Positions 1 to 64,000 of a DNA stretch of 64,000 bases are shown piece by piece. The DNA is taken from positions 165,196-229,195 of the forward strand of contig NZ_JAANNO010000001.1 of the NCBI RefSeq assembly GCF_011250645.1, given 5' to 3'. Made by a program: the position numbers and the translations under genes. The stretch comes from Motilibacter aurantiacus. GTDB taxonomy: Bacteria; Actinomycetota; Actinomycetes; Motilibacterales; Motilibacteraceae. Position 1 is the stretch's first letter. Each line of letters begins with the position of its first letter. Under the pieces are notes generated by a model. It was given only the letters and a program-made list of their open reading frames with translations, was not told the DNA's origin and ran no database searches.

Positions 1-516
1 ACGTCCCGGCTGGTGCACTTCCAGGAGTACTGGGTGCGCTGGCGGGCCGAGCCCGCGGTCGAGGGGGTCGTGTCGGTGGGCGCCGAGGCGGCCTCGCCCG
101 CGCCCGGGGTGCTCGAGGCGATAGCCGAGGCCGACGTCGTCCTGCTGCCGCCGAGCAACCCCGTCGTGTCGATCGGCAGCGTCCTGTCCGTGCCGGGCAT
201 CCGGGACGCGATCCGGGAGAGCCTGGCCCCCGTCGTCGGCGTCTCCCCCATCGTCGGCGGGCGCGTCGTCCGCGGGATGGCCGACAAGCTGCTGCCGGCG
301 ATCGGGGTCGAGGTGACGGCGGCCGGGGTGGGGCTGGCGTACGGCCCGCAGCTGCTCGACGGCTGGCTGGTGGACACCTCGGACGCTGCGGACGTGGAGC
401 AGGTGGCGGCCGCCGGCATCGCGTGCCGCGCCGTCCCGCTGCTCATGACCGACGTCGCCGCCACGGCGGAGATCGCCCGGCAGGCGCTGGCACTGGCGCA
501 GCTGGTCGAGCGTTGA
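1..516 (+). CDS. fbiA: 2-phospho-L-lactate transferase (CofD/FbiA), 3' part
   Basis: The reading frame is open from the first base, so the N-terminus lies outside the window; 171 codons remain. CofD/FbiA joins the phospho-lactate (or phosphoenolpyruvate) moiety to Fo to make (dehydro-)F420-0. The visible part carries the family core '[12 protein letters not shown]', followed by a GVSPIVGG segment and a C-terminal '[11 protein letters not shown]' region. The TGA stop overlaps the TTG start of fbiB, so the two genes are translationally coupled as in other actinobacteria. The identification rests on these motifs plus the fbiB neighbour. Confidence 0.9.
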
Positions 517-1823
517 CCGAGGGCCTGCGCGTCCTCCCGGTCACCGGGCTGCCCGAGGTGCGCGCGGGCGACGACCTCGCTGCCCTCCTCGACGCGCGCC
601 TTCCCGAGCTGGCCGAGGACGACGTGCTCGTCGTGTCCAGCAAGGTCGTCGCCAAGGCGGAGGGCCGGCTGCGTCAGGGCCTGTCCCGGGCCGAGGCGGT
701 GGCCGCGGAGACCGTGCGGGTGGTCGCGTCGCGCGGGGAGACGCGGATCGTCGAGACCCGGCACGGCCTGGTGATGGCGGCGGCCGGCGTCGACGCGAGC
801 AACGTCGACGCGGGGGCCGTCCTGCTGCTGCCGGAGGACCCGGACGCCTCCGCGCGGGCCCTGCGCGCGGCGCTCCGGGCGCGGCGGGGGCTGCGCCGGC
901 TCGGGGTCGTGGTCAGCGACACGGCCGGCCGCACATGGCGCGAGGGTCAGGTGGACCTGGCCGTCGGGGCGGCGGGGGTGCTCCCCGCGCTCGACCTGCG
1001 TGGCACGCCGGACGCCGGTGGCCGTGTGCTGGACGCGACGGTCATCGCGCTCATCGACGAGCTCGCGTCCGCCGCCGAGCTGGTGAAGGGAAAGTCCGCG
1101 GGGGTGCCGGCGGCGATCGTGCGCGGCGCCCCGGGCCTGCTCGACGACGACGGCCCCGGCGCGCGGGCGCTGGTCCGCCCGTCCGCGGGCGACCTCTTCC
1201 GGCTGGGCACCCGGGAGGCGATCGCGCAGGGCCGACGGGAGGCGGTGCCGGCCCGGCGCACCGTCCGCAGCTTCACCCCGGAGCCCGTCGACCCGGCGGC
1301 CGTCCGGCGGGCGGTCGCGTCGGCCCTGACCGCTCCCGCCCCGCACCACACGACGCCGTGGCGCTACGTCCTGCTCGAGAGCGCGCCCGCGCGGGTGCGG
1401 CTGCTCGACGCGATGCGCGACGCCTGGGTGGAGGACCTGCGAGCCGACGGCCGCTCGGCCGACGAGATCGAGCGCCGGGTGCGCCGCGGCGACGTGCTGC
1501 GCCGGGCGCCGTACCTCGTCGTGCCCTGCCTGGTCACTGACGGCGCGCACGCCTATCCCGACGCCCGACGGGCCGCGGCTGAGCGCGAGATGTTCCTGCT
1601 GTCGGGCGGGGCCGGGGTCCAGGCCCTGCTCGTCGCGCTGGCGGCCGAGGGCCTCGCCTCGGCGTGGGTGTCCTCCACGCTGTTCTGCCCGCACGTCGTC
1701 CGCGCCGAGCTCGGGCTGCCCGCCGGCTGGGAGCCGCTGGGCAGCGTCGCCGTGGGGCACGCCGCCGCGCTGCCTCCCGAGCGGGCGCCGCGCGACCCCG
1801 GCGACTTCTGCGTGGTGCGCTGA
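513..1823 (+). CDS. fbiB: Bifunctional F420:gamma-glutamyl ligase / nitroreductase-fold protein (FbiB)
   Basis: 436 residues from a TTG start inside the fbiA stop (TTGA overlap). An upstream in-frame start at 423 would overlap fbiA much more and was rejected. Residues 1 to about 240 match CofE ('[16 protein letters not shown]', '[13 protein letters not shown]', '[17 protein letters not shown]'), which adds glutamates to F420-0. From about residue 246 ('[13 protein letters not shown]') a nitroreductase-like FMN domain follows; in mycobacterial FbiB this reduces dehydro-F420-0. The length matches the two-domain actinobacterial form rather than the single-domain archaeal CofE. Confidence 0.93.
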
Positions 1824-1964
1824 CCCTGGGAGCCCACGTTCACCTGGGTGCACCGCCGGCCCGGTCATCACCCGGCGCCACCGCGCAGGAGGTCGCGGCG
1901 GGCGGGCCGGCGGCCGGAATGCCATGCTGGGAGGCTCCAGCTGCCGAGCCACCCGGAGGCCCTG

Positions 1965-2312
1965 ATGATCCTGCTGCGCCGGCTGCTCGGGGCCACGCTG
2001 CGGCGTGCCCGCCAGGAGCAGGGCAAGACGCTGCGCGACGTGTCCGCGGCGGCCGACGTGTCGATCGGCTACCTGTCCGAGATCGAGCGCGGCCGCAAGG
2101 AGCCGTCGTCGGAGGTGGTGGCCGCCGTGTGCGGGGCGCTCGGCCTCAGCCTGTCGGACCTGCTCGGCGAGGTGCACGGGCAGGTGCGGGTGCTCGAGCT
2201 GCAGGCCGCGGGCACCGGCACACCGGTGCACACGTTGCGCCCGCACGCCGTCCCCGCGCCGGCTGTCCCCGCGCCGGCCGGCACGGGGCAGGCCTCGCTG
2301 CGCGCCGCCTGA
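1965..2312 (+). CDS. XRE-family helix-turn-helix regulator, ClgR-like
   Basis: 115 residues. The ATG at 1965 has GGAGG at 1955-1959, which rules out the longer frame from 1848. Residues 10-70 form a Cro/CI-type HTH with the signature 'SIGYLSEIERGRKEPSS', very close to ClgR/Rv2745c-type activators of clp protease and envelope-stress genes. The C-terminal third is Ala/Pro-rich and probably disordered. Family resemblance is strong, but the clp regulon role is inferred. A PspC-domain gene lies tail to tail 6 bp downstream, which fits an envelope-stress theme (mycobacterial clgR is also next to psp genes). Confidence 0.8.
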   Translation: MILLRRLLGATLRRARQEQGKTLRDVSAAADVSIGYLSEIERGRKEPSSEVVAAVCGALGLSLSDLLGEVHGQVRVLELQAAGTGTPVHTLRPHAVPAPAVPAPAGTGQASLRAA

Positions 2313-2318
2313 CGTCCC

Positions 2319-2567
2319 TCAGCGGGCCGCCACCGGCCCCACGTAGCCGCGGGGCAGGCGCTCGTCGGGCAGCAGCGCCCAGAGCAGCGGGTAGACCAGC
2401 AGCTGGCTGCCGGGCACCAGCAGCAGCGCGAGGACGAACACCAGCCGTGCCTGCCACGGGCCCAGGCCGACCCGGCGTCCCAGCCCGGCGCACACACCGG
2501 CCAGCAGGCGCCCGCTGTCCGCACGGACGAAGCCTTCGCGGCGGAGCCGGTCGTGGATGCGCGTCAT
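2319..2567 (-). CDS. PspC-domain small membrane protein
   Basis: 82 residues. The ATG at 2567 is chosen because GAGGA lies 5 nt upstream on the coding strand; longer in-frame starts at 2600 and 2636 lack this. The protein has the PspC layout: a short basic N-terminus, 'RLLAGVCAGLGRRVGL', then one hydrophobic helix ('VLALLLVPGSQLLVYPLLWALL') and a polar tail. PspC proteins sit in the membrane and take part in phage-shock/envelope-stress signalling. No PspA or PspB is visible nearby. Confidence 0.8.
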   Translation of the reverse strand: MTRIHDRLRREGFVRADSGRLLAGVCAGLGRRVGLGPWQARLVFVLALLLVPGSQLLVYPLLWALLPDERLPRGYVGPVAAR

Positions 2568-2681
2568 CGTGTTCCTCAGGTCGTCGGTCGTCGTCTGCAT
2601 GCGTCGACCATGCCCGGGGAGCCGGCTGCGGCGCATCGGGGAACGCCCCTGGCAAGCCCCTGACCCTGCCCCGAGGAGCGG

Positions 2682-2699
2682 GTCCGGGACCTCCCGGAC
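2682..2699. terminator. Hairpin downstream of the ABC exporter operon
   Basis: Perfect 8-bp dyad GTCCGGGA / TCCCGGAC separated by CC, 28 bp past the stop of the minus-strand permease gene and upstream of the PspC gene. It could end exporter transcription or be an operator; there is no clear U-tract. Confidence 0.35.
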
Positions 2700-2726
2700 G
2701 GAGAGCCCGGAAGCAGGAGATGCGGG

Positions 2727-3467
2727 TCAGGTGCGGGCGTCCCAGCGGAACGCGCGCCGAGCGGCCCAGGCGGCCAGGTACGCCAGCAGGCAGGTCCCGA
2801 CGACGGCCGGCACCGCGTCGGCGAGGCTGCCCGCGCCGGTCATCGCGCGCTGCACCAGCTCCGCCGTCGCGCCCCCGGGCACGAGCCGGTGCCAGACCTG
2901 CAGGTCGTCCGGGTCGACCGTGAGCACCCAGAAGGCGCCGCCGAGGAACACCACGTAGAACGGCATCGTCACCCACTGCGCGGACTCCGCCGTCCGGGTG
3001 TACGCACTGGTCAGGACGGCGGCGGCCACGCACAGCGCGGCGGCGGTGACCGCGGCGGCGACGAGCAGGGCGGGGGCGACGGGCAGGGGGACCTGGATCG
3101 CGAAGGTCACCGCGAGGAGCGCGGCGACGAGCAGCAGGCCGAGCAGCACGACGGGCGCCAGCAGCCCGGCGAGGATCTCGCCGTCGCTCGCGTCCGAGGT
3201 CCGCAACCGCGACAGCTGCCGGTCCTGCCGCCGGGCCACGAGCGTGGAGGTCGCGGTCTGGTAGACCGCGAACAACAGGACGAACTCGAGCTGGAGCGTG
3301 ATGACGGACGCCCAGCCGCCGAGTGCGCCGTCCTCGGGCAGTCCTTGCAGGGCCATGAGGCCCCCGAGGGCGAGCGGCAGCGCCGTCGCCGTCAGCAGCA
3401 CGGCACGGTTGCGCCACACGAGCAGAGCCTCCGAGCGCGAGAGTGCCAGCACATGGTGCAGGTTCAT
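2727..3467 (-). CDS. ABC-2 type exporter permease
   Basis: 246 residues with about six hydrophobic segments (for example 'VLLGLLLVAALLAVTFAI' and 'ALLVAAAVTAAALCVAAAVL'), matching ABC-2/DrrB-like permeases. The start at 3467 has GAAGGAG 6 nt upstream. It lies 25 bp downstream of its ATPase partner (3493-4434), and together they form a two-component exporter. The neighbouring divergent kinase/regulator pair suggests the exporter is that system's output, as in DesKR-type loci and bacterial drug/bacteriocin efflux. The substrate cannot be told from sequence. Confidence 0.85.
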   Translation of the reverse strand: MNLHHVLALSRSEALLVWRNRAVLLTATALPLALGGLMALQGLPEDGALGGWASVITLQLEFVLLFAVYQTATSTLVARRQDRQLSRLRTSDASDGEILAGLLAPVVLLGLLLVAALLAVTFAIQVPLPVAPALLVAAAVTAAALCVAAAVLTSAYTRTAESAQWVTMPFYVVFLGGAFWVLTVDPDDLQVWHRLVPGGATAELVQRAMTGAGSLADAVPAVVGTCLLAYLAAWAARRAFRWDART

Positions 3468-3492
3468 GACTTCTCCTTCAGCAATCGTGGGT

Positions 3493-4434
3493 TCAGGCGT
3501 CCACTGATCGGAACACGTCGTCCAGCGACGCGCTCCGCGCCTGCAGCCGGGCGAGGGGCAGCTGACGGCCCTCGGCCCAGGACAGGAGCGCCCAGAGGTC
3601 CGCCTGGACGTCCACGGAGCCCAGCTCGACCGTGTCGACGCCCGGCCGCGGCCCGGCGCCGGCGGTCACCGGCAGGGGACGCGAGGTCCGGGGCAGCTCC
3701 CCGGCGGACACCCCTGCGGGAAGCACGAAGGAGATCTGCGAGGGCACCGCGGCGAGCACCTGCGCCACGGTCCCGGACAGCTGGATGCGGCCGCGGTGCA
3801 GGATCGCGAGCCGGTCGGCGAGCGCCTCGGCCTCGTTGAGGTAGTGGGTGGTGAGCAGGACCGTCGTGCCCGACGCGACGAGGTTGCGCAGCACGTCCCA
3901 CGTGTGCTGCCGGGACGTCGGGTCGAGGCCGGTGGTCGGCTCGTCCAGGACCAGCAGCTCCGGCTCGCCCAGAGTGGCCAGCGCCAGGTCGAGCCGCCGG
4001 CGCTCACCCCCGGACAGCTGGCGCACCGGGACGTCGCGACGGTGGGCGAGCTGCAGCACCTCGAGCTGGTCGTTCCAGTCCGCGCCGTGGGCCGTCCGGC
4101 GCAAGGAGGACCACAGCCGGCAGGTCTCCGCGACCGTCAGGTCACCGGCGAAGCCGCTTTCCTGCAACACCTCTCCGGTACGCGAGCGCAGCTCGCGGGC
4201 CTGCGTGCCGGGGTCGAGCCCGAGCACCCGCACACTCCCGTCGTCGGCGCGCCGCCGCCCGGCGAGCGTGTCGAGGGTCGTCGTCTTGCCGGCGCCGTTG
4301 GTGCCGAGCAGCGCGAACACCTCGCCCCGGCGTACCTGCAGGTCGATGCCGTCGACCGCGGTGTGGTCGCCGTAGCGACAGATGAGGCCGCGGACGGTCA
4401 CGACGTCGTCGGTGTCGGGCGGGGTCGTCGTCAT
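3493..4434 (-). CDS. ABC transporter ATP-binding protein (drug/ABC-2 exporter type)
   Basis: 313 residues from the ATG at 4434, chosen because the DrrA/CcmA-type domain begins at once ('VVTVRGLICRYGDHTAVDG'). A longer frame reaches 4500 but its extra 22 residues are unlike the family. Walker A 'GTNGAGKTTTLDTLAG', ABC signature 'LSGGERRRLDLALATL' and Walker B 'LLVLDEPTTGLDP' are all intact, followed by the H-loop 'LLTTHYLNEAEAL'. The C-terminal ~90 residues form a typical accessory region. It powers the permease encoded just downstream. Confidence 0.9.
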   Translation of the reverse strand: MTTTPPDTDDVVTVRGLICRYGDHTAVDGIDLQVRRGEVFALLGTNGAGKTTTLDTLAGRRRADDGSVRVLGLDPGTQARELRSRTGEVLQESGFAGDLTVAETCRLWSSLRRTAHGADWNDQLEVLQLAHRRDVPVRQLSGGERRRLDLALATLGEPELLVLDEPTTGLDPTSRQHTWDVLRNLVASGTTVLLTTHYLNEAEALADRLAILHRGRIQLSGTVAQVLAAVPSQISFVLPAGVSAGELPRTSRPLPVTAGAGPRPGVDTVELGSVDVQADLWALLSWAEGRQLPLARLQARSASLDDVFRSVDA

Positions 4435-4531
4435 GTGGCCCAGCGTCGTGCGGGCCGGCGCCGGCCACCAGTGGCCCGGTGTCACGCCTCCTCGTGACAT
4501 CTGTCAGTCGCCCGCGCGACACGGGCAGGGT

Positions 4532-4537
4532 TAGGTT
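4532..4537 (+). promoter_or_regulatory. Candidate -10 box for a leaderless kinase transcript
   Basis: TAGGTT lies 6 nt before the GTG start at 4544, and no Shine-Dalgarno is present. This spacing would place the transcription start on the start codon. No convincing -35 is seen. Confidence 0.5.
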
Positions 4538-4543
4538 CGCCTG

Positions 4544-5725
4544 GTGGACGACGTACGCAGGCCTCTGGTGGCGGTCCGGCGCTTCGTGCTCTGGTCGCTC
4601 TGGCCCGCGGCCGTGGCACTGCTCGTCGTCCAACTGGTCTGGGTGGCACTGCTCGCTGGGGAGTCTGCGCTCGCCGCCGCCGTCGCCCTCCCCCTCCTCG
4701 TCGCGGCGACCTGGGCCCAGGTGCGGCAGACCCGCAGCGCGCTGGCCGAGCCACCGGGGCCGCCGCCGCCTACGCGGGCAGCCGTCGCGCAGGTGGCCGC
4801 CGTCGCGCTGCTCGCGGGGCTGCTGCCCGCGGCCACGGACGAGTCCCCCCGCTGGTACGGCTCGCTGATCGTCGGCTCCATGGTCGGCCCTCTGGTCGAG
4901 CTGGTGCCCCGGCGCCGTCGGCTTCCTCTCCTGGCGGGCTTCGGCACGCTCACCGCGCTCGCCGCATGGCAGCTTCCGGACCGGGCCCTCGGCGGCGAGC
5001 CCGGGCCCCTGCTGGCCGCCGGGCCCTTCGCGGCGGGCCTGGCGGCGCTCTTCATGGCCGGCGTGACGTGGTCGAGCTTCTGGTACTGGTCGACCGTCCG
5101 CACCCTGGACGAGGCGCGGCGGCGGGCGGCCCAGGCCGAGCTGGAGGCCGAGCGGCTACGCTTCGCCGCCGACCTGCACGACGTCCAGGGGCATCACCTG
5201 CAGGTCATCGCGCTCAAGGCCGAGCTGGTGAGCCGGCTGATCGAGGTCGACCCCGCAGCCGCCCGACGGGAGGCGGACGAGGTGCGGGCACTGGCCGCGC
5301 AGACGCTCGCCGACACGCGCGCGGTGGTGCGTGACTACCGTCGCGTCGGCCTCGCGACCGAGGTCGACAACGCGGTCGCGGTGCTGCGCTCGGCCGGGGT
5401 GGACGCCGTCGTCGACGGGGACGCGACGCTCGTCCCGACGGCGCTGCAGGGGGCCGCCGGGCACCTGATCCGCGAGGGGACGACGAACGTGCTCCGGCAC
5501 GCCCGCGCCCGTCGCGTGCGGGTGAGCCTGCACTGCGGGCACGAGGGCGCGGTGGTCGCGATCGAGGACGACGGGGCACCGACGGCAGGCCGTGTCACGC
5601 GCGACGGGACCGGGATCGCCGGGCTCCGGGAGCGTTTCGCCGCGTTGGGCGGCGACGTGGAGGCCGTCCCATTGCCCGAACGCGGCTTCCGGCTCGAAGG
5701 CCGTCTCCCGATGAGCCGGGCATGA
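4544..5725 (+). CDS. Sensor histidine kinase, NarL/DesK (HisKA_3) family
   Basis: 393 residues from GTG. The N-terminal ~185 residues hold about six membrane segments, with no large extracellular domain, as in DesK-like intramembrane sensors. The dimerisation/phosphoacceptor helix carries His212 in 'DLHDVQGHHLQVIALKAEL'. The ATPase domain shows an N-box 'REGTTNVLRHA' and G-boxes 'EDDGAP' and 'GTGIAGLRERFAALGG'. It overlaps its response regulator by 4 bp (ATGA) and is divergent from an ABC exporter, the likely target. The signal may be membrane state or an antibiotic, by analogy only. Confidence 0.9.
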   Translation: MDDVRRPLVAVRRFVLWSLWPAAVALLVVQLVWVALLAGESALAAAVALPLLVAATWAQVRQTRSALAEPPGPPPPTRAAVAQVAAVALLAGLLPAATDESPRWYGSLIVGSMVGPLVELVPRRRRLPLLAGFGTLTALAAWQLPDRALGGEPGPLLAAGPFAAGLAALFMAGVTWSSFWYWSTVRTLDEARRRAAQAELEAERLRFAADLHDVQGHHLQVIALKAELVSRLIEVDPAAARREADEVRALAAQTLADTRAVVRDYRRVGLATEVDNAVAVLRSAGVDAVVDGDATLVPTALQGAAGHLIREGTTNVLRHARARRVRVSLHCGHEGAVVAIEDDGAPTAGRVTRDGTGIAGLRERFAALGGDVEAVPLPERGFRLEGRLPMSRA

Positions 5726-6339
5726 GCGGCACAGGAGGCATCCGACTGCTCCTCGCCGACGACGAGGTCCTGATCAGGGAAGCGCTCGCCGCCCTGCTCG
5801 CCCTCGAGCCCGACTTCGCAGTCGTCGGGCAGGCGTCGGACGGCAGCGAGGCGGTCGAGCTCGCTCACCGGCTGACGCCGGACGTCGTCGTGCTCGACCT
5901 GGAGATGCCGGTGCTGGACGGGATCGAGGCGGCCATGCGCATCGCCGCGGGGACGGACGCGGCGACCGTGATCGTCACCCGGCACGCCCGCCCGGCCGTG
6001 CTGCGCCGTGCGCTGACGGCGGGCGTCCGAGGCTTCGTGCCGAAGACGACGCCGGCGCAGGAGCTGTCCCGCATCCTGCGGGAGGTCCATGCCGGCGGGC
6101 GCTACGTGGACTCGGAGATCGCGGCGTCCGCGCTCACCGAGAACGCCTGCCCGCTGACCGACCGGGAGCTCGAGGTGCTGCGCCATGCCCGCGACGGCGG
6201 CACCGTGGCCACCATCGCGGCCCGGGTGCACCTGGCCCCCGGCACGGTGCGCAACTACCTCTCCTCGGCCATCACCACCCTCGGCGTCAGCACGCGCGCG
6301 GAGGCGGCGCGGCGGGCGTGGGACGAGGGGTGGATCTGA
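5722..6339 (+). CDS. Response regulator, NarL/LuxR family
   Basis: 205 residues. The receiver domain has the acidic pair 'LLADDE', phosphoacceptor Asp59 in 'VVVLDLEMPVLDG', and the conserved Lys in 'GFVPKTTP'. The C-terminal LuxR-type HTH is 'LTDRELEVLRHARDGG' through 'APGTVRNYLSSAITTLGV'. It is translationally coupled to the kinase upstream. The likely output is the divergent ABC exporter at 2727-4434. The architecture is DesR-like. Confidence 0.92.
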   Translation: MSGTGGIRLLLADDEVLIREALAALLALEPDFAVVGQASDGSEAVELAHRLTPDVVVLDLEMPVLDGIEAAMRIAAGTDAATVIVTRHARPAVLRRALTAGVRGFVPKTTPAQELSRILREVHAGGRYVDSEIAASALTENACPLTDRELEVLRHARDGGTVATIAARVHLAPGTVRNYLSSAITTLGVSTRAEAARRAWDEGWI

Positions 6340-6384
6340 CGGTGCCGACGTGCGAGGGCCGCTGAACCGGCGCACGATGGGCCC

Positions 6385-6870
6385 GTGGACGTGCGACGAG
6401 TAGGCCTCGAGTCCGTGTGGGACTACCCGCGCCCCCCGGCGGCTGTGCCGTCCGACGAGCACGTCGTCGTGCGGCTCGGCGGCCTCGTCATCGCTGACAC
6501 ACGAAGCGCGATTCGTGTCTTGGAGACCAGCCATCCGCCGACCTACTACCTGCCGCCCGACGCGTTCTCGCACGGGGCGCTGGTGCGGGGGGCGGGCTCG
6601 TCCTGGTGCGAGTTCAAGGGGCAGGCGGCGTACCTGACGGTGGTGGGCGGCGACGGGCGGCGGGAGGAGCAGGCCGCCTGGACCTACCCGGTCCCCTCCC
6701 CGCGCTACACCGCGCTGCGGGGCTACGTGGCGCTCTACCCGGGCCGCATGGACCGCGTGACGGTGGACGGGGAGCAGGTCGTCGCGCAGGAGGGCGGCTT
6801 CTACGGCGGATGGATCACCTCCCGCGTGGTCGGCCCCTTCAAGGGCGGGCCGGGCACGTCCGGCTGGTGA
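6385..6870 (+). CDS. DUF427 domain protein
   Basis: 161 residues, GTG start. It matches the DUF427 fold family: 'SVWDYPRPPAAVPSDEHVVV', 'ADTRSAIRVLETSHPPTYYL', 'WCEFKGQAAYLTV', and the C-terminal 'VALYPGRMDRVTVDGEQV'. DUF427 proteins are small cytosolic beta-rich proteins without an assigned activity; some plant and bacterial members are linked to NTP-dependent chemistry, which is weak evidence. No clear ribosome site precedes the GTG. CACGAT 6 nt upstream could be a poor -10 of a leaderless transcript. It is converged on by the glycosylase gene. Confidence 0.8.
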   Translation: MDVRRVGLESVWDYPRPPAAVPSDEHVVVRLGGLVIADTRSAIRVLETSHPPTYYLPPDAFSHGALVRGAGSSWCEFKGQAAYLTVVGGDGRREEQAAWTYPVPSPRYTALRGYVALYPGRMDRVTVDGEQVVAQEGGFYGGWITSRVVGPFKGGPGTSGW

Positions 6871-7178
6871 CCCCGGTTCCCCGACGGCACGCGCCGGGGC
6901 GCCCGGCGCCACGGCACCGGCCTCGCCGCCGACGCAGGGCACCGCGTTGCAGGTGTCCCAGGACGAGCGCCCGCGCCCGCCCGAGGTCACGGCGCCCGCG
7001 ACGCCGCGGTGGCGGCCCCTCAGCGGGAGCCGAACCGGAAGGCAGCGCGGTCACGCCCATCCCGGCCCCCTCGGCTGGTGAGGGGAGCGGCAGCGGCCCG
7101 CAAGGGGCGGAGCACGGCCGGGGGCACCGTGACGAGGCCGCGCACCGCCGGTCACGCACGGGAGGAACGGCCGCCGGC
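6871..7178. other. Gene-free interval between convergent genes
   Basis: 308 bp between the ends of the DUF427 and glycosylase genes. A 66-codon frame at 7009-7209 has an arginine-rich composition typical of noise in GC-rich DNA. I see no clear hairpin terminator, RNA gene or repeat here. Confidence 0.5.
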
Positions 7179-8189
7179 TCACATGCGGCGGAAGTCGCGC
7201 GGCGCGTAGCGCGGCGCCCTGCGCGGCACACGTACCAGCCCCGCAGCCGCGGCCAGCTCGACGAGGCGGACGGCGCGCTGGCGGTGCCCGGCGTACGGCG
7301 CGAGCAGCTCGAGCATCCCGTCGTCGTCGACCTTGTGCCCGACCAGGGCGTGGCCGACGAGCCCGGGGACGTGCAGGTCGCCGACCGAGGGCGAGTCGGC
7401 GTCGCCGTGGGCCCGCTGCAGCGTCTCGGCCGCGGTCCAGACCCCGATCCCGACCACGCTGCGCAGCGCGCGCTCCGCCGCCGACATCTCCCCGCCCACC
7501 CTGCGCGGCACCTCGTCCGCGGTGGCCTCCAGCCGGTCGGCGACCCGGCAGGCCGCGAGCACCGCCCGCGATCGCTTGCCGTCCACGCCGGCCCGGTGCC
7601 AGTCCCAGGACGGCACGCGCAGCCATTCGGCCGGCGACAGCGGCACCCGCAGCCCCTCGGGGGCCGGGCCGGGGGCCGGCTGGGCGTACCACCGGAGCAG
7701 GTCCCGCCAGGCCCAGCGCGCCTCCGTGCTCGTGACCTTCTGCTCGAGGACGGCGGGGACGAGCGCCTCCACGACCCGGCGCGAGCGGGGCGCCCGCCAC
7801 CCGGCCCAGCGGCGGTACGCCTCGACGAGCAGCGGGTGGCGCGGCTCGAAGCCCGCCGGGTCGTCGTCGGCGCCGAGCAGCCCGGGGACGCTGTCGATCA
7901 GCCACCCGGCGCCCGGGCCCCAGGCCCGGGCCTCCACCACCGCCTCGTGCGGCCGGGCCTGCAGGCGCAGCGTCCCGGGGCCGTCCGGGGTACGCACCCC
8001 CCGCCAGACCGCCCCGTCGGGCGTCCGGGCCCACGCCGGGTCCCCGGCCCCCCGCCGCATCGGCCCGAGCACGACCGCGAGGTCGACCGGGTGTGGCGAA
8101 GCCCACGAGCGCGACGCCTCCCCGCGCGGGCCGGGCACCCGGAGGGCCTGGTCCGCGGGGTGTTGGGAACTCCCGAGCGCCTGCTGCAC
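7179..8189 (-). CDS. DNA-3-methyladenine glycosylase 2 family protein (AlkA/HhH-GPD type)
   Basis: 336 residues from the GTG at 8189, which has GAGG 8 nt upstream. The open frame reaches 8597 but would run through the divergent gene and its promoter. The helix-hairpin-helix/GPD core is 'SVVGIGVWTAAETLQRAHG' (about 244-262), with the expected catalytic Asp near 271 in 'SVGDLH'. It should excise alkylated bases, and it acts alone; no alkylation-response regulator is adjacent. Similar genes lie near fbiA/fbiB and GDP-mannose pyrophosphorylase in streptomycetes, so the local order is conserved. Confidence 0.85.
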   Translation of the reverse strand: MQQALGSSQHPADQALRVPGPRGEASRSWASPHPVDLAVVLGPMRRGAGDPAWARTPDGAVWRGVRTPDGPGTLRLQARPHEAVVEARAWGPGAGWLIDSVPGLLGADDDPAGFEPRHPLLVEAYRRWAGWRAPRSRRVVEALVPAVLEQKVTSTEARWAWRDLLRWYAQPAPGPAPEGLRVPLSPAEWLRVPSWDWHRAGVDGKRSRAVLAACRVADRLEATADEVPRRVGGEMSAAERALRSVVGIGVWTAAETLQRAHGDADSPSVGDLHVPGLVGHALVGHKVDDDGMLELLAPYAGHRQRAVRLVELAAAAGLVRVPRRAPRYAPRDFRRM

Positions 8190-8307
8190 GTACCCATCCT
8201 CGTCGAAGGTTCGTCCGGGAGCGCTTTCTCTCCGTAGGGTGTCCCCGGTCCAGATGCACAGCAGCAACGCGAACCGGCCGTCCCCGGCCGGCTCGAGAGG
8301 AGCAGGA

Positions 8308-9042
8308 GTGAGCAGCAGGACGCGGGGCTCGGAGAAGTCGCGCAAGGAGACACTCGAGGCTATGCGCCGCGAGCAGCGTGCGGCCGAGCGGCGCAAGACC
8401 CTGCTCTTCGTCGGCATCGCGGCCGTCGTCGCGCTCGCGCTGGTCGGTGTCGGCACGTTCGGCTTCCTGCGCGAGCGGGCCAACGACCCGGCCTCCAAGC
8501 CGTTCACCGACTTCGGCGTCGCCGCCGCGTCGGCCTCGTGCGACGAGGTCATCTCCGAGCCGGCCTCGGGCAGCTCGGTCCACGTCGGCCCCGGCACCGA
8601 TCAGCCGGACAAGACCACGGTGCAGTACGCGAGCGCCCCGCCCACCTCCGGCGAGCACTTCGTCGACTGGGACATCAGCGGCCGCAACTTCTACACCAGC
8701 GACGACGTGCCGCCGGTCGAGCGCCTGGTGCACAACCTCGAGCACGGCTACAACATCCTCTGGTACGACGACAGCGTGCTGAGCGACCAGCGCGACGTGC
8801 TCGAGGGGCTGGCCACGCGCGCCGCCGCAATGGACGAGGCCGCCGGCAAGATCAAGGTCGTGCCGTGGGACACCTCGCGCGGCGAGTTCCCCGAGGGCAA
8901 GCACGTCGCGTTCAGCCACTGGGGCGGTGGCGAGGAGCAGATGGGCCACCGGCAGTACTGCGGTGAGCTGTCCGGCGAGGCGTTCGAGAGCTTCGTCAAG
9001 CAGTACCCGCGCACCGACGCGCCCGAGCCGAACGCCTCCTGA
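8308..9042 (+). CDS. DUF3105 membrane-anchored protein
   Basis: 244 residues from the GTG at 8308, with GAGAGGAG just upstream. A basic cytoplasmic N-terminus (residues 1-30) is followed by one membrane helix (about 31-53), then an extracellular DUF3105 domain with family hallmarks 'YASAPPTSGEHF', 'VHNLEHGYNILWY' and 'AFSHWG'. The conserved His/Glu in 'HNLEHG' suggest a metal- or ligand-binding surface. Function is unknown for the family. It is divergent from the glycosylase gene with about 118 bp between them. Confidence 0.87.
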   Translation: MSSRTRGSEKSRKETLEAMRREQRAAERRKTLLFVGIAAVVALALVGVGTFGFLRERANDPASKPFTDFGVAAASASCDEVISEPASGSSVHVGPGTDQPDKTTVQYASAPPTSGEHFVDWDISGRNFYTSDDVPPVERLVHNLEHGYNILWYDDSVLSDQRDVLEGLATRAAAMDEAAGKIKVVPWDTSRGEFPEGKHVAFSHWGGGEEQMGHRQYCGELSGEAFESFVKQYPRTDAPEPNAS

Positions 9043-9071
9043 CGGGCTCGCCCTCCCCGTCGTAGCGACCC

Positions 9072-9107
9072 TCCGCCGCCCGTCCCCCCTGCGGGGCGGG
9101 CGGCGGA
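9072..9107 (+). terminator. Terminator after the DUF3105 gene
   Basis: 11-bp perfect stem TCCGCCGCCCG / CGGGCGGCGGA around a 14-nt loop, 30 bp after the DUF3105 stop. It is a GC-rich hairpin typical of actinobacterial terminators, without a long U-tract. Confidence 0.65.
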
Positions 9108-9183
9108 CGTGTTCTGCGGGCGGCAGGTAACGCAGCAGAGCGGCGCGAAGCCGGCGTATCAGGCGGCGGGCCTGCCCGGCTCC

Positions 9184-9217
9184 TTCCGGATGCGGGCAGA
9201 GCCGCCCGCATCCGGAA
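9184..9217. promoter_or_regulatory. Perfect 14-bp inverted repeat before the peroxidase gene
   Basis: TTCCGGATGCGGGC at 9184-9197 and its exact complement at 9204-9217, with spacer AGAGCC. It ends about 11 bp before the GGGAGG ribosome site of the peroxidase gene and lies after a separate terminator. It could be a repressor operator or a leader hairpin. Confidence 0.55.
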
Positions 9218-9240
9218 CCCGCACGCCGGGAGGCGATGCC

Positions 9241-10725
9241 ATGTCGCACGGCCACGCACAGCTGGGCGAGACCACGCCCCGATCTCGGTACTACGACTCC
9301 GGCAGGTTCGGGCGCCTGTTCCCGACGCTGCCCCCCTTCGCCCCGGACACCCCGCTCGTCCGCGACTGCCTCAGACGGCTCGGCGCCAGAGGCGGCCCGA
9401 TGGACGCGGGCGACGACCTGACCGACCCCGTCGCGCTCATCACCTCCGCCGCGCTCAGCGAGCACAACGCGGACAACCCGCGGATGACGGCGGGGATGAC
9501 CTTCCTCGGGCAGTTCCTCGACCACGACATGACGTTCGACCCGACGTCCAGCCTCGCCCGCCGCCAGGACCCCGAGGCCATCCGCAACTTCCGGGTCCCC
9601 GCCCTGGACCTGGACAGCGTGTACGGCGGCGGCCCGGTCGTCTCCCCGTTCCTCTACGACCAGGCCGTCGACTCCGGCCGCACGACCTTCCTGGTCGACG
9701 ACATCCCCGGCTGCACCGCCGTCTCCGTCGGCGGCACCCCGCGCTTCGACCTGGCCCGCAACCGGCAGAACGTCGCCCTGATCGGGGACCCGCGCAACGA
9801 CGAGAACCTCGTCCTGTCCCAGCTGCACCTCGCCTTCCTGCGCTTCCACAACGCGACGGTCGAGCAGGTCCGAACGCGGCTCGGGCCGGCGTTCGGCCCC
9901 GGTGAGGTCTTCGCCGAGGCGCAGCGGCTCGTGCGCTGGCACTACCAGTGGCTCGTGCTGCACGACTTCCTGCCCACCACCGTCGGGCAGGAAGTCGTGG
10001 ACGACGTCCTCGCCGACGGCCCACGCCACTACCGCTGGCGCAACGAGCCGTACATCCCCGTGGAGTTCTCGGTCGCGGCGTACCGCTTCGGCCACTCGCA
10101 GGTCAGGCCGAGCTACCGCGCCAACTTCGGCACGAGCACCACCGACGTCGGCCAGCAGTTCTTCGCGCTGATCTTCGACCCCACGCTCGCCGACCTCGAC
10201 GACCCGGCCGACCTGCGCGGCGGCAAGCGGGCCGCCCGCCGGTTCATCGACTGGCAGACCTTCTTCGACTTCGGCGACGGCCGCGCCAGGCGCAACAAGA
10301 GGATCGACACGACGCTCTCGTCGGTGCTGTTCGAGCTCATGGGGCAGCCGGCCGAGGAGGCGAGGTCGCTGGCGACGCGCAACCTCGAGCGCAACCTCAC
10401 GATGTGCGTCCCGTCCGGGCAGCGGGTCGCGCAGGCGATGAGCCTGGAGCCGCTCGCCGCCTCCGACCTCGAGGACCTGCGCGACTTCCACCTCGACGCC
10501 AGCACGCCGCTCTGGCTCTACGTGCTGCGCGAGGCCGACGTGCAGCAGAAGGGCGAGCGGCTGGGGGCGGTGGGCGCGCGCATCGTCGCCGAGGTCATCG
10601 TCGGCCTGATCCGGGGCGACAAGCAGTCCTACCTCAACCAGGCGCCGGACTGGAGGCCCGAGGGCGGCGACTTCGGGATCGTGGACCTGCTGCGCGCGGC
10701 CGGCGTGGTCGCCACGCTCTCCTGA
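9241..10725 (+). CDS. Haem peroxidase, animal (peroxidase-cyclooxygenase) family
   Basis: 494 residues from the ATG at 9241, with GGGAGG 7 nt upstream; the frame is open further 5' but without a better start. The distal site is 'FLGQFLDHDMTFD' (His95 with the Ca-binding Asp). 'LDLDSVYGGG' is the calcium loop region, and the proximal His285 sits in 'YRFGHSQVRPSYR'. There is no signal peptide, so it is cytosolic or released by another route. It should oxidise substrates with H2O2. It forms a single-gene unit with its own inverted repeat upstream and a strong terminator downstream. Confidence 0.9.
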   Translation: MSHGHAQLGETTPRSRYYDSGRFGRLFPTLPPFAPDTPLVRDCLRRLGARGGPMDAGDDLTDPVALITSAALSEHNADNPRMTAGMTFLGQFLDHDMTFDPTSSLARRQDPEAIRNFRVPALDLDSVYGGGPVVSPFLYDQAVDSGRTTFLVDDIPGCTAVSVGGTPRFDLARNRQNVALIGDPRNDENLVLSQLHLAFLRFHNATVEQVRTRLGPAFGPGEVFAEAQRLVRWHYQWLVLHDFLPTTVGQEVVDDVLADGPRHYRWRNEPYIPVEFSVAAYRFGHSQVRPSYRANFGTSTTDVGQQFFALIFDPTLADLDDPADLRGGKRAARRFIDWQTFFDFGDGRARRNKRIDTTLSSVLFELMGQPAEEARSLATRNLERNLTMCVPSGQRVAQAMSLEPLAASDLEDLRDFHLDASTPLWLYVLREADVQQKGERLGAVGARIVAEVIVGLIRGDKQSYLNQAPDWRPEGGDFGIVDLLRAAGVVATLS

Positions 10726-10745
10726 CGGCCCACCACGGCCCTTAG

Positions 10746-10775
10746 GGGGTACGCCGGGCCGCCCCGGCGTACCCC
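10746..10775. terminator. Bidirectional terminator between convergent genes
   Basis: 13-bp perfect stem GGGGTACGCCGGG / CCCGGCGTACCCC with loop CCGC, between the peroxidase and the sugar nucleotidyltransferase stops. It is flanked by CTTA on the left and TTC on the right. Confidence 0.85.
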
Positions 10776-10782
10776 TTCGGCG

Positions 10783-11859
10783 TCAGGACGCGTCGCTGCT
10801 GAACCGCACCGCCTTGTCCGGGAGCTCCGCCCCCGCCCACACGCGAGCGCCGGCGAGCAGCTCGTTGTGGGCGCCGATGCGCGCCGCCTCGCCGACGACG
10901 ACGCCGTCGAGCACGGTCCCCCGGCCGACCGCGGCGCCCGCTCCGACGACCGAGCTGCGCACCACCGCGCCCGCCTCGACCAGCGCACCGTCGAGCAGCA
11001 CGCTGCCGTCGACGACCGCTCCCGCCCCCACCGTCGCGCCGGCCCCGACCGTCGAGCCGCCCGTCACCTGCGCGTCGGGCGCGACGTCGGCGCCGTCCAG
11101 CACGAGCCGGTCCCCCACCGGGCCCGGGAGAGCGGTCGACGCGATCGTGCCGAGCACCAGGTCGCGCGAGCCCTTCACGAACGCCTCGGGGGTGCCCAGG
11201 TCCAGCCAGTACGCCGCCTCGACGTAGCCGTAGACCGGCGCGCGGGCCGCGAGCAGGCCGGGGAACGTCTCGCGCTCGACCGAGACGACCCTGCCCCGGG
11301 GGATCGCGTCGATGACCGAGCGGCGGAAGACGTAGCAGCCGGCGTTGATCCGGTTGGTGGGCGGGTCCGGCGTCTTCTCCAGGAACGCCTCGACCCGCCC
11401 GTCGGCGTCGAGCGGCACGCAGCCGAAGGCGCGCGGGTCCTCGACCTCGGTCAGGTGGAGCGTCACGTCCGCGCCGCGGTCGCGGTGCAGGGCGAGCTGG
11501 GCGCCGATGTCGTGGCCGGACAGCACGTCGCCGTTGAAGATGATCACAGGCTCGTCCGGGCCGCTCTCGAGCAGGCCCGCGACGTTGCGGATGCCGCCCC
11601 CGGTGCCGAGCGGCTCGGTCTCGGTGACGTAGGAGATGCGCAGCCCGAGCTGGGACCCGTCGCCGAAGTGCGCGGAGAACGTCTCGGCGCGGTACGAGGT
11701 GGCGAGCACGACGTGCTCCACCCCCGCCGCCGCGGCCCGGGCCAGCTGGTGGGTCAGGAAGGGCACGCCCGCCGTGGGGATCATCGGCTTGGCGCAGGTC
11801 AGGGTCAGCGGCCGTAGCCGGGTCCCCTTGCCGCCCACGAGCAGGATGGCCTCGAGCAT
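10783..11859 (-). CDS. Mannose-1-phosphate guanylyltransferase-type NDP-sugar synthase
   Basis: 358 residues; ATG with GGAGGGG 5 nt upstream. The N-terminal nucleotidyltransferase domain starts 'AILLVGGKGTRLRPLTL' with the activator/substrate loop 'CAKPMIPTAGVPFL'. 'FNGDVLSG' is the metal-binding Asp region. From about residue 265 a left-handed beta-helix of hexapeptides follows ('VGAGATVGAGAVVDGSVLL'). This is the actinobacterial ManB/RmlA2-like GDP-mannose pyrophosphorylase architecture; glucose-1-phosphate substrates cannot be excluded. It supplies precursors for mannose-containing glycans, fitting the sugar genes that follow. Confidence 0.85.
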   Translation of the reverse strand: MLEAILLVGGKGTRLRPLTLTCAKPMIPTAGVPFLTHQLARAAAAGVEHVVLATSYRAETFSAHFGDGSQLGLRISYVTETEPLGTGGGIRNVAGLLESGPDEPVIIFNGDVLSGHDIGAQLALHRDRGADVTLHLTEVEDPRAFGCVPLDADGRVEAFLEKTPDPPTNRINAGCYVFRRSVIDAIPRGRVVSVERETFPGLLAARAPVYGYVEAAYWLDLGTPEAFVKGSRDLVLGTIASTALPGPVGDRLVLDGADVAPDAQVTGGSTVGAGATVGAGAVVDGSVLLDGALVEAGAVVRSSVVGAGAAVGRGTVLDGVVVGEAARIGAHNELLAGARVWAGAELPDKAVRFSSDAS

Positions 11860-11967
11860 GTGTCCCCTCCACCGCGGCTGCGCCGCCTCACCGATCGACC
11901 ACGTCCACGAGGAGGCCCCGGCGCCCCTCGCGGGCCCATCCTCCCAGGCCCCGGGTGTCGGCCACGT

Positions 11968-12024
11968 TGATCATGGGCGTCTCAGCGCGGAACGCGGCGT
12001 GTCCCGCTGACCTGCCGATGATCA
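11968..12024. repeat. Imperfect palindromic repeat, TGATCAT type
   Basis: 20-nt arms (11968-11987 and 12005-12024) match at 16 of 20 positions around a 17-nt spacer; both outer ends are TGATCAT/ATGATCA. The element overlaps the last ~14 codons of the flippase-like gene, so part of that protein's tail is written in repeat DNA. Its outer ends resemble those of the element at 16003-16097. Confidence 0.6.
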
Positions 12025-12971
12025 TCGGGCTCCAGGGCGGGGGCGCCCCGGCCGCGTCGCCCGGCCCGCCACGTCAGCGCCGCCGCGCCCGCGGTGACCA
12101 CGTCCCCGCCGGTCATGAGCAGCCGGGAGACGAGCGCGACCGCGGTGCCGTCGTGCGTCGTCAGCACCGGGGACAGGATCGCCACCAGGGCCACCTCACG
12201 GGCGCCGGCGCCCGCGGGGGCGACGATGAGCAGGAAGCCTGCGCTCCATGCCAGCGCGAACCCGCCCACCGCCAGCGGCAGCGCCCGGCCCGCAGGGGCG
12301 CCCAGGTCGACCGCGAGCAGCTCGACGTGGAGCCCGAACGCCAGCCAGGACACGACCGACCAGGCGAAGGCGGTCATCGTCCCGCGCCCCGTGAGCGGCT
12401 GCTCCGGCGGCTCGCGCCGGGCCAGCGCCAGCACCCGGGCCAGCAGCGGGTTGAGCACGCCGGGGTGCAGCAGGAGCAGGAAGAGCGGCGCCAGCAGCAC
12501 CACCCAGCGGTAGCCCCCGGCCTCCTCGCTGGCGAACGGCAGTGCCACCGCGCCGACCAGCAGCCCGGCACCGAGGTAGATCAGGATCGTCAGCGCGATC
12601 GCGGAGGCGCTGCGCCGCCGCGGGACGCCCGCGTCGCGCCCCATCTCCATCTGCGCGACGACCGGCCAGAGCGAGCCGGGCAGGTACTTGCCCAGCTGTC
12701 CGACGAAGAAGATGCGCGCCGCCGTGGGCACCGGCAGCGGGGAGCCCATGTCCGCGAGCAGGGCGCGGTAGGCCAGCATGCTGCCGACGAGCCCGACCAG
12801 CACCGCCGCCAACGAGCCCACGAGGGTCAGCGGCTCGATCCGCCCCAGCGACGCGGACACGTCGCCCCACTGGGAGGCCACCGCGTACGCCGCGAACGCG
12901 ACGACGGCGGCCAGGAACCCCACGCGCACCCATCGGCTGGCGAGAAGCGCGCGTGCCCGGTCGCTCCTCAC
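11982..12971 (-). CDS. Flippase-like membrane protein (lysylphosphatidylglycerol synthase TM-domain family)
   Basis: 329 residues from the GTG at 12971; longer frames run into the divergent gene. About eight membrane helices are visible, with the family signature 'VGQLGKYLPGSLWPVV' and 'FLLIVAPAGAGAREVALV'. Such proteins (UPF0104/LPG_synthase_TM) resemble the flippase half of MprF and are often found in glycan clusters. There is no catalytic aminoacyl-transfer domain. It is probably leaderless: TAGGCT lies 7 nt before the GTG. The extreme C-terminus is encoded by a palindromic repeat. Confidence 0.82.
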   Translation of the reverse strand: MRSDRARALLASRWVRVGFLAAVVAFAAYAVASQWGDVSASLGRIEPLTLVGSLAAVLVGLVGSMLAYRALLADMGSPLPVPTAARIFFVGQLGKYLPGSLWPVVAQMEMGRDAGVPRRRSASAIALTILIYLGAGLLVGAVALPFASEEAGGYRWVVLLAPLFLLLLHPGVLNPLLARVLALARREPPEQPLTGRGTMTAFAWSVVSWLAFGLHVELLAVDLGAPAGRALPLAVGGFALAWSAGFLLIVAPAGAGAREVALVAILSPVLTTHDGTAVALVSRLLMTGGDVVTAGAAALTWRAGRRGRGAPALEPDDHRQVSGTRRVPR

Positions 12972-12978
12972 CGGCGCA

Positions 12979-12999
12979 AGCCTAGCCGCGGGATAGCCT
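12979..12999. promoter_or_regulatory. Divergent -10 boxes
   Basis: On the minus strand TAGGCT (12984-12979) lies 7 nt before the flippase GTG at 12971, a leaderless arrangement. On the plus strand TAGCCT (12994-12999) is a candidate -10 for the secreted protein starting at 13066. No strong -35 elements are seen. Confidence 0.45.
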
Positions 13000-13065
13000 T
13001 CGACCTGCGCCGGCGACGGGGACGGCGCGCTCCCCGGCCGCCCCGTCGTGCGACAGGAGGCCCCC

Positions 13066-14121
13066 TTGCCCCGCCCGACCACCCGCTCGTACGCCCTGCT
13101 CGCCGGCCTCGTCGCCGCCCTGGTGGCGCCCCTGGCCGCCGCGCCCGCGTCCGCCGCCGGGCTGCCGCGCGTCGCCGTGCCGGGGACGGTCGGCGTCGAC
13201 GTGAGCAAGGAGCAGGTGGGCGACGAGCTGCCCGGAAGCGACCGCGCCGGCTTCGGCGTCCTCAACGTCAACGGCGGCAACTTCGGGCTGAGGAACCCGG
13301 ACCTGGCCCGCCAGTGGGCGTGGGCGACGTCCCTGCCGGGCGCGCCGCAGCTCTACCTCACCCCCGCCAACCCGGGCCCGGGCGGAAAGTACTGGCACAA
13401 GGGCGGGCCGCGGCCCTGCTCCGGCGGGCGGACGCCGGGCTGCGCCTACGACTACGGCTACGTCGGGGCCCAGCAGGCCGTGGCCTGGGCCCGGGAGGCG
13501 GGGCTCGCGCCGGGCCAGAAGGTCCAGTGGTGGATCGACATCGAGGACGACGTGACGTGGGACGACGCCCACCCGGCGCTCAACGCCGAGGTGCTGCGCG
13601 GGGTGCGCGACGGCCTGCGCAGCAGCGGCACGGCGAGCTCGGTCGGCATCTACGTGCTGGCGGCGCACTGGACGTCCCTGGTGGCGCCGACCGCGGCGCT
13701 GCAGAAGCGGGCGTCCGACCTCGCGGCGCTGCCGGTCTGGGCGGTCGCGGGCGGGGCGGCGACGTCCGCACAGGCACGCCGCCGGTGCGCGGAGCCCTCG
13801 CCGACCGGCGGCCCGGTCGTCATGGGGCAGTCGTTCGCGGAGCCCGGTGAGATCAGCGTCGACATCGTCTGCCCGGTGAAGGCCCCGCGCCGGGTACGGG
13901 TGAGCCCGGCGGGCGTCGCCGTGCTGTCGGGCAAGGCGCTGCCGGGGACCTCGGTGTCGCTGACCGTCACCCAGCCCGGGCGCAAGGCGCGCATCGTGCG
14001 CGCGACCGCCGACGAGCTGGGAGCGTGGACGGTGCCGGCCCGCTCGCTCGCGCCGAAGGCGGGCGGCTCGGTCCGGGTCTCCGGCTCCTCGCAGGTCGTC
14101 GCCCTCCTGCCGGCGCGCTGA
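13066..14121 (+). CDS. Secreted glycoside-hydrolase-like (GH25-like barrel) protein
   Basis: 351 residues from a TTG; AGGAGG at 13055-13060 sits 5 nt upstream and decides this start over the GTG at 13048. A Sec signal peptide ends near 'APASAAG'. The mature domain has lysozyme-barrel-like strands 'VGVDVSKEQ', 'FGVLNVNGGNFGLRNPD', 'QLYLTPANPGPGG', 'VQWWIDIED' and 'SVGIYVLAAHW', matching an actinobacterial extracellular family thought to resemble GH25. The last ~90 residues form a beta-sandwich-like domain. Catalysis is unproven; the acidic pair in 'WIDIED' is the obvious candidate site. Confidence 0.75.
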   Translation: MPRPTTRSYALLAGLVAALVAPLAAAPASAAGLPRVAVPGTVGVDVSKEQVGDELPGSDRAGFGVLNVNGGNFGLRNPDLARQWAWATSLPGAPQLYLTPANPGPGGKYWHKGGPRPCSGGRTPGCAYDYGYVGAQQAVAWAREAGLAPGQKVQWWIDIEDDVTWDDAHPALNAEVLRGVRDGLRSSGTASSVGIYVLAAHWTSLVAPTAALQKRASDLAALPVWAVAGGAATSAQARRRCAEPSPTGGPVVMGQSFAEPGEISVDIVCPVKAPRRVRVSPAGVAVLSGKALPGTSVSLTVTQPGRKARIVRATADELGAWTVPARSLAPKAGGSVRVSGSSQVVALLPAR

Positions 14122-14128
14122 GCGCGGC

Positions 14129-15262
14129 GTGCGCGTCCTGTTCTTCGGTACCTACGACGTCCGCTCGCACCCCCGGGTCGGCGTGCTGGCGGCGGGGCTC
14201 TCGCGGCACGGGCTCGACGTCCGGCAGCTGAACGCGCCGCTGGGCATCGGAACGGCGGGGCGCGTCGCGGTGCTGCGCCAGCCGTGGCGGCTTCCGGGCT
14301 TCGCCTGGGCCCTGCTGTCGCGCTGGGCGTCGCTCGCCCGGCGGGCCCGCAGGCTGCGCGGCGCCGCCGCCCCCGACGTCGTGGTGGTCGGCTACCTGGG
14401 CCACTTCGACGTGCTGCTCGCGCGGCGGCTCTTCCCCCGCTCCCGCATCGTCCTCGACCACCTCATCGGGGCGAGCGACACCGCGCTCGACCGCGGGGAG
14501 TCCGGCAGTCTGAAGCAGCGGCTGCTGCGCGGGCTCGACGAGGCGGCGCTCGCGTCCGCCGACGTGGTCGTCGTCGACACCGAGGAGCACCTGGCCACGC
14601 TCCCCGAGGAGCACCGGGGCCGGGGCGTGGTCGTCGCCGTCGGGGCCCCGGACGCGTGGTTCGCGCAAGCCGCTGCGCCGGCTCCTGATCACGCGAGCGC
14701 GTTGCGGGTCGTCTTCTTCGGCCTTTTCACGCCGCTGCAGGGGGCGCCCGTGGTGGGGCGGGCCCTGGCGCTGCTGGCGGGCACCGGCGTCGAGGCGACG
14801 CTCTACGGCATCGGGCAGGAGCTGGCCGCCACCCGCGCGGCTGCCGCCGGCGCACGCGGGGTCACCTGGCAGGACTGGGCCGCGGCCGAGGACCTGCCCC
14901 GACTGGTGGCCGCGGCCGACGTCTGCCTGGGGATCTTCGGCACCGGGCCGAAAGCGCTGCGCGTCGTGCCGAACAAGGTCTTCCAGGGCGCAGCGGCAGG
15001 GTGCGCCGTCGTCACCTCCGACACGGGGCCGCAGCGCCGCATGCTCGGGGACGCGGCCGTCCTCGTGCCGCCCGGCGACGCCGCCGCGCTCGCGGCGGCG
15101 CTGCGTGCCCTCGCGGCCGACCGCACCCTGCTGGAGCGGCAGAAGCAGGCGGCGCGCGCCCTCGCCGAGCGCGCGTTCCGCCCCGAGCGCGTGGTCGTCC
15201 CCCTGGTCGAGGTGCTCACCGGGCGGCTCGACGGCGGGGGCCTGGAAGGATCTGTCCCGTGA
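14129..15262 (+). CDS. Glycosyltransferase family 1/4 protein
   Basis: 377 residues, GTG start 7 bp after the secreted gene. The GT-B fold is seen in 'MRVLFFGTYDVRSHPRVGVL' and in the donor-site region 'PNKVFQGAAAGCAVVTSDTGPQRRML', where the usual E-x7-E motif is modified. The central 'VVFFGLFTPLQGAPVV' is the domain-2 start. It is cytosolic and should transfer a sugar from an NDP donor; donor and acceptor are unknown. It overlaps the following methyltransferase by 4 bp, implying the product of one is handled with the other. Confidence 0.85.
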   Translation: MRVLFFGTYDVRSHPRVGVLAAGLSRHGLDVRQLNAPLGIGTAGRVAVLRQPWRLPGFAWALLSRWASLARRARRLRGAAAPDVVVVGYLGHFDVLLARRLFPRSRIVLDHLIGASDTALDRGESGSLKQRLLRGLDEAALASADVVVVDTEEHLATLPEEHRGRGVVVAVGAPDAWFAQAAAPAPDHASALRVVFFGLFTPLQGAPVVGRALALLAGTGVEATLYGIGQELAATRAAAAGARGVTWQDWAAAEDLPRLVAAADVCLGIFGTGPKALRVVPNKVFQGAAAGCAVVTSDTGPQRRMLGDAAVLVPPGDAAALAAALRALAADRTLLERQKQAARALAERAFRPERVVVPLVEVLTGRLDGGGLEGSVP

Positions 15263-16002
15263 CGTCCGCGCAGCTGCCCCCGCTCACCGCCAACGCCTGG
15301 CTCCGCTGGGACACGGTCTCGCGCCTGCTGCCCGCCGGGCCGCTCGACGTGCTGGAGGTCGGGTGCGGGCAGGGCGCCGCCGGGGCCCGGCTGGCGGCGC
15401 TGGGCCGCTACGTGGGGCTCGAGCCGGACCAGCAGTCGTACGCCGTCGCCGTCGAGCGGGTCGGCGCGGCGGGCGGGACGGTCCGCCACGGCTCCCTGGA
15501 GACGCTGGCGCCGGACGAGCGGTTCGACCTGGTGTGCGCGTTCGAGGTGCTCGAGCACATCGAGGACGACCGTGGCGCGCTGGCCGCCTGGGTCGACCGG
15601 CTGCGTCCCGGCGGCTCGCTGCTGCTGTCCGTCCCGGCGTACCAGCGCCGCTTCGCCGCGGCCGACGAGCTCGTCGGGCACTACCGGCGCTACGACCCGC
15701 CCGCGCTCCGGCTGCTGCTGCGCTCGGTGGGGCTCGACGCGGTGGACCTGCGGCTCTACGGCATGCCCGTGGGCTACGCGCTCGAGGCGGCGCGCAACGT
15801 GCTCAGCGCCCGCAAGCTGGCCGCGGCCGGCTCCATGCAGGAGCGGTCCGGGCACAGCGGGCGCTACCTGCAGCCGACCGAGAACTGGCAGAGCACGCTG
15901 ATCCGGCTGGGCACGGTGCCGTTCCGGGTCGCCCAGCGCTCGTTCCCGGGCCGGGGGCCGGGCATCGTCGTCCGGGCCGTCAAGCCCGCGTCACACCTCT
16001 GA
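15259..16002 (+). CDS. Class I SAM-dependent methyltransferase
   Basis: 247 residues from the GTG that overlaps the glycosyltransferase stop (GTGA). Motif I 'VLEVGCGQGAAGARLAALG', the acidic strand-2 residue in 'YVGLEPDQ', motif 'FDLVCAFEVLEHIEDD' and 'LRPGGSLLLSVPAY' identify a UbiE/Methyltransf_11/23-type enzyme. Coupling to a glycosyltransferase suggests it methylates a sugar or polyprenyl-linked glycan intermediate. The substrate cannot be named. Confidence 0.87.
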   Translation: MTSAQLPPLTANAWLRWDTVSRLLPAGPLDVLEVGCGQGAAGARLAALGRYVGLEPDQQSYAVAVERVGAAGGTVRHGSLETLAPDERFDLVCAFEVLEHIEDDRGALAAWVDRLRPGGSLLLSVPAYQRRFAAADELVGHYRRYDPPALRLLLRSVGLDAVDLRLYGMPVGYALEAARNVLSARKLAAAGSMQERSGHSGRYLQPTENWQSTLIRLGTVPFRVAQRSFPGRGPGIVVRAVKPASHL

Positions 16003-16097
16003 CCCCGCCCCTCGCCGCTGATCATGCGTTCGCGGCGAGTTGTCCGCAGCCTGTGGGCAACTCGCCGGATGTGCATGATGAGCGAGGGAGGCGGGGG
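16003..16097. repeat. Long palindromic element between convergent genes
   Basis: Nested inverted repeat: outer arms begin CCCCGCC and end GGCGGGG, with TGATCATGC (16018 region) facing GCATGATGA. The inner perfect 9-bp arms GGCGAGTTG (16034-16042) and CAACTCGCC (16058-16066) enclose a 15-nt loop. It fills exactly the space between two stop codons, so it may also act as a bidirectional terminator. Its TGATCAT end links it to the 11968-12024 element. Confidence 0.7.
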
Positions 16098-16099
16098 CG

Positions 16100-17026
16100 T
16101 CAGTAGTCGTCGCGGCTGCGCACGATGAGGTCGGCGAGCAGGCCGAGCACCGCGATGAGCACACCGGTGACGAAGATCAGCACGGTGTTGCTGGCGAACC
16201 GGACCGGGTGCGCGATGAGGTCGTAGATGCCCTTGCCCACGCCGACCGTCAGCAGCGTGAGCGCCACCGGCATGAGCACCTTGAGCGGGTTGAAGTACAT
16301 GACCATCCGCAGCACCTGCAGGATGTAGCGGTAGGCGTCCCGGACGAACTTGAACTTCGACGTGCCGGCCCGCTTGGCGTAGTCGATCGGCACGTAGCGC
16401 ACGTCGTGCTGGTTCGACAGGAACGCCAGCGTGATGGTCGTGACGCAGGAGAACCCGGGGGGCAGCAGCCGCATGTACGGCAGCGCCACCGAGCGCCGGA
16501 AGGCGCGCAGGCCGGAGTTCAGGTCGGGGATCTTGGAGTTGCTGAGGACCTCGGCGAGCTTGCGGATGAACCACTTGGCCGGCACCCGCAGGAAGCGGTG
16601 CGAGCCCTGCTCGGAGGTGCGTGCCCCCACGACCTGGTCGACGGTCGGGTCCTCGTCGAGCATCCGGACGAGCTCGGGGATGCGCTCGTTCGGGTACGTC
16701 ATGTCCGCGTCGGTCCAGACGACGATCTCGCCGCGCGCCTGCTGGGTGCCGATGCGCCGCGCCGTGCCGGACCCGCCGTTGCGACGGAAGGGCAGCAGCC
16801 GCATGTGCGGATGGCGCAGCAGCGCCTCCTGCAGGACGCGCAGCGTCCCGTCGGTCGAGGCGTCGTCGATGACGAGCAGCTCGTAGGCGTAGCCACTGGC
16901 CTCGAGCGCCTTGGTGATGCGCTCGATCTCGAGCAGCACGTGGTCCTGCTCGTTGTAGCAGGGCAGGACGACCGTGACGTGGACGGCGTCGGCGGTCGGC
17001 GGCGTGGAGGCGGGGGCGCTGGTCAT
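16100..17026 (-). CDS. Polyprenol-phosphate glycosyltransferase, GT2 (DPM1-like) with two C-terminal membrane helices
   Basis: 308 residues from the ATG at 17026. The GT2 domain has 'TVVLPCYNEQDHVLLEI', 'LLVIDDASTDGT' and the metal-binding 'VVWTDADMTYPNERIPEL', matching dolichol/polyprenol-phosphate mannose synthases. Two helices ('LMPVALTLLTVGVGKGIY' and 'TVLIFVTGVLIAVLGLLADL') anchor it. It should charge polyprenol phosphate with a hexose at the cytosolic face. Two GT-C-like membrane proteins just upstream on the same strand are plausible users of such a lipid-linked sugar. Confidence 0.88.
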   Translation of the reverse strand: MTSAPASTPPTADAVHVTVVLPCYNEQDHVLLEIERITKALEASGYAYELLVIDDASTDGTLRVLQEALLRHPHMRLLPFRRNGGSGTARRIGTQQARGEIVVWTDADMTYPNERIPELVRMLDEDPTVDQVVGARTSEQGSHRFLRVPAKWFIRKLAEVLSNSKIPDLNSGLRAFRRSVALPYMRLLPPGFSCVTTITLAFLSNQHDVRYVPIDYAKRAGTSKFKFVRDAYRYILQVLRMVMYFNPLKVLMPVALTLLTVGVGKGIYDLIAHPVRFASNTVLIFVTGVLIAVLGLLADLIVRSRDDY

Positions 17027-17079
17027 GACTGCCGAGGAGGCTACCTGCTCCGCCTGCCGTCCCCCGCCGCGCCACGTCG

Positions 17080-19206
17080 TCAGGCGGTCCGCCCGATCCA
17101 GAGCCGGACGGCGAGCGGGACGGTCTCCTCCGGCCGGACGAGCAGCGTGCGGTCGTCCTCCCGGGTGCGCAGCCGCACGGCCTCGACCGGCTCGACCCCG
17201 GCCGCGGAGATCCGCCGCGGGTGGTCGGCGGCGACGAGGACGGGGTCGTTGCCCGCCTCGCGCACCTTCGCCACGAGGCGCGCGAGCTGCGTGCGGTCGA
17301 GCACCCCGACCGTCGGCACCCCGCACACCCCGCGCAGCGGCTGGGACCACTCGCGGCGGGCGCGCAGGTCGAGCAGCAGCGCCACCTCGTTGGGCCGGAA
17401 CTGCCGGCACGCCTGCTGCACCGCCGCCAGCTCGCCGGACTCCGTGCGCTGGTCCAGCAGCGGCCGGGAGGCGAGCGCGGGCGGCACGAGCAGGGCGAGG
17501 ACGCCGATGCAGGCGACGAGGGCCGCAGCGGTACGGCCACCGGCCCCGGGCGCCCGGCGGCGCGCCCAGCGGGCGGCCGCGACCACGGCCGCGGCCGCGC
17601 AGAGCGCGACCAGCGGGAGCACTCCGGGGACCAGCCGACGGTCCGCCCAGGGGTGGTCGGGCGTGATGCCGGGGCGCCAGAGCACGAGCAGGCCGGAGGC
17701 CAGCAGCACCCAGAGCACGGGCCCGGCCGCCGCGTACCGCGGGTCGTCGCGCCGGCCCCAGGCCGCGTGGGCGAGCCAGGCCGCCCCCGCGACGGCCAGC
17801 AGCACCGCCGGCCACCCCGTCCACCAGGCGACCCACTCCGGCGTGCGCTCGGCGTAGGTGCGGCTGCCGTCGGCGACGATCTGCTCGGCGCGCTGCAGGC
17901 CGGCGACGGCGCGGCCGCCCGGGCTCGCCGGGTCCTGCCGGCCCCAGTCGAGCAGCGGGCGGGCCGCGAGGACGAGAGCGGCGAGGAGGACCAGCGCCGC
18001 GCTGAGCCGGGGCCCCCGGGCCAGCAGCCGGGCGGTTCCCGCGGCGCCGAGGGCCCGGTCGGCGAGGGCCCGCAGCTGCCCGCTGCGGGCGAGCCCCGCC
18101 AGGCCGGCGGCGACCACGGCGAGCAGCGCCCCGCCGACCGCGAGGGGGACTACCGAGCCGCGGATCTCGGCGACGTACGGCTCGGCGAGCACGGTCATGT
18201 CCAGGGCCCCGACCAGCACACCGACCGCCAGCCCGACGGCGAGCGCGCCGCCCGCGGGCCGGCGACGGGCGGCGAGGGCCGCGCAGACCGGGATGAGCAG
18301 GGCGGCCTCGCGCAGCGCCTCGACGCGGACCAGGGTCGCCGCGCCCAGCACCCCGCCCGCGAGCAGCGCGACGACGACCGTCTCCCGGCGCGAGGCGCTG
18401 CCGGCCCGGGGCGCGACGGCGTCGACCAGCAGGGCCAGGCCGCCGAGCAGGAGCAGCTGGGCCAGCGGCTCGCTGTAGGTCGAGCGGGCGACGTGCTGGA
18501 CCGGGTACGCCAGGGCGAGCGCGGCGGCGGCCAGCACCCCGGCCGGGCCTCCCAGCAGCCGGGCGGCGAGGCCGCCCATCGCGAGCAGCGCCAGCGCGCC
18601 GAGCACGGCCGGGGCGAGCAGGGCGCCGGAGACCCCGCCGAGCCAGTCCCCGACCGCGACGACCATGTGCTGGCCGGAGAGGAACTGCGGCACCAGCGAG
18701 TCGCCCGCGGGGTAGTAGGCCGGGCTCTCGGCGACGAGCGCCGGGTCGGGGCCGCCGAAGGCGCTCCAGTCGACCGGGATGTCGCGCGTCCCGTGCTCGG
18801 CGACCCAGAGCCCGGTCAGCGCGTACGCCCCGGGGTCGCGGCGCAGGACGAGGTGCTCGGAGGAGTACCACGCGGCCAGGACGCCGGCTCCGACCGCCAC
18901 CAGCAGCACGGCCGCGACCGCCCACCACGGCGCGGGCGCCGCACGGCGGGCGCTGACCCGGGCCGACACCAGGGCGGCCAGCAGCCCGCACGGCACGGCG
19001 ACCAGGCCGACGGTCAGCGGGACGAACGCGCCGAGCGCGAGCAGCGGCCACGCGACGGCCAGCGCGGTGACCAGGCCGGCCGACGGCGCGGTGGACAGGG
19101 CGGCGAGCAGCTTCCCGGCCCGCGGGCTGCCCGCCGGCCGGGGCATGGCCTCGCCGGCGAGCCGCTGGGCCCCCGGCGGCCCGGCGGTGCTCGTCACCAG
19201 GGTCAC
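17080..19206 (-). CDS. Polytopic membrane protein, GT-C/ArnT-like
   Basis: 708 residues from the GTG overlapping the upstream gene's stop by 4 bp. It has about a dozen hydrophobic segments, with an early extracytoplasmic loop 'YSSEHLVLRRDPGAYALTG' holding Asp/Glu-type residues typical of GT-C enzymes that use polyprenyl-phosphate sugars. A soluble C-terminal ~130 residues follows the last helix. The gene is extremely GC-rich. Family assignment is by architecture; a specific name is not possible. Context (DPM1-type GT2 downstream, DUF2079 upstream) supports transfer of a lipid-linked sugar outside the membrane. Confidence 0.7.
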   Translation of the reverse strand: MTLVTSTAGPPGAQRLAGEAMPRPAGSPRAGKLLAALSTAPSAGLVTALAVAWPLLALGAFVPLTVGLVAVPCGLLAALVSARVSARRAAPAPWWAVAAVLLVAVGAGVLAAWYSSEHLVLRRDPGAYALTGLWVAEHGTRDIPVDWSAFGGPDPALVAESPAYYPAGDSLVPQFLSGQHMVVAVGDWLGGVSGALLAPAVLGALALLAMGGLAARLLGGPAGVLAAAALALAYPVQHVARSTYSEPLAQLLLLGGLALLVDAVAPRAGSASRRETVVVALLAGGVLGAATLVRVEALREAALLIPVCAALAARRRPAGGALAVGLAVGVLVGALDMTVLAEPYVAEIRGSVVPLAVGGALLAVVAAGLAGLARSGQLRALADRALGAAGTARLLARGPRLSAALVLLAALVLAARPLLDWGRQDPASPGGRAVAGLQRAEQIVADGSRTYAERTPEWVAWWTGWPAVLLAVAGAAWLAHAAWGRRDDPRYAAAGPVLWVLLASGLLVLWRPGITPDHPWADRRLVPGVLPLVALCAAAAVVAAARWARRRAPGAGGRTAAALVACIGVLALLVPPALASRPLLDQRTESGELAAVQQACRQFRPNEVALLLDLRARREWSQPLRGVCGVPTVGVLDRTQLARLVAKVREAGNDPVLVAADHPRRISAAGVEPVEAVRLRTREDDRTLLVRPEETVPLAVRLWIGRTA

Positions 19207-20636
19207 GGCCGGCGCAGCACGGCGTAGCTGCCGTTGTCCAGCACCAGCTCGTAGCCGCGCGACTGCAACAGGGCGACGCGGTCGCGCTGGACCGCCAGGG
19301 AGTCGATCGGGAACGACGAGCGGGCCACGTCGACGACCACCCACGGGGCGTCGCGGGGCGTCTTGTCCAGGAGCAGCACGGTCCCCCGGTCCGCCAGGTG
19401 CGGGCCGATCTCGTTGTCCGCCTCGACCGTCACGCCGTCGGGCACCGCCGCCACGGCCTGGGCGGCCGCCCGCTCGTGCGCGTCCAGCCGCCAGGTCTCG
19501 CGGTCGGCCAGGTCGGCGAAGGGGAACCTCGCGCAGAGCACGACGGCGGCCAGCACCGCGTACGCCGCGAACGCCTGCCGCCAGCGCAGCGGCAGCCGAC
19601 GGGCGGCCTCGACCGCGGCGACGACGAGGACCGGGAGGAGCACCGCGTTGTAGTGCTGCTCGAGGCCCCAGTGGTTGGGGTTGGAGGAGATGGCCCTCTC
19701 CCCCAGCTGCGGCAGGGTGAGCAGCACGACCGGCGACGCGAGCGGCAGGAACGCGAAGGGCGCCAGCAGCCAGAGGACGGTCTCCTCCTTCTGCACCGGC
19801 GTGAAGATGACCTCCAGCGTCTCCACCGGGTCGGGCAGCGCGGCGAAGAACGCCTCGTAGTAGTCGCCGTCCGGGGACCCGTGCCCGTAGAACGCCGGCA
19901 CGATGACCGAGGTCGAGAGGTACGCCCCCAGCAGCCCCGCGGCGGCGAGACCGGCGCCCAGCCGGCGCTGACCGCGCAGCGCGAGCAGCACCCCGAACAT
20001 GACCGTGACGAAGCCCATGTCCTCCTTGACCAGCATCAGGGAGGCGGCCCAGGCGGCGGCCTGGCCGGGCCGGTGGGCTTGCAGCCGCTCGCAGGCAAGC
20101 AGGATCAGAGGTACGGCAAAGAGGACTTCATGGAAGCCGACTACGGACGCCTCCTGCAGCGGCCAGGCCAGCCCGGTCGCGACGGCCACCGCGTACGCGA
20201 TGCCGGGTCCCAGCGCCCGGCGGGCGATCACCCAGGCGAGGCCGATGGACACCGCGATCAGCGCGGCCTGGGCCAGGATCAGCATCCGCGGGTCGTCCCA
20301 GACCCAGTAGAGCGGCGCGAGCAGCACGAGGATCGGGGAGAAGTGGTCGCCGAGCGCGATGAGGTCGGGCCCGACGTCGAGGTGGACACCGAGGGCGGGC
20401 TGGACCGGGGACCCCCACCCGGCGTAGCCCCTGACCGTCTCGTCGAAGAGCAGCAGGTCCCACGAGCCGACCCGGAAGTTGCGGTACGCGAGCAGGCCCA
20501 GGGTCGCGTGCACCGCGGCCAGCGCCAGCGCCACCGCCGGCACGGCGACCGCGTGCGGGCCGACCGGTCGCCGCGGCGCGCGCCCGGCACCCTCCAGCTG
20601 GGGCGGGCGCTCGAGCAGTGGGGGGCGCTCCGTCAC
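19203..20636 (-). CDS. DUF2079 membrane protein
   Basis: 477 residues from the GTG at 20636. Hallmarks of DUF2079 are 'YRNFRVGSWDLLLFDETVRGY', 'LGDHFSPILVLLAPLYWVW' and 'SVVGFHEVLFAVPLILLACE', with about ten membrane helices and a C-terminal soluble part. The first loop has the acidic/His pattern of GT-C transferases, so it may move a sugar from a polyprenyl carrier. Likely leaderless: TACCGT lies 7 nt before the GTG and no Shine-Dalgarno is present. It is the first gene of a unit with the 708-residue protein and perhaps the GT2. Confidence 0.82.
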   Translation of the reverse strand: MTERPPLLERPPQLEGAGRAPRRPVGPHAVAVPAVALALAAVHATLGLLAYRNFRVGSWDLLLFDETVRGYAGWGSPVQPALGVHLDVGPDLIALGDHFSPILVLLAPLYWVWDDPRMLILAQAALIAVSIGLAWVIARRALGPGIAYAVAVATGLAWPLQEASVVGFHEVLFAVPLILLACERLQAHRPGQAAAWAASLMLVKEDMGFVTVMFGVLLALRGQRRLGAGLAAAGLLGAYLSTSVIVPAFYGHGSPDGDYYEAFFAALPDPVETLEVIFTPVQKEETVLWLLAPFAFLPLASPVVLLTLPQLGERAISSNPNHWGLEQHYNAVLLPVLVVAAVEAARRLPLRWRQAFAAYAVLAAVVLCARFPFADLADRETWRLDAHERAAAQAVAAVPDGVTVEADNEIGPHLADRGTVLLLDKTPRDAPWVVVDVARSSFPIDSLAVQRDRVALLQSRGYELVLDNGSYAVLRRP

Positions 20637-20643
20637 CCGCGCG

Positions 20644-20681
20644 ACGGTACAACGTGGGGCGCAGGGGCGTGGGCCTACGCT
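20644..20681. promoter_or_regulatory. Divergent leaderless promoters
   Basis: Minus strand: TACCGT (20649-20644), 7 nt, then GTG at 20636. Plus strand: TACGCT (20676-20681), 7 nt, then GTG at 20689. Both fit the TANNNT -10 consensus with transcription starting at the start codon. The two genes are only 52 bp apart, and no Shine-Dalgarno precedes either. Confidence 0.6.
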
Positions 20682-20688
20682 GCCGGAC

Positions 20689-21450
20689 GTGGCCTCCCCC
20701 GACACCCCCATCGGCCTGCTGCGGAACGCGCTGACCGCGGACCCAGCCCGGCCTTTCGTCACGTTCTACGACGACTCGACCGGTGAGCGGGTCGAGCTGT
20801 CGGTGCTGACGTTCGACAACTGGGTCGCGAAGACCGCCAACCTGCTGCAGGACGAGCTCGCCGTCACGCCCGGCCAGACGCTCGCGCTCGTCCTGCCCGC
20901 GCACTGGCAGGCCCCGGTGTGGCTCCTGGCGGCCTGGTCGGTGGGGCTCGAGGTGACCCCGGCACGCCCCGGCGACCCGCTGCCGCAGGCCGACGTGATC
21001 GTCACCGGCCCGGAGAGCCTCGACGACGCGGTCGCGGCCGGGGCGGGCGAGGTCGTCGCGCTCAGCCTGCGGCCCGCGCTGCTGGCGGCGACGACGCCCG
21101 GGCCGGCTCTGCCCGCGGGCGTGATCGACGGGGACGCGGAGGTCCCCCCGCAGGGCGACCGCTTCCTCGCCTACGCCCCGCCGGCGCCCGACGCCCCGGC
21201 CCTGGACTGCCAGGACCAGGCGCTCACCGCCGCCGGGCTCGCCCGGTCCGGGCGCGACGCCGCGGCCCGGTTGGGGGCCCGCCCCGGCGCACGCCTCCTG
21301 ACCGGGCGGGCCTTCGACACCGCCGAGGCGATCGTGGAAGCGCTGCTGGTGCCGCTCGCCGTGGGCGGGTCCCTGGTGCTGTGCCGCAACGCCGACCCCG
21401 CCGCGGCCGACGCCCGGCGCGACGTGGAGCAGGTCGACCTGGTGGTGTGA
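20689..21450 (+). CDS. TIGR03089 family protein (acyl-CoA-synthetase-like N-terminal fold)
   Basis: 253 residues from a leaderless-type GTG. It matches the actinobacterial TIGR03089 family: 'NALTADPARPFVTFYDDSTGERVELSV' cut across 'FDNWVAKTANLLQDEL', and 'VLPAHWQAPVWLLAAWSVG'. These resemble the N-terminal subdomain of ANL adenylating enzymes but lack the ATP-binding P-loop and C-terminal domain, so a catalytic role is doubtful. In mycobacteria and streptomycetes it sits beside LCP and nucleotide-sugar genes; here it neighbours envelope glycan genes. Confidence 0.85.
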   Translation: MASPDTPIGLLRNALTADPARPFVTFYDDSTGERVELSVLTFDNWVAKTANLLQDELAVTPGQTLALVLPAHWQAPVWLLAAWSVGLEVTPARPGDPLPQADVIVTGPESLDDAVAAGAGEVVALSLRPALLAATTPGPALPAGVIDGDAEVPPQGDRFLAYAPPAPDAPALDCQDQALTAAGLARSGRDAAARLGARPGARLLTGRAFDTAEAIVEALLVPLAVGGSLVLCRNADPAAADARRDVEQVDLVV

Positions 21451-21451
21451 G

Positions 21452-21477
21452 GACGGGCCCGCCGGAGGCGGCCCGTC
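21452..21477. terminator. Bidirectional terminator
   Basis: 8-bp stem GACGGGCC / GGCCCGTC with a 10-nt loop between the TIGR03089 stop and the amidohydrolase stop; the right arm overlaps the TGA of the minus-strand gene. Confidence 0.6.
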
Positions 21478-23083
21478 AGCCCGGGGCCCCGTGCACCACC
21501 TGCCCGCCCACGACCGTCGCCAGTACGGGCAGCCCGGGCAGCTCCTCCGGCGCGCAGGCCACCGGGTCGCCGCCGAGCACGGTCAGGTCCGCCCGCATGC
21601 CGACGGCGAGCCGGCCGGCGACGGCCTCCTCGCGCAGGGCGTACGCCGGCCCGGTCGTCATCGCGGCGAGAGCCTGCGCGGGGCCGAGCGCCTGCCCGGC
21701 CCCGCCGTACGCCGGCCGGCCCGTGCCGACGGGGGCGCGCAGCGCCGCGCTGGCGAGCGTGCGCCGGGGGTCGCTGCTGCTGATCGGCCAGTCGGACCCG
21801 AGCGCGAGCGTCGCTCCCGCGGCGGCCAGGTCGCCCAGCCGCCACGCGCGGCGCACCCGTCCCGCGCCGACCCGCCGGGACCAGGGGTCGGCCAGCCCGG
21901 GGTCGGACCAGTCCATGTGCGCCGGCTGGACCGAGCCGACCACGTCGAGGGCGCGGAAGCGCCGGACGTCTGCGTCCGCGAGCACCTCGAGGTGCTCGAC
22001 CCGGTGCCGCGCCGTCCGCGGCCGCGGGGCCAGCGCGTAGGTGTCGAGGGCGTAGGCGACGGCCGCGTCGCCGATCGCGTGGGTCCACGTCGGCAGCCCG
22101 GCGTCGGCGGCGGCGAGCACGGCCCTCCGGTAGTCGACGGGGTCCAGCCACTGCGGGGCCTGGCACTCGCCGCAGGCGTCCGGCTCGGCGAGCCAGGCGG
22201 TGCCGGCGTCGACCACGCCGTCGAGGAACGCCTTGACCGCCGCGACCCGGTAGCGCCGGCCGGGCCGGCCGGCCCGGGCCGCGGCGAGCGCGACCGTCTC
22301 TCCCGCGGTGCCCGCGGTGCACCAGGGGGCGCTGACCACCCGCAGCGGCAGCCGCCCCTCGGCGTCCAGCAGCGACAGCGCGTCGTGCGTGTCGCCCCAG
22401 GAGTCGAGCACGTGCACCCCCGTGAGCCCGGTCGCGGCCTTCGCCTGCAGCAGCGTCTCGAGCCGGTCGGCCAGTTCCGGCACCGTCCCGGCCGGCAGCG
22501 CCCGCGCCGCGAGACCGACGGCCGACATCTCCCGGACCACGGCGGCGCCGTCGACGGCCACGCTCGACCGGTCGGCGAAGCGCTCCGCCCCGGTGAGGCC
22601 GCCCAGCCGCACGGCGGCCGAGCTGAGCAGGACCGTGTGCAGGTCGGCGAGCCACACCCAGGCCGGGCGCCCTCCCGCCGCCGTGTCCACGTCCCTCGCC
22701 GCGGTGGCCAGGTCGTCGACGGCGCCGTAGTCCAGCCCGTGCGCCACCACCCACTCGCCCGGGGCGGTGGCCGCTGCGGCGGCGGCGATCGCGGACCTCA
22801 GGCCGGCACGCCCGGCCACGGCGGACAGGTCGACGCCCCGCTCCTGCTCGAGCCCGATGCCGAGGTGGACGTGCGCGTCGACCAGGCCGGGCACGACGAC
22901 CTGCCCGGGCGCCTCGAGCACCTGGGTACGCCCGCCGATCGTGGTCTTCACGTCGCGCTCGTCCCCCACCGCGACGATGCGGCCGCCGCTGACGGCCAGG
23001 GCGGTGGCCGGGGCGGCGCCCGGGACGAGGGTGTGCACCCGCGCCCCGAGCACGGCCAGGTCGGCCTGGGGAGGCGCGCTCAC
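21476..23083 (-). CDS. Amidohydrolase family protein, YtcJ-like
   Basis: 535 residues from a GTG that overlaps the permease stop (GTGA). 'VVVPGLVDAHVHLGIG' gives the HxH metal ligands, 'TWTHAIGDAAV' and 'RHRVEHLEVL' the later His residues, and 'LGSDWPIS' the catalytic Asp, all as in YtcJ/exoenzyme-regulatory amidohydrolases. It is cytosolic and should hydrolyse an amide or imide. Coupling to an APC permease under a TetR operator suggests uptake and hydrolysis of an N-acylated amine or amino-acid derivative; the substrate is not known. Confidence 0.87.
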   Translation of the reverse strand: MSAPPQADLAVLGARVHTLVPGAAPATALAVSGGRIVAVGDERDVKTTIGGRTQVLEAPGQVVVPGLVDAHVHLGIGLEQERGVDLSAVAGRAGLRSAIAAAAAATAPGEWVVAHGLDYGAVDDLATAARDVDTAAGGRPAWVWLADLHTVLLSSAAVRLGGLTGAERFADRSSVAVDGAAVVREMSAVGLAARALPAGTVPELADRLETLLQAKAATGLTGVHVLDSWGDTHDALSLLDAEGRLPLRVVSAPWCTAGTAGETVALAAARAGRPGRRYRVAAVKAFLDGVVDAGTAWLAEPDACGECQAPQWLDPVDYRRAVLAAADAGLPTWTHAIGDAAVAYALDTYALAPRPRTARHRVEHLEVLADADVRRFRALDVVGSVQPAHMDWSDPGLADPWSRRVGAGRVRRAWRLGDLAAAGATLALGSDWPISSSDPRRTLASAALRAPVGTGRPAYGGAGQALGPAQALAAMTTGPAYALREEAVAGRLAVGMRADLTVLGGDPVACAPEELPGLPVLATVVGGQVVHGAPG

Positions 23084-24579
23084 CGCGCACCGCCGCCGGC
23101 GAACGAGGAGGCCGCGGCGACGCGTCGGTGCGGCTGCGCGACCAGCAGGTAGAACGTGCCGGCGGCCAGCGCGAGGACGGTCACGAGAACGGCGGCCCAG
23201 ACCTGGTACCACGGCGCGTCCGGCGGGGCGAGCTGCTCGCGCGGCCACGCCACGTTGACGAACTCGAAGCCCAGCCACGCCACGGCCGCGACGTTGAGCG
23301 CGAGCCCGCGTCGGGCGCGGCGGGCACCTCCGGCGGGCTGCCAGCGGCCGGTCAGCCGCCCGATGAGCGCCGCGACGGCGATGAGCAGGAAGACGAGGTA
23401 CGCGACCGCCGTGCCGAACGCGAGCAGGCTGCCCATCGCGGTGGAGTCGAGGCCGAGCAGCAGCCCTGCGCCCCCGACGAGCGTCACGCCTGCGATCGCG
23501 CCGACCGGGGCCTGGTGGCGGTTGAGCCGCTGCAGGGCGCGCGACCCCGGCAGCACCTCGTCGCGCGACATCGACCACATCATCCGCGCGGTCGCCCCCT
23601 GGGCGGCCATGCCGCAGGCGACGAAGGCCACGAGCACGAGCACGGCGAACGGCTTGGTCGCCCAGTCGCCGAAGCCCTGGGTCACCGCGGTCGTGACCGG
23701 GTCCACGTCGGCGCCGGCGGGGACGAGCGACGGGTCCGGATGGGCGAGCGTGACGGCGACCGCGTCGAGCACGACGATGGCGCCGACCGACAGCAGCGCC
23801 GCCCAGACCGCGCGCGGCACGTGGCGGGCGGCGTCGCGCGTCTCCTCGCTGGAGGCGATGCAGGCGTCCATGCCGAGGAACGCCCAGCCCGCGACCGCGA
23901 GCACGGCGAGCCCCGCGGCGAGCGACGACCCGCCGAAGGCCGCTTCGGCACCGAGCGAGTCGGTCAGGACGGACAGGCCCTGCTCCCGGAAGGCAAGCAG
24001 GAGCACCAGCCCGACCACGACGGAGGCCACGATCTCGGCCGCGATGCCGAGGGACACCAGCCGGCGCAGCGGCTCGATGCCGTACGTGTTGACGGCCGAG
24101 CACGCCAGGAGGAACACCGCCGCGGTGGCGACGTGCAGGGCGGGGCCCGGGGTGTCGCCGAGGGCGGCCCACACCCACGGCGCGGCCAGATAGGCGATCG
24201 TGGTGTTGGCCGCGAGAAAGGCGCACAGGGACAGCCAGCCGGTCATCCACGCGTACCTCGCGCTGGGCAGGACGCGTCTGGTCCATTGATAGGCGCCGCC
24301 GGCCACGGGGAAGCGCGCTGCGAGCTCGGCGTAGACGGAGACCAGGCAGGCCTGGCCGGCGAGGGCGACGGGCAGCGCCCACACCCAGAGCCCGCCGGCG
24401 ACGGCGAGCCCGACGAGGGCGACGCCGTAGAGCCCGACGACCGGGGAGATGGTGGCGAAGCCGAGGGCGAGGTTGCCGCGCATGCCCAGGCTGCGCCGCA
24501 GCTGCTGCTCGTAGCCGAGCAAGCGCAGGCGCGCGGCGTCGTCGGCCGTGGTGACGTCGAAGGTGGTCAGGGTGGACAT
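23080..24579 (-). CDS. APC-family amino acid/polyamine permease
   Basis: 499 residues from the ATG at 24579 with GAGAGGA upstream. Twelve membrane helices; 'GFATISPVVGLYGVALVGLAV' is the unwound helix-1 motif and 'ELAARFPVAGGAYQWTRRVL' the conserved helix-3 entry of the amino acid-polyamine-organocation family. It is the first gene of the operon with the amidohydrolase. Its promoter (-35 TTGCGC, 17-bp spacer, -10 TAGGTT) contains one copy of the palindromic operator and precedes another, so repression by the divergent TetR protein is likely. Confidence 0.9.
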   Translation of the reverse strand: MSTLTTFDVTTADDAARLRLLGYEQQLRRSLGMRGNLALGFATISPVVGLYGVALVGLAVAGGLWVWALPVALAGQACLVSVYAELAARFPVAGGAYQWTRRVLPSARYAWMTGWLSLCAFLAANTTIAYLAAPWVWAALGDTPGPALHVATAAVFLLACSAVNTYGIEPLRRLVSLGIAAEIVASVVVGLVLLLAFREQGLSVLTDSLGAEAAFGGSSLAAGLAVLAVAGWAFLGMDACIASSEETRDAARHVPRAVWAALLSVGAIVVLDAVAVTLAHPDPSLVPAGADVDPVTTAVTQGFGDWATKPFAVLVLVAFVACGMAAQGATARMMWSMSRDEVLPGSRALQRLNRHQAPVGAIAGVTLVGGAGLLLGLDSTAMGSLLAFGTAVAYLVFLLIAVAALIGRLTGRWQPAGGARRARRGLALNVAAVAWLGFEFVNVAWPREQLAPPDAPWYQVWAAVLVTVLALAAGTFYLLVAQPHRRVAAASSFAGGGAR

Positions 24580-24621
24580 GGTGGTCCTCTCGGATGCGGA
24601 TGGGAAGGGCCTCCAGCGTGA

Positions 24622-24636
24622 CCTAACATCGTTAGG
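24622..24636. promoter_or_regulatory. TetR operator copy 1
   Basis: CCTAACATCGTTAGG, a perfect 6-bp dyad with a 3-nt centre, in the permease-tetR intergenic region, 28 bp centre to centre from copy 2. It lies downstream of the permease start of transcription. Confidence 0.8.
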
Positions 24637-24647
24637 AGGCACCGTGG

Positions 24648-24676
24648 AACCTAACGCTGTTAGGAAGCGGGCGCAA
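24648..24676 (-). promoter_or_regulatory. Promoter of the permease-amidohydrolase operon
   Basis: On the minus strand TTGCGC (24676-24671), a 17-bp spacer and TAGGTT (24653-24648). Operator copy 2 lies across the spacer and -10, the same geometry as the LysE promoter at 25328-25356. Confidence 0.65.
24650..24664. promoter_or_regulatory. TetR operator copy 2
   Basis: CCTAACGCTGTTAGG, same arms as copy 1, overlapping the -10 element of the permease promoter. Binding here would block RNA polymerase directly. Confidence 0.82.
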
Positions 24677-24700
24677 GACCCATTTCGCCAGGAGATCGAC

Positions 24701-25318
24701 ATGCCACGCACGACCACCGCGCCCCTGACCCGCGACTCCATCGCGCGCGCAGCGCTCGACCTGCTCGACGAGCGGGGGTCGGCCGGCTGGACCATGCGGG
24801 CGCTCGCGGACCGGCTGGGCGTCCGAGCGCCGTCGCTCTACAGCCATGTCGCGAACCAGGACGAGATCCTCGACGCCGTCCACGAGCAGATCAACTCCGA
24901 GATCGACCTCGACGCGCTCGAGGGGGACGACCTGCGGACGGCGCTGACCGACTGCGCCCGCTCGTACCGCGCCGCGTACGTCCGGCACCCGCACGCGACC
25001 GCGCTCATCGCGCACCGGCCGATAGGCACCGACTCCGCCCTGCGGGTGTACGACGCGATCCTGCGCACGCTGCTCCGGCACGGCGTGCCCGCCGGCGAGG
25101 CGATGCGCTTCACCGCCGTCCTCGACTACCTCGTGCTCGGGTCGGCCGTCGAGACGTTCATCGGCGGGTTCGGCGAGGCCGCCGACTACCGCGAGGCGTA
25201 CCCGTCACTGGCCGCCGCCCTGCAGGCGTGCGACCGCGACTGCATCGACGAGGAGGGCTTCGAGCTGGGCCTGGCCCGCCTCGTGGAGGCGGTGGTGGCC
25301 GCGAGCACGGAGCGGTGA
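24701..25318 (+). CDS. TetR-family transcriptional repressor
   Basis: 205 residues from the ATG at 24701; AGGAG 6 nt upstream decides it against the open frame from 24548. The N-terminal HTH is 'SAGWTMRALADRLGVRAPSLYSHV', and the C-terminal domain resembles the tetracycline-repressor-like C-terminal class. Four copies of CCTAACnnnGTTAGG flank the gene on both sides and sit on the promoters of the permease-amidohydrolase operon and the LysE gene. It therefore most likely represses both and itself, and is released by a small ligand carried by these transporters. Confidence 0.9.
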   Translation: MPRTTTAPLTRDSIARAALDLLDERGSAGWTMRALADRLGVRAPSLYSHVANQDEILDAVHEQINSEIDLDALEGDDLRTALTDCARSYRAAYVRHPHATALIAHRPIGTDSALRVYDAILRTLLRHGVPAGEAMRFTAVLDYLVLGSAVETFIGGFGEAADYREAYPSLAAALQACDRDCIDEEGFELGLARLVEAVVAASTER

Positions 25319-25327
25319 CAGCGGGTC

Positions 25328-25356
25328 TTGACCCAGCTCCCTAACGGCGTTAGGTT
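25328..25356 (+). promoter_or_regulatory. Promoter of the LysE-type exporter gene
   Basis: TTGACC (25328-25333), exactly 17 bp, then TAGGTT (25351-25356): a near-consensus sigma-70-type promoter. Operator copy 3 covers its spacer and -10, and copy 4 covers the expected transcription start. Confidence 0.75.
25340..25354. promoter_or_regulatory. TetR operator copy 3
   Basis: CCTAACGGCGTTAGG, embedded in the spacer and -10 of the LysE promoter. Confidence 0.82.
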
Positions 25357-25357
25357 T

Positions 25358-25372
25358 CCTAACACTGTTAGG
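25358..25372. promoter_or_regulatory. TetR operator copy 4
   Basis: CCTAACACTGTTAGG, 18 bp centre to centre from copy 3 and placed over the start of transcription, so two dimers could bind the same promoter. Confidence 0.82.
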
Positions 25373-25437
25373 CGCCGCGTCCGTCGGCGTCGCTGACCGC
25401 AGGCCGCTCCGCCTGCCCGGCCCGCCGAGGACCCCCC

Positions 25438-26058
25438 ATGACCACCTGCCTGCCGCTGGCCCAGGCCCTCGTCACCGGCGCGCTCGCCGGCCTGGCGCTG
25501 TCGGTGCCCTTCGGTGCGCTCAGCTCGATGCTGATCGACACCGGCATGCGCTCGACGCGCCGGGTCGCCGCGGCAGCGGCCGGCGGGGTGGCCCTGACCG
25601 ACTTCTCCTTCGCACTCGCCGCCGGCGCCGCAGGCGCGTCCGTCACGGCCACCCTGCAGCCGTGGGAGCGGCACGTCCACGGGCTCTCCGCCGCGGTGCT
25701 CCTCGCCCTCGCGGCGTACTCACTGGTCGGCGCGCGCAGCCCGGCGCCGCCGGGCCCGGCCGGGCCGGGCAGCGGGCTGCGCGCCTGCCTTCGCTTCGTC
25801 GCCGTCACCGCCGCCGACCCGCTGACCGCCCTCACACTGGCGACCGCTGCCTCCACCCTGGGCAGCACCTCCGCCCTCACCGCGGCCTGCTTCGCCCTCG
25901 GGTGCGGCCTCGTGTCCGTCTCCTGGCACAGCGCCCTCGCGCTCGGCGGCAACGCCATCGGGCGCCGCCTGTCGCCCACGGCCCGGCGACGGGCCGGATA
26001 TGCGGGAGCTGCCACCACGGTGGCCCTCGCACTCCACCTCGCGGTCTCGGCCGCATGA
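25438..26058 (+). CDS. LysE-family exporter
   Basis: 206 residues, six membrane helices. The start 'LAQALVTGALAGLALSVPFG' contains the pore-lining N-terminal motif of LysE/RhtB exporters, and the internal repeat begins at 'FVAVTAADPLTALTLATAA' (the 'NP' of classic LysE is replaced by 'DP'). It should export amino acids or related small metabolites. Two TetR operators sit on its promoter, so it is co-regulated with the import/hydrolysis operon on the other side of the regulator. It may prevent overload by the hydrolysed product. Confidence 0.83.
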   Translation: MTTCLPLAQALVTGALAGLALSVPFGALSSMLIDTGMRSTRRVAAAAAGGVALTDFSFALAAGAAGASVTATLQPWERHVHGLSAAVLLALAAYSLVGARSPAPPGPAGPGSGLRACLRFVAVTAADPLTALTLATAASTLGSTSALTAACFALGCGLVSVSWHSALALGGNAIGRRLSPTARRRAGYAGAATTVALALHLAVSAA

Positions 26059-26090
26059 GCCCCGACCATCGACAGCAGAGGAGTACTTCC

Positions 26091-26252
26091 ATGCAGCGCA
26101 CTTCGCCGATCGTGTCCGCCGTCCTCGACTTCGGCTACTACTGGCCGTTCCTCGACCCCGCGGCCGACCCCATGCCGACACCGGCGACGCCGGTCCCGCT
26201 CACGCGCCGGCCGGCCGGCCCCACCGCCGGGGCCTGCTCCGCGGCGGGGTGA
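26091..26252 (+). CDS. Small hypothetical protein, 53 residues
   Basis: An ATG preceded by GAGGAG (8-nt spacing) 32 bp after the LysE stop opens a frame of 53 codons. The first 23 residues ('MQRTSPIVSAVLDFGYYWPF') are hydrophobic-aromatic and the rest is Pro/Thr/Ala-rich. No family is recognised. Its last 53 bp overlap antisense with the end of the WapI-type gene. It may be co-transcribed with the LysE gene and thus under the TetR operators. Translation is plausible because of the ribosome site but unproven. Confidence 0.4.
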   Translation: MQRTSPIVSAVLDFGYYWPFLDPAADPMPTPATPVPLTRRPAGPTAGACSAAG

Positions 26253-26739
26253 GCCGCACCGGGTATGCGGCGAGCTCGTGCTCCCACCGCTCGGCCGCGT
26301 GCAGCAGTCCGGCGCGCAGGACGACGAGCCTCAGGACGTACTCGTACGGCTCACGCTCGAGGCCGTCCGGCGGCTCCGCCTCCAGCGAGAGGTGCGCTCG
26401 CACCGTGCAGGCCGTGCCCGAGACCGCCGCCACGCTGAAGGCCAGGACCGGCTCCAGGAACGTCAGCAACCCGGGCGAGGTGTCGTCCCACAGTCCGTCC
26501 GCCGGGGCGGGCAGCGGAGCCACGTCCCCGGCCGCAGCCGCTCGCAGCCAGGTCCCGAGGGCTGCCGCTTCCCCGGTGGACAGGCAGGGGCTGGAGAAGG
26601 CCCAGGCCGCCCCTGCCGCCGCCCGGGCCTCGCCCCGGACGACGAGCCAGTTCGCGTCGTCCTCCTCCCGAGCGGCGGGGAACTCGTACGCCGAAGGGAC
26701 AAGCCGCAGTGCAGCGCCGTCCTCGCCCTCCAGCAACAC
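26200..26739 (-). CDS. WapI-family immunity protein (orphan)
   Basis: 179 residues from GTG. Segments 'SAYEFPAAREEDDANWLVV', 'AWAFSSPCLSTGEAAALGTW', 'LTFLEPVLAFSVAA' and 'VRAHLSLEAEPPDG' match the WapI immunity family, whose founder in Bacillus neutralises the toxic tail of the wall-associated WapA protein. No WapA, Rhs or polymorphic toxin gene is visible in the window, so it would be an orphan immunity gene or have a different role. The gene starts 7 bp before the end of the upstream M15-like gene. Confidence 0.6.
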   Translation of the reverse strand: MLLEGEDGAALRLVPSAYEFPAAREEDDANWLVVRGEARAAAGAAWAFSSPCLSTGEAAALGTWLRAAAAGDVAPLPAPADGLWDDTSPGLLTFLEPVLAFSVAAVSGTACTVRAHLSLEAEPPDGLEREPYEYVLRLVVLRAGLLHAAERWEHELAAYPVRLTPPRSRPRRWGRPAGA

Positions 26740-26745
26740 GTGCGA

Positions 26746-27861
26746 CTAGCGCTTCGCCGAACTCGACTTCGGCTTGGACGTGGCCTTGGGCGTCGGCGCC
26801 GCCTTCGGCGGCGCGGGCGGCGCGGCCGTGAGCTTCACGACCGACGTCAGCACCCAGTCCGCCTGCCGCCGGTAGCTCGGCCTCGCCGAGACCTGCACGA
26901 CGACCGTGGACCTGATGAAGACGTCACAGGTGCGCGCCGCGGGCGCCTCCGCGTCGCAGGAGACCTTGTACGCCCGCCCCGCGGACGAGGTGAACTCGCC
27001 CGTGTGCGTGATGCCGTTGGCGTCCCACTTGGCCGACGTGACGTCCAGGAACGTCGTCCGGTCACGGGCCCATCCGGTCACGGTCTCGTACTTCTTCGCC
27101 GTCGCGTTGTAGACGACCCGGGTGGACTTGACCTTCGCCTCGCACGTCGCCGAGGGCGGGCTGCCGTACGTGCAGGTGACGTCCCACCACTTGCCGTCGA
27201 TCAGGTGGATCCCGGGCGTCGTCATCGGGTCGAGCGACCACCAGGTGGTCCGCTTGAGGGCGCCGGCCCAGGACAGGCTGATGTGGATGTGGTCCGAGTG
27301 CGCCTCGGCGCCGGTGTAGGGCAGCCAGCCGGCGCCCGGGCGGTAGGCCCGCCAGATCTGCTTGTCCCAGATGATGTACATGACGCCGAGCCGGCGCGCC
27401 ATGGCCGCCTGGTTGCCGTAGGCGTCGGGCGCGGTCAGCCAGTCCACGATCGACTGCGCGGTCGCGTCCTCCTCGGGATCGCTCGCGTCGAGCATCACGT
27501 CGAGGGCGCGGCCCTCGTGGTGCTCGCTGATGGCCTTGCTGCAGGCGCGGGTGATGCCGAAGCCGGAGATCGCCGGGTACGTGGCCGCGAGCAGCTCCTG
27601 CAGGCCGACGGTGCCCGGCTGCGCGGTCTTGACGCAGGTCTTCTGCTCCTCGTAGCCCGCGAGGTCGTCGATCCACTCGGGGAACTGCGGAGTGGCCGGC
27701 GGCGGCGGGAGCGGCACCGCGGGCGCCGTCGGCGGCGCAACGGGAGGGGCCGGCGTGGCGGCAGGGGCCGGCGCCGGGGCGGCGTGGGCGACGGTGGCGG
27801 AGCCGGTCACGACGGCGACGGCCAGCGCGACGGCGGCCGCGCCGCGGGAAGGGGCGCTCAC
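26746..27861 (-). CDS. Secreted M15-like (ARB_07466 C-terminal-type) protein with extra C-terminal domain
   Basis: 371 residues from a GTG overlapping the SpoIID gene stop. A signal peptide ends near 'VAHAAPAPAP', followed by a Pro/Ala linker. Residues about 70-215 hold 'EHHEGRALDVMLD' and 'AHSDHIHISLSW', arranged like the His/Asp zinc ligands of D,D-carboxypeptidase/M15 enzymes and typical of the ARB_07466-like domain. The C-terminal ~140 residues contain two GKWWDVTC/ RAYKVSC-type cysteine-pair units related to the tails of the next two genes, ending in a Lys/Pro/Ser-rich tail. It probably acts on peptidoglycan outside the cell. Confidence 0.72.
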   Translation of the reverse strand: MSAPSRGAAAVALAVAVVTGSATVAHAAPAPAPAATPAPPVAPPTAPAVPLPPPPATPQFPEWIDDLAGYEEQKTCVKTAQPGTVGLQELLAATYPAISGFGITRACSKAISEHHEGRALDVMLDASDPEEDATAQSIVDWLTAPDAYGNQAAMARRLGVMYIIWDKQIWRAYRPGAGWLPYTGAEAHSDHIHISLSWAGALKRTTWWSLDPMTTPGIHLIDGKWWDVTCTYGSPPSATCEAKVKSTRVVYNATAKKYETVTGWARDRTTFLDVTSAKWDANGITHTGEFTSSAGRAYKVSCDAEAPAARTCDVFIRSTVVVQVSARPSYRRQADWVLTSVVKLTAAPPAPPKAAPTPKATSKPKSSSAKR

Positions 27862-29651
27862 CGCGGCACCGTCAGCCGGACGTAGCGCTGCACGACCCAG
27901 GTGGGCCTGGCGACGTAGCGGTAGCCCCCGGCCGTCGTGACCCGGGAGATCAGCTTCTTGTTGACGGAGACCGTGCACTGGCGCGGCCCGGTGGCGGCGG
28001 TGCACGTGGTCCTCCAGGTGAGGCCCTTCGCGTCCTTCCAGGTCCCGTTCCGGCCGTACGGGCTGCGGTCCCACGCCGCGGTCGCCGGGGTGTCGTACGC
28101 GGTCGCCATCGGCTTGTAGCCGACGCGGCGGGCGTAGCCGCCCCGGGCGCTCTTGTCCCGCACGTAGAACGTCGCGACGCCGTACGCCGTGCAGCGGTGG
28201 GTCTGCCCGTAGTCGATGCAGGTGGTGCGCCACTGCCGGCCGTTGTGCGTGCGCTCGCCGGGCTGCCGGTAGACGATCGAGAGCGTCGGCGGGTCGACCG
28301 CCGGAGGCGCGGGCGGGGTCGGGGTGCTGACCGGGGGCACGTCGAGCGAGATCGACCGCACCCATGCGGACCTGAGGCCCAGCTTGGTCCGGAAGACCTC
28401 GCCGTCGAGCTGCTTGCTCGTGCCGTCCGGGCCGGTCGCGGTGACCGCGGTCGCGGCGTCGGAGCCGTCCTTCTCCGTCACGGCCAGCGCGGCGATGCCG
28501 GAGAGGCCGAACGCGGAAGCGACCTTCGACGCGGCGACGCTCACCGTCCAGGAGCGGTTCGGGTTGTAGGAGCCGTTGCTCCAGCGGTCGTCCACGGACT
28601 TCGCGTAGCTCAGCGGTGACGTCCAGACCCACTCGCTGTTGCGGGTGCGCCCGCCGCTGGAGGAGAAGTAGTACGTGCGGATCGGGCTGCCGGACGCGTC
28701 CTTGACGACGAGCCCGGAGTCGGCCCCGACGGTCGTCGCGTCGACCGCGGCCCGCCAGCGGTCCCCCCAGACCGTCGACCCGGAGCGCTCGCCCTCCTTC
28801 TTCCAGCCGGTGTAGACCTGGCTCGCGTCGGTGTCGTAGACGTTGCAGTCGCCGCAGCCGCGCGTGCCCCCCGGCTTCGCGAGCACGATGCCGAGGGCGT
28901 ACGAGCGGGCCGCGATGGCCTGCGCGCGCAGCGCCTCGGTCGGCCAGGAGGACGGGACCTCGGCCAGGCCGTAGAGGTACTCGTCGTGCAGGCTCAGCAC
29001 CCCCACGGCCTCGAGCCGGCCCTTCGACCCGCCGTACGCGGCCGAGGGGAGGATCTCGACCGAGCCGCGGCGCAGCTGGTCCGACCCCACCGACACGACG
29101 GTGGCGGGCGAGCCGGCCAGCGCGCCGGCACCGCCGCCCCACTCGACCGCGAGCCGGCTGCCGGCGTACTGCTCGGCGGTGCCGTCGGCCCGGGCCACCG
29201 CGACGGCGACCGAGGAGTCCGAGGCCGTGGCCGTCGCCCGGTCACCGGCGGCCAGGCCGACCGGCGTCGCGTCGATCGTCAGCTGCCACGCGCCGCCTCC
29301 GGCCGCGACCGCCGTGCTGGACAGCGCGAGGCTGCTCACCCCGTGCGCGAGGTTGACCCGGATCGGGCGGGCGTCGGGCGCGGCCGACACCGTGGTGCCG
29401 GTGAAGTAGTGCGGCAGGATCTGCTCGGCCGTGCGCCCCTCCTGGGCCTGGCCGTAGGCGCCGTACTGGCTCATCCCGACGCCGTGGCCGAACCCGGCGC
29501 CGGTGACCGTCACGGTGGACGCGGCCGGCAGCGCGGCGCGGGTGACGGGCGCGGCCTGGGCGGCCTGCCCGACCGCGCCGGCGAGCGGGGCGAGCGACGC
29601 GGCGAGGCCGAGGGCCGTGACGCCGGCCAGGCCGCGGGCGAGGCGGGTCAC
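27858..29651 (-). CDS. SpoIID/LytB-domain secreted protein with extra C-terminal domain
   Basis: 597 residues from a GTG overlapping the amidase stop. After a signal peptide, 'VTGAGFGHGVGMSQYGAYGQA' and 'LHDEYLYGLAEVPSSWPTEALRAQAIAARSY' (split for family match) plus 'YYFSSSGGRTRNSEWVW' identify the SpoIID/LytB domain; SpoIID is a lytic transglycosylase and LytB an enhancer of amidase. From about residue 460 a Pro-rich linker leads to a ~130-residue tail with two cysteine-pair units ('NGRQWRTTCIDYGQTHRC' and 'GLTWRTTCTAATGPRQC'). The cognate amidase is encoded immediately upstream, as LytB/LytC pairing would predict. Confidence 0.88.
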   Translation of the reverse strand: MTRLARGLAGVTALGLAASLAPLAGAVGQAAQAAPVTRAALPAASTVTVTGAGFGHGVGMSQYGAYGQAQEGRTAEQILPHYFTGTTVSAAPDARPIRVNLAHGVSSLALSSTAVAAGGGAWQLTIDATPVGLAAGDRATATASDSSVAVAVARADGTAEQYAGSRLAVEWGGGAGALAGSPATVVSVGSDQLRRGSVEILPSAAYGGSKGRLEAVGVLSLHDEYLYGLAEVPSSWPTEALRAQAIAARSYALGIVLAKPGGTRGCGDCNVYDTDASQVYTGWKKEGERSGSTVWGDRWRAAVDATTVGADSGLVVKDASGSPIRTYYFSSSGGRTRNSEWVWTSPLSYAKSVDDRWSNGSYNPNRSWTVSVAASKVASAFGLSGIAALAVTEKDGSDAATAVTATGPDGTSKQLDGEVFRTKLGLRSAWVRSISLDVPPVSTPTPPAPPAVDPPTLSIVYRQPGERTHNGRQWRTTCIDYGQTHRCTAYGVATFYVRDKSARGGYARRVGYKPMATAYDTPATAAWDRSPYGRNGTWKDAKGLTWRTTCTAATGPRQCTVSVNKKLISRVTTAGGYRYVARPTWVVQRYVRLTVPR

Positions 29652-31627
29652 CGGACCACCGTCAGCCGGACGTAGCGGTTGAGCTTCCACACCTCGACGG
29701 CCTTGTAGGTCACCCTGCCGCCCTTGCCCTTGACCGGGGTGAGCACCTTGGTCAGCACGTCGCTGCGGCAGCGGCGCGGGCCGCTGTCGGCGGTGCAGGT
29801 GACCTTCCACTTCTTGCCGCCGATGACCTTCTCGCCCGGGGTCGCGTAGGGGCTCGTGTCCCAGTTGGCGGTCGCGGGCGAGGTGTAGCCCCAGCCGGAG
29901 AAGACCTTGCCGTACTTCTTGAGGACCTTGCCCTTGCCCTGCGCGTAGTAGGTCGCGGTGACGTAGGTGGAGCAGCGGTGCAGCGCCCCGAAGTCCTCGC
30001 AGGACGTGGAGAACTTGCGCCCGTTGTAGGTCGTGTCCCCGGCGTCGGTGTAGACCTTCGCCATGATCGGCGGGTCCTTGACGACGGGCTTCGGTGGGGC
30101 GACCACGGGCGCTTGCGCGGAGGCCTTGACGTTGAAGGTCGAGACGTACGGCGCCACGGGCGCCCCGCCCTCGGTGGTGCCGGTGAGCCGCAGGGTGTAG
30201 AGGCCGGCCGGGGCCGGCTGGCCGTTGACGGTGCGGTTCCACGTCGCCGAGATGCCCGGCAGCTGGCCGGTCGTGTGCCCGCTCTGGCCGCGGACCACGG
30301 TCCCCGCCGAGTTCGTCACCGTCATCTTCCACAGCTGCGGCTCGGAGGACCGCGCCGTGAGCGTGACGTTGCCGGCCGGCGCGGTGAAGAGCGTGGTGCC
30401 GTCGGGGGCGGTCCCCGTGGCGACCGCGTTGACCGCCGCGGGCGAGGTCACCGGGTCGAAGAACGACGGGCCCATGAGCTCGGTCACCCTGGACCGGATG
30501 GCGGGCAGGTCGTCGTAGAGGTAGCGGCCGGGGCAGGCGGTGGCCCCGACGTCACGGTGTCCGGCGACGACGGGGACGGTCGCCCGCTCCCCTGACCGGT
30601 AGCGGGACGTGCCGCCACCGGCGCTGGTGACCGTGACCGAGGCGTTCGGGTCCCGGTACGCCGACGCGAGCTTCCACGCGAGCACCTGCGAGATGGACTC
30701 GACCATCGGGCCGGGGGCGTCGGTGGTGTCGTAGTTGCCCAGCGCGGAGACGCCGAAGCTGTCGGAGTTGAAGCCGCCGGTGTGGGCGCCGAGCACGGCC
30801 CGGTCGATCCCGCCGGCGCGCCCCTCGTAGACCGTGCCGAACTTGTCGACGAGGAAGTTGTAGCCGATGTCCGACCACTTGTTGACCTTGGTGTGATACG
30901 CGTAGATCGCCCGTACTTGCGCAGCTGCCGTCTCGGCGCTGTAGCTGTTGGTCGAGGCCGTGTGGTGGACGAAGCCGATCTTCGGCGTGCCCGTGTAGTT
31001 GGGGGTACGCCCGCGCAGGCTCTCGTCGGCGCCCCACTGCGCGCGGGTGACGATCGCCGGCGCGGCGACCGCCGCGTTGGCGACCGCTGCCGGGCGCACC
31101 GGGCGCCGGCCGTCCGCGGCGGAGCGCCCGCCGTCGATGAGCTCGGCCTTGACGTCCTGCGGGGCCTTGCCGCCGACCGCGTCGACGCGCACCTGGACCC
31201 CGTCCGCGCCGTCGACGAGCAGCATGGCGCTCGCGGTGCGCGACTGCGCCGCGGCGTCCGGGGTGCCTGCGTCGGGGCCGTCGTCGGACCGCTCGAGCGC
31301 CTCCCACGCGCTCCACCGCCCGTGCTCGCGGACGCGCACCGTGATCGCGGTGCCGGCGCCCTCGCTCCCCTTCTCCCAGCTCACGGAGACCAGGTCGAAG
31401 CGCGCCGTGCGCACCGGTGGCGTCAGCACGGCGGGGCGGACCGCGCCGGCCGACAGCCGGGTGACGCCACCGAGAGCAGAGGCCGCCTTCGGGTCGACCC
31501 CGTCGAGCGCCAGCTCGACGACCTTGGGCTCGACCGCGTGCGCGCTCGGGGCGGGCGGCGTGACGACAGGCAGAGCGAACGCCGCCGGAACGATGCCGAC
31601 GGCGAGCAGAGCGGAAGTCGGGCGCAC
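29648..31627 (-). CDS. Secreted N-acetylmuramoyl-L-alanine amidase (PGRP type) with extra C-terminal domain
   Basis: 659 residues from the GTG at 31627 (AAGGA 6 nt upstream). Signal peptide, a beta-rich N-terminal domain as in actinobacterial PGRP proteins, then the amidase domain from 'IVTRAQWGADESLRG'. Zinc ligands are His in 'IGFVHHTAS' and His/Cys in 'VAGHRDVGATACPG'. An Ig-like region follows, and the last ~135 residues form the duplicated cysteine-pair domain ('NGRKFSTSCEDFGALHRC' and 'GKKWKVTCTADSGPRRC') ending 'NRYVRLTVVR', nearly identical in plan to the SpoIID protein tail. First gene of a three-gene overlapping operon. Confidence 0.92.
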   Translation of the reverse strand: MRPTSALLAVGIVPAAFALPVVTPPAPSAHAVEPKVVELALDGVDPKAASALGGVTRLSAGAVRPAVLTPPVRTARFDLVSVSWEKGSEGAGTAITVRVREHGRWSAWEALERSDDGPDAGTPDAAAQSRTASAMLLVDGADGVQVRVDAVGGKAPQDVKAELIDGGRSAADGRRPVRPAAVANAAVAAPAIVTRAQWGADESLRGRTPNYTGTPKIGFVHHTASTNSYSAETAAAQVRAIYAYHTKVNKWSDIGYNFLVDKFGTVYEGRAGGIDRAVLGAHTGGFNSDSFGVSALGNYDTTDAPGPMVESISQVLAWKLASAYRDPNASVTVTSAGGGTSRYRSGERATVPVVAGHRDVGATACPGRYLYDDLPAIRSRVTELMGPSFFDPVTSPAAVNAVATGTAPDGTTLFTAPAGNVTLTARSSEPQLWKMTVTNSAGTVVRGQSGHTTGQLPGISATWNRTVNGQPAPAGLYTLRLTGTTEGGAPVAPYVSTFNVKASAQAPVVAPPKPVVKDPPIMAKVYTDAGDTTYNGRKFSTSCEDFGALHRCSTYVTATYYAQGKGKVLKKYGKVFSGWGYTSPATANWDTSPYATPGEKVIGGKKWKVTCTADSGPRRCRSDVLTKVLTPVKGKGGRVTYKAVEVWKLNRYVRLTVVR

Positions 31628-31746
31628 GTGCGTTCCTTGCTGCGGGGCGGTCAGAGCGGCCGGTCGAACGACGCCGGCCGGGGCCGGCGACGGTCGTCCG
31701 CGTACGGGCCGGACCGGACGGCCAACCTTCCCCGGGCGCCGACGCC

Positions 31747-31760
31747 TCCTCCTAGGAGGA
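31747..31760. promoter_or_regulatory. Perfect 14-bp palindrome
   Basis: TCCTCCTAGGAGGA, about 120 bp upstream of the amidase start. A continuous palindrome without a loop is more like a protein-binding site than an RNA hairpin. Confidence 0.45.
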
Positions 31761-31838
31761 CGTGCCGTGCGCCCAGCTCGGTAGGCGCGACTGGCACCGA
31801 TCCGCGGGCGCGGTCCCCTGTCCCTCGGCAGGAGCACC

Positions 31839-31872
31839 GTCCGACATGAGGAAGCAACTCCTCGTATCGGAC
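31839..31872. promoter_or_regulatory. Inverted repeat, 14-nt arms
   Basis: GTCCGACATGAGGA (31839-31852) and TCCTCGTATCGGAC (31859-31872) pair at 12 of 14 positions around a 6-nt loop. It may be an operator or a leader hairpin of the amidase operon. Confidence 0.45.
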
Positions 31873-32303
31873 GAAGCACATGCGACAGCATCAGGAGACG
31901 ACAGCAGTCACTGTAGTCACAGCAGCACCGCCGTGTCTCCCCTCCGGAGCGTTGCACATGCCTCAAGGATTTCCGTGAACCCGCGCGGCGTGTCGCCGTC
32001 TCGGCCTGCCGGCGCCCCCGATCGCGCGGCCGTCCGGCGCGCCCTGCCCCGGCCCCGTCGACGGGAGCCGGCCGGCGGCCGCGGCAAACCCCCCGAGCGG
32101 GAGAGGTATGCCACAGCCTCCGGCTGCCAGGACAGCGACGCCGGTAGGCTGGAAACGGCTCGCCCCGTTGTGGCGTTGATGCCGCTGGGCCCGTCCTGGT
32201 GACGCGCCCCCCGGGTCACCGGCAACCCCGACCCGGACTGCACCGGAGTGATCGGCAACCGTACGAGCCCCGCCGGGTCGCCCGGCCAGACCCGAAGGAA
32301 CCC

Positions 32304-33788
32304 ATGCGCCGTTCCGCTGGCATCCGAGCGCGCCACGCCCGTGCCCCACGCGTCTGGCACCGGGTGCTCGTCGCCCTGGGGCTGACGCTCGCCATGACCT
32401 TCGTCGGGGTCGGCGCGGCGGCGGCCCTGCTCTACCGGCGGCTCGACGGCAACATCACCCAGAAGTCGATCGACGAGGCGCTGGGGACCGACCGCCCGAC
32501 CAACGCGCCGGCGGTCGAGGAGAAGCACGAGCCGGTCGACATCCTGGTGATGGGCTCGGACACCCGCGCCGGGGACAACGGCTTCGTCGGCGGCGACGAG
32601 GTCGACGAGCGCTCCGACACCACGATCCTGCTCCACCTGTCCGGCGACCGGCAGTCGGCGTACGGCATCAGCATCCCGCGCGACTCGATGGTGGAGATCC
32701 CCGACTGCGAGCGCACGGACGGCAAGGGCCGCACCTACCGCTCGGACGGCTCGCTGCACATGTTCAACGAGGCGTTCACCATCGGCGGCGCCGCCTGCAC
32801 CGTGAAGACGGTCGAGCACATGACCGACGTGCGCATCGAGGACTACGTGGTCGTGGACTTCAAGGGCTTCACCTCGATGGTCGACGCGCTCGGCGGGGTG
32901 CGGGTGTGCATCCCGGAGGCGATCAACGACCGGACCGGCAACATCTCCTTCGCCGCCGGGCCGCACAACCTCAAGGGTGAGAAGGCCCTCGACTACGTCC
33001 GCCTGCGCTACGGCATCGGGGACGGCACCGACACCCAGCGCACGGTGCGCCAGCAGCTCTTCATCGCCGCGATGATCCGCAAGGCGACCTCGAAGGGCAT
33101 CCTGGCCCGCCCCGACAAGATCTACAGCTTCCTCGACGCGGCGACCAAGTCGCTGACCACGGACATGTCGATCTCCTCACTGGCCAAGCTGGGCCGCGAG
33201 GTGCAGAACATCGGCCTGGGCAACATCGCCTTCACCACCGTGCCGACGCAGGAGTGGCCGGTGGACCGCAACCGCCTCATCTGGACCTCGGCGGCGGACG
33301 GCATCTGGGAGGCGGTCCGGACCGACCAGCCGCTGCCGGGCCAGAAGGTCAAGCGCACCTCGACCCCGTCGCCGACGCCCACCCCGTCGACGGCCCCCAC
33401 GCCGCGGGTCCAGACCGCCCCGAAGGACGTCAAGGTCAAGGTGCTCTCCGGGACCGGCTCGCTCGCCGACGCGGAGACGGCCGCGGAGGCGCTGCGCGCG
33501 CGCGGCTTCCAGGTGGAGTCGGTCGAGCTCGGCGAGCAGACGGGCGTCACGGCCTCGGTCGTGCGCTACGACCCGCGGTGGGACGAGTCCGGCCGCACCC
33601 TCGCCACCTCGGTGATCGGCGCGACGTCCGAGCAGGTCGAGGGCCTGTGGGGCACGCTCGAGCTCGTCGTCGGCAGCGACTGGAAGGGCGTGCGGGCCGT
33701 CCGCGTCGGCGCAACCGGGTCCGGCAAGCCCTCCCCGTCGGCAACCCCGCTCGAGCTGCGCACCGCGCTGTCGGACACCTGCGCGTAG
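32304..33788 (+). CDS. LytR-CpsA-Psr (LCP) family cell-wall glycopolymer ligase with LytR_C domain
   Basis: 494 residues from the ATG at 32304 with GAAGGAA upstream. One N-terminal membrane helix (about 18-40) places the rest outside. The LCP domain shows 'VDILVMGSDTRAGD', 'SDTTILLHLSGD', 'AYGISIPRDSMV' (catalytic Arg/Asp region) and 'LDYVRLRYGIGDGTDTQRTVRQQ'. A Pro/Thr-rich linker near 355-370 leads to a LytR_C domain ('VKVLSGTGSLADAETAAEAL'). It attaches polyprenyl-linked glycopolymers to peptidoglycan, so it is the likely final step for polymers made by the glycan genes in this window. Confidence 0.93.
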   Translation: MRRSAGIRARHARAPRVWHRVLVALGLTLAMTFVGVGAAAALLYRRLDGNITQKSIDEALGTDRPTNAPAVEEKHEPVDILVMGSDTRAGDNGFVGGDEVDERSDTTILLHLSGDRQSAYGISIPRDSMVEIPDCERTDGKGRTYRSDGSLHMFNEAFTIGGAACTVKTVEHMTDVRIEDYVVVDFKGFTSMVDALGGVRVCIPEAINDRTGNISFAAGPHNLKGEKALDYVRLRYGIGDGTDTQRTVRQQLFIAAMIRKATSKGILARPDKIYSFLDAATKSLTTDMSISSLAKLGREVQNIGLGNIAFTTVPTQEWPVDRNRLIWTSAADGIWEAVRTDQPLPGQKVKRTSTPSPTPTPSTAPTPRVQTAPKDVKVKVLSGTGSLADAETAAEALRARGFQVESVELGEQTGVTASVVRYDPRWDESGRTLATSVIGATSEQVEGLWGTLELVVGSDWKGVRAVRVGATGSGKPSPSATPLELRTALSDTCA

Positions 33789-33808
33789 CCCGGACGGCCG
33801 GGTCGGAA

Positions 33809-33855
33809 GGGATTCCCCGCCGCCGCTGTTGAGCGGCCACCGAAGGAGGAATCCC
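33809..33855 (+). promoter_or_regulatory. Leader hairpin masking the ribosome site of the TPR gene
   Basis: GGGATTCC (33809-33816) is an exact complement of GGAATCCC (33848-33855), which runs up to the ATG and includes the last two G of the AGGAGG ribosome site. Inside, GCCGCT (33822-33827) pairs with AGCGGC (33832-33837) around loop GTTG. The folded RNA would hide the start region, suggesting translational control. Confidence 0.5.
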
Positions 33856-34182
33856 ATGACCACCACCCCCGACCTGTACGCCGAGTTCCGCCGCGGGGAC
33901 TTCCTGCTCGAGCTGGGGCAGCCCGCCGAGGCCGCCCGGGTGCTCGCGCCCGTCGTCGCGGCGGCGCCCGAGCACACCGGGGCGCTGGAGCTGTACGCCC
34001 GCGCCCTGTTCGCGTCGGCGCAGCTGCGCCGCGCGGAGGAGGCGCTGCGCACGCTGGTGGACCGGCGGCCGGACGACGGCTGGGCCCGCATCGCGCTGGC
34101 CCGGGTGCTCGAGCGGCAGAGCCGGCCGGCGGACGCGGCCGAGCACCGGCGGCTGGCGCAGGCGCTCGGGCAGGCGGCCTGA
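33856..34182 (+). CDS. Small tetratricopeptide-repeat protein
   Basis: 108 residues from the ATG at 33856 with GGAGG 6 nt upstream. It consists of about three TPR helices pairs ('DFLLELGQPAEAARVLAPVV', 'ALELYARALFASAQLRRAEEAL', 'WARIALARVLERQSRPADAAEH'), with no signal peptide or membrane helix. TPR proteins mediate protein contacts; the partner is unknown. It lies 67 bp after the LCP gene and may be co-transcribed, but its own leader hairpin could set its translation separately. Confidence 0.85.
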   Translation: MTTTPDLYAEFRRGDFLLELGQPAEAARVLAPVVAAAPEHTGALELYARALFASAQLRRAEEALRTLVDRRPDDGWARIALARVLERQSRPADAAEHRRLAQALGQAA

Positions 34183-34206
34183 CCCAGCCGCTCCCGTCGG
34201 AGCAGG

Positions 34207-34239
34207 CTGCGGCCCCCGGAGGGCGCCCGGGGGCCGCAG
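34207..34239. terminator. Bidirectional terminator
   Basis: 13-bp perfect stem CTGCGGCCCCCGG / CCGGGGGCCGCAG with a 7-nt loop between the convergent TPR and cyclic-di-GMP genes. Confidence 0.85.
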
Positions 34240-34262
34240 CGCGCCCGGGCGTGCTGGCCCGG

Positions 34263-36470
34263 TCAGCCCGAGGCGTCGAGCGACCCCGGCCGGCCGAGGA
34301 AGTAGCCCTGCCCGTGCGTGACGCCGAGGGCGCGCAGGCAGTCGAGCTCCTCCGCCGTCTCGATGCCCTCCGCGACCAGGAACGCCCCGGTGTGCCGGGC
34401 GAAGGTGGTGAGGGCGGCGGCCAGCGCATGACGGGTCGGGTCCAGGTGCACGTCGCGGATGAGGCTCATGTCCAGCTTGATGAACTCCGGTGACAGCGCG
34501 AGCACGTGCCGCATGCTCGCGAAGCCGGCGCCCGCGTCGTCGACGGCGAGGCGCAGCCCGCGTGCCCGGAGCGGGGCGAGGTGCTCCAGCAGGCCGCGGT
34601 AGTCGTCCACCCGCTCGTGCTCGGTGAGCTCGAGCACCAACGTGTCCAGCGGCTGCCCCTCCAGCGCGCGCGCCAGGCCCGGTGACGCGGCCACCGAGGG
34701 CGTGACGTTGATCGACAGGAACCCGCCGACGGCCGGCCGGTGGGCCAGCGCCGCGCGGACGGCGGCGTGCTCGAGCTGCTCGCCGGCCCCCACACGGGCG
34801 GCGTCGGCGAACCACTGGTCCGGCAGGCCCGAGGGGAAGCGGCTGAGCGCCTCGGCGCCCGCGAGCCGCAGCTGCGCGAGCTCGACGATGGGCTGGTAGA
34901 CGGGGACGGGCCCACCGGCCCGGCGCAGCTCGTCGAGGCGCGCGAGCACGCTGCGCCGCTCGGCGGCCTGCTCCTCGTCCCGCGTCACCAGCTCCCCGAG
35001 CGCCTCCGCCAGGATCTCCAGCACGCTCGCGTCGCGGGGGCGCAGCTCCGGCTGGGCGTCGGCCGACAGGGCGCACAGCACCCCGTAGTCACTGCCGTCG
35101 CGCAGCCGGACCGGCACGCCGACGTACGCGCCGATGCCCAGCGCCTCGGTGATCGCCAGGTCCCGGGTGACCGGGTGCGCCGCGGCGTCCGGGACCACGG
35201 GCGCCAGCCGCCCGTCGAGGACGCGCTGGCAGTAGGACCCGGCACGCTCCCAGGTGAACCCGTGCGGTGCGGGGACGCCGGCACGGGCCGCGAGATGGCG
35301 GATCGACCAGGTGTCGCCCTGAAGGCTGCCGAGGACCGCGACGTCCATCCCGAGCTGGCGGCGCGCCGAGTCCAGCAGACGCAGGATCTGCTCGGCTCCG
35401 GCGACGGGCTCCGGCCCGGCGGCCCGGCGCGAGCCGGAGCGGCGGGGGGCGGACGAGCTGCCCCCGGCGTCGGCAGCAGCGGCCCGAGCGGCCTTGTCGG
35501 CGTACATCGCGGCGTCCGCCTGGCGCCACGCCTCGACCAGGCCCGAGGACGCTCGCCGGGTGGCCGCGCCGATCGAGGCGCGGACGTCGGCGTCGTCGAG
35601 GCTCTGCCGGAGGCGGTCGACCACGGTGACGAGGCCGGGCGCGGTCGCACCGGGCAGCAGTACGGCGAACTCGTCCCCACCGAGCCGGGCGACCAGGTCG
35701 TCGGCGCGGAACTCGCGGCGCAGCACGTCGGCGGCGCGCTGGAGCAGGGCGTCGCCCTCGGCGTGCCCTCCGCTGTCGTTGAGCGCCTTCAGGCCGTCGA
35801 GGTCGAGCACGAGGACCGACGCGGTCAGCCCCAGGCGGCGGGCCCGGGCCTCCTCCGCCTCCAGCGCGCGGTCCCAGGCCCGGCGGTTCCCGAGCCGGGT
35901 CATCGCGTCCCGGCAGGCGTCGTCCTCCGCGACCTGCGCGCGGCGCGCCTCCTGCTCGAGGCGGGCCTCGTACGCGAGCAGCGTCCCGAGCAGCCCCGCG
36001 GCGAGCTCCACGTCGGGCAGGCGCAGGGCCAATGACGGGTCGACCGGGGAGCGGGACCCGGCGCAGACGGTGCCGAGCAGCTCCCCGTCCGGGCCGGCCA
36101 TCGGGACGGTCAGGTACGAGTGGAAGGGCAGGCCGGTGGCGGCCCGCGCGTGCGCCCACCCGGGGACGTCGTCGACCTCGACGGCGAAGCGCGGCGCGTC
36201 ACCGGCGATGCTCGCCGCGCAGAAGGTGTCGTCCCAGGGCAGGACGTCGTGGGCGGCGACGCCCACCCCGCCGGTGTCGAGCGCGGACAGCACCACGTAG
36301 TCCTCGCCGTCGCGGCGCGACACCGCCCACATGTCCATGCCGAGCTGGGCGTGCAGCCGCTCGAGCGTGGCCCGCGCCGCAGAGGTGAAGTCGGCGACGG
36401 AGCGGGTGGGCTCCGCCCACACCGCGGAAGGGCCGCCGGCAGGAGCCGACACCGGCTCGATCTGGGTCAC
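34263..36470 (-). CDS. GAF-GGDEF-GAF-EAL cyclic-di-GMP turnover protein
   Basis: 735 residues, GTG start. Domains: GAF (about 25-170), GGDEF with the intact motif at 264-268 ('ARLGGDEFAVLLPG') and an inhibitory-site RxxD at 255-258, second GAF (about 358-495), and EAL with intact Glu-Ala-Leu at 540-542 ('LAGAEALSRFP'), 'LELTEHE', 'AVDDAGAG', 'IKLDMSLI' and 'AEGIE'. Both cyclase and phosphodiesterase sites look competent, so switching by GAF ligands is likely. No membrane helix. It stands alone, divergent from the thiamine operon. No clear ribosome site precedes the GTG. Confidence 0.92.
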   Translation of the reverse strand: MTQIEPVSAPAGGPSAVWAEPTRSVADFTSAARATLERLHAQLGMDMWAVSRRDGEDYVVLSALDTGGVGVAAHDVLPWDDTFCAASIAGDAPRFAVEVDDVPGWAHARAATGLPFHSYLTVPMAGPDGELLGTVCAGSRSPVDPSLALRLPDVELAAGLLGTLLAYEARLEQEARRAQVAEDDACRDAMTRLGNRRAWDRALEAEEARARRLGLTASVLVLDLDGLKALNDSGGHAEGDALLQRAADVLRREFRADDLVARLGGDEFAVLLPGATAPGLVTVVDRLRQSLDDADVRASIGAATRRASSGLVEAWRQADAAMYADKAARAAAADAGGSSSAPRRSGSRRAAGPEPVAGAEQILRLLDSARRQLGMDVAVLGSLQGDTWSIRHLAARAGVPAPHGFTWERAGSYCQRVLDGRLAPVVPDAAAHPVTRDLAITEALGIGAYVGVPVRLRDGSDYGVLCALSADAQPELRPRDASVLEILAEALGELVTRDEEQAAERRSVLARLDELRRAGGPVPVYQPIVELAQLRLAGAEALSRFPSGLPDQWFADAARVGAGEQLEHAAVRAALAHRPAVGGFLSINVTPSVAASPGLARALEGQPLDTLVLELTEHERVDDYRGLLEHLAPLRARGLRLAVDDAGAGFASMRHVLALSPEFIKLDMSLIRDVHLDPTRHALAAALTTFARHTGAFLVAEGIETAEELDCLRALGVTHGQGYFLGRPGSLDASG

Positions 36471-36582
36471 CTGCGGGAGATCGGCACGTCCCCCTGGAGC
36501 TTGAGCGCCTGCCCAGACGGCACCGGCCGCGGCACGCGGGCCGCGTCGACCTCCCGGTCCCCGCCCCGGACGGCCGGGTGCA

Positions 36583-36588
36583 TAGACT
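36583..36588 (+). promoter_or_regulatory. Candidate -10 of the thiamine operon
   Basis: TAGACT about 12 nt before the start of the TPP riboswitch. No strong -35 is visible. Confidence 0.4.
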
Positions 36589-36599
36589 CCGCGGCGCTG

Positions 36600-36692
36600 A
36601 TCGGGAGCTCGGGACGACCGGGCTGAGAGGGCGGCTACGACGCGCCGCCGACCGTTGGAACCTGTCCGGGTAATGCCGGCGTAGGGAGCATC
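36600..36692 (+). ncRNA. TPP (THI-box) riboswitch
   Basis: The conserved CTGAGAGGG (36623-36631) is followed after a GC-rich P3 arm by GGAACCTG and CCGGGTAATGCCGGC (36666-36680) and GTAGGGAG, the standard thiamin pyrophosphate aptamer. It ends a few bases before the GTG of thiO, so control is probably by hiding the translation start, as is usual in actinobacteria. Confidence 0.95.
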
Positions 36693-36694
36693 GC

Positions 36695-37863
36695 GTGACC
36701 GTTCCTGCCCGTGCCGCGAGCGACGGCGCTGACGTCGTCGTCACGGGCGGCGGCCTCGTCGGGCTGGCCGTCGCCTGGCGCACCGCGCAGCGCGGCCTGC
36801 GGGTCAGCGTCGTCGACGAGGCCCCGGGCACGGGCGCGTCGTACGCCGCCGCCGGGATGCTCGCCCCCGTGGCCGAGGCGGCGTACGGCGAGGAGGCGCT
36901 GCTCGCCCTCGCCCGGCTCTCCCTGGAGCGCTACCCGGCCTTCGTCGCGGAGGTCGAGCGCGCCGGGGGGCTGCCCGTGGGGCTGCGGACGGCGGGCACG
37001 CTCCTCGTCGGGTTCGACGAGGACGACCTGCGTGCGCTGCTGGCGCTGCACGACTTCCACCGCGAGCTGGGGCTGAGCGCCGTCCGGCTGACGGCGGGCG
37101 CCTGCCGACGGCGCGAGCCGGCCCTCACGCCCCGGGTGCGCGGCGGGGTGCTGGTCGACGGGGACTACTCGGTGGACCCGCGCGCCCTGCACGCGGCCCT
37201 GCTGGCCGCCGCGGACGGCGCCGGGGTGGAGCTGGTGCGTGCCCCGGTCGCGGCGCTCGCCGTCGAGGACGGGCGGGCTGTGGGCGTACGCCTCGGCGAC
37301 GGGCGCCTCCTCCGGGCCGGCGCCGTCGTGCTGGCCCTCGGGCCGTGGAGCGGCCGGCTGCCCGGCGTCCCGGCGGGCGCGGTCCCGGTCCGCCCGGTCA
37401 AGGGGCAGGTCCTGCGGCTGCGCGGGGAGCAGCTGCTCAGCGGCACGGTCCGCGGCCTGGTGCGCGGCCGCGGGGCCTACCTCGTCCCGCAGTCCGACGG
37501 ACGCCTGGTCGTCGGGGCCACGTCGGAGGAGCTCGGCTTCGACGGGCGGGTCACCGCCGGGGCCGTGCACGACCTGCTGCACGACGCGGCCGAGATGGTG
37601 CCCGGCGTCTCGGAGCTCGAGCTGGTCGAGACGCTCGCCCGCTGGCGGCCGGGGACTCCCGACAACGCGCCGCTGCTGGGCGCCTCGGCGCTGCCCGGGC
37701 TCGTGCTGGCGACCGGGCACCACCGCAACGGGGTGCTGCTGGCACCGGTGACGGCGGACCTGGTCGCCGAGGTGCTCGCCACCGGCTCCTTCCCCGCGGC
37801 GGCAGCGCCGTTCTCGCCCCAGAGGTTCCAGGCAGTCGACGAGCAACCGGAGGTCGCGGCACT

Positions 37864-37867
<4 letters not shown>
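36695..37867 (+). CDS. thiO: Glycine oxidase ThiO
   Basis: 390 residues from the GTG right behind the TPP riboswitch. FAD-dependent DAO family: 'DVVVTGGGLVGLAVAWRTAQRG' dinucleotide-binding fold, 'GTGASYAAAGMLAPVAEAAYG' flavin loop, and 'LATGHHRNGVLLAPVTADL' C-terminal flavin contact. It oxidises glycine to the dehydroglycine needed for thiazole synthesis in aerobes. It overlaps thiS by 4 bp. Confidence 0.93.
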
Positions 37868-39477
<1,610 letters not shown>

Positions 39478-39495
39478 CCGCTCGGCCCGCGGCCC

Positions 39496-40743
39496 CTACG
39501 CCCGGGGCCGGGTCAGCACCACGTGCCGTACGCCGCGCCCCAGCGCCGCGGTGCGCGGCACGACGACGTCGAGAGTGGCCCGGCGGGCCGTACCGGCCGG
39601 CACGCGCAGCGCGAAGCCTCCGGCCGGCCCCGTCCGCGCAGTTGCCTGCCGCCGCCGCCCGGACCACAGCTCCACCCGCAGCCCACGCCGCCGCGGCTCG
39701 ACCGTGCCGCGCACGGTGCCCGACCGGCCGCTGGCCAGCGCGAGCCGGGCGGGGACGACGATGCGCGGGGTCAGCTGCAGGGTGGTGACCGCCGAGCGGG
39801 TGGTGCTCCCGGGCAGCCGCAGCTGGTACGCGGTGGTGACCCGCGGCTTGACACCCGCGGCGACGCGGCCGGCCGCCGTCGGGCGCAGGACGGCCGTCCT
39901 GGACCAGCGCCCGGCCGCGGGCCGCGACCAGAGCTCGACATCCACGGTGGTTACGGGGGCCCCGGTGCCGGAGAAGAAGCCGCGCAGGACCGCCGTCCCG
40001 CCCGTGCGCACGGCCGCGGGCGGGGAGTCGAAGCGCAGCGTGGCCGCGGGCGCGGGCCGCCGTGACGTACCGGGCAGGAGCGCGGCGCACTGGGCCTCGT
40101 CGACGAACTCGCCGAAGGCGCGCCAGCCCTCGCCCGCGCAGTCCGCCCGGGACGCGGTGCGCACGACGAGCCGCAGCCGGCCGTAGTTGTCGCCCGCGTT
40201 CACGTCGCGGACGCGGAACGCGATGCGCTTGCCGGTCCCGACGACGACGTAGGTGTAGCGGTGGTCCGGGCGGGGCGTGGAGTACGGGCCCCCCACCGCC
40301 TGCGGATGGGTGAAGCCGCCCCCGGCGTCGATCAGCAGGTCGCCGAGGTGACGCGGGAGCGGAGCGTCGTCCGCGTCGCAGGCGTAGGACTGCGCGAACT
40401 CCACCTCCGCGTCCTGGCCGACGAGGCCCTGCCCCCCGCCGGCGCTGGGGAACGCCGGCGACGGCTCGGGCACGCCGCACACGCCCCGGGTCCCCCAGAC
40501 CGCGCCGGCCCAGCGGGAGAACGTGCCCTGCGCCTCGACCACGGCGTACGTGCCGGAGGGCCAGGCCTGCCGGGTGAGAGCGCCCGCCCGGCCGGCGTCG
40601 TCGTCCCCGCCGGCCGCGGCGTCCAGCAGGACGGCCTCCACGGCGGGGGCCGTGCGCTCGGCCGGGGTGGCGGCGGCGTCCGCGGCCGGGAACGAGGCGA
40701 GGAGGAGGGCAGCCACCACGGCGGTGACGGGCGTACGGGGCAT
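39496..40743 (-). CDS. Secreted hypothetical protein with tandem Ig/CNA-like beta domains
   Basis: 415 residues from the ATG at 40743 with CAGGAG upstream; a longer frame begins at 40800. Signal peptide 'TAVVAALLLASFPAADAA'. An N-terminal ~200-residue domain has paired cysteines and aromatic-rich strands. The rest looks like repeated beta-sandwich units ('LRFDSPPAAVRTGGTAVLRG' and 'LTPRIVVPARLALASGRSGT'), common in actinobacterial exported proteins. No enzymatic motif is recognised. It is last in the polysaccharide operon direction, 79 bp after the preceding gene, and convergent with thiE. Confidence 0.6.
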   Translation of the reverse strand: MPRTPVTAVVAALLLASFPAADAAATPAERTAPAVEAVLLDAAAGGDDDAGRAGALTRQAWPSGTYAVVEAQGTFSRWAGAVWGTRGVCGVPEPSPAFPSAGGGQGLVGQDAEVEFAQSYACDADDAPLPRHLGDLLIDAGGGFTHPQAVGGPYSTPRPDHRYTYVVVGTGKRIAFRVRDVNAGDNYGRLRLVVRTASRADCAGEGWRAFGEFVDEAQCAALLPGTSRRPAPAATLRFDSPPAAVRTGGTAVLRGFFSGTGAPVTTVDVELWSRPAAGRWSRTAVLRPTAAGRVAAGVKPRVTTAYQLRLPGSTTRSAVTTLQLTPRIVVPARLALASGRSGTVRGTVEPRRRGLRVELWSGRRRQATARTGPAGGFALRVPAGTARRATLDVVVPRTAALGRGVRHVVLTRPRA

Positions 40744-40822
40744 TGCGTGGAGCTCCTGCGGGGTGGACGGCACGTGCACGGTAGGCGCCGGCCGGGGCAT
40801 CAGCGCCCACGGCCGGCCCGCG

Positions 40823-42631
40823 TCACCCGTGCGGAGGGGGCGCCGCGCCGAGGAACGGCGCGAGCACGGCCGCCGAGTAGCGGCCGTCGTGGAACTCGGT
40901 CACGAACGCAGGGCCCTGCGCCGCGGTCGCGCGTGCGGCGTCGCGGTCCGCGCAGATCCCGCGCAACACGTCGGCGAGCGTGCCGGCGGTCGCCTCGATC
41001 GTGGGGATCGGGGACGGGACGCGGCTGCGGACGCGGTCGGAGATGTGCGAGACGCTCACCCGCCCGGTGGCCATCGCCTGGCAGGTGAGCACCCCGTAGT
41101 TGCCGATCACGAAGTGGTCGAGCACGACGTCGGCGTCGGCGAGCGCGGCCGGCATCTGCTCCGGCGGGATGCCCTCGAGCCGCCGGTACTCGATCAGCCC
41201 CTCGGCCTCGAGCTCGGCCAGCACCGGCTCGATGCGGGCGGTTCCCTTGAGGGCCTTGTTGGACGGGGCGTGCACGACGACCGGTCGGGCGCGCTGCAGC
41301 GGCTCCGCCTGCGGGGCCCACACCGAGGTGTCGATCACGACGGGCAGCCAGAGCCCGCCGGGCACGTCGTCGAGCAGGTCAGGCGTCGAGAAGAACCTCG
41401 GCCCGTCGAAGGCGGCGACCTTGGGGGCGAGCTCGTCGACCTGGCGCTGCAGCCGGGCGGTCAGCTCCGCGTGCGGGTCGCGGAACGGCGACTCTGCGTA
41501 GAGCTCGGCGTGCCGGCGCGGGTCGCGGATCTCCGAGCCGTGGAAGACCAGCCCGACGGCGATCCCTGCCGAGCGCAGCACGTCGACGTCGGCGGCGAAG
41601 TCCCGCCCGTGCAGCGTGCCGAGCAGCGGGCGGCCGGCCTCGAGCAGCGTGTGCGTCGCGGTGTCCAGCACGTGGGCGGTCCAGCCGCGCTGCCAGGCGG
41701 GGTTGCGGGCGAAGTCCTGGGCGCTGACCCGGGTGTCGCTGACGAAGGCGAGGTTGCCGCGCGTCACGGTGAGCACCTCGGCGTCGACGCCGAGCCCGCG
41801 CTCGGCCGCGCGTGCCCACTCCCAGCCCTGCCCGGCCATGTTCGCCGGGCCGATGAGAAGGTACGGCCGCTCCCGCCGCTTGGCGCGGGCGACCTCCGTC
41901 ACGTTCGCCGGCACCGCGACCGGCGCCAGCCCGGCCGCGAGGTCGCGCACCTGCTGAGGGACCCCGTCGCCGGGCCGCGCCACCAGCAGCGGCCGCCCGG
42001 CGGCGGCAGCGCGCTCGGCGGCCCGTGTCGCGAGGCCCTGGCCCGCCGGCCCGACGCCGAGCACGACGGTCGGCTTCAGCGCGTCGAGGACGGGGCCGAG
42101 CGCCAGCTCCAGGTCACCCACCCGCGGGTCGCCCCGCCAGCCGGCACGGGGCAGCCGGCTGCCCGCCGACGCCAGCGCTCTGCGCCCCGCCGACCAGGCC
42201 CGGGCCACCACCCGACGCTGGGCCGCGGAGCGCACCCGCACGAGCTCCCCGCGTCCCCGCCAGTACGCGGACGCGACCGCCGCGGCAGCGCCGCCCCGTG
42301 CTGCGGCGTCGGCGGCGGCCAGCTGGGCCCGCAGCCGGGCCGCGCGTTCGTCGGCGGCGTCCGCGTAGCCGAGGACGCGCGGCGCGGCGGACCGCCGCCG
42401 CTCGCGGGCGGCGGCCGCGTCGCACAGTGCGGTGCCGACGGGGACGCGCACGACGTGCACCGGGCCGAGGTCGGCCTCGGAGCGGCGGGCGGCGGCCGCC
42501 GGCAGCACGAGGCTGGTGCGGAGGCCGAGCCGGGCGATCTCGAGCGCCGCTGCCCGGGCCGCGTCCGCCGCGCCCGCGTCGGCGACCACGACGGCAGCGG
42601 GCGCTCCGGTCGTGGGCGGGCCGCCCGTCAC
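40823..42631 (-). CDS. Putative GT-B-like glycosyltransferase, paralogue A of an unrecognised family
   Basis: 602 residues from a GTG overlapping the next gene's stop. No named family is recognised. The C-terminal half looks like a GT-B donor domain: 'LVFHGSEIRDPRRHAELYAE', 'FFSTPDLLDDVPGGLWLPVV', 'VVVHAPSNKALKGTARI', 'ADVVLDHFVIGNYGVLTCQA' and 'VSVSHISDRVRSRVP'. The middle has 'IGPANMAGQGWEWARAAERG'. A paralogue with the same blocks lies at 57550-59295. Both directly follow a GT4 gene in an overlapping pair. A glycan-assembly role is inferred from context. Confidence 0.65.
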   Translation of the reverse strand: MTGGPPTTGAPAAVVVADAGAADAARAAALEIARLGLRTSLVLPAAAARRSEADLGPVHVVRVPVGTALCDAAAARERRRSAAPRVLGYADAADERAARLRAQLAAADAAARGGAAAAVASAYWRGRGELVRVRSAAQRRVVARAWSAGRRALASAGSRLPRAGWRGDPRVGDLELALGPVLDALKPTVVLGVGPAGQGLATRAAERAAAAGRPLLVARPGDGVPQQVRDLAAGLAPVAVPANVTEVARAKRRERPYLLIGPANMAGQGWEWARAAERGLGVDAEVLTVTRGNLAFVSDTRVSAQDFARNPAWQRGWTAHVLDTATHTLLEAGRPLLGTLHGRDFAADVDVLRSAGIAVGLVFHGSEIRDPRRHAELYAESPFRDPHAELTARLQRQVDELAPKVAAFDGPRFFSTPDLLDDVPGGLWLPVVIDTSVWAPQAEPLQRARPVVVHAPSNKALKGTARIEPVLAELEAEGLIEYRRLEGIPPEQMPAALADADVVLDHFVIGNYGVLTCQAMATGRVSVSHISDRVRSRVPSPIPTIEATAGTLADVLRGICADRDAARATAAQGPAFVTEFHDGRYSAAVLAPFLGAAPPPHG

Positions 42632-44334
42632 GGCATCGGCTCGTCGTCGGCGGCGCGGCCCGGGGCGGGCGTCAGCTCGTCGGCCGCCTCCCCGGCGCCC
42701 TCGCCGCTGAGCCGCCCGAGGGCGTCCGCCGGCCGGGCGGGGACCGCAGCGCCCGCCCACGGCTCGTCGGGGCCGCCCACGGGCTCCTCCACGTGCTCCG
42801 GGCCGCCGCTGCCCGGCTGCTCGACCAGGTCGGACATCCGCAGGTCCTCCGGCGGCAGCGTCAGCGCGCGGCCGAGCAGCTTCTCGTAGACCGCGCGCAG
42901 CTCCTCCTCCTGGCCCCGCCAGGAGTACGTCCCCAACAGCGACTCCTCGTGCAGCGGCGCGAGGTAGCGCTTCCGCCCGGCCAGCACGGCCGTCGCCGCC
43001 GCGGCGAGCCCGGCGGCGTCGCCGGCGGCGTGCACCTCGCCGATGCCGTGCCGGCGCACGAACGCGGCCTGCGCCGCGCAGTCGCTGACCACCACCGGGA
43101 CGCCGGCGTGGATGTACTCGAAGAGCTTGTTGGTGAGGGCCATGTCGTGGCTGCCGAAGTGCATGAGCGGGATGAGCCCCACGTCGGCCCCGGACAGGTA
43201 GGGCACGACGTCGGCGGGCGCCACCGGCTCGAGCAGGTGCACGCGGTCGAGCACGCCGGCCCGCTCGGCCTCCTCCCGCAGGTTGCCGACGGCGATCGTG
43301 CGCGTCGAGGGCACCGCGACGACCGCGAGGTGGGCGTCCGGCATCCGGGTCAGCGCCTCGACGGCGGTGCCCACCCCTCGGGCGGCGGTCACGCCGCCGG
43401 AGTAGAGCAGCAGCGGGACGTCCGGGCCGAGCCCGCAGCTGTCGCGGACGTCCTGCTCCGGCGGGGGTCCCGAGGCCCCCTGCGAGATCGCGTCGCTGAC
43501 CGGGGTGTTGAGGACGACGGCGGGGCGCTCCGCGAGGGAGTACTGCGCCTGCAGCCGGTCGGCGATGTCCGGCGAGACCGTGACGACCCGGGCCGCGCTC
43601 CGGACGTACTCGGCCTCGAGCGCCGCCCACGCCGCCCGCACCCGCGGGGTGCGCCCGCCGTAGATCGACAGGCCGCGGACGTACTCGTGCGCGTCGTAGA
43701 CCCACTGCACGTCCCGGCCGGCGGCCCGCGCCCGGGCGGCCGCCTGCGCCGCGACGACGGTCATCTCGACGTCGTGCGCGTGGATCACGTCGGGCGCCAG
43801 CTCGTCGAGGACCGGGCCGTAGGCGAGGGCGTAGTCGAGGACCTGCGGCAGCACGCGCCGCCAGGGGGCGACGACGGGCACCGAGTGCGCCGCCTTGTCG
43901 AACACCCGCCAGGCCCGGCGGTAGGTGAAGCCGAACGCCGTCTGCCCCCGCCGGCGCACCTTGACCAGCTGGCCGCGCGCCCGCCACACGTTGCGGCTCA
44001 CCTGGGCGGCCGCCCCGCCACGCAGCGTGGCCTCCTCGAAGCCGAGCCGGGCGCGCACCCGGGCCTCGCGCTCCTCGAAGCGCGAGGCGTAGCCGAGCAC
44101 CCGCGGCGTCGCCCGCCGGCGCTCGCGCCGCTCGCGGACCGTGTCGCGCAGGCCCCAGACCACCGGCACGCGCAGCACGCGGACCGGGCCGATCCAGGAC
44201 TCGCTGCGCTCGCCCTCCGGGGCGTACGCGAGCAGGGTGACGTCCAGCCCGAGCCGCGCGAGCGACAGCGCGGCCTTGCGGATGCGGGTGTCGGTCGCCA
44301 CGTCGTTCGCGGCGAGCATGACCACCCGGGTCAC
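42628..44334 (-). CDS. Glycosyltransferase family 4 protein
   Basis: 568 residues from a GTG overlapping the upstream gene's stop. The N-terminal GT-B half begins 'RVVMLAANDVATDTRIRKAALSL' (split), 'VIHAHDVEMTVVAAQ' and 'WVYDAHEYVRG'. The donor domain has 'LLLYSGGVTAARGVGTAVEAL', 'LIPLMHFGSHDMALTNKLFEYIHAGVPVVV' in part, and a Pro/Glu-rich C-terminal extension of ~70 residues after the last GT motif, unusual for the family. A long insertion (about 90-160) rich in Arg separates the two early blocks. It is part of the operon 47217 to 40823. Confidence 0.86.
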   Translation of the reverse strand: MTRVVMLAANDVATDTRIRKAALSLARLGLDVTLLAYAPEGERSESWIGPVRVLRVPVVWGLRDTVRERRERRRATPRVLGYASRFEEREARVRARLGFEEATLRGGAAAQVSRNVWRARGQLVKVRRRGQTAFGFTYRRAWRVFDKAAHSVPVVAPWRRVLPQVLDYALAYGPVLDELAPDVIHAHDVEMTVVAAQAAARARAAGRDVQWVYDAHEYVRGLSIYGGRTPRVRAAWAALEAEYVRSAARVVTVSPDIADRLQAQYSLAERPAVVLNTPVSDAISQGASGPPPEQDVRDSCGLGPDVPLLLYSGGVTAARGVGTAVEALTRMPDAHLAVVAVPSTRTIAVGNLREEAERAGVLDRVHLLEPVAPADVVPYLSGADVGLIPLMHFGSHDMALTNKLFEYIHAGVPVVVSDCAAQAAFVRRHGIGEVHAAGDAAGLAAAATAVLAGRKRYLAPLHEESLLGTYSWRGQEEELRAVYEKLLGRALTLPPEDLRMSDLVEQPGSGGPEHVEEPVGGPDEPWAGAAVPARPADALGRLSGEGAGEAADELTPAPGRAADDEPMP

Positions 44335-45218
44335 GCCCGGCCTCCCCCGGTGCCGCGGCTCGCCGAGCCGCTCCCTGAGCCACCGCCCGAGCCGGGGCGG
44401 GCGCCGGACCGCTGCCGGGCCAGGGCCGCCACCTCGACGGGCAGCCGGAGGGCCCCGCGGGCGCTGCGGGCCGAGGCCAGCGCACGGCCGAGCCGAAGCG
44501 CGGAGGAGGACTCCAGCCTGGCCAGCCGGGCGCGGGCGGCGGCCGCCTCGCTGCGGGCGGCCTCCAGCTCCCCCTGCGGTGGCGGCTGGGTGCGCAGCAC
44601 GTCCGCCTCCGCGCGGACAGCGGCCAGCTCGGCCGTCAGCTGGCGTTCGCGCAGGCTGGTGAAGACCAGCTCCCCGGCGAGCCGCCGGGCCGTGCGGCGC
44701 TCGGAGTCCGAGAGGCCGCCTGCCGGCGCCGGCGGCAGCATCCCGTCGGGGCCGGCGAGATAGCGCGCCGGCGGCACGAGCGCGGCGCCCCCGGTGACGA
44801 GCACCAGCAGCGGCCAGTCCCCCGCCACCGGCACCGCGTCCAGCACCTGCCCGCCGGCCGCGACGGTCACGTCGAGCAGCTGCGGCCACGGGGCGTCGAG
44901 CGGCCCGCGGTCGAGCGCCACGGCGAGGGCGGTCCCCGGCTCGGCCTCGGCCAGCGCCGCGGCGACCCGGTCGCCGGCCGAGGCGTCCCCGACGGGCCAG
45001 CCCAGCACGGTCAAGGTCCCGGGCACGACCGGAGGCGGCCCGCCAGGCGTTGCGCCGACGGGCGCGGCGCCCTCCGCCACGGCCGTCACCTCGGCGCCGT
45101 CGAGCAGCTGCAGGTGACGGACGAGGTCGTCCGCGGCCGCACCGGTCAGCCCCACGACGCGGACGCGCGGGGCGGCGGGCAGGTAGGGGCGCAGCGCGTC
45201 GCGCAGCTGCAGTGCCAC
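44331..45218 (-). CDS. Hypothetical protein with C-terminal coiled coil, glycan operon
   Basis: 295 residues, GTG with GAGAGGA 10 nt upstream. Residues 1-180 form an alpha/beta domain ('VRVVGLTGAAADDLVRHLQL', 'LLDVTVAAGGQVLDAVPVAG') that resembles a degenerate nucleotide- or SAM-binding fold, but no motif is complete. Residues about 195-260 are a predicted coiled coil ('ERQLTAELAAVRAEADVLRT'), ending 'SSALRLGRALASA', a tail seen in many actinobacterial glycan-cluster proteins. Overlaps the following GT4 gene by 4 bp. It may be a scaffold or chain-length factor; this is only inference from the coiled coil. Confidence 0.5.
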   Translation of the reverse strand: MALQLRDALRPYLPAAPRVRVVGLTGAAADDLVRHLQLLDGAEVTAVAEGAAPVGATPGGPPPVVPGTLTVLGWPVGDASAGDRVAAALAEAEPGTALAVALDRGPLDAPWPQLLDVTVAAGGQVLDAVPVAGDWPLLVLVTGGAALVPPARYLAGPDGMLPPAPAGGLSDSERRTARRLAGELVFTSLRERQLTAELAAVRAEADVLRTQPPPQGELEAARSEAAAARARLARLESSSALRLGRALASARSARGALRLPVEVAALARQRSGARPGSGGGSGSGSASRGTGGGRA

Positions 45219-45232
45219 GGGGTCGGTTCCTC

Positions 45233-45922
45233 TCAGCCGGTCCGACGGAAGACGTGGAAGCCGACCGGGCTGCCGCGGAAGCCGTCGGGCACGAAGCCGT
45301 CCCGGCCCAGCCGGCTGCGCTGCAGGCCGGACGCCGCGAGCAGCTCGTCGTACTGCCGGCGCGCGCGGACCACCTGGTAGCTGCCGAGCACGCGCCGCTC
45401 GGGCACGTCCCAGTCGCTCACGGCGAGCAGCCCGCCGAGCCGCACGAGGGCGGCCAGGTTGCGCACCGAGGCGGCCCACTCGGCCTCGTCGACGATGTGG
45501 AAGAGCACGTCGACCGAGTAGACGACGTCGTACAGGCATCCGGGCCGCCAGGCCGAGAGCGTGGAGACGGCGTAGCTCGGCGGCCGTCCCGGTGCCGTGG
45601 CGCTCGCCGTGCGGGACGCCTCGATCGCGGCGGGGCTGGCGTCGATCGCGTCGACGCTGTGGCCGAAGCGGGCCATGGCGCGGGCGAACCACCCCTTGCC
45701 GCATCCGGCGTCCAGCAGCCGCAGCGGCTCGGCCGCGGCGTTGGCGTCACCGACGACGTCGAGCAGCCGCCCGAGCCGCACCGCGTAGAAGATCTCGTTG
45801 GTCGGCTCGTCGAAGTGGACGTTGCCGCCGGAGGCGAGGTCCCCGCGCCGCCGGTGCCGGTCGTCCCAGTACGCCGCGGCCTCCTCGCTGGTGAGCACGG
45901 AAGGTGGGACCGGCTGGGTCAC
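45233..45922 (-). CDS. Class I SAM-dependent methyltransferase
   Basis: 229 residues from a GTG overlapping the dehydrogenase stop. Motif I 'LRLLDAGCGKGWFARAMARFG', acidic strand 2 'VDAIDASPAAIEA', and 'LYDVVYSVDVLFHIVDEAEW' mark a Methyltransf_11/25-type enzyme. It sits between a nucleotide-sugar dehydrogenase and glycosyltransferases, so a sugar or glycan-terminal O-methylation is likely; a methyl cap can also terminate chains in ABC-exported polysaccharides. Confidence 0.87.
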   Translation of the reverse strand: MTQPVPPSVLTSEEAAAYWDDRHRRRGDLASGGNVHFDEPTNEIFYAVRLGRLLDVVGDANAAAEPLRLLDAGCGKGWFARAMARFGHSVDAIDASPAAIEASRTASATAPGRPPSYAVSTLSAWRPGCLYDVVYSVDVLFHIVDEAEWAASVRNLAALVRLGGLLAVSDWDVPERRVLGSYQVVRARRQYDELLAASGLQRSRLGRDGFVPDGFRGSPVGFHVFRRTG

Positions 45923-47217
45923 GCGGCGCCGATCACCCGGCGGACGACCCCGGGGAAACGGGCGGGGTCGGTCACGCGGCGGCCGTCGACGATCGCCTTG
46001 ACGCCGGGCAGGTCGTCGGTGCCGAGCGTGCGGTACTCGGCGTGGTCGGCCTGGACCACGACGGCGTCGACCGGCTGCCCCAGGGCGTGCGGTGCGAACC
46101 CGAGCCGGTCGAGCTCGTCGTCGGAGTACATGGGGTCGTGCACCGTCACCTGCGCCCCGCGCGCCTTCAACGCCTCGACGGTCGGGAAGACGCCGCTGAA
46201 CGCCGTCTCCTTCACCCCGCCGCGGTACGCGGCGCCGAGCACCGCGACACGCGCTCCGGCGAGGTCGCCGTAGGCGCCTTCGAGCAGCGCCACCGCGTAC
46301 TCCGGCATCTGGGCGTTGGCCTCGCGGGCCGCCCGCACGACCGTCGCCTCCGGGTCGTTCCAGAGGTAGAAGCGCGGGTAGATCGGGATGCAGTGGCCGC
46401 CGACGGCGATGCCCGGCGAGTGGATGTGGCTGTAGGGCTGGGAGTTCGAGGCCTCGATCACCTGCAGCACGTCGATGCCGTGCTCGCCGGCGAAGCGGGC
46501 GAACTGGTTGGCGAGGCCGATGTTGACGTCACGGTAGGTCGTCTCGGCGAGCTTGGCCAGCTCGGAGGCCTCCGCCGAGCCCAGGTCCCACACCCCGTTG
46601 AGCCGGTTGAGGTCGGGGCGCTCGTCGAAGTCGAGCACCGCCTCGTAGAACTCGACGCCCCGCTTGGCGCTCGCCTCGTCGATCCCGCCGACGAGCTTGG
46701 GATAGCGGCGCAGGTCGGCGAAGACGCGCCCGGTGAGCACCCGCTCGGGGCTGAAGACCAGCGCGAAGCCGGACTCCGAGCCGTCGGCCACCAGGCCGGA
46801 GCCCTCCTCGAGCATCGGCAGGAAGCGGTTGCGCGTGGTGCCGACCGGCAGCGTCGTCTCGTAGGAGACCAGCGTGCCGGGCTTGAGCCCCTTCGCGATC
46901 GCGCGCGTCGCGTCGTCCATCCAACCGAAGTCGGGGACGCCCTCGCTGTCCACGAAGAGCGGCACGACGACGACGACGGCCTCGCTCCGGGCAACGGCGG
47001 CGGCCGTGTCGGTGGTGGCCGTGAGCAGCCCGGCGTCGACGGCCTCGCGCAGCTTCTCGGCCAGGTGCGCCTCGCCGGGGAACGGCTCCTCCCCCGCGTT
47101 GACCAGGTCCACGACCCGCTGGCTGACGTCCGCGCCGAGGACCATGTGGCCCTTCGACGCGAACTGCACGGCGAGGGGCAGCCCGATCTTGCCGAGGGCG
47201 ACGACGCAGACCTTCAC
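45919..47217 (-). CDS. UDP-N-acetyl-hexosamine 6-dehydrogenase (WbpA/WecC family)
   Basis: 432 residues, GTG with GGAG 6 nt upstream. N-terminal Rossmann 'MKVCVVALGKIGLPLAVQFA', central helix with 'AKLAETTYRDVNIGLANQFA' (catalytic Lys region), catalytic Cys276 in 'GGHCIPIYP', and C-terminal UDP-binding 'VLGAAYRGGVKETAFS'. It oxidises C6 of a UDP-HexNAc to the uronic acid with 2 NAD+. With UDP-GlcNAc it would be WbpA; with UDP-ManNAc, WecC. The presence of WbpB/D/E homologues favours the WbpA role. First gene of a minus-strand operon, divergent from the epimerase. Confidence 0.9.
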   Translation of the reverse strand: MKVCVVALGKIGLPLAVQFASKGHMVLGADVSQRVVDLVNAGEEPFPGEAHLAEKLREAVDAGLLTATTDTAAAVARSEAVVVVVPLFVDSEGVPDFGWMDDATRAIAKGLKPGTLVSYETTLPVGTTRNRFLPMLEEGSGLVADGSESGFALVFSPERVLTGRVFADLRRYPKLVGGIDEASAKRGVEFYEAVLDFDERPDLNRLNGVWDLGSAEASELAKLAETTYRDVNIGLANQFARFAGEHGIDVLQVIEASNSQPYSHIHSPGIAVGGHCIPIYPRFYLWNDPEATVVRAAREANAQMPEYAVALLEGAYGDLAGARVAVLGAAYRGGVKETAFSGVFPTVEALKARGAQVTVHDPMYSDDELDRLGFAPHALGQPVDAVVVQADHAEYRTLGTDDLPGVKAIVDGRRVTDPARFPGVVRRVIGAA

Positions 47218-47341
47218 AGCACGCTCCAGGGCGGGGGACTTGACCTGCCTAGGCTAGCGTCCGCTCGAACCCGTTCCGCGCCACGCACATCTCCCGGAGA
47301 GATCGGCGTCGCGCCCGCCCGGACCTGTGGAGGAACCGCCG

Positions 47342-48409
47342 GTGAAGGTGCTCAGCGTCGTCGGCGCCCGCCCCCAGTTCGTGAAGCTCGCGCCCGTCGC
47401 CCGCGCGTTCGCCGGCACCGGCCACGAGCACGTGATCGTCCACACCGGCCAGCATTACGACGCGGTGATGAGCGACGTGTTCTTCGCCGACCTGTCGATC
47501 CCGTCCCCCGACGTCCACCTCGGCGTGGGCTCGGGGAGCCACGGCGTGCAGACCGGCGCGATCCTCTCGGCGATGGACGCGGTCCTGGACGAGCACCGGC
47601 CCGACTGGGTGCTGGTCTACGGCGACACCAACTCCACGCTCGCCGGGGCGCTCGCCGCGGTCAAGCTCCACCTGCCCGTGGCGCACCTGGAGGCCGGGCT
47701 GCGCTCCTTCAACCGGCGCATGCCCGAGGAGCACAACCGCGTGCTCACCGACCACGCCGCCGACCTGCTGCTGGCTCCGACGCAGGTGGCCGCCGACCAC
47801 CTGGCGGCCGAGGGGCTGGCCGGGCGGGCCGTCCTGGTGGGCGACGTGATGACGGACGTCCTGCTCACCGTCCGTGACGGCATGGCCGACCGGGTGCCGC
47901 AGCTGCCCGAGGGCGTCGACCCCGCGGCGCCGTACCTGCTCTCCACCATCCACCGGGCGGAGAACACCGACGACCCGGAGCGGCTGCGCGCGATCGTCGC
48001 CGCGCTCGCGGCCCTGCCGCACCCGGTGGTGCTGCTCGCGCACCCGCGGCTGGCCGCGCGCGCGGCCGCGCTCGGCCTCGAGCTGCGGACGGGCTCGCTG
48101 CACCCGACGGCCCCGCTGCCGTACCCGGAGATGGTCCGGGCGGTCATGGGCTCCGTGGGGGTGGTCACCGACTCCGGCGGGCTGCAGAAGGAGGCGTTCC
48201 TGCTGCGCGTGCCCTGCACCACCCTGCGCACGGAGACCGAGTGGGTGGAGACGGTCGACCTCGGCTGGAACGTCCTGCGCGCCGACCTCTCCGGTGTCGC
48301 CGAGGCGGTCACGCGGCCGCGCCCGGCCGACACGGACGCCGCGCCGTACGGCGCCGGCGACGCGGCCGAGCGCGTCGTCGCCACGCTCGCGGAGCGCCTG
48401 CCGTCGTGA
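47342..48409 (+). CDS. Non-hydrolysing UDP-N-acetylhexosamine 2-epimerase (WbpI/WecB family)
   Basis: 355 residues from the GTG at 47342, with GGAGGA 7 nt upstream (a GTG 15 bp earlier is less well placed). Motifs 'LSVVGARPQFVKLAPVARAF', 'VHTGQHYDAVMSDVFF', 'VYGDTNSTLAGALAAVK', 'HLEAGLRSFNRRMPEEHNR' and 'TDSGGLQKEAF' are all intact. It inverts C2 of UDP-GlcNAc (WecB) or of UDP-GlcNAc(3NAc)A (WbpI). The surrounding Wbp-like genes make the second reaction attractive, but sequence alone does not decide. Confidence 0.9.
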   Translation: MKVLSVVGARPQFVKLAPVARAFAGTGHEHVIVHTGQHYDAVMSDVFFADLSIPSPDVHLGVGSGSHGVQTGAILSAMDAVLDEHRPDWVLVYGDTNSTLAGALAAVKLHLPVAHLEAGLRSFNRRMPEEHNRVLTDHAADLLLAPTQVAADHLAAEGLAGRAVLVGDVMTDVLLTVRDGMADRVPQLPEGVDPAAPYLLSTIHRAENTDDPERLRAIVAALAALPHPVVLLAHPRLAARAAALGLELRTGSLHPTAPLPYPEMVRAVMGSVGVVTDSGGLQKEAFLLRVPCTTLRTETEWVETVDLGWNVLRADLSGVAEAVTRPRPADTDAAPYGAGDAAERVVATLAERLPS

Positions 48410-48534
48410 GCTGTCCTGCGGCCGGTACGCGGCGGGTACGCAAGCGGGCTGCGATCGGCCCCTGACGGGATGGGCGGGGAGATCGTCGGGGTTCTCCTCC
48501 TCAAGTCCGCACCCAAGGAGCCGAAAACCCGCCT

Positions 48535-50520
48535 ATGCGCCTCACCTCCCGTACGCGAGTCGCCGCCTCCCTCGCCCCGCTCGCGGTGGTTGCCGCGGGC
48601 ATCGTCGCCCCTACGACCAGTGCCGCTCCCGCTGCGGCCGCGACCATCGCCACCCGCACCGCCGTCGGGGCGTCCGCCTGCCTCGGCTACAGCGGGCTCG
48701 ACAACCCGCGGCTGCTGACCGGTGACCCCAAGGGCGACCTGGTCGGCTTCGTCATGCGTGACGGCTTCAAGGCCCCGGGCATCGGCGCCCGCGTCGTCGG
48801 CAACGGCAAGGGCGACGTCACCTGGCGCCAGCCGTCGTTGGGCGTCTCCGGCACCGCGTGGCTGCACTCTCTCAAGTGGCTCGGCTCCCTGCTCAGCCAG
48901 GAGCGCGACTTCACCTACCCGCGCAAGCCCTACTGGCGGAACTACACCCCCGCCGAGAAGAGCGCGCAGTACGCCCGCGCCGTCACGGTCACCCAGGACT
49001 GGGCCCGCGACAACCCCAGCTGGGAGAAGACCGACCCGCGCGGCTCGTCCCGCGGCATCGTCTCCAACGCCGGGCACCGCCTGCAGTTCCTGCTCTGCCT
49101 GCGCCAGACCGTCGGCGCCCAGGGCTGGCTCGACTCGACCATCGCTCGCCACGTCTCGTTCCTCATCGGCTCCTCGTCGGACAAGCTCAGCAACCGCCGG
49201 GACGCCGACTCGCGCCGCTACGTCTACCCGAGCTGGCGCCCGGCCGCCGACTGGCCGCGGTGGCAGGGCCCGAACAACATCGGCCTGGACCAGAGCCTCG
49301 GCGTCATCAGCGCCGGCTGCGAGCTCGGCCGGCAGGACTGGCTCGACGTCGGCCTGCGCCGCATCGGCAAGCACGCGAACAAGGTCTACGACGCCCAGGG
49401 CGTCGACAACGAGCAGGCGCCGGGCTACAGCGCCTACAACTTCGGGCTCTGGACCAAGGCGCTGGACCGGCTCAAGACGTGCGGCGCGCTGAGCGTCGGC
49501 GTCGGCGCGCAGCTGCAGAACGCGGTCAGCTTCGTCGCCGCGGCACACCGCCCGGACGGCAAGCTCGAGCAGCTGGGCGACACCAAGGCGGTCGCCTCCC
49601 CGATCTACGGCACGGTCGCGGAGTACGCCGCCACCCAGGGCGCGAGCGGCCCGGCCCCGACCGAGCGGGTCGGCGTCTACAACAGCCGCACCAACGGCGG
49701 CTACGTCTTCGGCCGCAGCGGCTGGGGCGTCGAGCGTCCGTTCGCCCAGGAGAGCTTCTACTCGCTGCGGTTCGGCGCGGGCCGGATGTATCACGGCCAC
49801 GACGACCACACGTCGGTGACGTTCTTCGCCCGCGGCCGCCAGATCCTGACCGACGGCGGCCACTCCGGGTACACCAAGGGCGCCTACCGCAACTACATCA
49901 TCTCGCCGGAGGCGCACAACCTCGTCACGGTCGACGGCCTGGCGCACGAGCGGTACGCCCGGACCAGCCTCACCGCGGCGACCGTGTCCGGCAACGGCGA
50001 CGCGTACGTCATGCAGGACAAGCCGTACGCCGGGGTCGACCGCAAGCGCAGCGTGCTCGCCCTGGTCACGCCGCAGCCGGACGCGCTGATCGTCGCGGAC
50101 ACGCTGACCTCGAAGGCCAAGCGCCACTACAACCAGCTGTGGCACCTCGGCACCTCGTTCGTGGCGTCGCCGGCGGGCAACGGCGCGGTGGCGACCGGCG
50201 GTGACACGACGGCGCACGTCCTGCCCATCGCGGTCCTCGGCGGCACCCAGACGGCGACGAAGATCGTGCGCGGGGCCACCAGCCCGTACCAGGGCTGGAC
50301 CTCCCCGGTGCCCGGCACCCGCCAGGCCGTCAGCACGGTGATCGTCGGCGCGACCGGCACCAAGGTCACGATGCTGACCGCGGTCGTCCCGGCCGCGGCC
50401 GGCTCCGCGGTGAGCGCCACGGCCACCCCGAACGGCGCCGGCGGCTACACGGTCACGCTGACCATCGGCGGGACGACGGTCAACGCGACGCTCTCGGCGG
50501 ACGGCACGCTCAGCCGCTGA
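48535..50520 (+). CDS. Secreted heparinase II/III-family protein
   Basis: 661 residues with a Sec signal peptide ending near 'SAAPAAAAT'. An alpha-helical toroid fills residues about 100-330, and the heparinase II/III beta domain contains 'GRMYHGHDDHTSVTFFARGR' (His-rich metal/active region), 'ILTDGGHSGYTKG' and 'SPEAHNLVTVDG'. Such lyases cleave uronic-acid polysaccharides by beta-elimination. The gene lies between the epimerase and the WbpB/E/D operon, whose product is a uronic acid, so the substrate may be the cell's own polymer. AAGGAG is 14 nt upstream, a rather long spacing. A strong terminator follows. Confidence 0.83.
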   Translation: MRLTSRTRVAASLAPLAVVAAGIVAPTTSAAPAAAATIATRTAVGASACLGYSGLDNPRLLTGDPKGDLVGFVMRDGFKAPGIGARVVGNGKGDVTWRQPSLGVSGTAWLHSLKWLGSLLSQERDFTYPRKPYWRNYTPAEKSAQYARAVTVTQDWARDNPSWEKTDPRGSSRGIVSNAGHRLQFLLCLRQTVGAQGWLDSTIARHVSFLIGSSSDKLSNRRDADSRRYVYPSWRPAADWPRWQGPNNIGLDQSLGVISAGCELGRQDWLDVGLRRIGKHANKVYDAQGVDNEQAPGYSAYNFGLWTKALDRLKTCGALSVGVGAQLQNAVSFVAAAHRPDGKLEQLGDTKAVASPIYGTVAEYAATQGASGPAPTERVGVYNSRTNGGYVFGRSGWGVERPFAQESFYSLRFGAGRMYHGHDDHTSVTFFARGRQILTDGGHSGYTKGAYRNYIISPEAHNLVTVDGLAHERYARTSLTAATVSGNGDAYVMQDKPYAGVDRKRSVLALVTPQPDALIVADTLTSKAKRHYNQLWHLGTSFVASPAGNGAVATGGDTTAHVLPIAVLGGTQTATKIVRGATSPYQGWTSPVPGTRQAVSTVIVGATGTKVTMLTAVVPAAAGSAVSATATPNGAGGYTVTLTIGGTTVNATLSADGTLSR

Positions 50521-50533
50521 GCCCCGCAGTGCC

Positions 50534-50565
50534 CGGGCCCCGTACGCCATCGCGTACGGGGCCCG
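50534..50565 (+). terminator. Strong intrinsic terminator
   Basis: 14-bp perfect stem CGGGCCCCGTACGC / GCGTACGGGGCCCG with tetraloop CATC, followed by TTGCTGT, 13 bp after the heparinase stop. Confidence 0.9.
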
Positions 50566-50644
50566 TTGCTGTGCCCGGGGCAACCTGCCGCCCCGCCCGA
50601 CGTCTCCTGCCCTAACGGAAGACGATGTCGGAAGGACAGACCTC

Positions 50645-51754
50645 ATGAAGCGCCCCCTCGCCCTCACCGCCGTGGCCGCACTGGCCACGGGTCTCGCGGC
50701 CGCGCCGCCCGCGGCCCAGGCCGCGGAGGACGACACGGCCCTCACGTCCCTGGTCGTGACGGTCTCGGACGACTCGCTCGTACGCTCCGAGCTCGTCACC
50801 CTGACGGTTCAGGCCCGGCTGACCGACCCCGACGGGGTGACGCACCGCCGGGGCGGGGTCGGGGGCGAGGCCGAGGACGACTGCCCGTGCGTCGTGCTGC
50901 GCGCCGACGGCGGGGTCGCGCCGCAGGCGTACAACGTCCGGGTCGTGCGGCTCCGGCTGATCGAGGGCACGCCACAGGACGGGCTGTGGAGCGGCTCGGC
51001 CGTGCTCGGCGCGGTCAACGCCGGTCGGTGGCGGGCGACCGCGGTGAACGCGGGCGACCTGCAGCTGCCCGACCTGACCGGGGCCGGCCCCCAGCCGGTG
51101 CCGGTGAAGCGGTTGCTGGGCGTGGAGCCCGCAGTGAACGTGCGCGGCCGTGACTGGCCGCTGGCGACGCTCGTGACGCCGAAGCCGGGCAGCGTGCGGG
51201 CGGGCAATGCCTACACGGTGCGCGGCACCTTCCGCTACTCCCGCTCCGGCGCGCCGGCGCCCGGGCAGCGGCTCACCCTGCGCAGCTGCATCGGGGACCT
51301 CAACGAGACCGGCACCCTGCTCGCGACCGTCGCCACCCGCGCCGACGGGACGTGGTCGCGGCGCATGACCAAGCCCGTCGGGTACTGGTGCCTCTTCTTC
51401 GGCGAGACCAACCTGACGCTGCAACCGGCCTCCCGGATCGTCGCCACCCGGGTCTTCGCCCGGGCCGCGGTCACCGCCAAGGCCTCGCGCCGGGCGGTGG
51501 ACGCCGGGACGAACGTGGCGGTGAGCGGCCGGGCGATCGGGGCCTCGACGGTGCGCCTGCAGCGCCGCACGGGCCGGACGTGGGTCACCGTCGGCAGCAC
51601 CGGCACGGGCGGCAGCAACACCGCGGGCAGCTACACCTACCTGCTGCGCGCCACCCCGCCGCGCCCCGGCACCTGGTCCTACCGCGTCGTGGGCACGGGG
51701 CCGGGCGTCGTGATGACGGGCACCTCCCCCGTGGTGACGATCACGGCCCGCTGA
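50645..51754 (+). CDS. Secreted hypothetical protein with Ig-like domains
   Basis: 369 residues; AAGGA 8 nt before the ATG. Signal peptide 'AVAALATGLAAAPPAAQAA'. The mature part is all-beta: an N-terminal ~150-residue domain with a 'DDCPCVVLR' cysteine pair, then two Ig/bacterial-surface-like units ('PKPGSVRAGNAYTVRGTFRY' and 'AVTAKASRRAVDAGTNVAVS'). No catalytic motif. It is preceded and followed by its own terminators, so it is a single-gene unit. The domain plan resembles the 415-residue exported protein at 39496-40743. Confidence 0.65.
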   Translation: MKRPLALTAVAALATGLAAAPPAAQAAEDDTALTSLVVTVSDDSLVRSELVTLTVQARLTDPDGVTHRRGGVGGEAEDDCPCVVLRADGGVAPQAYNVRVVRLRLIEGTPQDGLWSGSAVLGAVNAGRWRATAVNAGDLQLPDLTGAGPQPVPVKRLLGVEPAVNVRGRDWPLATLVTPKPGSVRAGNAYTVRGTFRYSRSGAPAPGQRLTLRSCIGDLNETGTLLATVATRADGTWSRRMTKPVGYWCLFFGETNLTLQPASRIVATRVFARAAVTAKASRRAVDAGTNVAVSGRAIGASTVRLQRRTGRTWVTVGSTGTGGSNTAGSYTYLLRATPPRPGTWSYRVVGTGPGVVMTGTSPVVTITAR

Positions 51755-51765
51755 CCTGCAGGAGA

Positions 51766-51788
51766 GGGGCGCCCGCTCCGGGCGCCCC
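51766..51788. terminator. Bidirectional terminator
   Basis: 10-bp perfect stem GGGGCGCCCG / CGGGCGCCCC with loop CTC, followed by TTCCT, between the convergent exported-protein and oxidoreductase genes. Confidence 0.85.
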
Positions 51789-51806
51789 TTCCTGCGACAG
51801 CTGCTG

Positions 51807-52811
51807 TCAGGGAACGACGACGTCCACGGTCTCGCCCTTGGCCGCACTGGCGATCACGGCCTCGGCGACCGCGACGGTCGCCAGCCCCTGGCGCATCGTC
51901 ACGATGCCGGCCGCCTCCGCGCTGCCGGCGCGCACGGCCTGCAGGAAGGCGGTGTGCTCGGTCATGAGCGGCTCGGGCTTCGGGATCGCGAAGCGCACGA
52001 CGTCGCCCTCGCTGACGCCACGGAACTTGGCGATCGCGTCCCACGTCGTGGGCACCGACCCGTTGCTGTAGAAGGTCAGGTCGGCGGTGAGCGTGTCGGC
52101 GACGAACGTCCCGTTCTCCCCGGTGACCGTGGTGACCCGCTCCTTCATCGGCGAGAGCCAGTTCACCAGGTGGTTCGTCACGGTGCCGTCCTCGAGCGCG
52201 CCCACCGCGGCCACGAGGTCCTCGTGCTCGCGCCCGGACTTGTAGGCCGTGCGCGCGGCCACCGAACGGAACGCCTTGCCGGTCACCCACGCGGTGAGGT
52301 CGATGTCGTGCGTCGCGAGGTCCTTGACCACGCCGACATCGGCGATCCGGTTCGGGAACGGCCCCTGCCGGCGGGTCGCCACCTGGTAGATCGCTCCCAG
52401 CTCGCCCTGCTCGAGACGCGTCCGCAGGCTCTGCAGCGCGGGGTTGAAGCGCTCTATGTGACCGACCGCGCCGACGAGGCCGGCGTCCTCGAACGCCTGC
52501 ACGATGCGGCGGGCGCCCTCGACGTCCGGCGCGAGCGGCTTCTCGACGAGGGTGTGCACGCCGCCGGCCGCCAGGGTGAGGGCGACCTCCTCGTGGAAGC
52601 GCGTCGGCACCGCGACGACCGCGAGGTCGATCTGCGCGGCGACGAGCTCCTGCGCCGACCTGAGCACCGCGAGCTCGCCGGCGACCGAGTGCGGGTCTCC
52701 TCCCGGGTCCGCCACGGCCACGAGCTCGACGCCCTCGAGGGAGCGCAGCACGCGGGCGTGGTGGCGCCCCATCATGCCCAGGCCGATCAACCCGGCACGC
52801 AGGATCGCCAT
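51807..52811 (-). CDS. Gfo/Idh/MocA oxidoreductase, WbpB/WlbA-like
   Basis: 334 residues. N-terminal Rossmann 'LRAGLIGLGMMGRHHARVL', the signature 'HTLVEKPLAPDVEGARR' with the catalytic Lys, and 'VGHIERFNPALQSLRTRL', which is typical of the WbpB/WlbA branch. These oxidise C3 of UDP-GlcNAcA to a 3-keto sugar. One base separates it from the upstream aminotransferase gene, its expected next enzyme. The operon order is acetyltransferase, aminotransferase, dehydrogenase, as in wlb/wbp loci. Confidence 0.87.
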   Translation of the reverse strand: MAILRAGLIGLGMMGRHHARVLRSLEGVELVAVADPGGDPHSVAGELAVLRSAQELVAAQIDLAVVAVPTRFHEEVALTLAAGGVHTLVEKPLAPDVEGARRIVQAFEDAGLVGAVGHIERFNPALQSLRTRLEQGELGAIYQVATRRQGPFPNRIADVGVVKDLATHDIDLTAWVTGKAFRSVAARTAYKSGREHEDLVAAVGALEDGTVTNHLVNWLSPMKERVTTVTGENGTFVADTLTADLTFYSNGSVPTTWDAIAKFRGVSEGDVVRFAIPKPEPLMTEHTAFLQAVRAGSAEAAGIVTMRQGLATVAVAEAVIASAAKGETVDVVVP

Positions 52812-52812
52812 C

Positions 52813-53885
<1,073 letters not shown>

Positions 53886-53889
<4 letters not shown>

Positions 53890-54482
53890 CGCGCCTCCTC
53901 CGTGAGAGTGTCGTCCTGCTCGAGATAGGTCTCGCCGGTCTTGGGGCAGCGCCACCGTCCCGGCTCGCCGGCCGGCTCCAGCGGCTCGCCGCTCTTGCCG
54001 ACCCAGCGGATGCGCCGCGCGGGCACGCCCGCGACGAGAGCGAAGTCGGGTACGTCCTTCGTCACGACCGCGCCCGCGGCGACCAGCGCCCACCGGCCGA
54101 TCGTGACGGGGGCCACGCAGACCGCGCGCGCGCCGATCGACGCGCCGTGCCGCACCGTGACGCCGACGGCCTGCCAGTCGTCGCCGCGCTTCAGCGTGCC
54201 GTCCGGGGCGATCGACCGCGGGAAGTGGTCGTTGGTGAAGACCGCGGCGGGGCCGACGAACACGCCGTCCTCCAGCACTGCCGGCTCGTAGACGAGGGCG
54301 TAGTTCTGCAGCTTGCAGTTGTCGCCCATGCGGACCCCGGAGCCGACGTACGCCCCGCGGCCGACGATGCAGCCCTTGCCCAGCACCGCGTCCTCGCGGA
54401 CCTGCGCCAGGTGCCAGACGGACGTGCCCTCGCCGAGGGTCGCGCGCTCGTCGACATCAGCGCTGGGATGAATTCGCGCCAT
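53886..54482 (-). CDS. Hexapeptide-repeat N-acetyltransferase, WbpD/WlbB-like
   Basis: 198 residues from the ATG at 54482; no strong ribosome site, and a GTG 6 bp earlier is possible. Left-handed beta-helix repeats ('AVLGKGCIVGRGAYVGSGVR'), the catalytic/loop segment 'AAVFTNDHFPRSIAPDG', and 'VVTKDVPDFALVAGVPARRI'. The short C-terminal 'WRCPKTGETYLE' segment is characteristic of the WlbB/WbpD subfamily. It should acetylate the 3-amino group using acetyl-CoA. First gene of the operon. Confidence 0.88.
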
Positions 54483-54628
54483 CGCGTGCACGCCCTGCCG
54501 TCTCTGCCGTCGGAACCGATCGTGGCCCCGACGATAGCCGGGGCCCGGCCGCGCGAGGTTCCGGCGCTCCGCGCCCCTAGGCTGGGGTCGCACATTACGA
54601 CGCCGGAGCGTAACAGGAGGGCCCCGAA

Positions 54629-55942
54629 TTGCCCGGACGACCGCACGTGCTCTATGTGGTCTGGGGATTCCCGCCCTGCCGAGCCGGAGGGGTCTACCGC
54701 GCCCTCGCGACGGCGAACGCCTTCGCTCGCGGCGGCTGGGACGTGACCGTTCTCACCCCGGAGCGGGAGGCCTTCGAGCGCTACACCGGCGTCGACCCCT
54801 CCCTGGAGGAGCGCGTCGACCCCGCGGTCCGCGTCGAGCGGATCCCCTTCACCTGGCCCACGCTCGAGCCGGACCTGCGCCGGTGGCCGGCGCTGCGGGC
54901 GTACGCCCCGAGGCTCTGGGCCCGGGCGCGCAAGGAGCTGGACCAGGTGCCGTTCCCGGAGCCGGCGTACGGGCCGTGGCGGCGTGAGCTGGAGAAGGCC
55001 GTCGACCGGCTGGCCGCCTCCCGGCGGATCGACCTCTGCGTCGCCACCGCGAACCCGCACGTCACGTTCACCGCGGCCAAGCGGCTGCACGACAAGCACG
55101 GCGTGCCGTACGTCATGGACTACCGGGACGCCTGGTCCCTCGACGTGTTCTCCGGCGACCGGCTGCACCAGCCCGGCAGCCGCGTGGAGAAGTGGGAGCG
55201 CTCGCTCATGGCCGCCGCCCGCGAGGTGTGGTTCGTCAACGAGCCGATCCGCGCGTGGCACGCGACGACGTACCCGGAGACGGCGGCGAAGCTCCGCGTC
55301 GTGGCCAACGGCTACGACCCCGAGTTCGCCGCCGAGGGCACGGCCCGGGCGGCGGACCCTGAGGCCGGGCTGACGTTCGGCTACGTGGGCACCGTCAGCG
55401 GCAAGGTCCCGCTCGCCGAGCTGGTCGAGGGCTGGCGCGAGGCCCGCTCGTTGGAGCCGGTTCTCGAGCGCTCGCGGGTGGAGATCCACGGGTACCTCGG
55501 GCACTACGCCCTGCCGAACCCCGCGATGCAGCGGGTCGTCGAGTCGGGCGCGGACGTGGGGGTGTCGTACGAGGGGCCGGTGCCGAAGGCCGCCGTCCGG
55601 TCGGTCTACGAGAAGTTCGACGCGCTGCTGCTGGTCCTCGGGACCGGGCGCTACGTGACGTCGGGCAAGGTCTACGAGTACCTCGCGACCGGGCTGCCGA
55701 TCGTGTCGGTCCACGACCCCGGGAACGCGGCGTCGGAGGTGCTGCGCGGGTACCCGCTGTGGTTCCCGGCCGCCTCGCTCTCCCCGGCCGACGTCGGCCG
55801 GGCGCTGGCCGACGCCGCCGCCGCGGTCGTCGCCGCCGACCCCGCCCAGCGCGCCGCCGGGGTGGAGTTCGCGGCGCGCTACCGGCGGGACCGCCAGCTC
55901 GACCCGCGCATCGCTTCGCTGAAGGACGAGGTCGCCGCATGA
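54629..55942 (+). CDS. Glycosyltransferase family 4 protein
   Basis: 437 residues from a TTG with AGGAGG 8 nt upstream. 'VLYVVWGFPPCRAGGVYRAL' is the N-terminal acceptor-side loop. 'PYVMDYRDAWSLDVFSGDRL', 'LRVVANGYDPEF', 'LTFGYVGTVSGKVPLAELVE' and 'VTSGKVYEYLATGLPIVSVH' follow the WbuB/Pel-type GT4 pattern. It diverges from the wlb-like operon by about 146 bp; a TAGGCT candidate -10 lies at 54578-54583. The likely donor is one of the UDP-uronic acids made here, which is inference. Confidence 0.87.
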   Translation: MPGRPHVLYVVWGFPPCRAGGVYRALATANAFARGGWDVTVLTPEREAFERYTGVDPSLEERVDPAVRVERIPFTWPTLEPDLRRWPALRAYAPRLWARARKELDQVPFPEPAYGPWRRELEKAVDRLAASRRIDLCVATANPHVTFTAAKRLHDKHGVPYVMDYRDAWSLDVFSGDRLHQPGSRVEKWERSLMAAAREVWFVNEPIRAWHATTYPETAAKLRVVANGYDPEFAAEGTARAADPEAGLTFGYVGTVSGKVPLAELVEGWREARSLEPVLERSRVEIHGYLGHYALPNPAMQRVVESGADVGVSYEGPVPKAAVRSVYEKFDALLLVLGTGRYVTSGKVYEYLATGLPIVSVHDPGNAASEVLRGYPLWFPAASLSPADVGRALADAAAAVVAADPAQRAAGVEFAARYRRDRQLDPRIASLKDEVAA

Positions 55943-56430
55943 GGGCCCTGCTCGTGCTCGGCGGGCCGCGGCTCGCCCGGGACCCGCTGCTCCAGCAGCT
56001 GCGCGCCCTCGCCGGCGCCGGGTGGCAGGCGGACGTCGTGTCGTTCCGCGCGCTCGACGACGAGGTGCGCGCCGCGGTCCACGCCACCGGCGGCGAGATC
56101 GTGCTGCTGCTGCCCACCGGCCTGCGCCCCACCGTCCCCGCACTGGCACCGCGCTCGCGGCGGCTCGCCCGGGCGCTGCGCGGCGTGGAGCGGCGGGCCG
56201 AGCCGTACCGGGCCAAGATGCTCGGGCGGATGCCCGGGTGGGCGTACGCCCGCCGGCTGCTGCGCGACATCGACGCCGTGCGCGTGGCGCGGGCGGCCGA
56301 CGTCGCCGTGGCCGTCGACCGCGACTCCGGGCTGGCGGTGTGGAAGCTGGCCCGGCGCCGGCCGGACCTGACCGCGGTCAACGGGCTGGGCGCGCTGGCG
56401 AACCTGATGACGCGATACGCGGGGCGGTAG
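55939..56430 (+). CDS. Hypothetical protein, glycosyltransferase-like N-terminal fragment
   Basis: 163 residues from the ATG overlapping the glycosyltransferase stop. It resembles the first half of a GT-B enzyme ('MRALLVLGGPRLARDPLLQQ', 'ADVVSFRALDDEVRAAVHA', 'AVRVARAADVAVAVDRDSG') and stops at a point where a donor domain would begin. It may be a genuine short partner or a gene truncated by the palindromic element that starts 8 bp after its stop codon. Confidence 0.55.
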   Translation: MRALLVLGGPRLARDPLLQQLRALAGAGWQADVVSFRALDDEVRAAVHATGGEIVLLLPTGLRPTVPALAPRSRRLARALRGVERRAEPYRAKMLGRMPGWAYARRLLRDIDAVRVARAADVAVAVDRDSGLAVWKLARRRPDLTAVNGLGALANLMTRYAGR

Positions 56431-56437
56431 CTCGCGG

Positions 56438-56489
56438 TGATCGTTTGGCTCTGGTGGCTGCCGTGACAGCCGCCGACGCCGAACGATCA
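56438..56489. repeat. 52-bp palindromic element, left copy
   Basis: 23-nt arms (56438-56460, 56467-56489) with spacer CCGTGA; 18 of 23 positions pair. Outer ends are TGATCGTTTGGC and GCCGAACGATCA. It begins 8 bp after the stop at 56430 and ends 5 bp before the start of the broken DUF559 gene. Same length and layout as 57488-57539. Confidence 0.8.
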
Positions 56490-56494
56490 ATGAG

Positions 56495-57487
56495 GTGAGC
56501 CTGCGGACGGCGTGGAGCGCCCTCCACGGCGTGCCGCGGAACTCGTCCGGGGGGCCGCGCCGCCGCCAGCCTCGGCACGTGGACCTCGCCGGCCTTCTCG
56601 CCCACCAGCAGTCCGTCCTGCACCGCGACCAGGCGCTCGCCCGCCTGACGCGCGGCGCCGTTCGTCCGCGGGTGGCGGCCGGCAGCTGGCAGGAGCCCGC
56701 TCCTGGAGTGCTCGTCGCGCACCCAGGGCCGTTGAGCCCGGCCCAGGAGCTCTGGGTGGACGTCCTTCCAGTGCCGTCGAGGAGCGGTGCTCGCAGGGTC
56801 GACCCGCCGCCGCGGAAGCCGGTCTCGAGGGGTTCGAGGACCGGGAGCGGCGCTGGGTGCTCGTGCCGGCCGGGCGCAAGGTCGCCCGTCCCCGGCCCGG
56901 CCTGGTCGTGCACGACTCCACGATGCTCGGCCCCGACGACGTGCAGCCGGGCGCGCCGATCCCCAGGACGCGGACGCCCCGCTCGCTGGTCGACGCGGCG
57001 ACGTGGACGCGAACGACCGGCACGCCCGGGCGATCCTGCTGGCAGGCGTGCAGCAGCGCCTGGTCCGCGCCTGCGACCTGGCGCTCGTGCTCGGCCGCCG
57101 GCACAACACCCGGAGGCGCCCGCTGCTGGCGGAGACCGTGGCGATGGCCGCGGGCGGCACGCACACGGTGACCGAAGGCGACGTGCTGACGCTGTGCCTG
57201 CGGGCCGGCCTGCCCGAGCCCGTGCGGCAGGCTCGGCGCAAGGACGCGGCCGGCCGGGTCAGGTGGCTCGACCTCTACTGGCGCGAGTGGCGGCTGGTGC
57301 TCGAGATCGACGGCCGCGGGCACCTCGGGCTGCTGTCCTGGTGGGACGACATGGCCCGCGACAACGCGCTGGTGGTGCAGGGCGAGCGGGTGCTGCGCTT
57401 CCCGGCCTTCGTGGTGCGCGAGCAGCCCGAGGTCGTGGCGGCCGCGATCCGGGGCGCGCTGATCGCGGCGGGTTGGCGCCCAGCCGG
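56495..57487 (+). pseudogene. Broken DUF559-family (Vsr-like endonuclease fold) gene
   Basis: Pieces of one ~330-residue protein appear in successive frames. Frame 2 from the GTG at 56495 gives 'LTRGAVRPRVAAGSWQEPAP' and 'LSPAQELWVDVL'. Frame 3 gives 'AVLAGST' near 56785-56803. Frame 1 gives 'AAAEAGLEGFEDRERRWVLV' and 'PRSLVDAATW' (to about 57006). Frame 3 again gives 'RHARAILLAGVQQRLV' and the nuclease-like core 'WREWRLVLEIDGRGHLGLLS', ending 'ALIAAGWRPAG'. At least three frameshifts (about 56780, 56803 and 57006) are needed, and the last piece has no stop before the right palindrome. Confidence 0.8.
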
Positions 57488-57539
57488 TGATCGTGTGGCG
57501 CCGCTGGCTGTCAGGACAGCCGGCTGGGCCAAACGATCA
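57488..57539. repeat. 52-bp palindromic element, right copy
   Basis: 23-nt arms (57488-57510, 57517-57539) with spacer TCAGGA; 19 of 23 positions pair. Ends TGATCGTGTGGC and GGCCAAACGATCA. It abuts the end of the DUF559 pseudogene and lies 10 bp from the stop of the convergent gene at 57550. Confidence 0.8.
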
Positions 57540-57549
57540 TGCACCCCCC

Positions 57550-59295
57550 CTACCAGCGCACCGCCCCCGCCAGCCACGGCCGCAGGACGGCCGCGGCCAG
57601 CCGACCGTCGTGCAGCGCCCGGACGAACTCCGGCCCCTCACCGGCCAGCGCCCGCGCCGGCGCCCTGTCGGCCACGGCCGACCGCAGGACCGCCTCCAGC
57701 GTCGGGGGCGTGGCCTCCAGGACCGGCACCGGCAGCGGCACCCGGCGGCGTACGCGCTCGTGGACGTGGCCGACGACGACGCGGCCGGCGGCGAGCGCCT
57801 GGCAGGCGAGGACGCCGTAGTTGCCGACGACCACGTGGTCGACCACGACGTCGGCGTCGCGGATCAGCGCGGGCAGCTCGGCGGGGTCGACGCCGTCGAG
57901 CCGGCGGTAGTCCACCAGCCCCTGCTGGACCAGGCCCTGCAGCACCTCCTCGATGACCGCGGTGCCCTTCCACCGCGGCGACGACGGGGCGTGCAGCACG
58001 ACGGGCACGTCGCGCTCGAGCACGGGAGGCCCGGGCGCGAAGTCGCTCTGCGCGACCGTCACCGGCAGCCAGACGGCATGCGGGAGCGAGTCGAGCAGGT
58101 CCGGGGTGGACACGAAGACCGGCCCGGAGAACCCCGCCAGGATGCGCGCGTTGCGGTCGGCGACCTCCTGCAGCCGCGGCACGTCGTCGTACTCCGGACC
58201 GAACGGCGAGTGCTCGTAGAGCCGGCCGTGCAGGCGCGGGTCACGGATCTCGCTGCCGTGGCAGACGACCCCGACGGAGACGCCGGCCCGCCGCAGCGCC
58301 GGCAGGTCGCCCGTGACGACCGAGCCGTTGAGCAGGCCGAGGAGCGGGCGCGCCGACTCCGACAGCGCGTGGGTCCAGGCCAGCGCCCGTGGCAGGTGGC
58401 CGAGCTGCCAGTCCAGCGACCCCCACTCCTGCGCGGTGGGGCGCAGGTCGGCGGGGAAGTTGAGCACCTCCTGCTCGACGGTCACGACCTCGGCCTGCAC
58501 CGCGAGCGACGCCCGGGCCGCCTGCGCCCAGGCCCACGCCTGCCCGGCGAAGCCGGCCGGCCCGACGCCGAGGCGTACGCCCGCGAGCCCGTCGGCGTCC
58601 GGAGCCTGGACCGGCGCGAGCGACAGCGGCGCCCCCTCGACCCCCGCGGCCTGCAGCGCCGCCCCCCACACCGCGGCCGGAGAGCCGGGGTCGACCGAGG
58701 CGAGCGCCCGGGCGACCAGCGGCTCGACCCTCTCGCGGACCGCCAGCTGGGCGCCCGGGACAGTGCGCGGGCTGTAGACCACCGCCGACACCCGGGCCCG
58801 CACGCACGCCAGGAGCGCCACCGGCCCACAGGCGACCACCAGCGCGGGCGCCAGCCGGCGCAGCTCCGGCACGAGCTCGGCCGCGCTCGTCTCGAGCCGG
58901 TCGACGGCGGACACGAGGTCGCCGCCAGGGGCGCCGTACTCCTCGAGCTTCTCCCGGGCCTTCTGCAGCCCGCGGGACTCGGCGACGATGCGCAGCCGGT
59001 GCGGGTCGGCCCTGCGGGCTCCTCCGGCCTCGAGGTCGCGCAGCTGCGCCCGCAGGACCAGCAGCCGGTCGTCGACCGCCTTGAGCTGGATCGACAGCGG
59101 CTCGGGCGGGTCGGCAGGGGCGGGGACCCGGACGAAGCGCGTGCCGGAGGCGTCGACGCCCTGGGCACGCCGGCCGAACCCGGTGATCAGCACCGACGCG
59201 ACGTCCCACCCGGCGTTGCGGGCCAGCGAGCGGGCGAGCGCGGCGTCGTCGTCGTAGCCGTCCCGGGAGTCCCAGACGGTCACCAGCAGGCTCAT
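57550..59295 (-). CDS. Putative GT-B-like glycosyltransferase, paralogue B of an unrecognised family
   Basis: 581 residues from the ATG overlapping the upstream GT4 stop. Same blocks as the gene at 40823-42631: 'GVGPAGFAGQAWAWAQAARA', 'VCHGSEIRDPRLHGRLYEHS', 'VFVSTPDLLDSLPHAVWLPV', 'VVLHAPSSPRWKGTAVIEEV' and 'ADVVVDHVVVGNYGVLACQA'. The N-terminal 180 residues differ: 'SLLVTVWDSRDGYDDDAALA', then a helical region that may be coiled. No family name is recognised. A transferase role for the exported polysaccharide is inferred from fold-like features and position beside a GT4 and the Wzm/Wzt exporter. Confidence 0.65.
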   Translation of the reverse strand: MSLLVTVWDSRDGYDDDAALARSLARNAGWDVASVLITGFGRRAQGVDASGTRFVRVPAPADPPEPLSIQLKAVDDRLLVLRAQLRDLEAGGARRADPHRLRIVAESRGLQKAREKLEEYGAPGGDLVSAVDRLETSAAELVPELRRLAPALVVACGPVALLACVRARVSAVVYSPRTVPGAQLAVRERVEPLVARALASVDPGSPAAVWGAALQAAGVEGAPLSLAPVQAPDADGLAGVRLGVGPAGFAGQAWAWAQAARASLAVQAEVVTVEQEVLNFPADLRPTAQEWGSLDWQLGHLPRALAWTHALSESARPLLGLLNGSVVTGDLPALRRAGVSVGVVCHGSEIRDPRLHGRLYEHSPFGPEYDDVPRLQEVADRNARILAGFSGPVFVSTPDLLDSLPHAVWLPVTVAQSDFAPGPPVLERDVPVVLHAPSSPRWKGTAVIEEVLQGLVQQGLVDYRRLDGVDPAELPALIRDADVVVDHVVVGNYGVLACQALAAGRVVVGHVHERVRRRVPLPVPVLEATPPTLEAVLRSAVADRAPARALAGEGPEFVRALHDGRLAAAVLRPWLAGAVRW

Positions 59296-60377
59296 CGGCG
59301 GGCCAGCCCGGCGACGGTGGCGGCCAGCCGGTCGTACGCCGAGGCGCCGGACAGCTCGGTGCCGGCCCAGGCGAGGGCGGCGCCACGCAGCCCGTCCACG
59401 GTGGACGGGTCGGCGGCCCAGGCCTCGAGCACCTTGCCGGCGGCCTCGCCGGTGGGCACCACGACCCCGGCCCCGGCCGACTCGACCAGCTCGGCCGTAC
59501 GCGGCAGCGGGGTGGCGACGACGGCGAGCCCGGCGCCGAAGTACTCGTACACCTTGGTCGGCACCGCCTCGCGGAACGCCGGCGTGTCGTCGAGCAGCGC
59601 GAGCCCGGCCCAGGCCCCCTCGGCCAGGGCCCACGCCTCGCGGGGTGGAAGCCTGCCGTGCAGCCGCAGCCGCGCCGCGGCCGGGGAGGACGCCTGCCAG
59701 GCCTCGAGCGCGGGCAGGTCGGCCACCGCCACCGGCCCCACCAGGTCCAGCGTCCAGGACGGCGCGTGCTCGAGCGCCTCGAGCATCGCGAAGAGCCCGC
59801 GGGAGCGGCGCAGGTCCCCCACGTGCAGGGCCCGTGGGGACGCCGAGCGCGCGGACGGGGAGGGCAGGTAGCCGCCGTCGGGCAGGTTGCGCACCACCTG
59901 CCGGTCGCGCGCGGTGAGCGGCGGGACGTGCGCGTCGGCGACGGCGGTCGCGTCGGCCCGACGGGCCAGCGCGGTCGAGACGCCGACGAGCGCGCGGGCC
60001 GCCCGCCCGGCCGGGCCCGACGCCCAGGCGCGGTCGCGCAGCAGCGCGGCGTAGTCCTCGTGCACGTCGACGACGAGCCGCCGGCCGGCGGCCCGACGGA
60101 GGAAGGCGGCGGGCACGGTGTCCGGGTCGACGGTCACCACCACCCGGCCCGCGGCCCGCCACGGCTCCAGGACCGCGGCGAGCGCCCGGCCGGCCAGCCC
60201 GGGGCGGGGGCGTACCGACAGCGCTGCGAGGCCGGGAGGGGCGTCGGACGCCGAGCCGAGGCCGATCAGCTCGACCGACAGCCCCGCCCGCACGAACGCC
60301 CCGACGAGCCGGTGCAGGCGCGCGTCGGCCACGTCGTGCCCGGAGGACACCAGGCTCACGTCGACCGCGGGCGCCAT
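59292..60377 (-). CDS. Glycosyltransferase family 4-like protein
   Basis: 361 residues. GT-B pattern: 'SLVSSGHDVADARLHRLVGA', 'RRLVVDVHEDYAALLRDRAW' (the 'DVHED' of WbnK/GT4-like enzymes), 'ALHVGDLRRSRGLFAMLEAL' and 'VPTKVYEYFGAGLAVVATPL'. It overlaps the paralogue B gene by 4 bp and follows the export ATPase gene after 7 bp, so all form one transcription unit starting around 64000. Confidence 0.83.
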   Translation of the reverse strand: MAPAVDVSLVSSGHDVADARLHRLVGAFVRAGLSVELIGLGSASDAPPGLAALSVRPRPGLAGRALAAVLEPWRAAGRVVVTVDPDTVPAAFLRRAAGRRLVVDVHEDYAALLRDRAWASGPAGRAARALVGVSTALARRADATAVADAHVPPLTARDRQVVRNLPDGGYLPSPSARSASPRALHVGDLRRSRGLFAMLEALEHAPSWTLDLVGPVAVADLPALEAWQASSPAAARLRLHGRLPPREAWALAEGAWAGLALLDDTPAFREAVPTKVYEYFGAGLAVVATPLPRTAELVESAGAGVVVPTGEAAGKVLEAWAADPSTVDGLRGAALAWAGTELSGASAYDRLAATVAGLARR

Positions 60378-60384
60378 CGGTGGC

Positions 60385-61203
60385 TCAGACGTCCTCGAGC
60401 GCGGTGGCCTCGGACTCCAGGACCTTCATGAACCGCATGTACGCGGTCACGACGTGCCCGGGCTGCCCGTGCTTCATCAGCCGGCCCTCGTGGAGCCAGA
60501 TCGCCTCGTTGCACATCTTCTGGATGGTCGCCAGGCCGTGGGTCACGAGCAGCACCGTGCGCGAGGTGTCCTCGACGACGAGCTCGCGCATCTTGGTCTC
60601 GGCGCGCTTCTTGAACTTCGCGTCGCCGGCCGAGAGCGCCTCGTCGACGATGAGCACGTCGGGGTCCATGTGCACCGCGACGGAGAAGGCGACGCGGGAG
60701 TACTGGCCGGAGGAGTACGTCCGCATCGGCCGCTCGAGGATGTCGATCGGCAGGTCGGTGAAGTCGGCGACCTCCTCGAACTTGCGCTCGATCTGCTTGC
60801 GGGACAAGCCGGAGGCGAGCCCGCCGAGCGTGATGTTCTCCCGGCCGGAGAGCGCGCCGTTGAAGCCGACGCCCAGCGCCAGCAGCGTCGACACACGCCC
60901 GCGGACGGTGATGCGCCCCTTCGTGGGCGGCAGGATCCCGGCCACGGCTCGCATCAACGTCGACTTGCCGGCGCCGTTGGCCCCGATGACGCCCATGACC
61001 GACCCGGGCATGACGTCGAAGCTGACGTCCTTGACCGCGTTGACCTCCTGGACCAGCCGCTGCCGGCGGCCGAGACGCTTCAGCGAGCTGCCGAGCGTCT
61101 GCTTCTTGTCGATCGAGACGCGGTACGTGATGTCCAGGCCCTCGACGTTGATCGCCGGCAGGTGCGTCGCCCGCCGGCCCTGGATCTCAGAGACGGACAG
61201 CAA
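60385..61203 (-). CDS. Polysaccharide ABC exporter ATPase (Wzt/TagH/RfbE family)
   Basis: 272 residues from a TTG with GGGAG 7 nt upstream; it overlaps the permease gene by 17 bp. The Wzt-type N-terminal strand precedes 'VNAVKDVSFDVMPGSVMGVI', Walker A 'GANGAGKSTLMRAVAG', signature 'YSSGQYSRVAFSVAVHMD' and Walker B 'VLIVDEALSAGD'. There is no long C-terminal carbohydrate-binding domain like that of O9a Wzt, so export probably does not need recognition of a modified chain end. Partner is the Wzm-like permease. Confidence 0.9.
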   Translation of the reverse strand: MLSVSEIQGRRATHLPAINVEGLDITYRVSIDKKQTLGSSLKRLGRRQRLVQEVNAVKDVSFDVMPGSVMGVIGANGAGKSTLMRAVAGILPPTKGRITVRGRVSTLLALGVGFNGALSGRENITLGGLASGLSRKQIERKFEEVADFTDLPIDILERPMRTYSSGQYSRVAFSVAVHMDPDVLIVDEALSAGDAKFKKRAETKMRELVVEDTSRTVLLVTHGLATIQKMCNEAIWLHEGRLMKHGQPGHVVTAYMRFMKVLESEATALEDV

Positions 61204-62041
61204 ACTCGCGCTCCCGGGAGACGAGGAAGAGGGCGCCTGCGACGAACAGGCCGATGGACCAGGCGGTCGCGCCCAGGAAGAGGTCGGGGCGGACGTCGCC
61301 CTCGACCAGCAGCTCGGTCCAGCCGCCGAGCAGGAAGTAGAGCGGGTTGACCGCGGAGATCGCGCCCAGCCGGTCCCACATCTCGTGCGGGAAGTAGAGG
61401 ACGGGCGACAGGTAGAGCCAGAGCCGGATGAAGTACGGCAGGAACGAGGCGATGTCGCGGAAGTAGACGTGCAGCGTGGCGACCAGGAACGCGGCGCCCG
61501 ACGCGAAGAGCGCGATGAGCCCGATGTACGGGACCGCCAGGAGCAGGTGCGGGCCGAGCGGGACCCCCGAGATGACGGCGACGACCAGCCAGATCACCAG
61601 CGTCGGCAGGAAGCGCACGAACGCGGTGAGCGTGGACGACAGCGGCAGGATGATCCGCGGGAACGCCGAGTTGAGGATCAGCCGGCCGCCGCTGGTCACC
61701 GAGCGCGCGCCCGCGCTCATCGCCCCGCTGATGAAGTAGTAGGCGAAGAGCCCGGCCAGCAGGTGCGGGAAGAAGTCTCCGCCCGCGTGGCTGCCGCGCA
61801 CGACGTAGACCAGCAGGTAGTAGACCGCGCCGAGCAGCAGCGGGTTGAGGACCAGCCAGACCTGGCCGAGCAGCGTGTTCTGGTTCGCCGCGCGCAGGCT
61901 GGTGCGGCTCAGCTCCCAGAGGAAGCTGCGGCGGCTCTTCAGCTGGCGGAGGTACGGCCCGAGCTTCGGCATCCCGGCACGGTGCGGCTCGTAGACGTGG
62001 ATCTCGCCCGTGAACTCCGCGGGGGGCGCGCTCAGGGACAT
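61187..62041 (-). CDS. Polysaccharide ABC exporter permease (Wzm/TagG family)
   Basis: 284 residues from the ATG at 62041; a GTG at 62071 would add ten residues and cannot be excluded. Six membrane helices and the ABC-2 signature 'LILNSAFPRIILPLSSTLTA' with the amphipathic start 'FLWELSRTSLRAANQNTLLG'. 'YLSPVLYFPHEMWDRLGAIS' is typical of TagG/Wzm. Together with the ATPase it flips a complete lipid-linked polymer across the membrane, placing this cluster in the ABC-dependent class rather than Wzx/Wzy. Confidence 0.9.
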   Translation of the reverse strand: MSLSAPPAEFTGEIHVYEPHRAGMPKLGPYLRQLKSRRSFLWELSRTSLRAANQNTLLGQVWLVLNPLLLGAVYYLLVYVVRGSHAGGDFFPHLLAGLFAYYFISGAMSAGARSVTSGGRLILNSAFPRIILPLSSTLTAFVRFLPTLVIWLVVAVISGVPLGPHLLLAVPYIGLIALFASGAAFLVATLHVYFRDIASFLPYFIRLWLYLSPVLYFPHEMWDRLGAISAVNPLYFLLGGWTELLVEGDVRPDLFLGATAWSIGLFVAGALFLVSREREFAVRL

Positions 62042-62129
62042 CGGGTGGTGGCGCTCCTCGGTCAGTGGCACCCCGGGCTCGCTGCCGGGGCCTCAACCGC
62101 CGAAGGATACCGGGCCGGGAGCCGGCGCC

Positions 62130-63332
62130 CTACCGTTCGAGCGCGGCGTAGACAGCGAGCAGCGCGGCCGCGTCGACGTCCCAGGAGAGCGCGGGCTGCG
62201 CGGCCCGGACGGCGTCGACGAGCTCGGGCCACCGCTCGACCGCCTCGCGCAGCGCGCGGGCGAGCCCGGCGGCGTCGCCCGGCGCGTAGAGCGTCCCCAG
62301 GCCGTGCTCGCGGACCACCCCGGCCAGCTCGTCGACGTCGGTGGCGACGACCGGGACGCCGACGCGGACGGCCAGGAAGAGCTTGTTGGGCAGCGCGACC
62401 CGGTGGTTCACCCAGCGGGCCGAGTGCGTGACCAGCGCGATCCCGCGCTCGGCGAGGAGCCGCTCGGCCTCGGGCAGCGGCGCGGCCGGGCGTACCTCGC
62501 ACGGGCCGGGCTCGAACGTCGTGAGCCACGTGGGGTCGGCCGGGCCCATCAGGGTGAGCTTCAGCCCGTCGAGGCTGCGCGCCGCCTCGGCCACCGTCTC
62601 GAGCTCGCGGTACGGCGCCATCCGCCCGGCGTAGACCGCGCCGGTCGGGGCCTCCGGCAGCTCGTACGGCGTGTCGGGCAGCGGGAAGGAGTTGCGCACG
62701 ACCCGCACGTGGTCCCAGCCGAACTCGTTGCGCAGCAGCCGGGCGACGCCGGGCCCCACCGTGATGACCGCGTCGGCCCGCGCCCCCAGCGCACGCTCGG
62801 CGGCGAGGTCGCGGCGGGCGGCGTACGGGGTGGGGCGGCCGACGCGCGGGCGGCCGGACCAGAACTCGTGGGTGTCGTAGACCAGCCGGGCGCCCTTGGC
62901 CTCGGCCAGGCGGGCGGCGAGCGCGAGCGTGTTGAAGTCGTGCGCGTGCACGACGTCGGCGTCGCGGCCCGCGGCGTCGGCCGCCGCTCCGGCGGTGAAG
63001 CGGGCCAGCACCGTGGCGTTGTGCCGCGGGAGCAGTGCCCAGCGGGCCGCGCGCAGGTGCGGTGGGAGCGCACGCCGGACCGGCGCCCCCGGGGGGATCG
63101 CCCGCGGCGGGTCGCCCGGCTCCGGGGAGGGCTCGGAGGAGCCTCGGTCCCGGCGCAGCCCGGTCCCGGCGTCGATCGAGGACACGGTCACCCCGGCCGG
63201 CGGCGTCCAGGACGAGGGCACCCCGCGGCCGATGACGTGCACGGCGTGCCCGGCCTCGGCCAGCGTCGTGGCCTCGCGCACCACCCGGGAGTCGCCCGCG
63301 ACGTCGGAGGTCACGAGCATGAGGACGCGCAC
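62130..63332 (-). CDS. Glycosyltransferase family 4 protein
   Basis: 400 residues from a GTG overlapping the upstream stop by one base. GT-B motifs: 'VRVLMLVTSDVAGDSRVVRE', 'DVVHAHDFNTLALAARLAEA', 'RLVYDTHEFWSG', 'TGAVYAGRMAPYRELETVAE' and 'RVALPNKLFLAVRVGVPVVA'. Similar in plan to the GT4 at 42628-44334, suggesting the same subfamily. Upstream of the Wzm gene with about 88 bp between. Confidence 0.87.
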   Translation of the reverse strand: MRVLMLVTSDVAGDSRVVREATTLAEAGHAVHVIGRGVPSSWTPPAGVTVSSIDAGTGLRRDRGSSEPSPEPGDPPRAIPPGAPVRRALPPHLRAARWALLPRHNATVLARFTAGAAADAAGRDADVVHAHDFNTLALAARLAEAKGARLVYDTHEFWSGRPRVGRPTPYAARRDLAAERALGARADAVITVGPGVARLLRNEFGWDHVRVVRNSFPLPDTPYELPEAPTGAVYAGRMAPYRELETVAEAARSLDGLKLTLMGPADPTWLTTFEPGPCEVRPAAPLPEAERLLAERGIALVTHSARWVNHRVALPNKLFLAVRVGVPVVATDVDELAGVVREHGLGTLYAPGDAAGLARALREAVERWPELVDAVRAAQPALSWDVDAAALLAVYAALER

Positions 63333-64000
63333 TAGGCCTCCCGGGCCACGGGCGGGTGCGGCGGGACCGTGCCCACGCGGGCCAGCGCCGGCACCAGCCG
63401 GCGCGGGCTGGTGAGGAAGCCCGCCCCCCATGACATGTGCATGGTCGCGTAGACGACGGGAAGCGCCGCCAGCGCGCGCGGCGGGAGCCCGCGCCCGGTC
63501 AGCACCGACCCGGCGCCGATGGCGAGGGCGTAGCCCGCGGGCAGCGCGAGCGCCGCGCGGTGGACGGCCAGCCCGAGAACCGTGCCCCCGGCGACGCCCA
63601 CCAGCGCGGCCGGGGCCGCGAGGTAGCGCGGGGTGACCGTGCCCGCGTGGCGCCGCATGACGACCCGGCGCCAGCGCCCGTAGTGGAAGTACTGGCGGGC
63701 CAGCGCCTCGGGGTTCGGCCGCGGCCGGTACGACACGCGCAGGTCCGGCGAGAACCACACCAGCCCGCCGGCCTCGCGGATCCGGTGGTTGAGCTCCCAG
63801 TCCTGGGCGCGCTGGAAGGACTCGTCGTAGCCGCCGAGCCGCTCGAGGGTGGAGCGGCGGAAGACCCCGAGGTAGACGGTGTCGGCCGGCCCGGGCTCTC
63901 CGCCGGTGTGGAAGCGGGCGCCGCCCACCCCGAGCCAGGTGGTCATGGCGCGGGCGACCGCCTGCTCGAACGGGGTCTCGCCCTCGGCCGCCATCACCCC
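63332..64000 (-). CDS. Glycosyltransferase family 2 (ExoA-like), 3' part
   Basis: The frame is open to the window end, so the N-terminal GT2 donor half ('DxD') is missing; 222 codons remain before TAG. The visible part has 'FHTGGEPGPADTVYLGVFRR' and the 'GGYDESFQRAQDWELNHRIR' acceptor-side ED-type motif, followed by three or four C-terminal membrane helices ('LAAPAALVGVAGGTVLGLAV'). This is the succinoglycan ExoA-like architecture. It overlaps the GT4 gene downstream by one base. Confidence 0.85.
   Translation of the reverse strand, partial: GVMAAEGETPFEQAVARAMTTWLGVGGARFHTGGEPGPADTVYLGVFRRSTLERLGGYDESFQRAQDWELNHRIREAGGLVWFSPDLRVSYRPRPNPEALARQYFHYGRWRRVVMRRHAGTVTPRYLAAPAALVGVAGGTVLGLAVHRAALALPAGYALAIGAGSVLTGRGLPPRALAALPVVYATMHMSWGAGFLTSPRRLVPALARVGTVPPHPPVAREA

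Follow-up and report, generated by a model that had tools for sequence, protein, structure and literature searches.

In the window, the 64,000-nucleotide stretch of Motilibacter aurantiacus DNA that was analysed, a gene for a TetR-family repressor lies between a permease and amidohydrolase gene pair on the minus strand and a gene for a LysE-type translocator on the plus strand. Four copies of one palindrome lie in the two intergenic regions around the repressor gene. The genes, identified by Pfam matches, and the putative control elements are listed below. Both promoters were read by eye from the sequence and are hence inferred.

21476-23083, minus strand: YtcJ-like amidohydrolase, 535 aa, Amidohydro_3; with a GTG start codon that overlaps the permease gene's end
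23080-24579, minus strand: APC-superfamily permease, 499 aa, AA_permease_2
24622-24636, no strand: putative operator copy 1, CCTAACATCGTTAGG, shortly after the point where permease transcription is expected to begin
24648-24676, minus strand: putative permease promoter, TTGCGC (24676-24671), 17 bp, TAGGTT (24653-24648)
24650-24664, no strand: putative operator copy 2, CCTAACGCTGTTAGG, lying on the spacer end and on most of the -10 hexamer in the permease promoter
24701-25318, plus strand: TetR-family repressor, 205 aa, TetR_N and TetR_C_1
25328-25356, plus strand: putative lysE promoter, TTGACC (25328-25333), 17 bp, TAGGTT (25351-25356)
25340-25354, no strand: putative operator copy 3, CCTAACGGCGTTAGG, lying across spacer and -10 hexamer in the lysE promoter
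25358-25372, no strand: putative operator copy 4, CCTAACACTGTTAGG, spanning the expected lysE start
25438-26058, plus strand: LysE-type translocator, 206 aa

The repressor has the helix-turn-helix domain TetR_N (PF00440, 33.4 bits, cut-off 24) and the C-terminal ligand and dimer domain TetR_C_1 (PF02909, 45.3 bits, cut-off 21). At the sequence level a dyad operator is present both at its own gene and at the divergent gene, as is looked for with a TetR_C_1 regulator. It is not a tetracycline repressor proper, as it reached 80.9 bits compared to the 265 bits of the NCBIfam equivalog NF010319. The LysE protein matches PF01810 (33.5 bits, cut-off 25.6) and had zero matches in NCBIfam. The best NCBIfam match of the permease, to the urea carboxylase system permease (TIGR03428), reached 157.3 bits compared to a curated cut-off of 740.45. 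N-substituted formamide deformylase, a name considered for the amidohydrolase from a search listing, was not adopted.

Palindromes and promoters

The window contains four exact copies of CCTAAC-N3-GTTAGG, all at the places given in the preliminary description. When up to two mismatches were allowed, four matches were again obtained, compared to a mean of 0.23 in shuffled sequences, and none of 100 shuffles reached four. The preliminary description was to be abandoned if the same palindrome occurred at many unrelated genes, but in the whole M. aurantiacus genome (62 contigs, 4,589,758 bases) these four copies were the only ones, with no fifth site, and the reversed pattern used as control gave 0. 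A search for the shorter core CTAAC-N3-GTTAG with up to one mismatch returned the same four exact copies and zero places with one mismatch, which is fewer than base composition predicts; the reversed control gave 5.

Copies 1 and 2 are located between tetR, for which no promoter was recognised, and the permease gene. The arrangement first proposed, with copies 2 and 3 on the spacer and -10 of two promoters of equal geometry and copies 1 and 4 downstream, was found as described: both putative promoters have a 17-bp spacer and the -10 TAGGTT, the expected permease start is closely followed by copy 1, and the expected lysE start falls within copy 4. A scan for consensus promoters listed neither of them, because TAGGTT scores below its threshold.

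Conservation in Motilibacter deserti

When genome contigs were scanned with the TetR protein, matches were obtained in M. deserti alone. This species has all four genes in the same order, with identities of 95 % for TetR, 93 % for the permease, 90 % for LysE and 85 % for the amidohydrolase. All four sites are retained, including copy 1 (L013), as are the hexamers of the putative permease promoter, and both hexamers of the putative lysE promoter are unchanged. Over both intergenic regions, with gaps counted as change, the arm columns were unchanged in 48 of 48 cases, whereas 149 of the 195 other columns were unchanged and 46 had changed (Fisher p = 1.8e-5). The centre of copy 4 is GCC in M. deserti instead of ACT, with the arms kept, and the spacing of copies 3 and 4 is one base shorter. 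Because of these two differences, the comparison suggests that each dyad may be bound singly and not as part of a fixed pair. For this work L013 and the G003 contig of L075 were taken as one sequence, and loci L001-L010 overlap each other.

Permease loci of Streptomyces

Streptomyces loci were picked by similarity to the permease alone, without use of the motif, and 22 of 392 genomes matched at E 1e-120. The genus of genome G172 is called Streptomyces here, in part on the basis of its neighbours; L042, L070 and L078 all denote one locus of this genome. Twelve of the 22 loci, with permeases 54-58 % identical to the present one, have a divergent relative of the TetR protein (44-52 % identity) and exactly one CTAAC-N3-GTTAG in the gap. 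The other ten, with permeases of 46-48 % identity, had neither a TetR match nor the site in about 1.5 kb searched on each side. A thirteenth locus with TetR, permease and site (L044/L072) came from the TetR search. All 13 have a hexamer positioned relative to the site exactly as TAGGTT is here (TAGATT in 11, TAGGTT in one and TAGTTT in one), and no clear counterpart of the -35 at 17 bp was seen.

The six-base arms are identical in all four copies, as first described, but this does not extend to the relatives, where only the core CTAAC/GTTAG is kept. Because the outermost base pair varies in the 13 Streptomyces loci, the recognised operator core is predicted to be five plus five bases, CTAAC-N3-GTTAG.

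The permease gene is followed by a PAD_porph gene in nine of the 12 loci; it is absent in L070 and L117, and the contig ends in L122. At least five of the nine proteins (L112, L114, L115, L119 and L120) start with a twin-arginine-like signal. For three of the PAD_porph proteins the closest curated model was found to be agmatine deiminase (AguA equivalog TIGR03380), with scores of 274-283 bits, below the cut-off of 381.8, and the closest solved sequence relatives of one protein include agmatine deiminases. PF04371 (PAD_porph) was not found in the M. aurantiacus genome, and the chemistry here must therefore differ from that in Streptomyces. These modules of TetR, APC permease and agmatine-deiminase-like protein (L112-L122, L070 and L072) resemble the present locus in their core operator and in its position. 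They differ in having one operator compared to four here and no match to the amidohydrolase or, by tblastn in the 12 loci, to lysE. The TetR-controlled APC permease and agmatine-deiminase-like operons of L112-L121 resemble a scavenging route of which we found no description.

Wider relatives of the repressor and the motif

Among 43 loci with TetR relatives, the exact dyad was found in the 300 upstream bases of 18, compared to 0.01 expected from shuffles. On a tree of these relatives the presence of the dyad needs two changes, whereas shuffled labels need 14.1 on average; several branches are long, those of L046, L043 and L011 among them, so that their placement is unsure. The TetR of L043, the nearest on the tree, follows another APC permease gene. 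Two of the 18, L011 in a different genus of this family (G002) and L012 in M. deserti (G003), are placed away from the others on the tree; their proteins are 36-37 % identical and are encoded near ABC-transporter genes (L124 and L123, respectively). Many of the remaining loci have an imperfect dyad of related sequence, TTAGCA(C/G)TGCTAGT, which was found in 15 of 32 loci with TetR relatives.

A distant TetR type near ABC-transporter genes was observed with core sites in the M. deserti genome (L123, G003:C216:3000-11000, site at 4072) and in G002 (L124, G002:C2:1027000-1036000, sites at 5001 and 5034). The core at these places equals the present operator core and it is mainly the flanking base pair that differs, so cross-talk of two TetR types in M. 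deserti is conceivable.

The full 15-mer occurs outside the genus in 31 of 391 genomes, with a weak match to the present TetR adjoining it in just three of 28 loci examined. As it mostly stands there without such a relative, other regulators can read it. In L028 (G207:C1, about 101108-101171; G207 is congeneric with G172) two exact 15-mers lie 49 bases apart and enclose one more copy of the core, apparently directly in front of a gene, and no relative of the present TetR was seen within 3 kb. Seven genomes of genus g36 (L031, L034-L039) contain CCTAACAACGTTAGG or its complement, probably as the operator of an unrelated regulator.

Fit of the repressor to its operator

In the tet system the regulator adjoins a divergent transporter gene and has paired operators. 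The present locus is similar in both respects and also shares G+2 and T+4 with tetO, but it has a permease, an amidohydrolase and a LysE protein and not a tetracycline pump. Among solved structures, TetR(A) and TetR(D) (PDB 5mru and 1qpi) are nearest to the present protein in sequence (E 1.6e-21 and 1.3e-13). In the account of the TetR-tetO complex given in PMC7102968, Arg28 to G+2 and Gln38 to A+3 are the sole side chains that hydrogen bond bases directly, and Tyr42 touches T+4. AmtR is reported to have equivalents of the base-contact residues (PMC2723105).

The alignment places Arg33, Ala43 and Tyr47 of the present protein at the positions of Arg28, Gln38 and Tyr42. In the operator half GTTAG, G+2 and T+4 are as in tetO, whereas T replaces A at +3. 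Ala in place of Gln38 alongside T at +3 is what one would expect. A simple code from residue 38 to base +3 was nevertheless rejected, since relatives with Gly at this position carry CTAAC or CTAGC-type dyads; those with SGPSLYNH, for example, have Gly together with the imperfect dyad.

Discussion

The locus is of a known type, in which a TetR-family repressor acts locally on divergently arranged transport genes. Because 12 of the 22 Streptomyces loci share both TetR and site and the other ten have neither, it is well supported that a TetR_C_1 repressor would act locally through a CTAAC-N3-GTTAG operator. The basis in silico consists of the sites themselves, their uniqueness in the genome, their conservation, and the linkage of the site with TetR and permease. 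Control of both sides by one local repressor that a ligand can release is, in our judgement, highly probable. The preliminary description had gone further and assigned both sides to one metabolite: the part concerning the two divergent promoters is upheld by the Streptomyces loci and by the uniqueness of the sites, but a metabolite common to both sides is weakly supported.

We infer operator binding, repression, release by ligand, the direction of transport and the action of LysE on the same compound as follows. A TetR dimer would bind each dyad of 13-15 bp (core CTAAC-N3-GTTAG). At each promoter one dyad would cover the spacer and -10, with the second at or just after the start point, and binding would block RNA polymerase on both sides. 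Copies 1 and 2, being upstream of tetR, probably also put its own expression under control. The imported compound or its product would fill the C-terminal pocket, and the repressor would leave the DNA. The permease-amidohydrolase operon would then be made and the compound imported and hydrolysed, while LysE, also made, would export surplus product.

As to the substrate, the pairing of permease and amidohydrolase recurs. Seven relatives of the amidohydrolase were found outside the genus among 236 genomes, three beside an APC permease and three beside an NCS1 permease; the seventh (L109) adjoins a TetR gene, with no permease within 1.5 kb. The G196 locus (L111, within which L104 lies) is similar in its amidohydrolase (48 %), its TetR (42 %) and one CTAAC-N3-GTTAG between TetR and the permease operon, but its permease is of the NCS1 family and it has no lysE match. 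In the Streptomyces loci permease and regulator recur together, and the enzyme is swapped. TetR and site are thus retained with varying partners, and uptake and hydrolysis of a small nitrogen compound appears a fair reading.

It is reported that APC permeases of comammox bacteria are predicted to import guanidine (PMC11410670; PMC12186494). The comammox guanidinase operons described in PMC11410670 are similar in that an APC permease stands beside a hydrolase of an organocation; they are controlled by riboswitches and have another hydrolase, and so offer an analogy for the substrate class only. Based on these permeases and on the Streptomyces enzyme, our best guess is that the ligand would be an amine, a guanidino (agmatine-like) or a ureido compound. 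Agmatine is converted via N-carbamoylputrescine to putrescine in a described route (PMC9397018).

Taken as a whole, the locus may be one version of a module by which actinobacteria scavenge an amine-type nitrogen compound, which would be agmatine-like, guanidino or ureido. In such a module TetR and CTAAC-N3-GTTAG would be constant, the APC or NCS1 transporter and the YtcJ-type amidohydrolase or Tat-exported deiminase would be exchanged between lineages, and Motilibacter would have added LysE under two further operator copies. We offer this full version as a speculative proposal, which we consider rather doubtful in its entirety. Overflow of a product via LysE is a plausible guess, to which recurrence gives no support: relatives of lysE were found in two of 236 genomes at E 1e-18, both Motilibacter.

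This distribution, together with the 12 Streptomyces loci in which tblastn found no LysE, gives some weight to the possibility that the same TetR serves two separate ends. The permease and amidohydrolase would be a nutrient route, and LysE, which Motilibacter would have recruited by copying the operator pair, a detoxifying exporter for a by-product or for the signal compound itself. However, M. deserti retains sites 3 and 4 together with the promoter hexamers, and one operator is common to both halves, so that a shared signal at least is likely; we regard this explanation as quite possible, although not as the probable one. It is improbable that the dyads are read mainly by another regulator of the cell and that the adjoining TetR is incidental: the spread of the 15-mer outside the genus, mostly apart from such a TetR, would agree with this, but TetR type and site co-occur perfectly across the 22 permease loci, and the four sites of the M. 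aurantiacus genome all surround tetR. RNA hairpins acting in leaders by attenuation can practically be dismissed, since copies 1 and 4 would fall in or at the start of leaders but copies 2 and 3, in the spacer and -10, lie upstream of any transcript from both promoters, the stems would be of 6 bp, with three-base loops and without a T run, a search for terminator-like sites found none, and an Rfam scan of 20000-28000 gave 0 matches.

A literature search on the text of the motif, which covered few subscription papers, found no paper, and looser searches of similar coverage gave nothing on such a regulon among the matches listed.

With the proposed local repression by the TetR protein on both sides, the locus is a compact circuit of four operators with a strong phylogenetic footprint, in which regulator, operator and targets can be named confidently from the sequence. 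The swapped partner genes narrow the search for the ligand. The combination of T at +3 and the absence of Gln38 offers a natural case for examining DNA recognition by TetR proteins, and given its ligand, the pair of regulator and operator could become a sensor.
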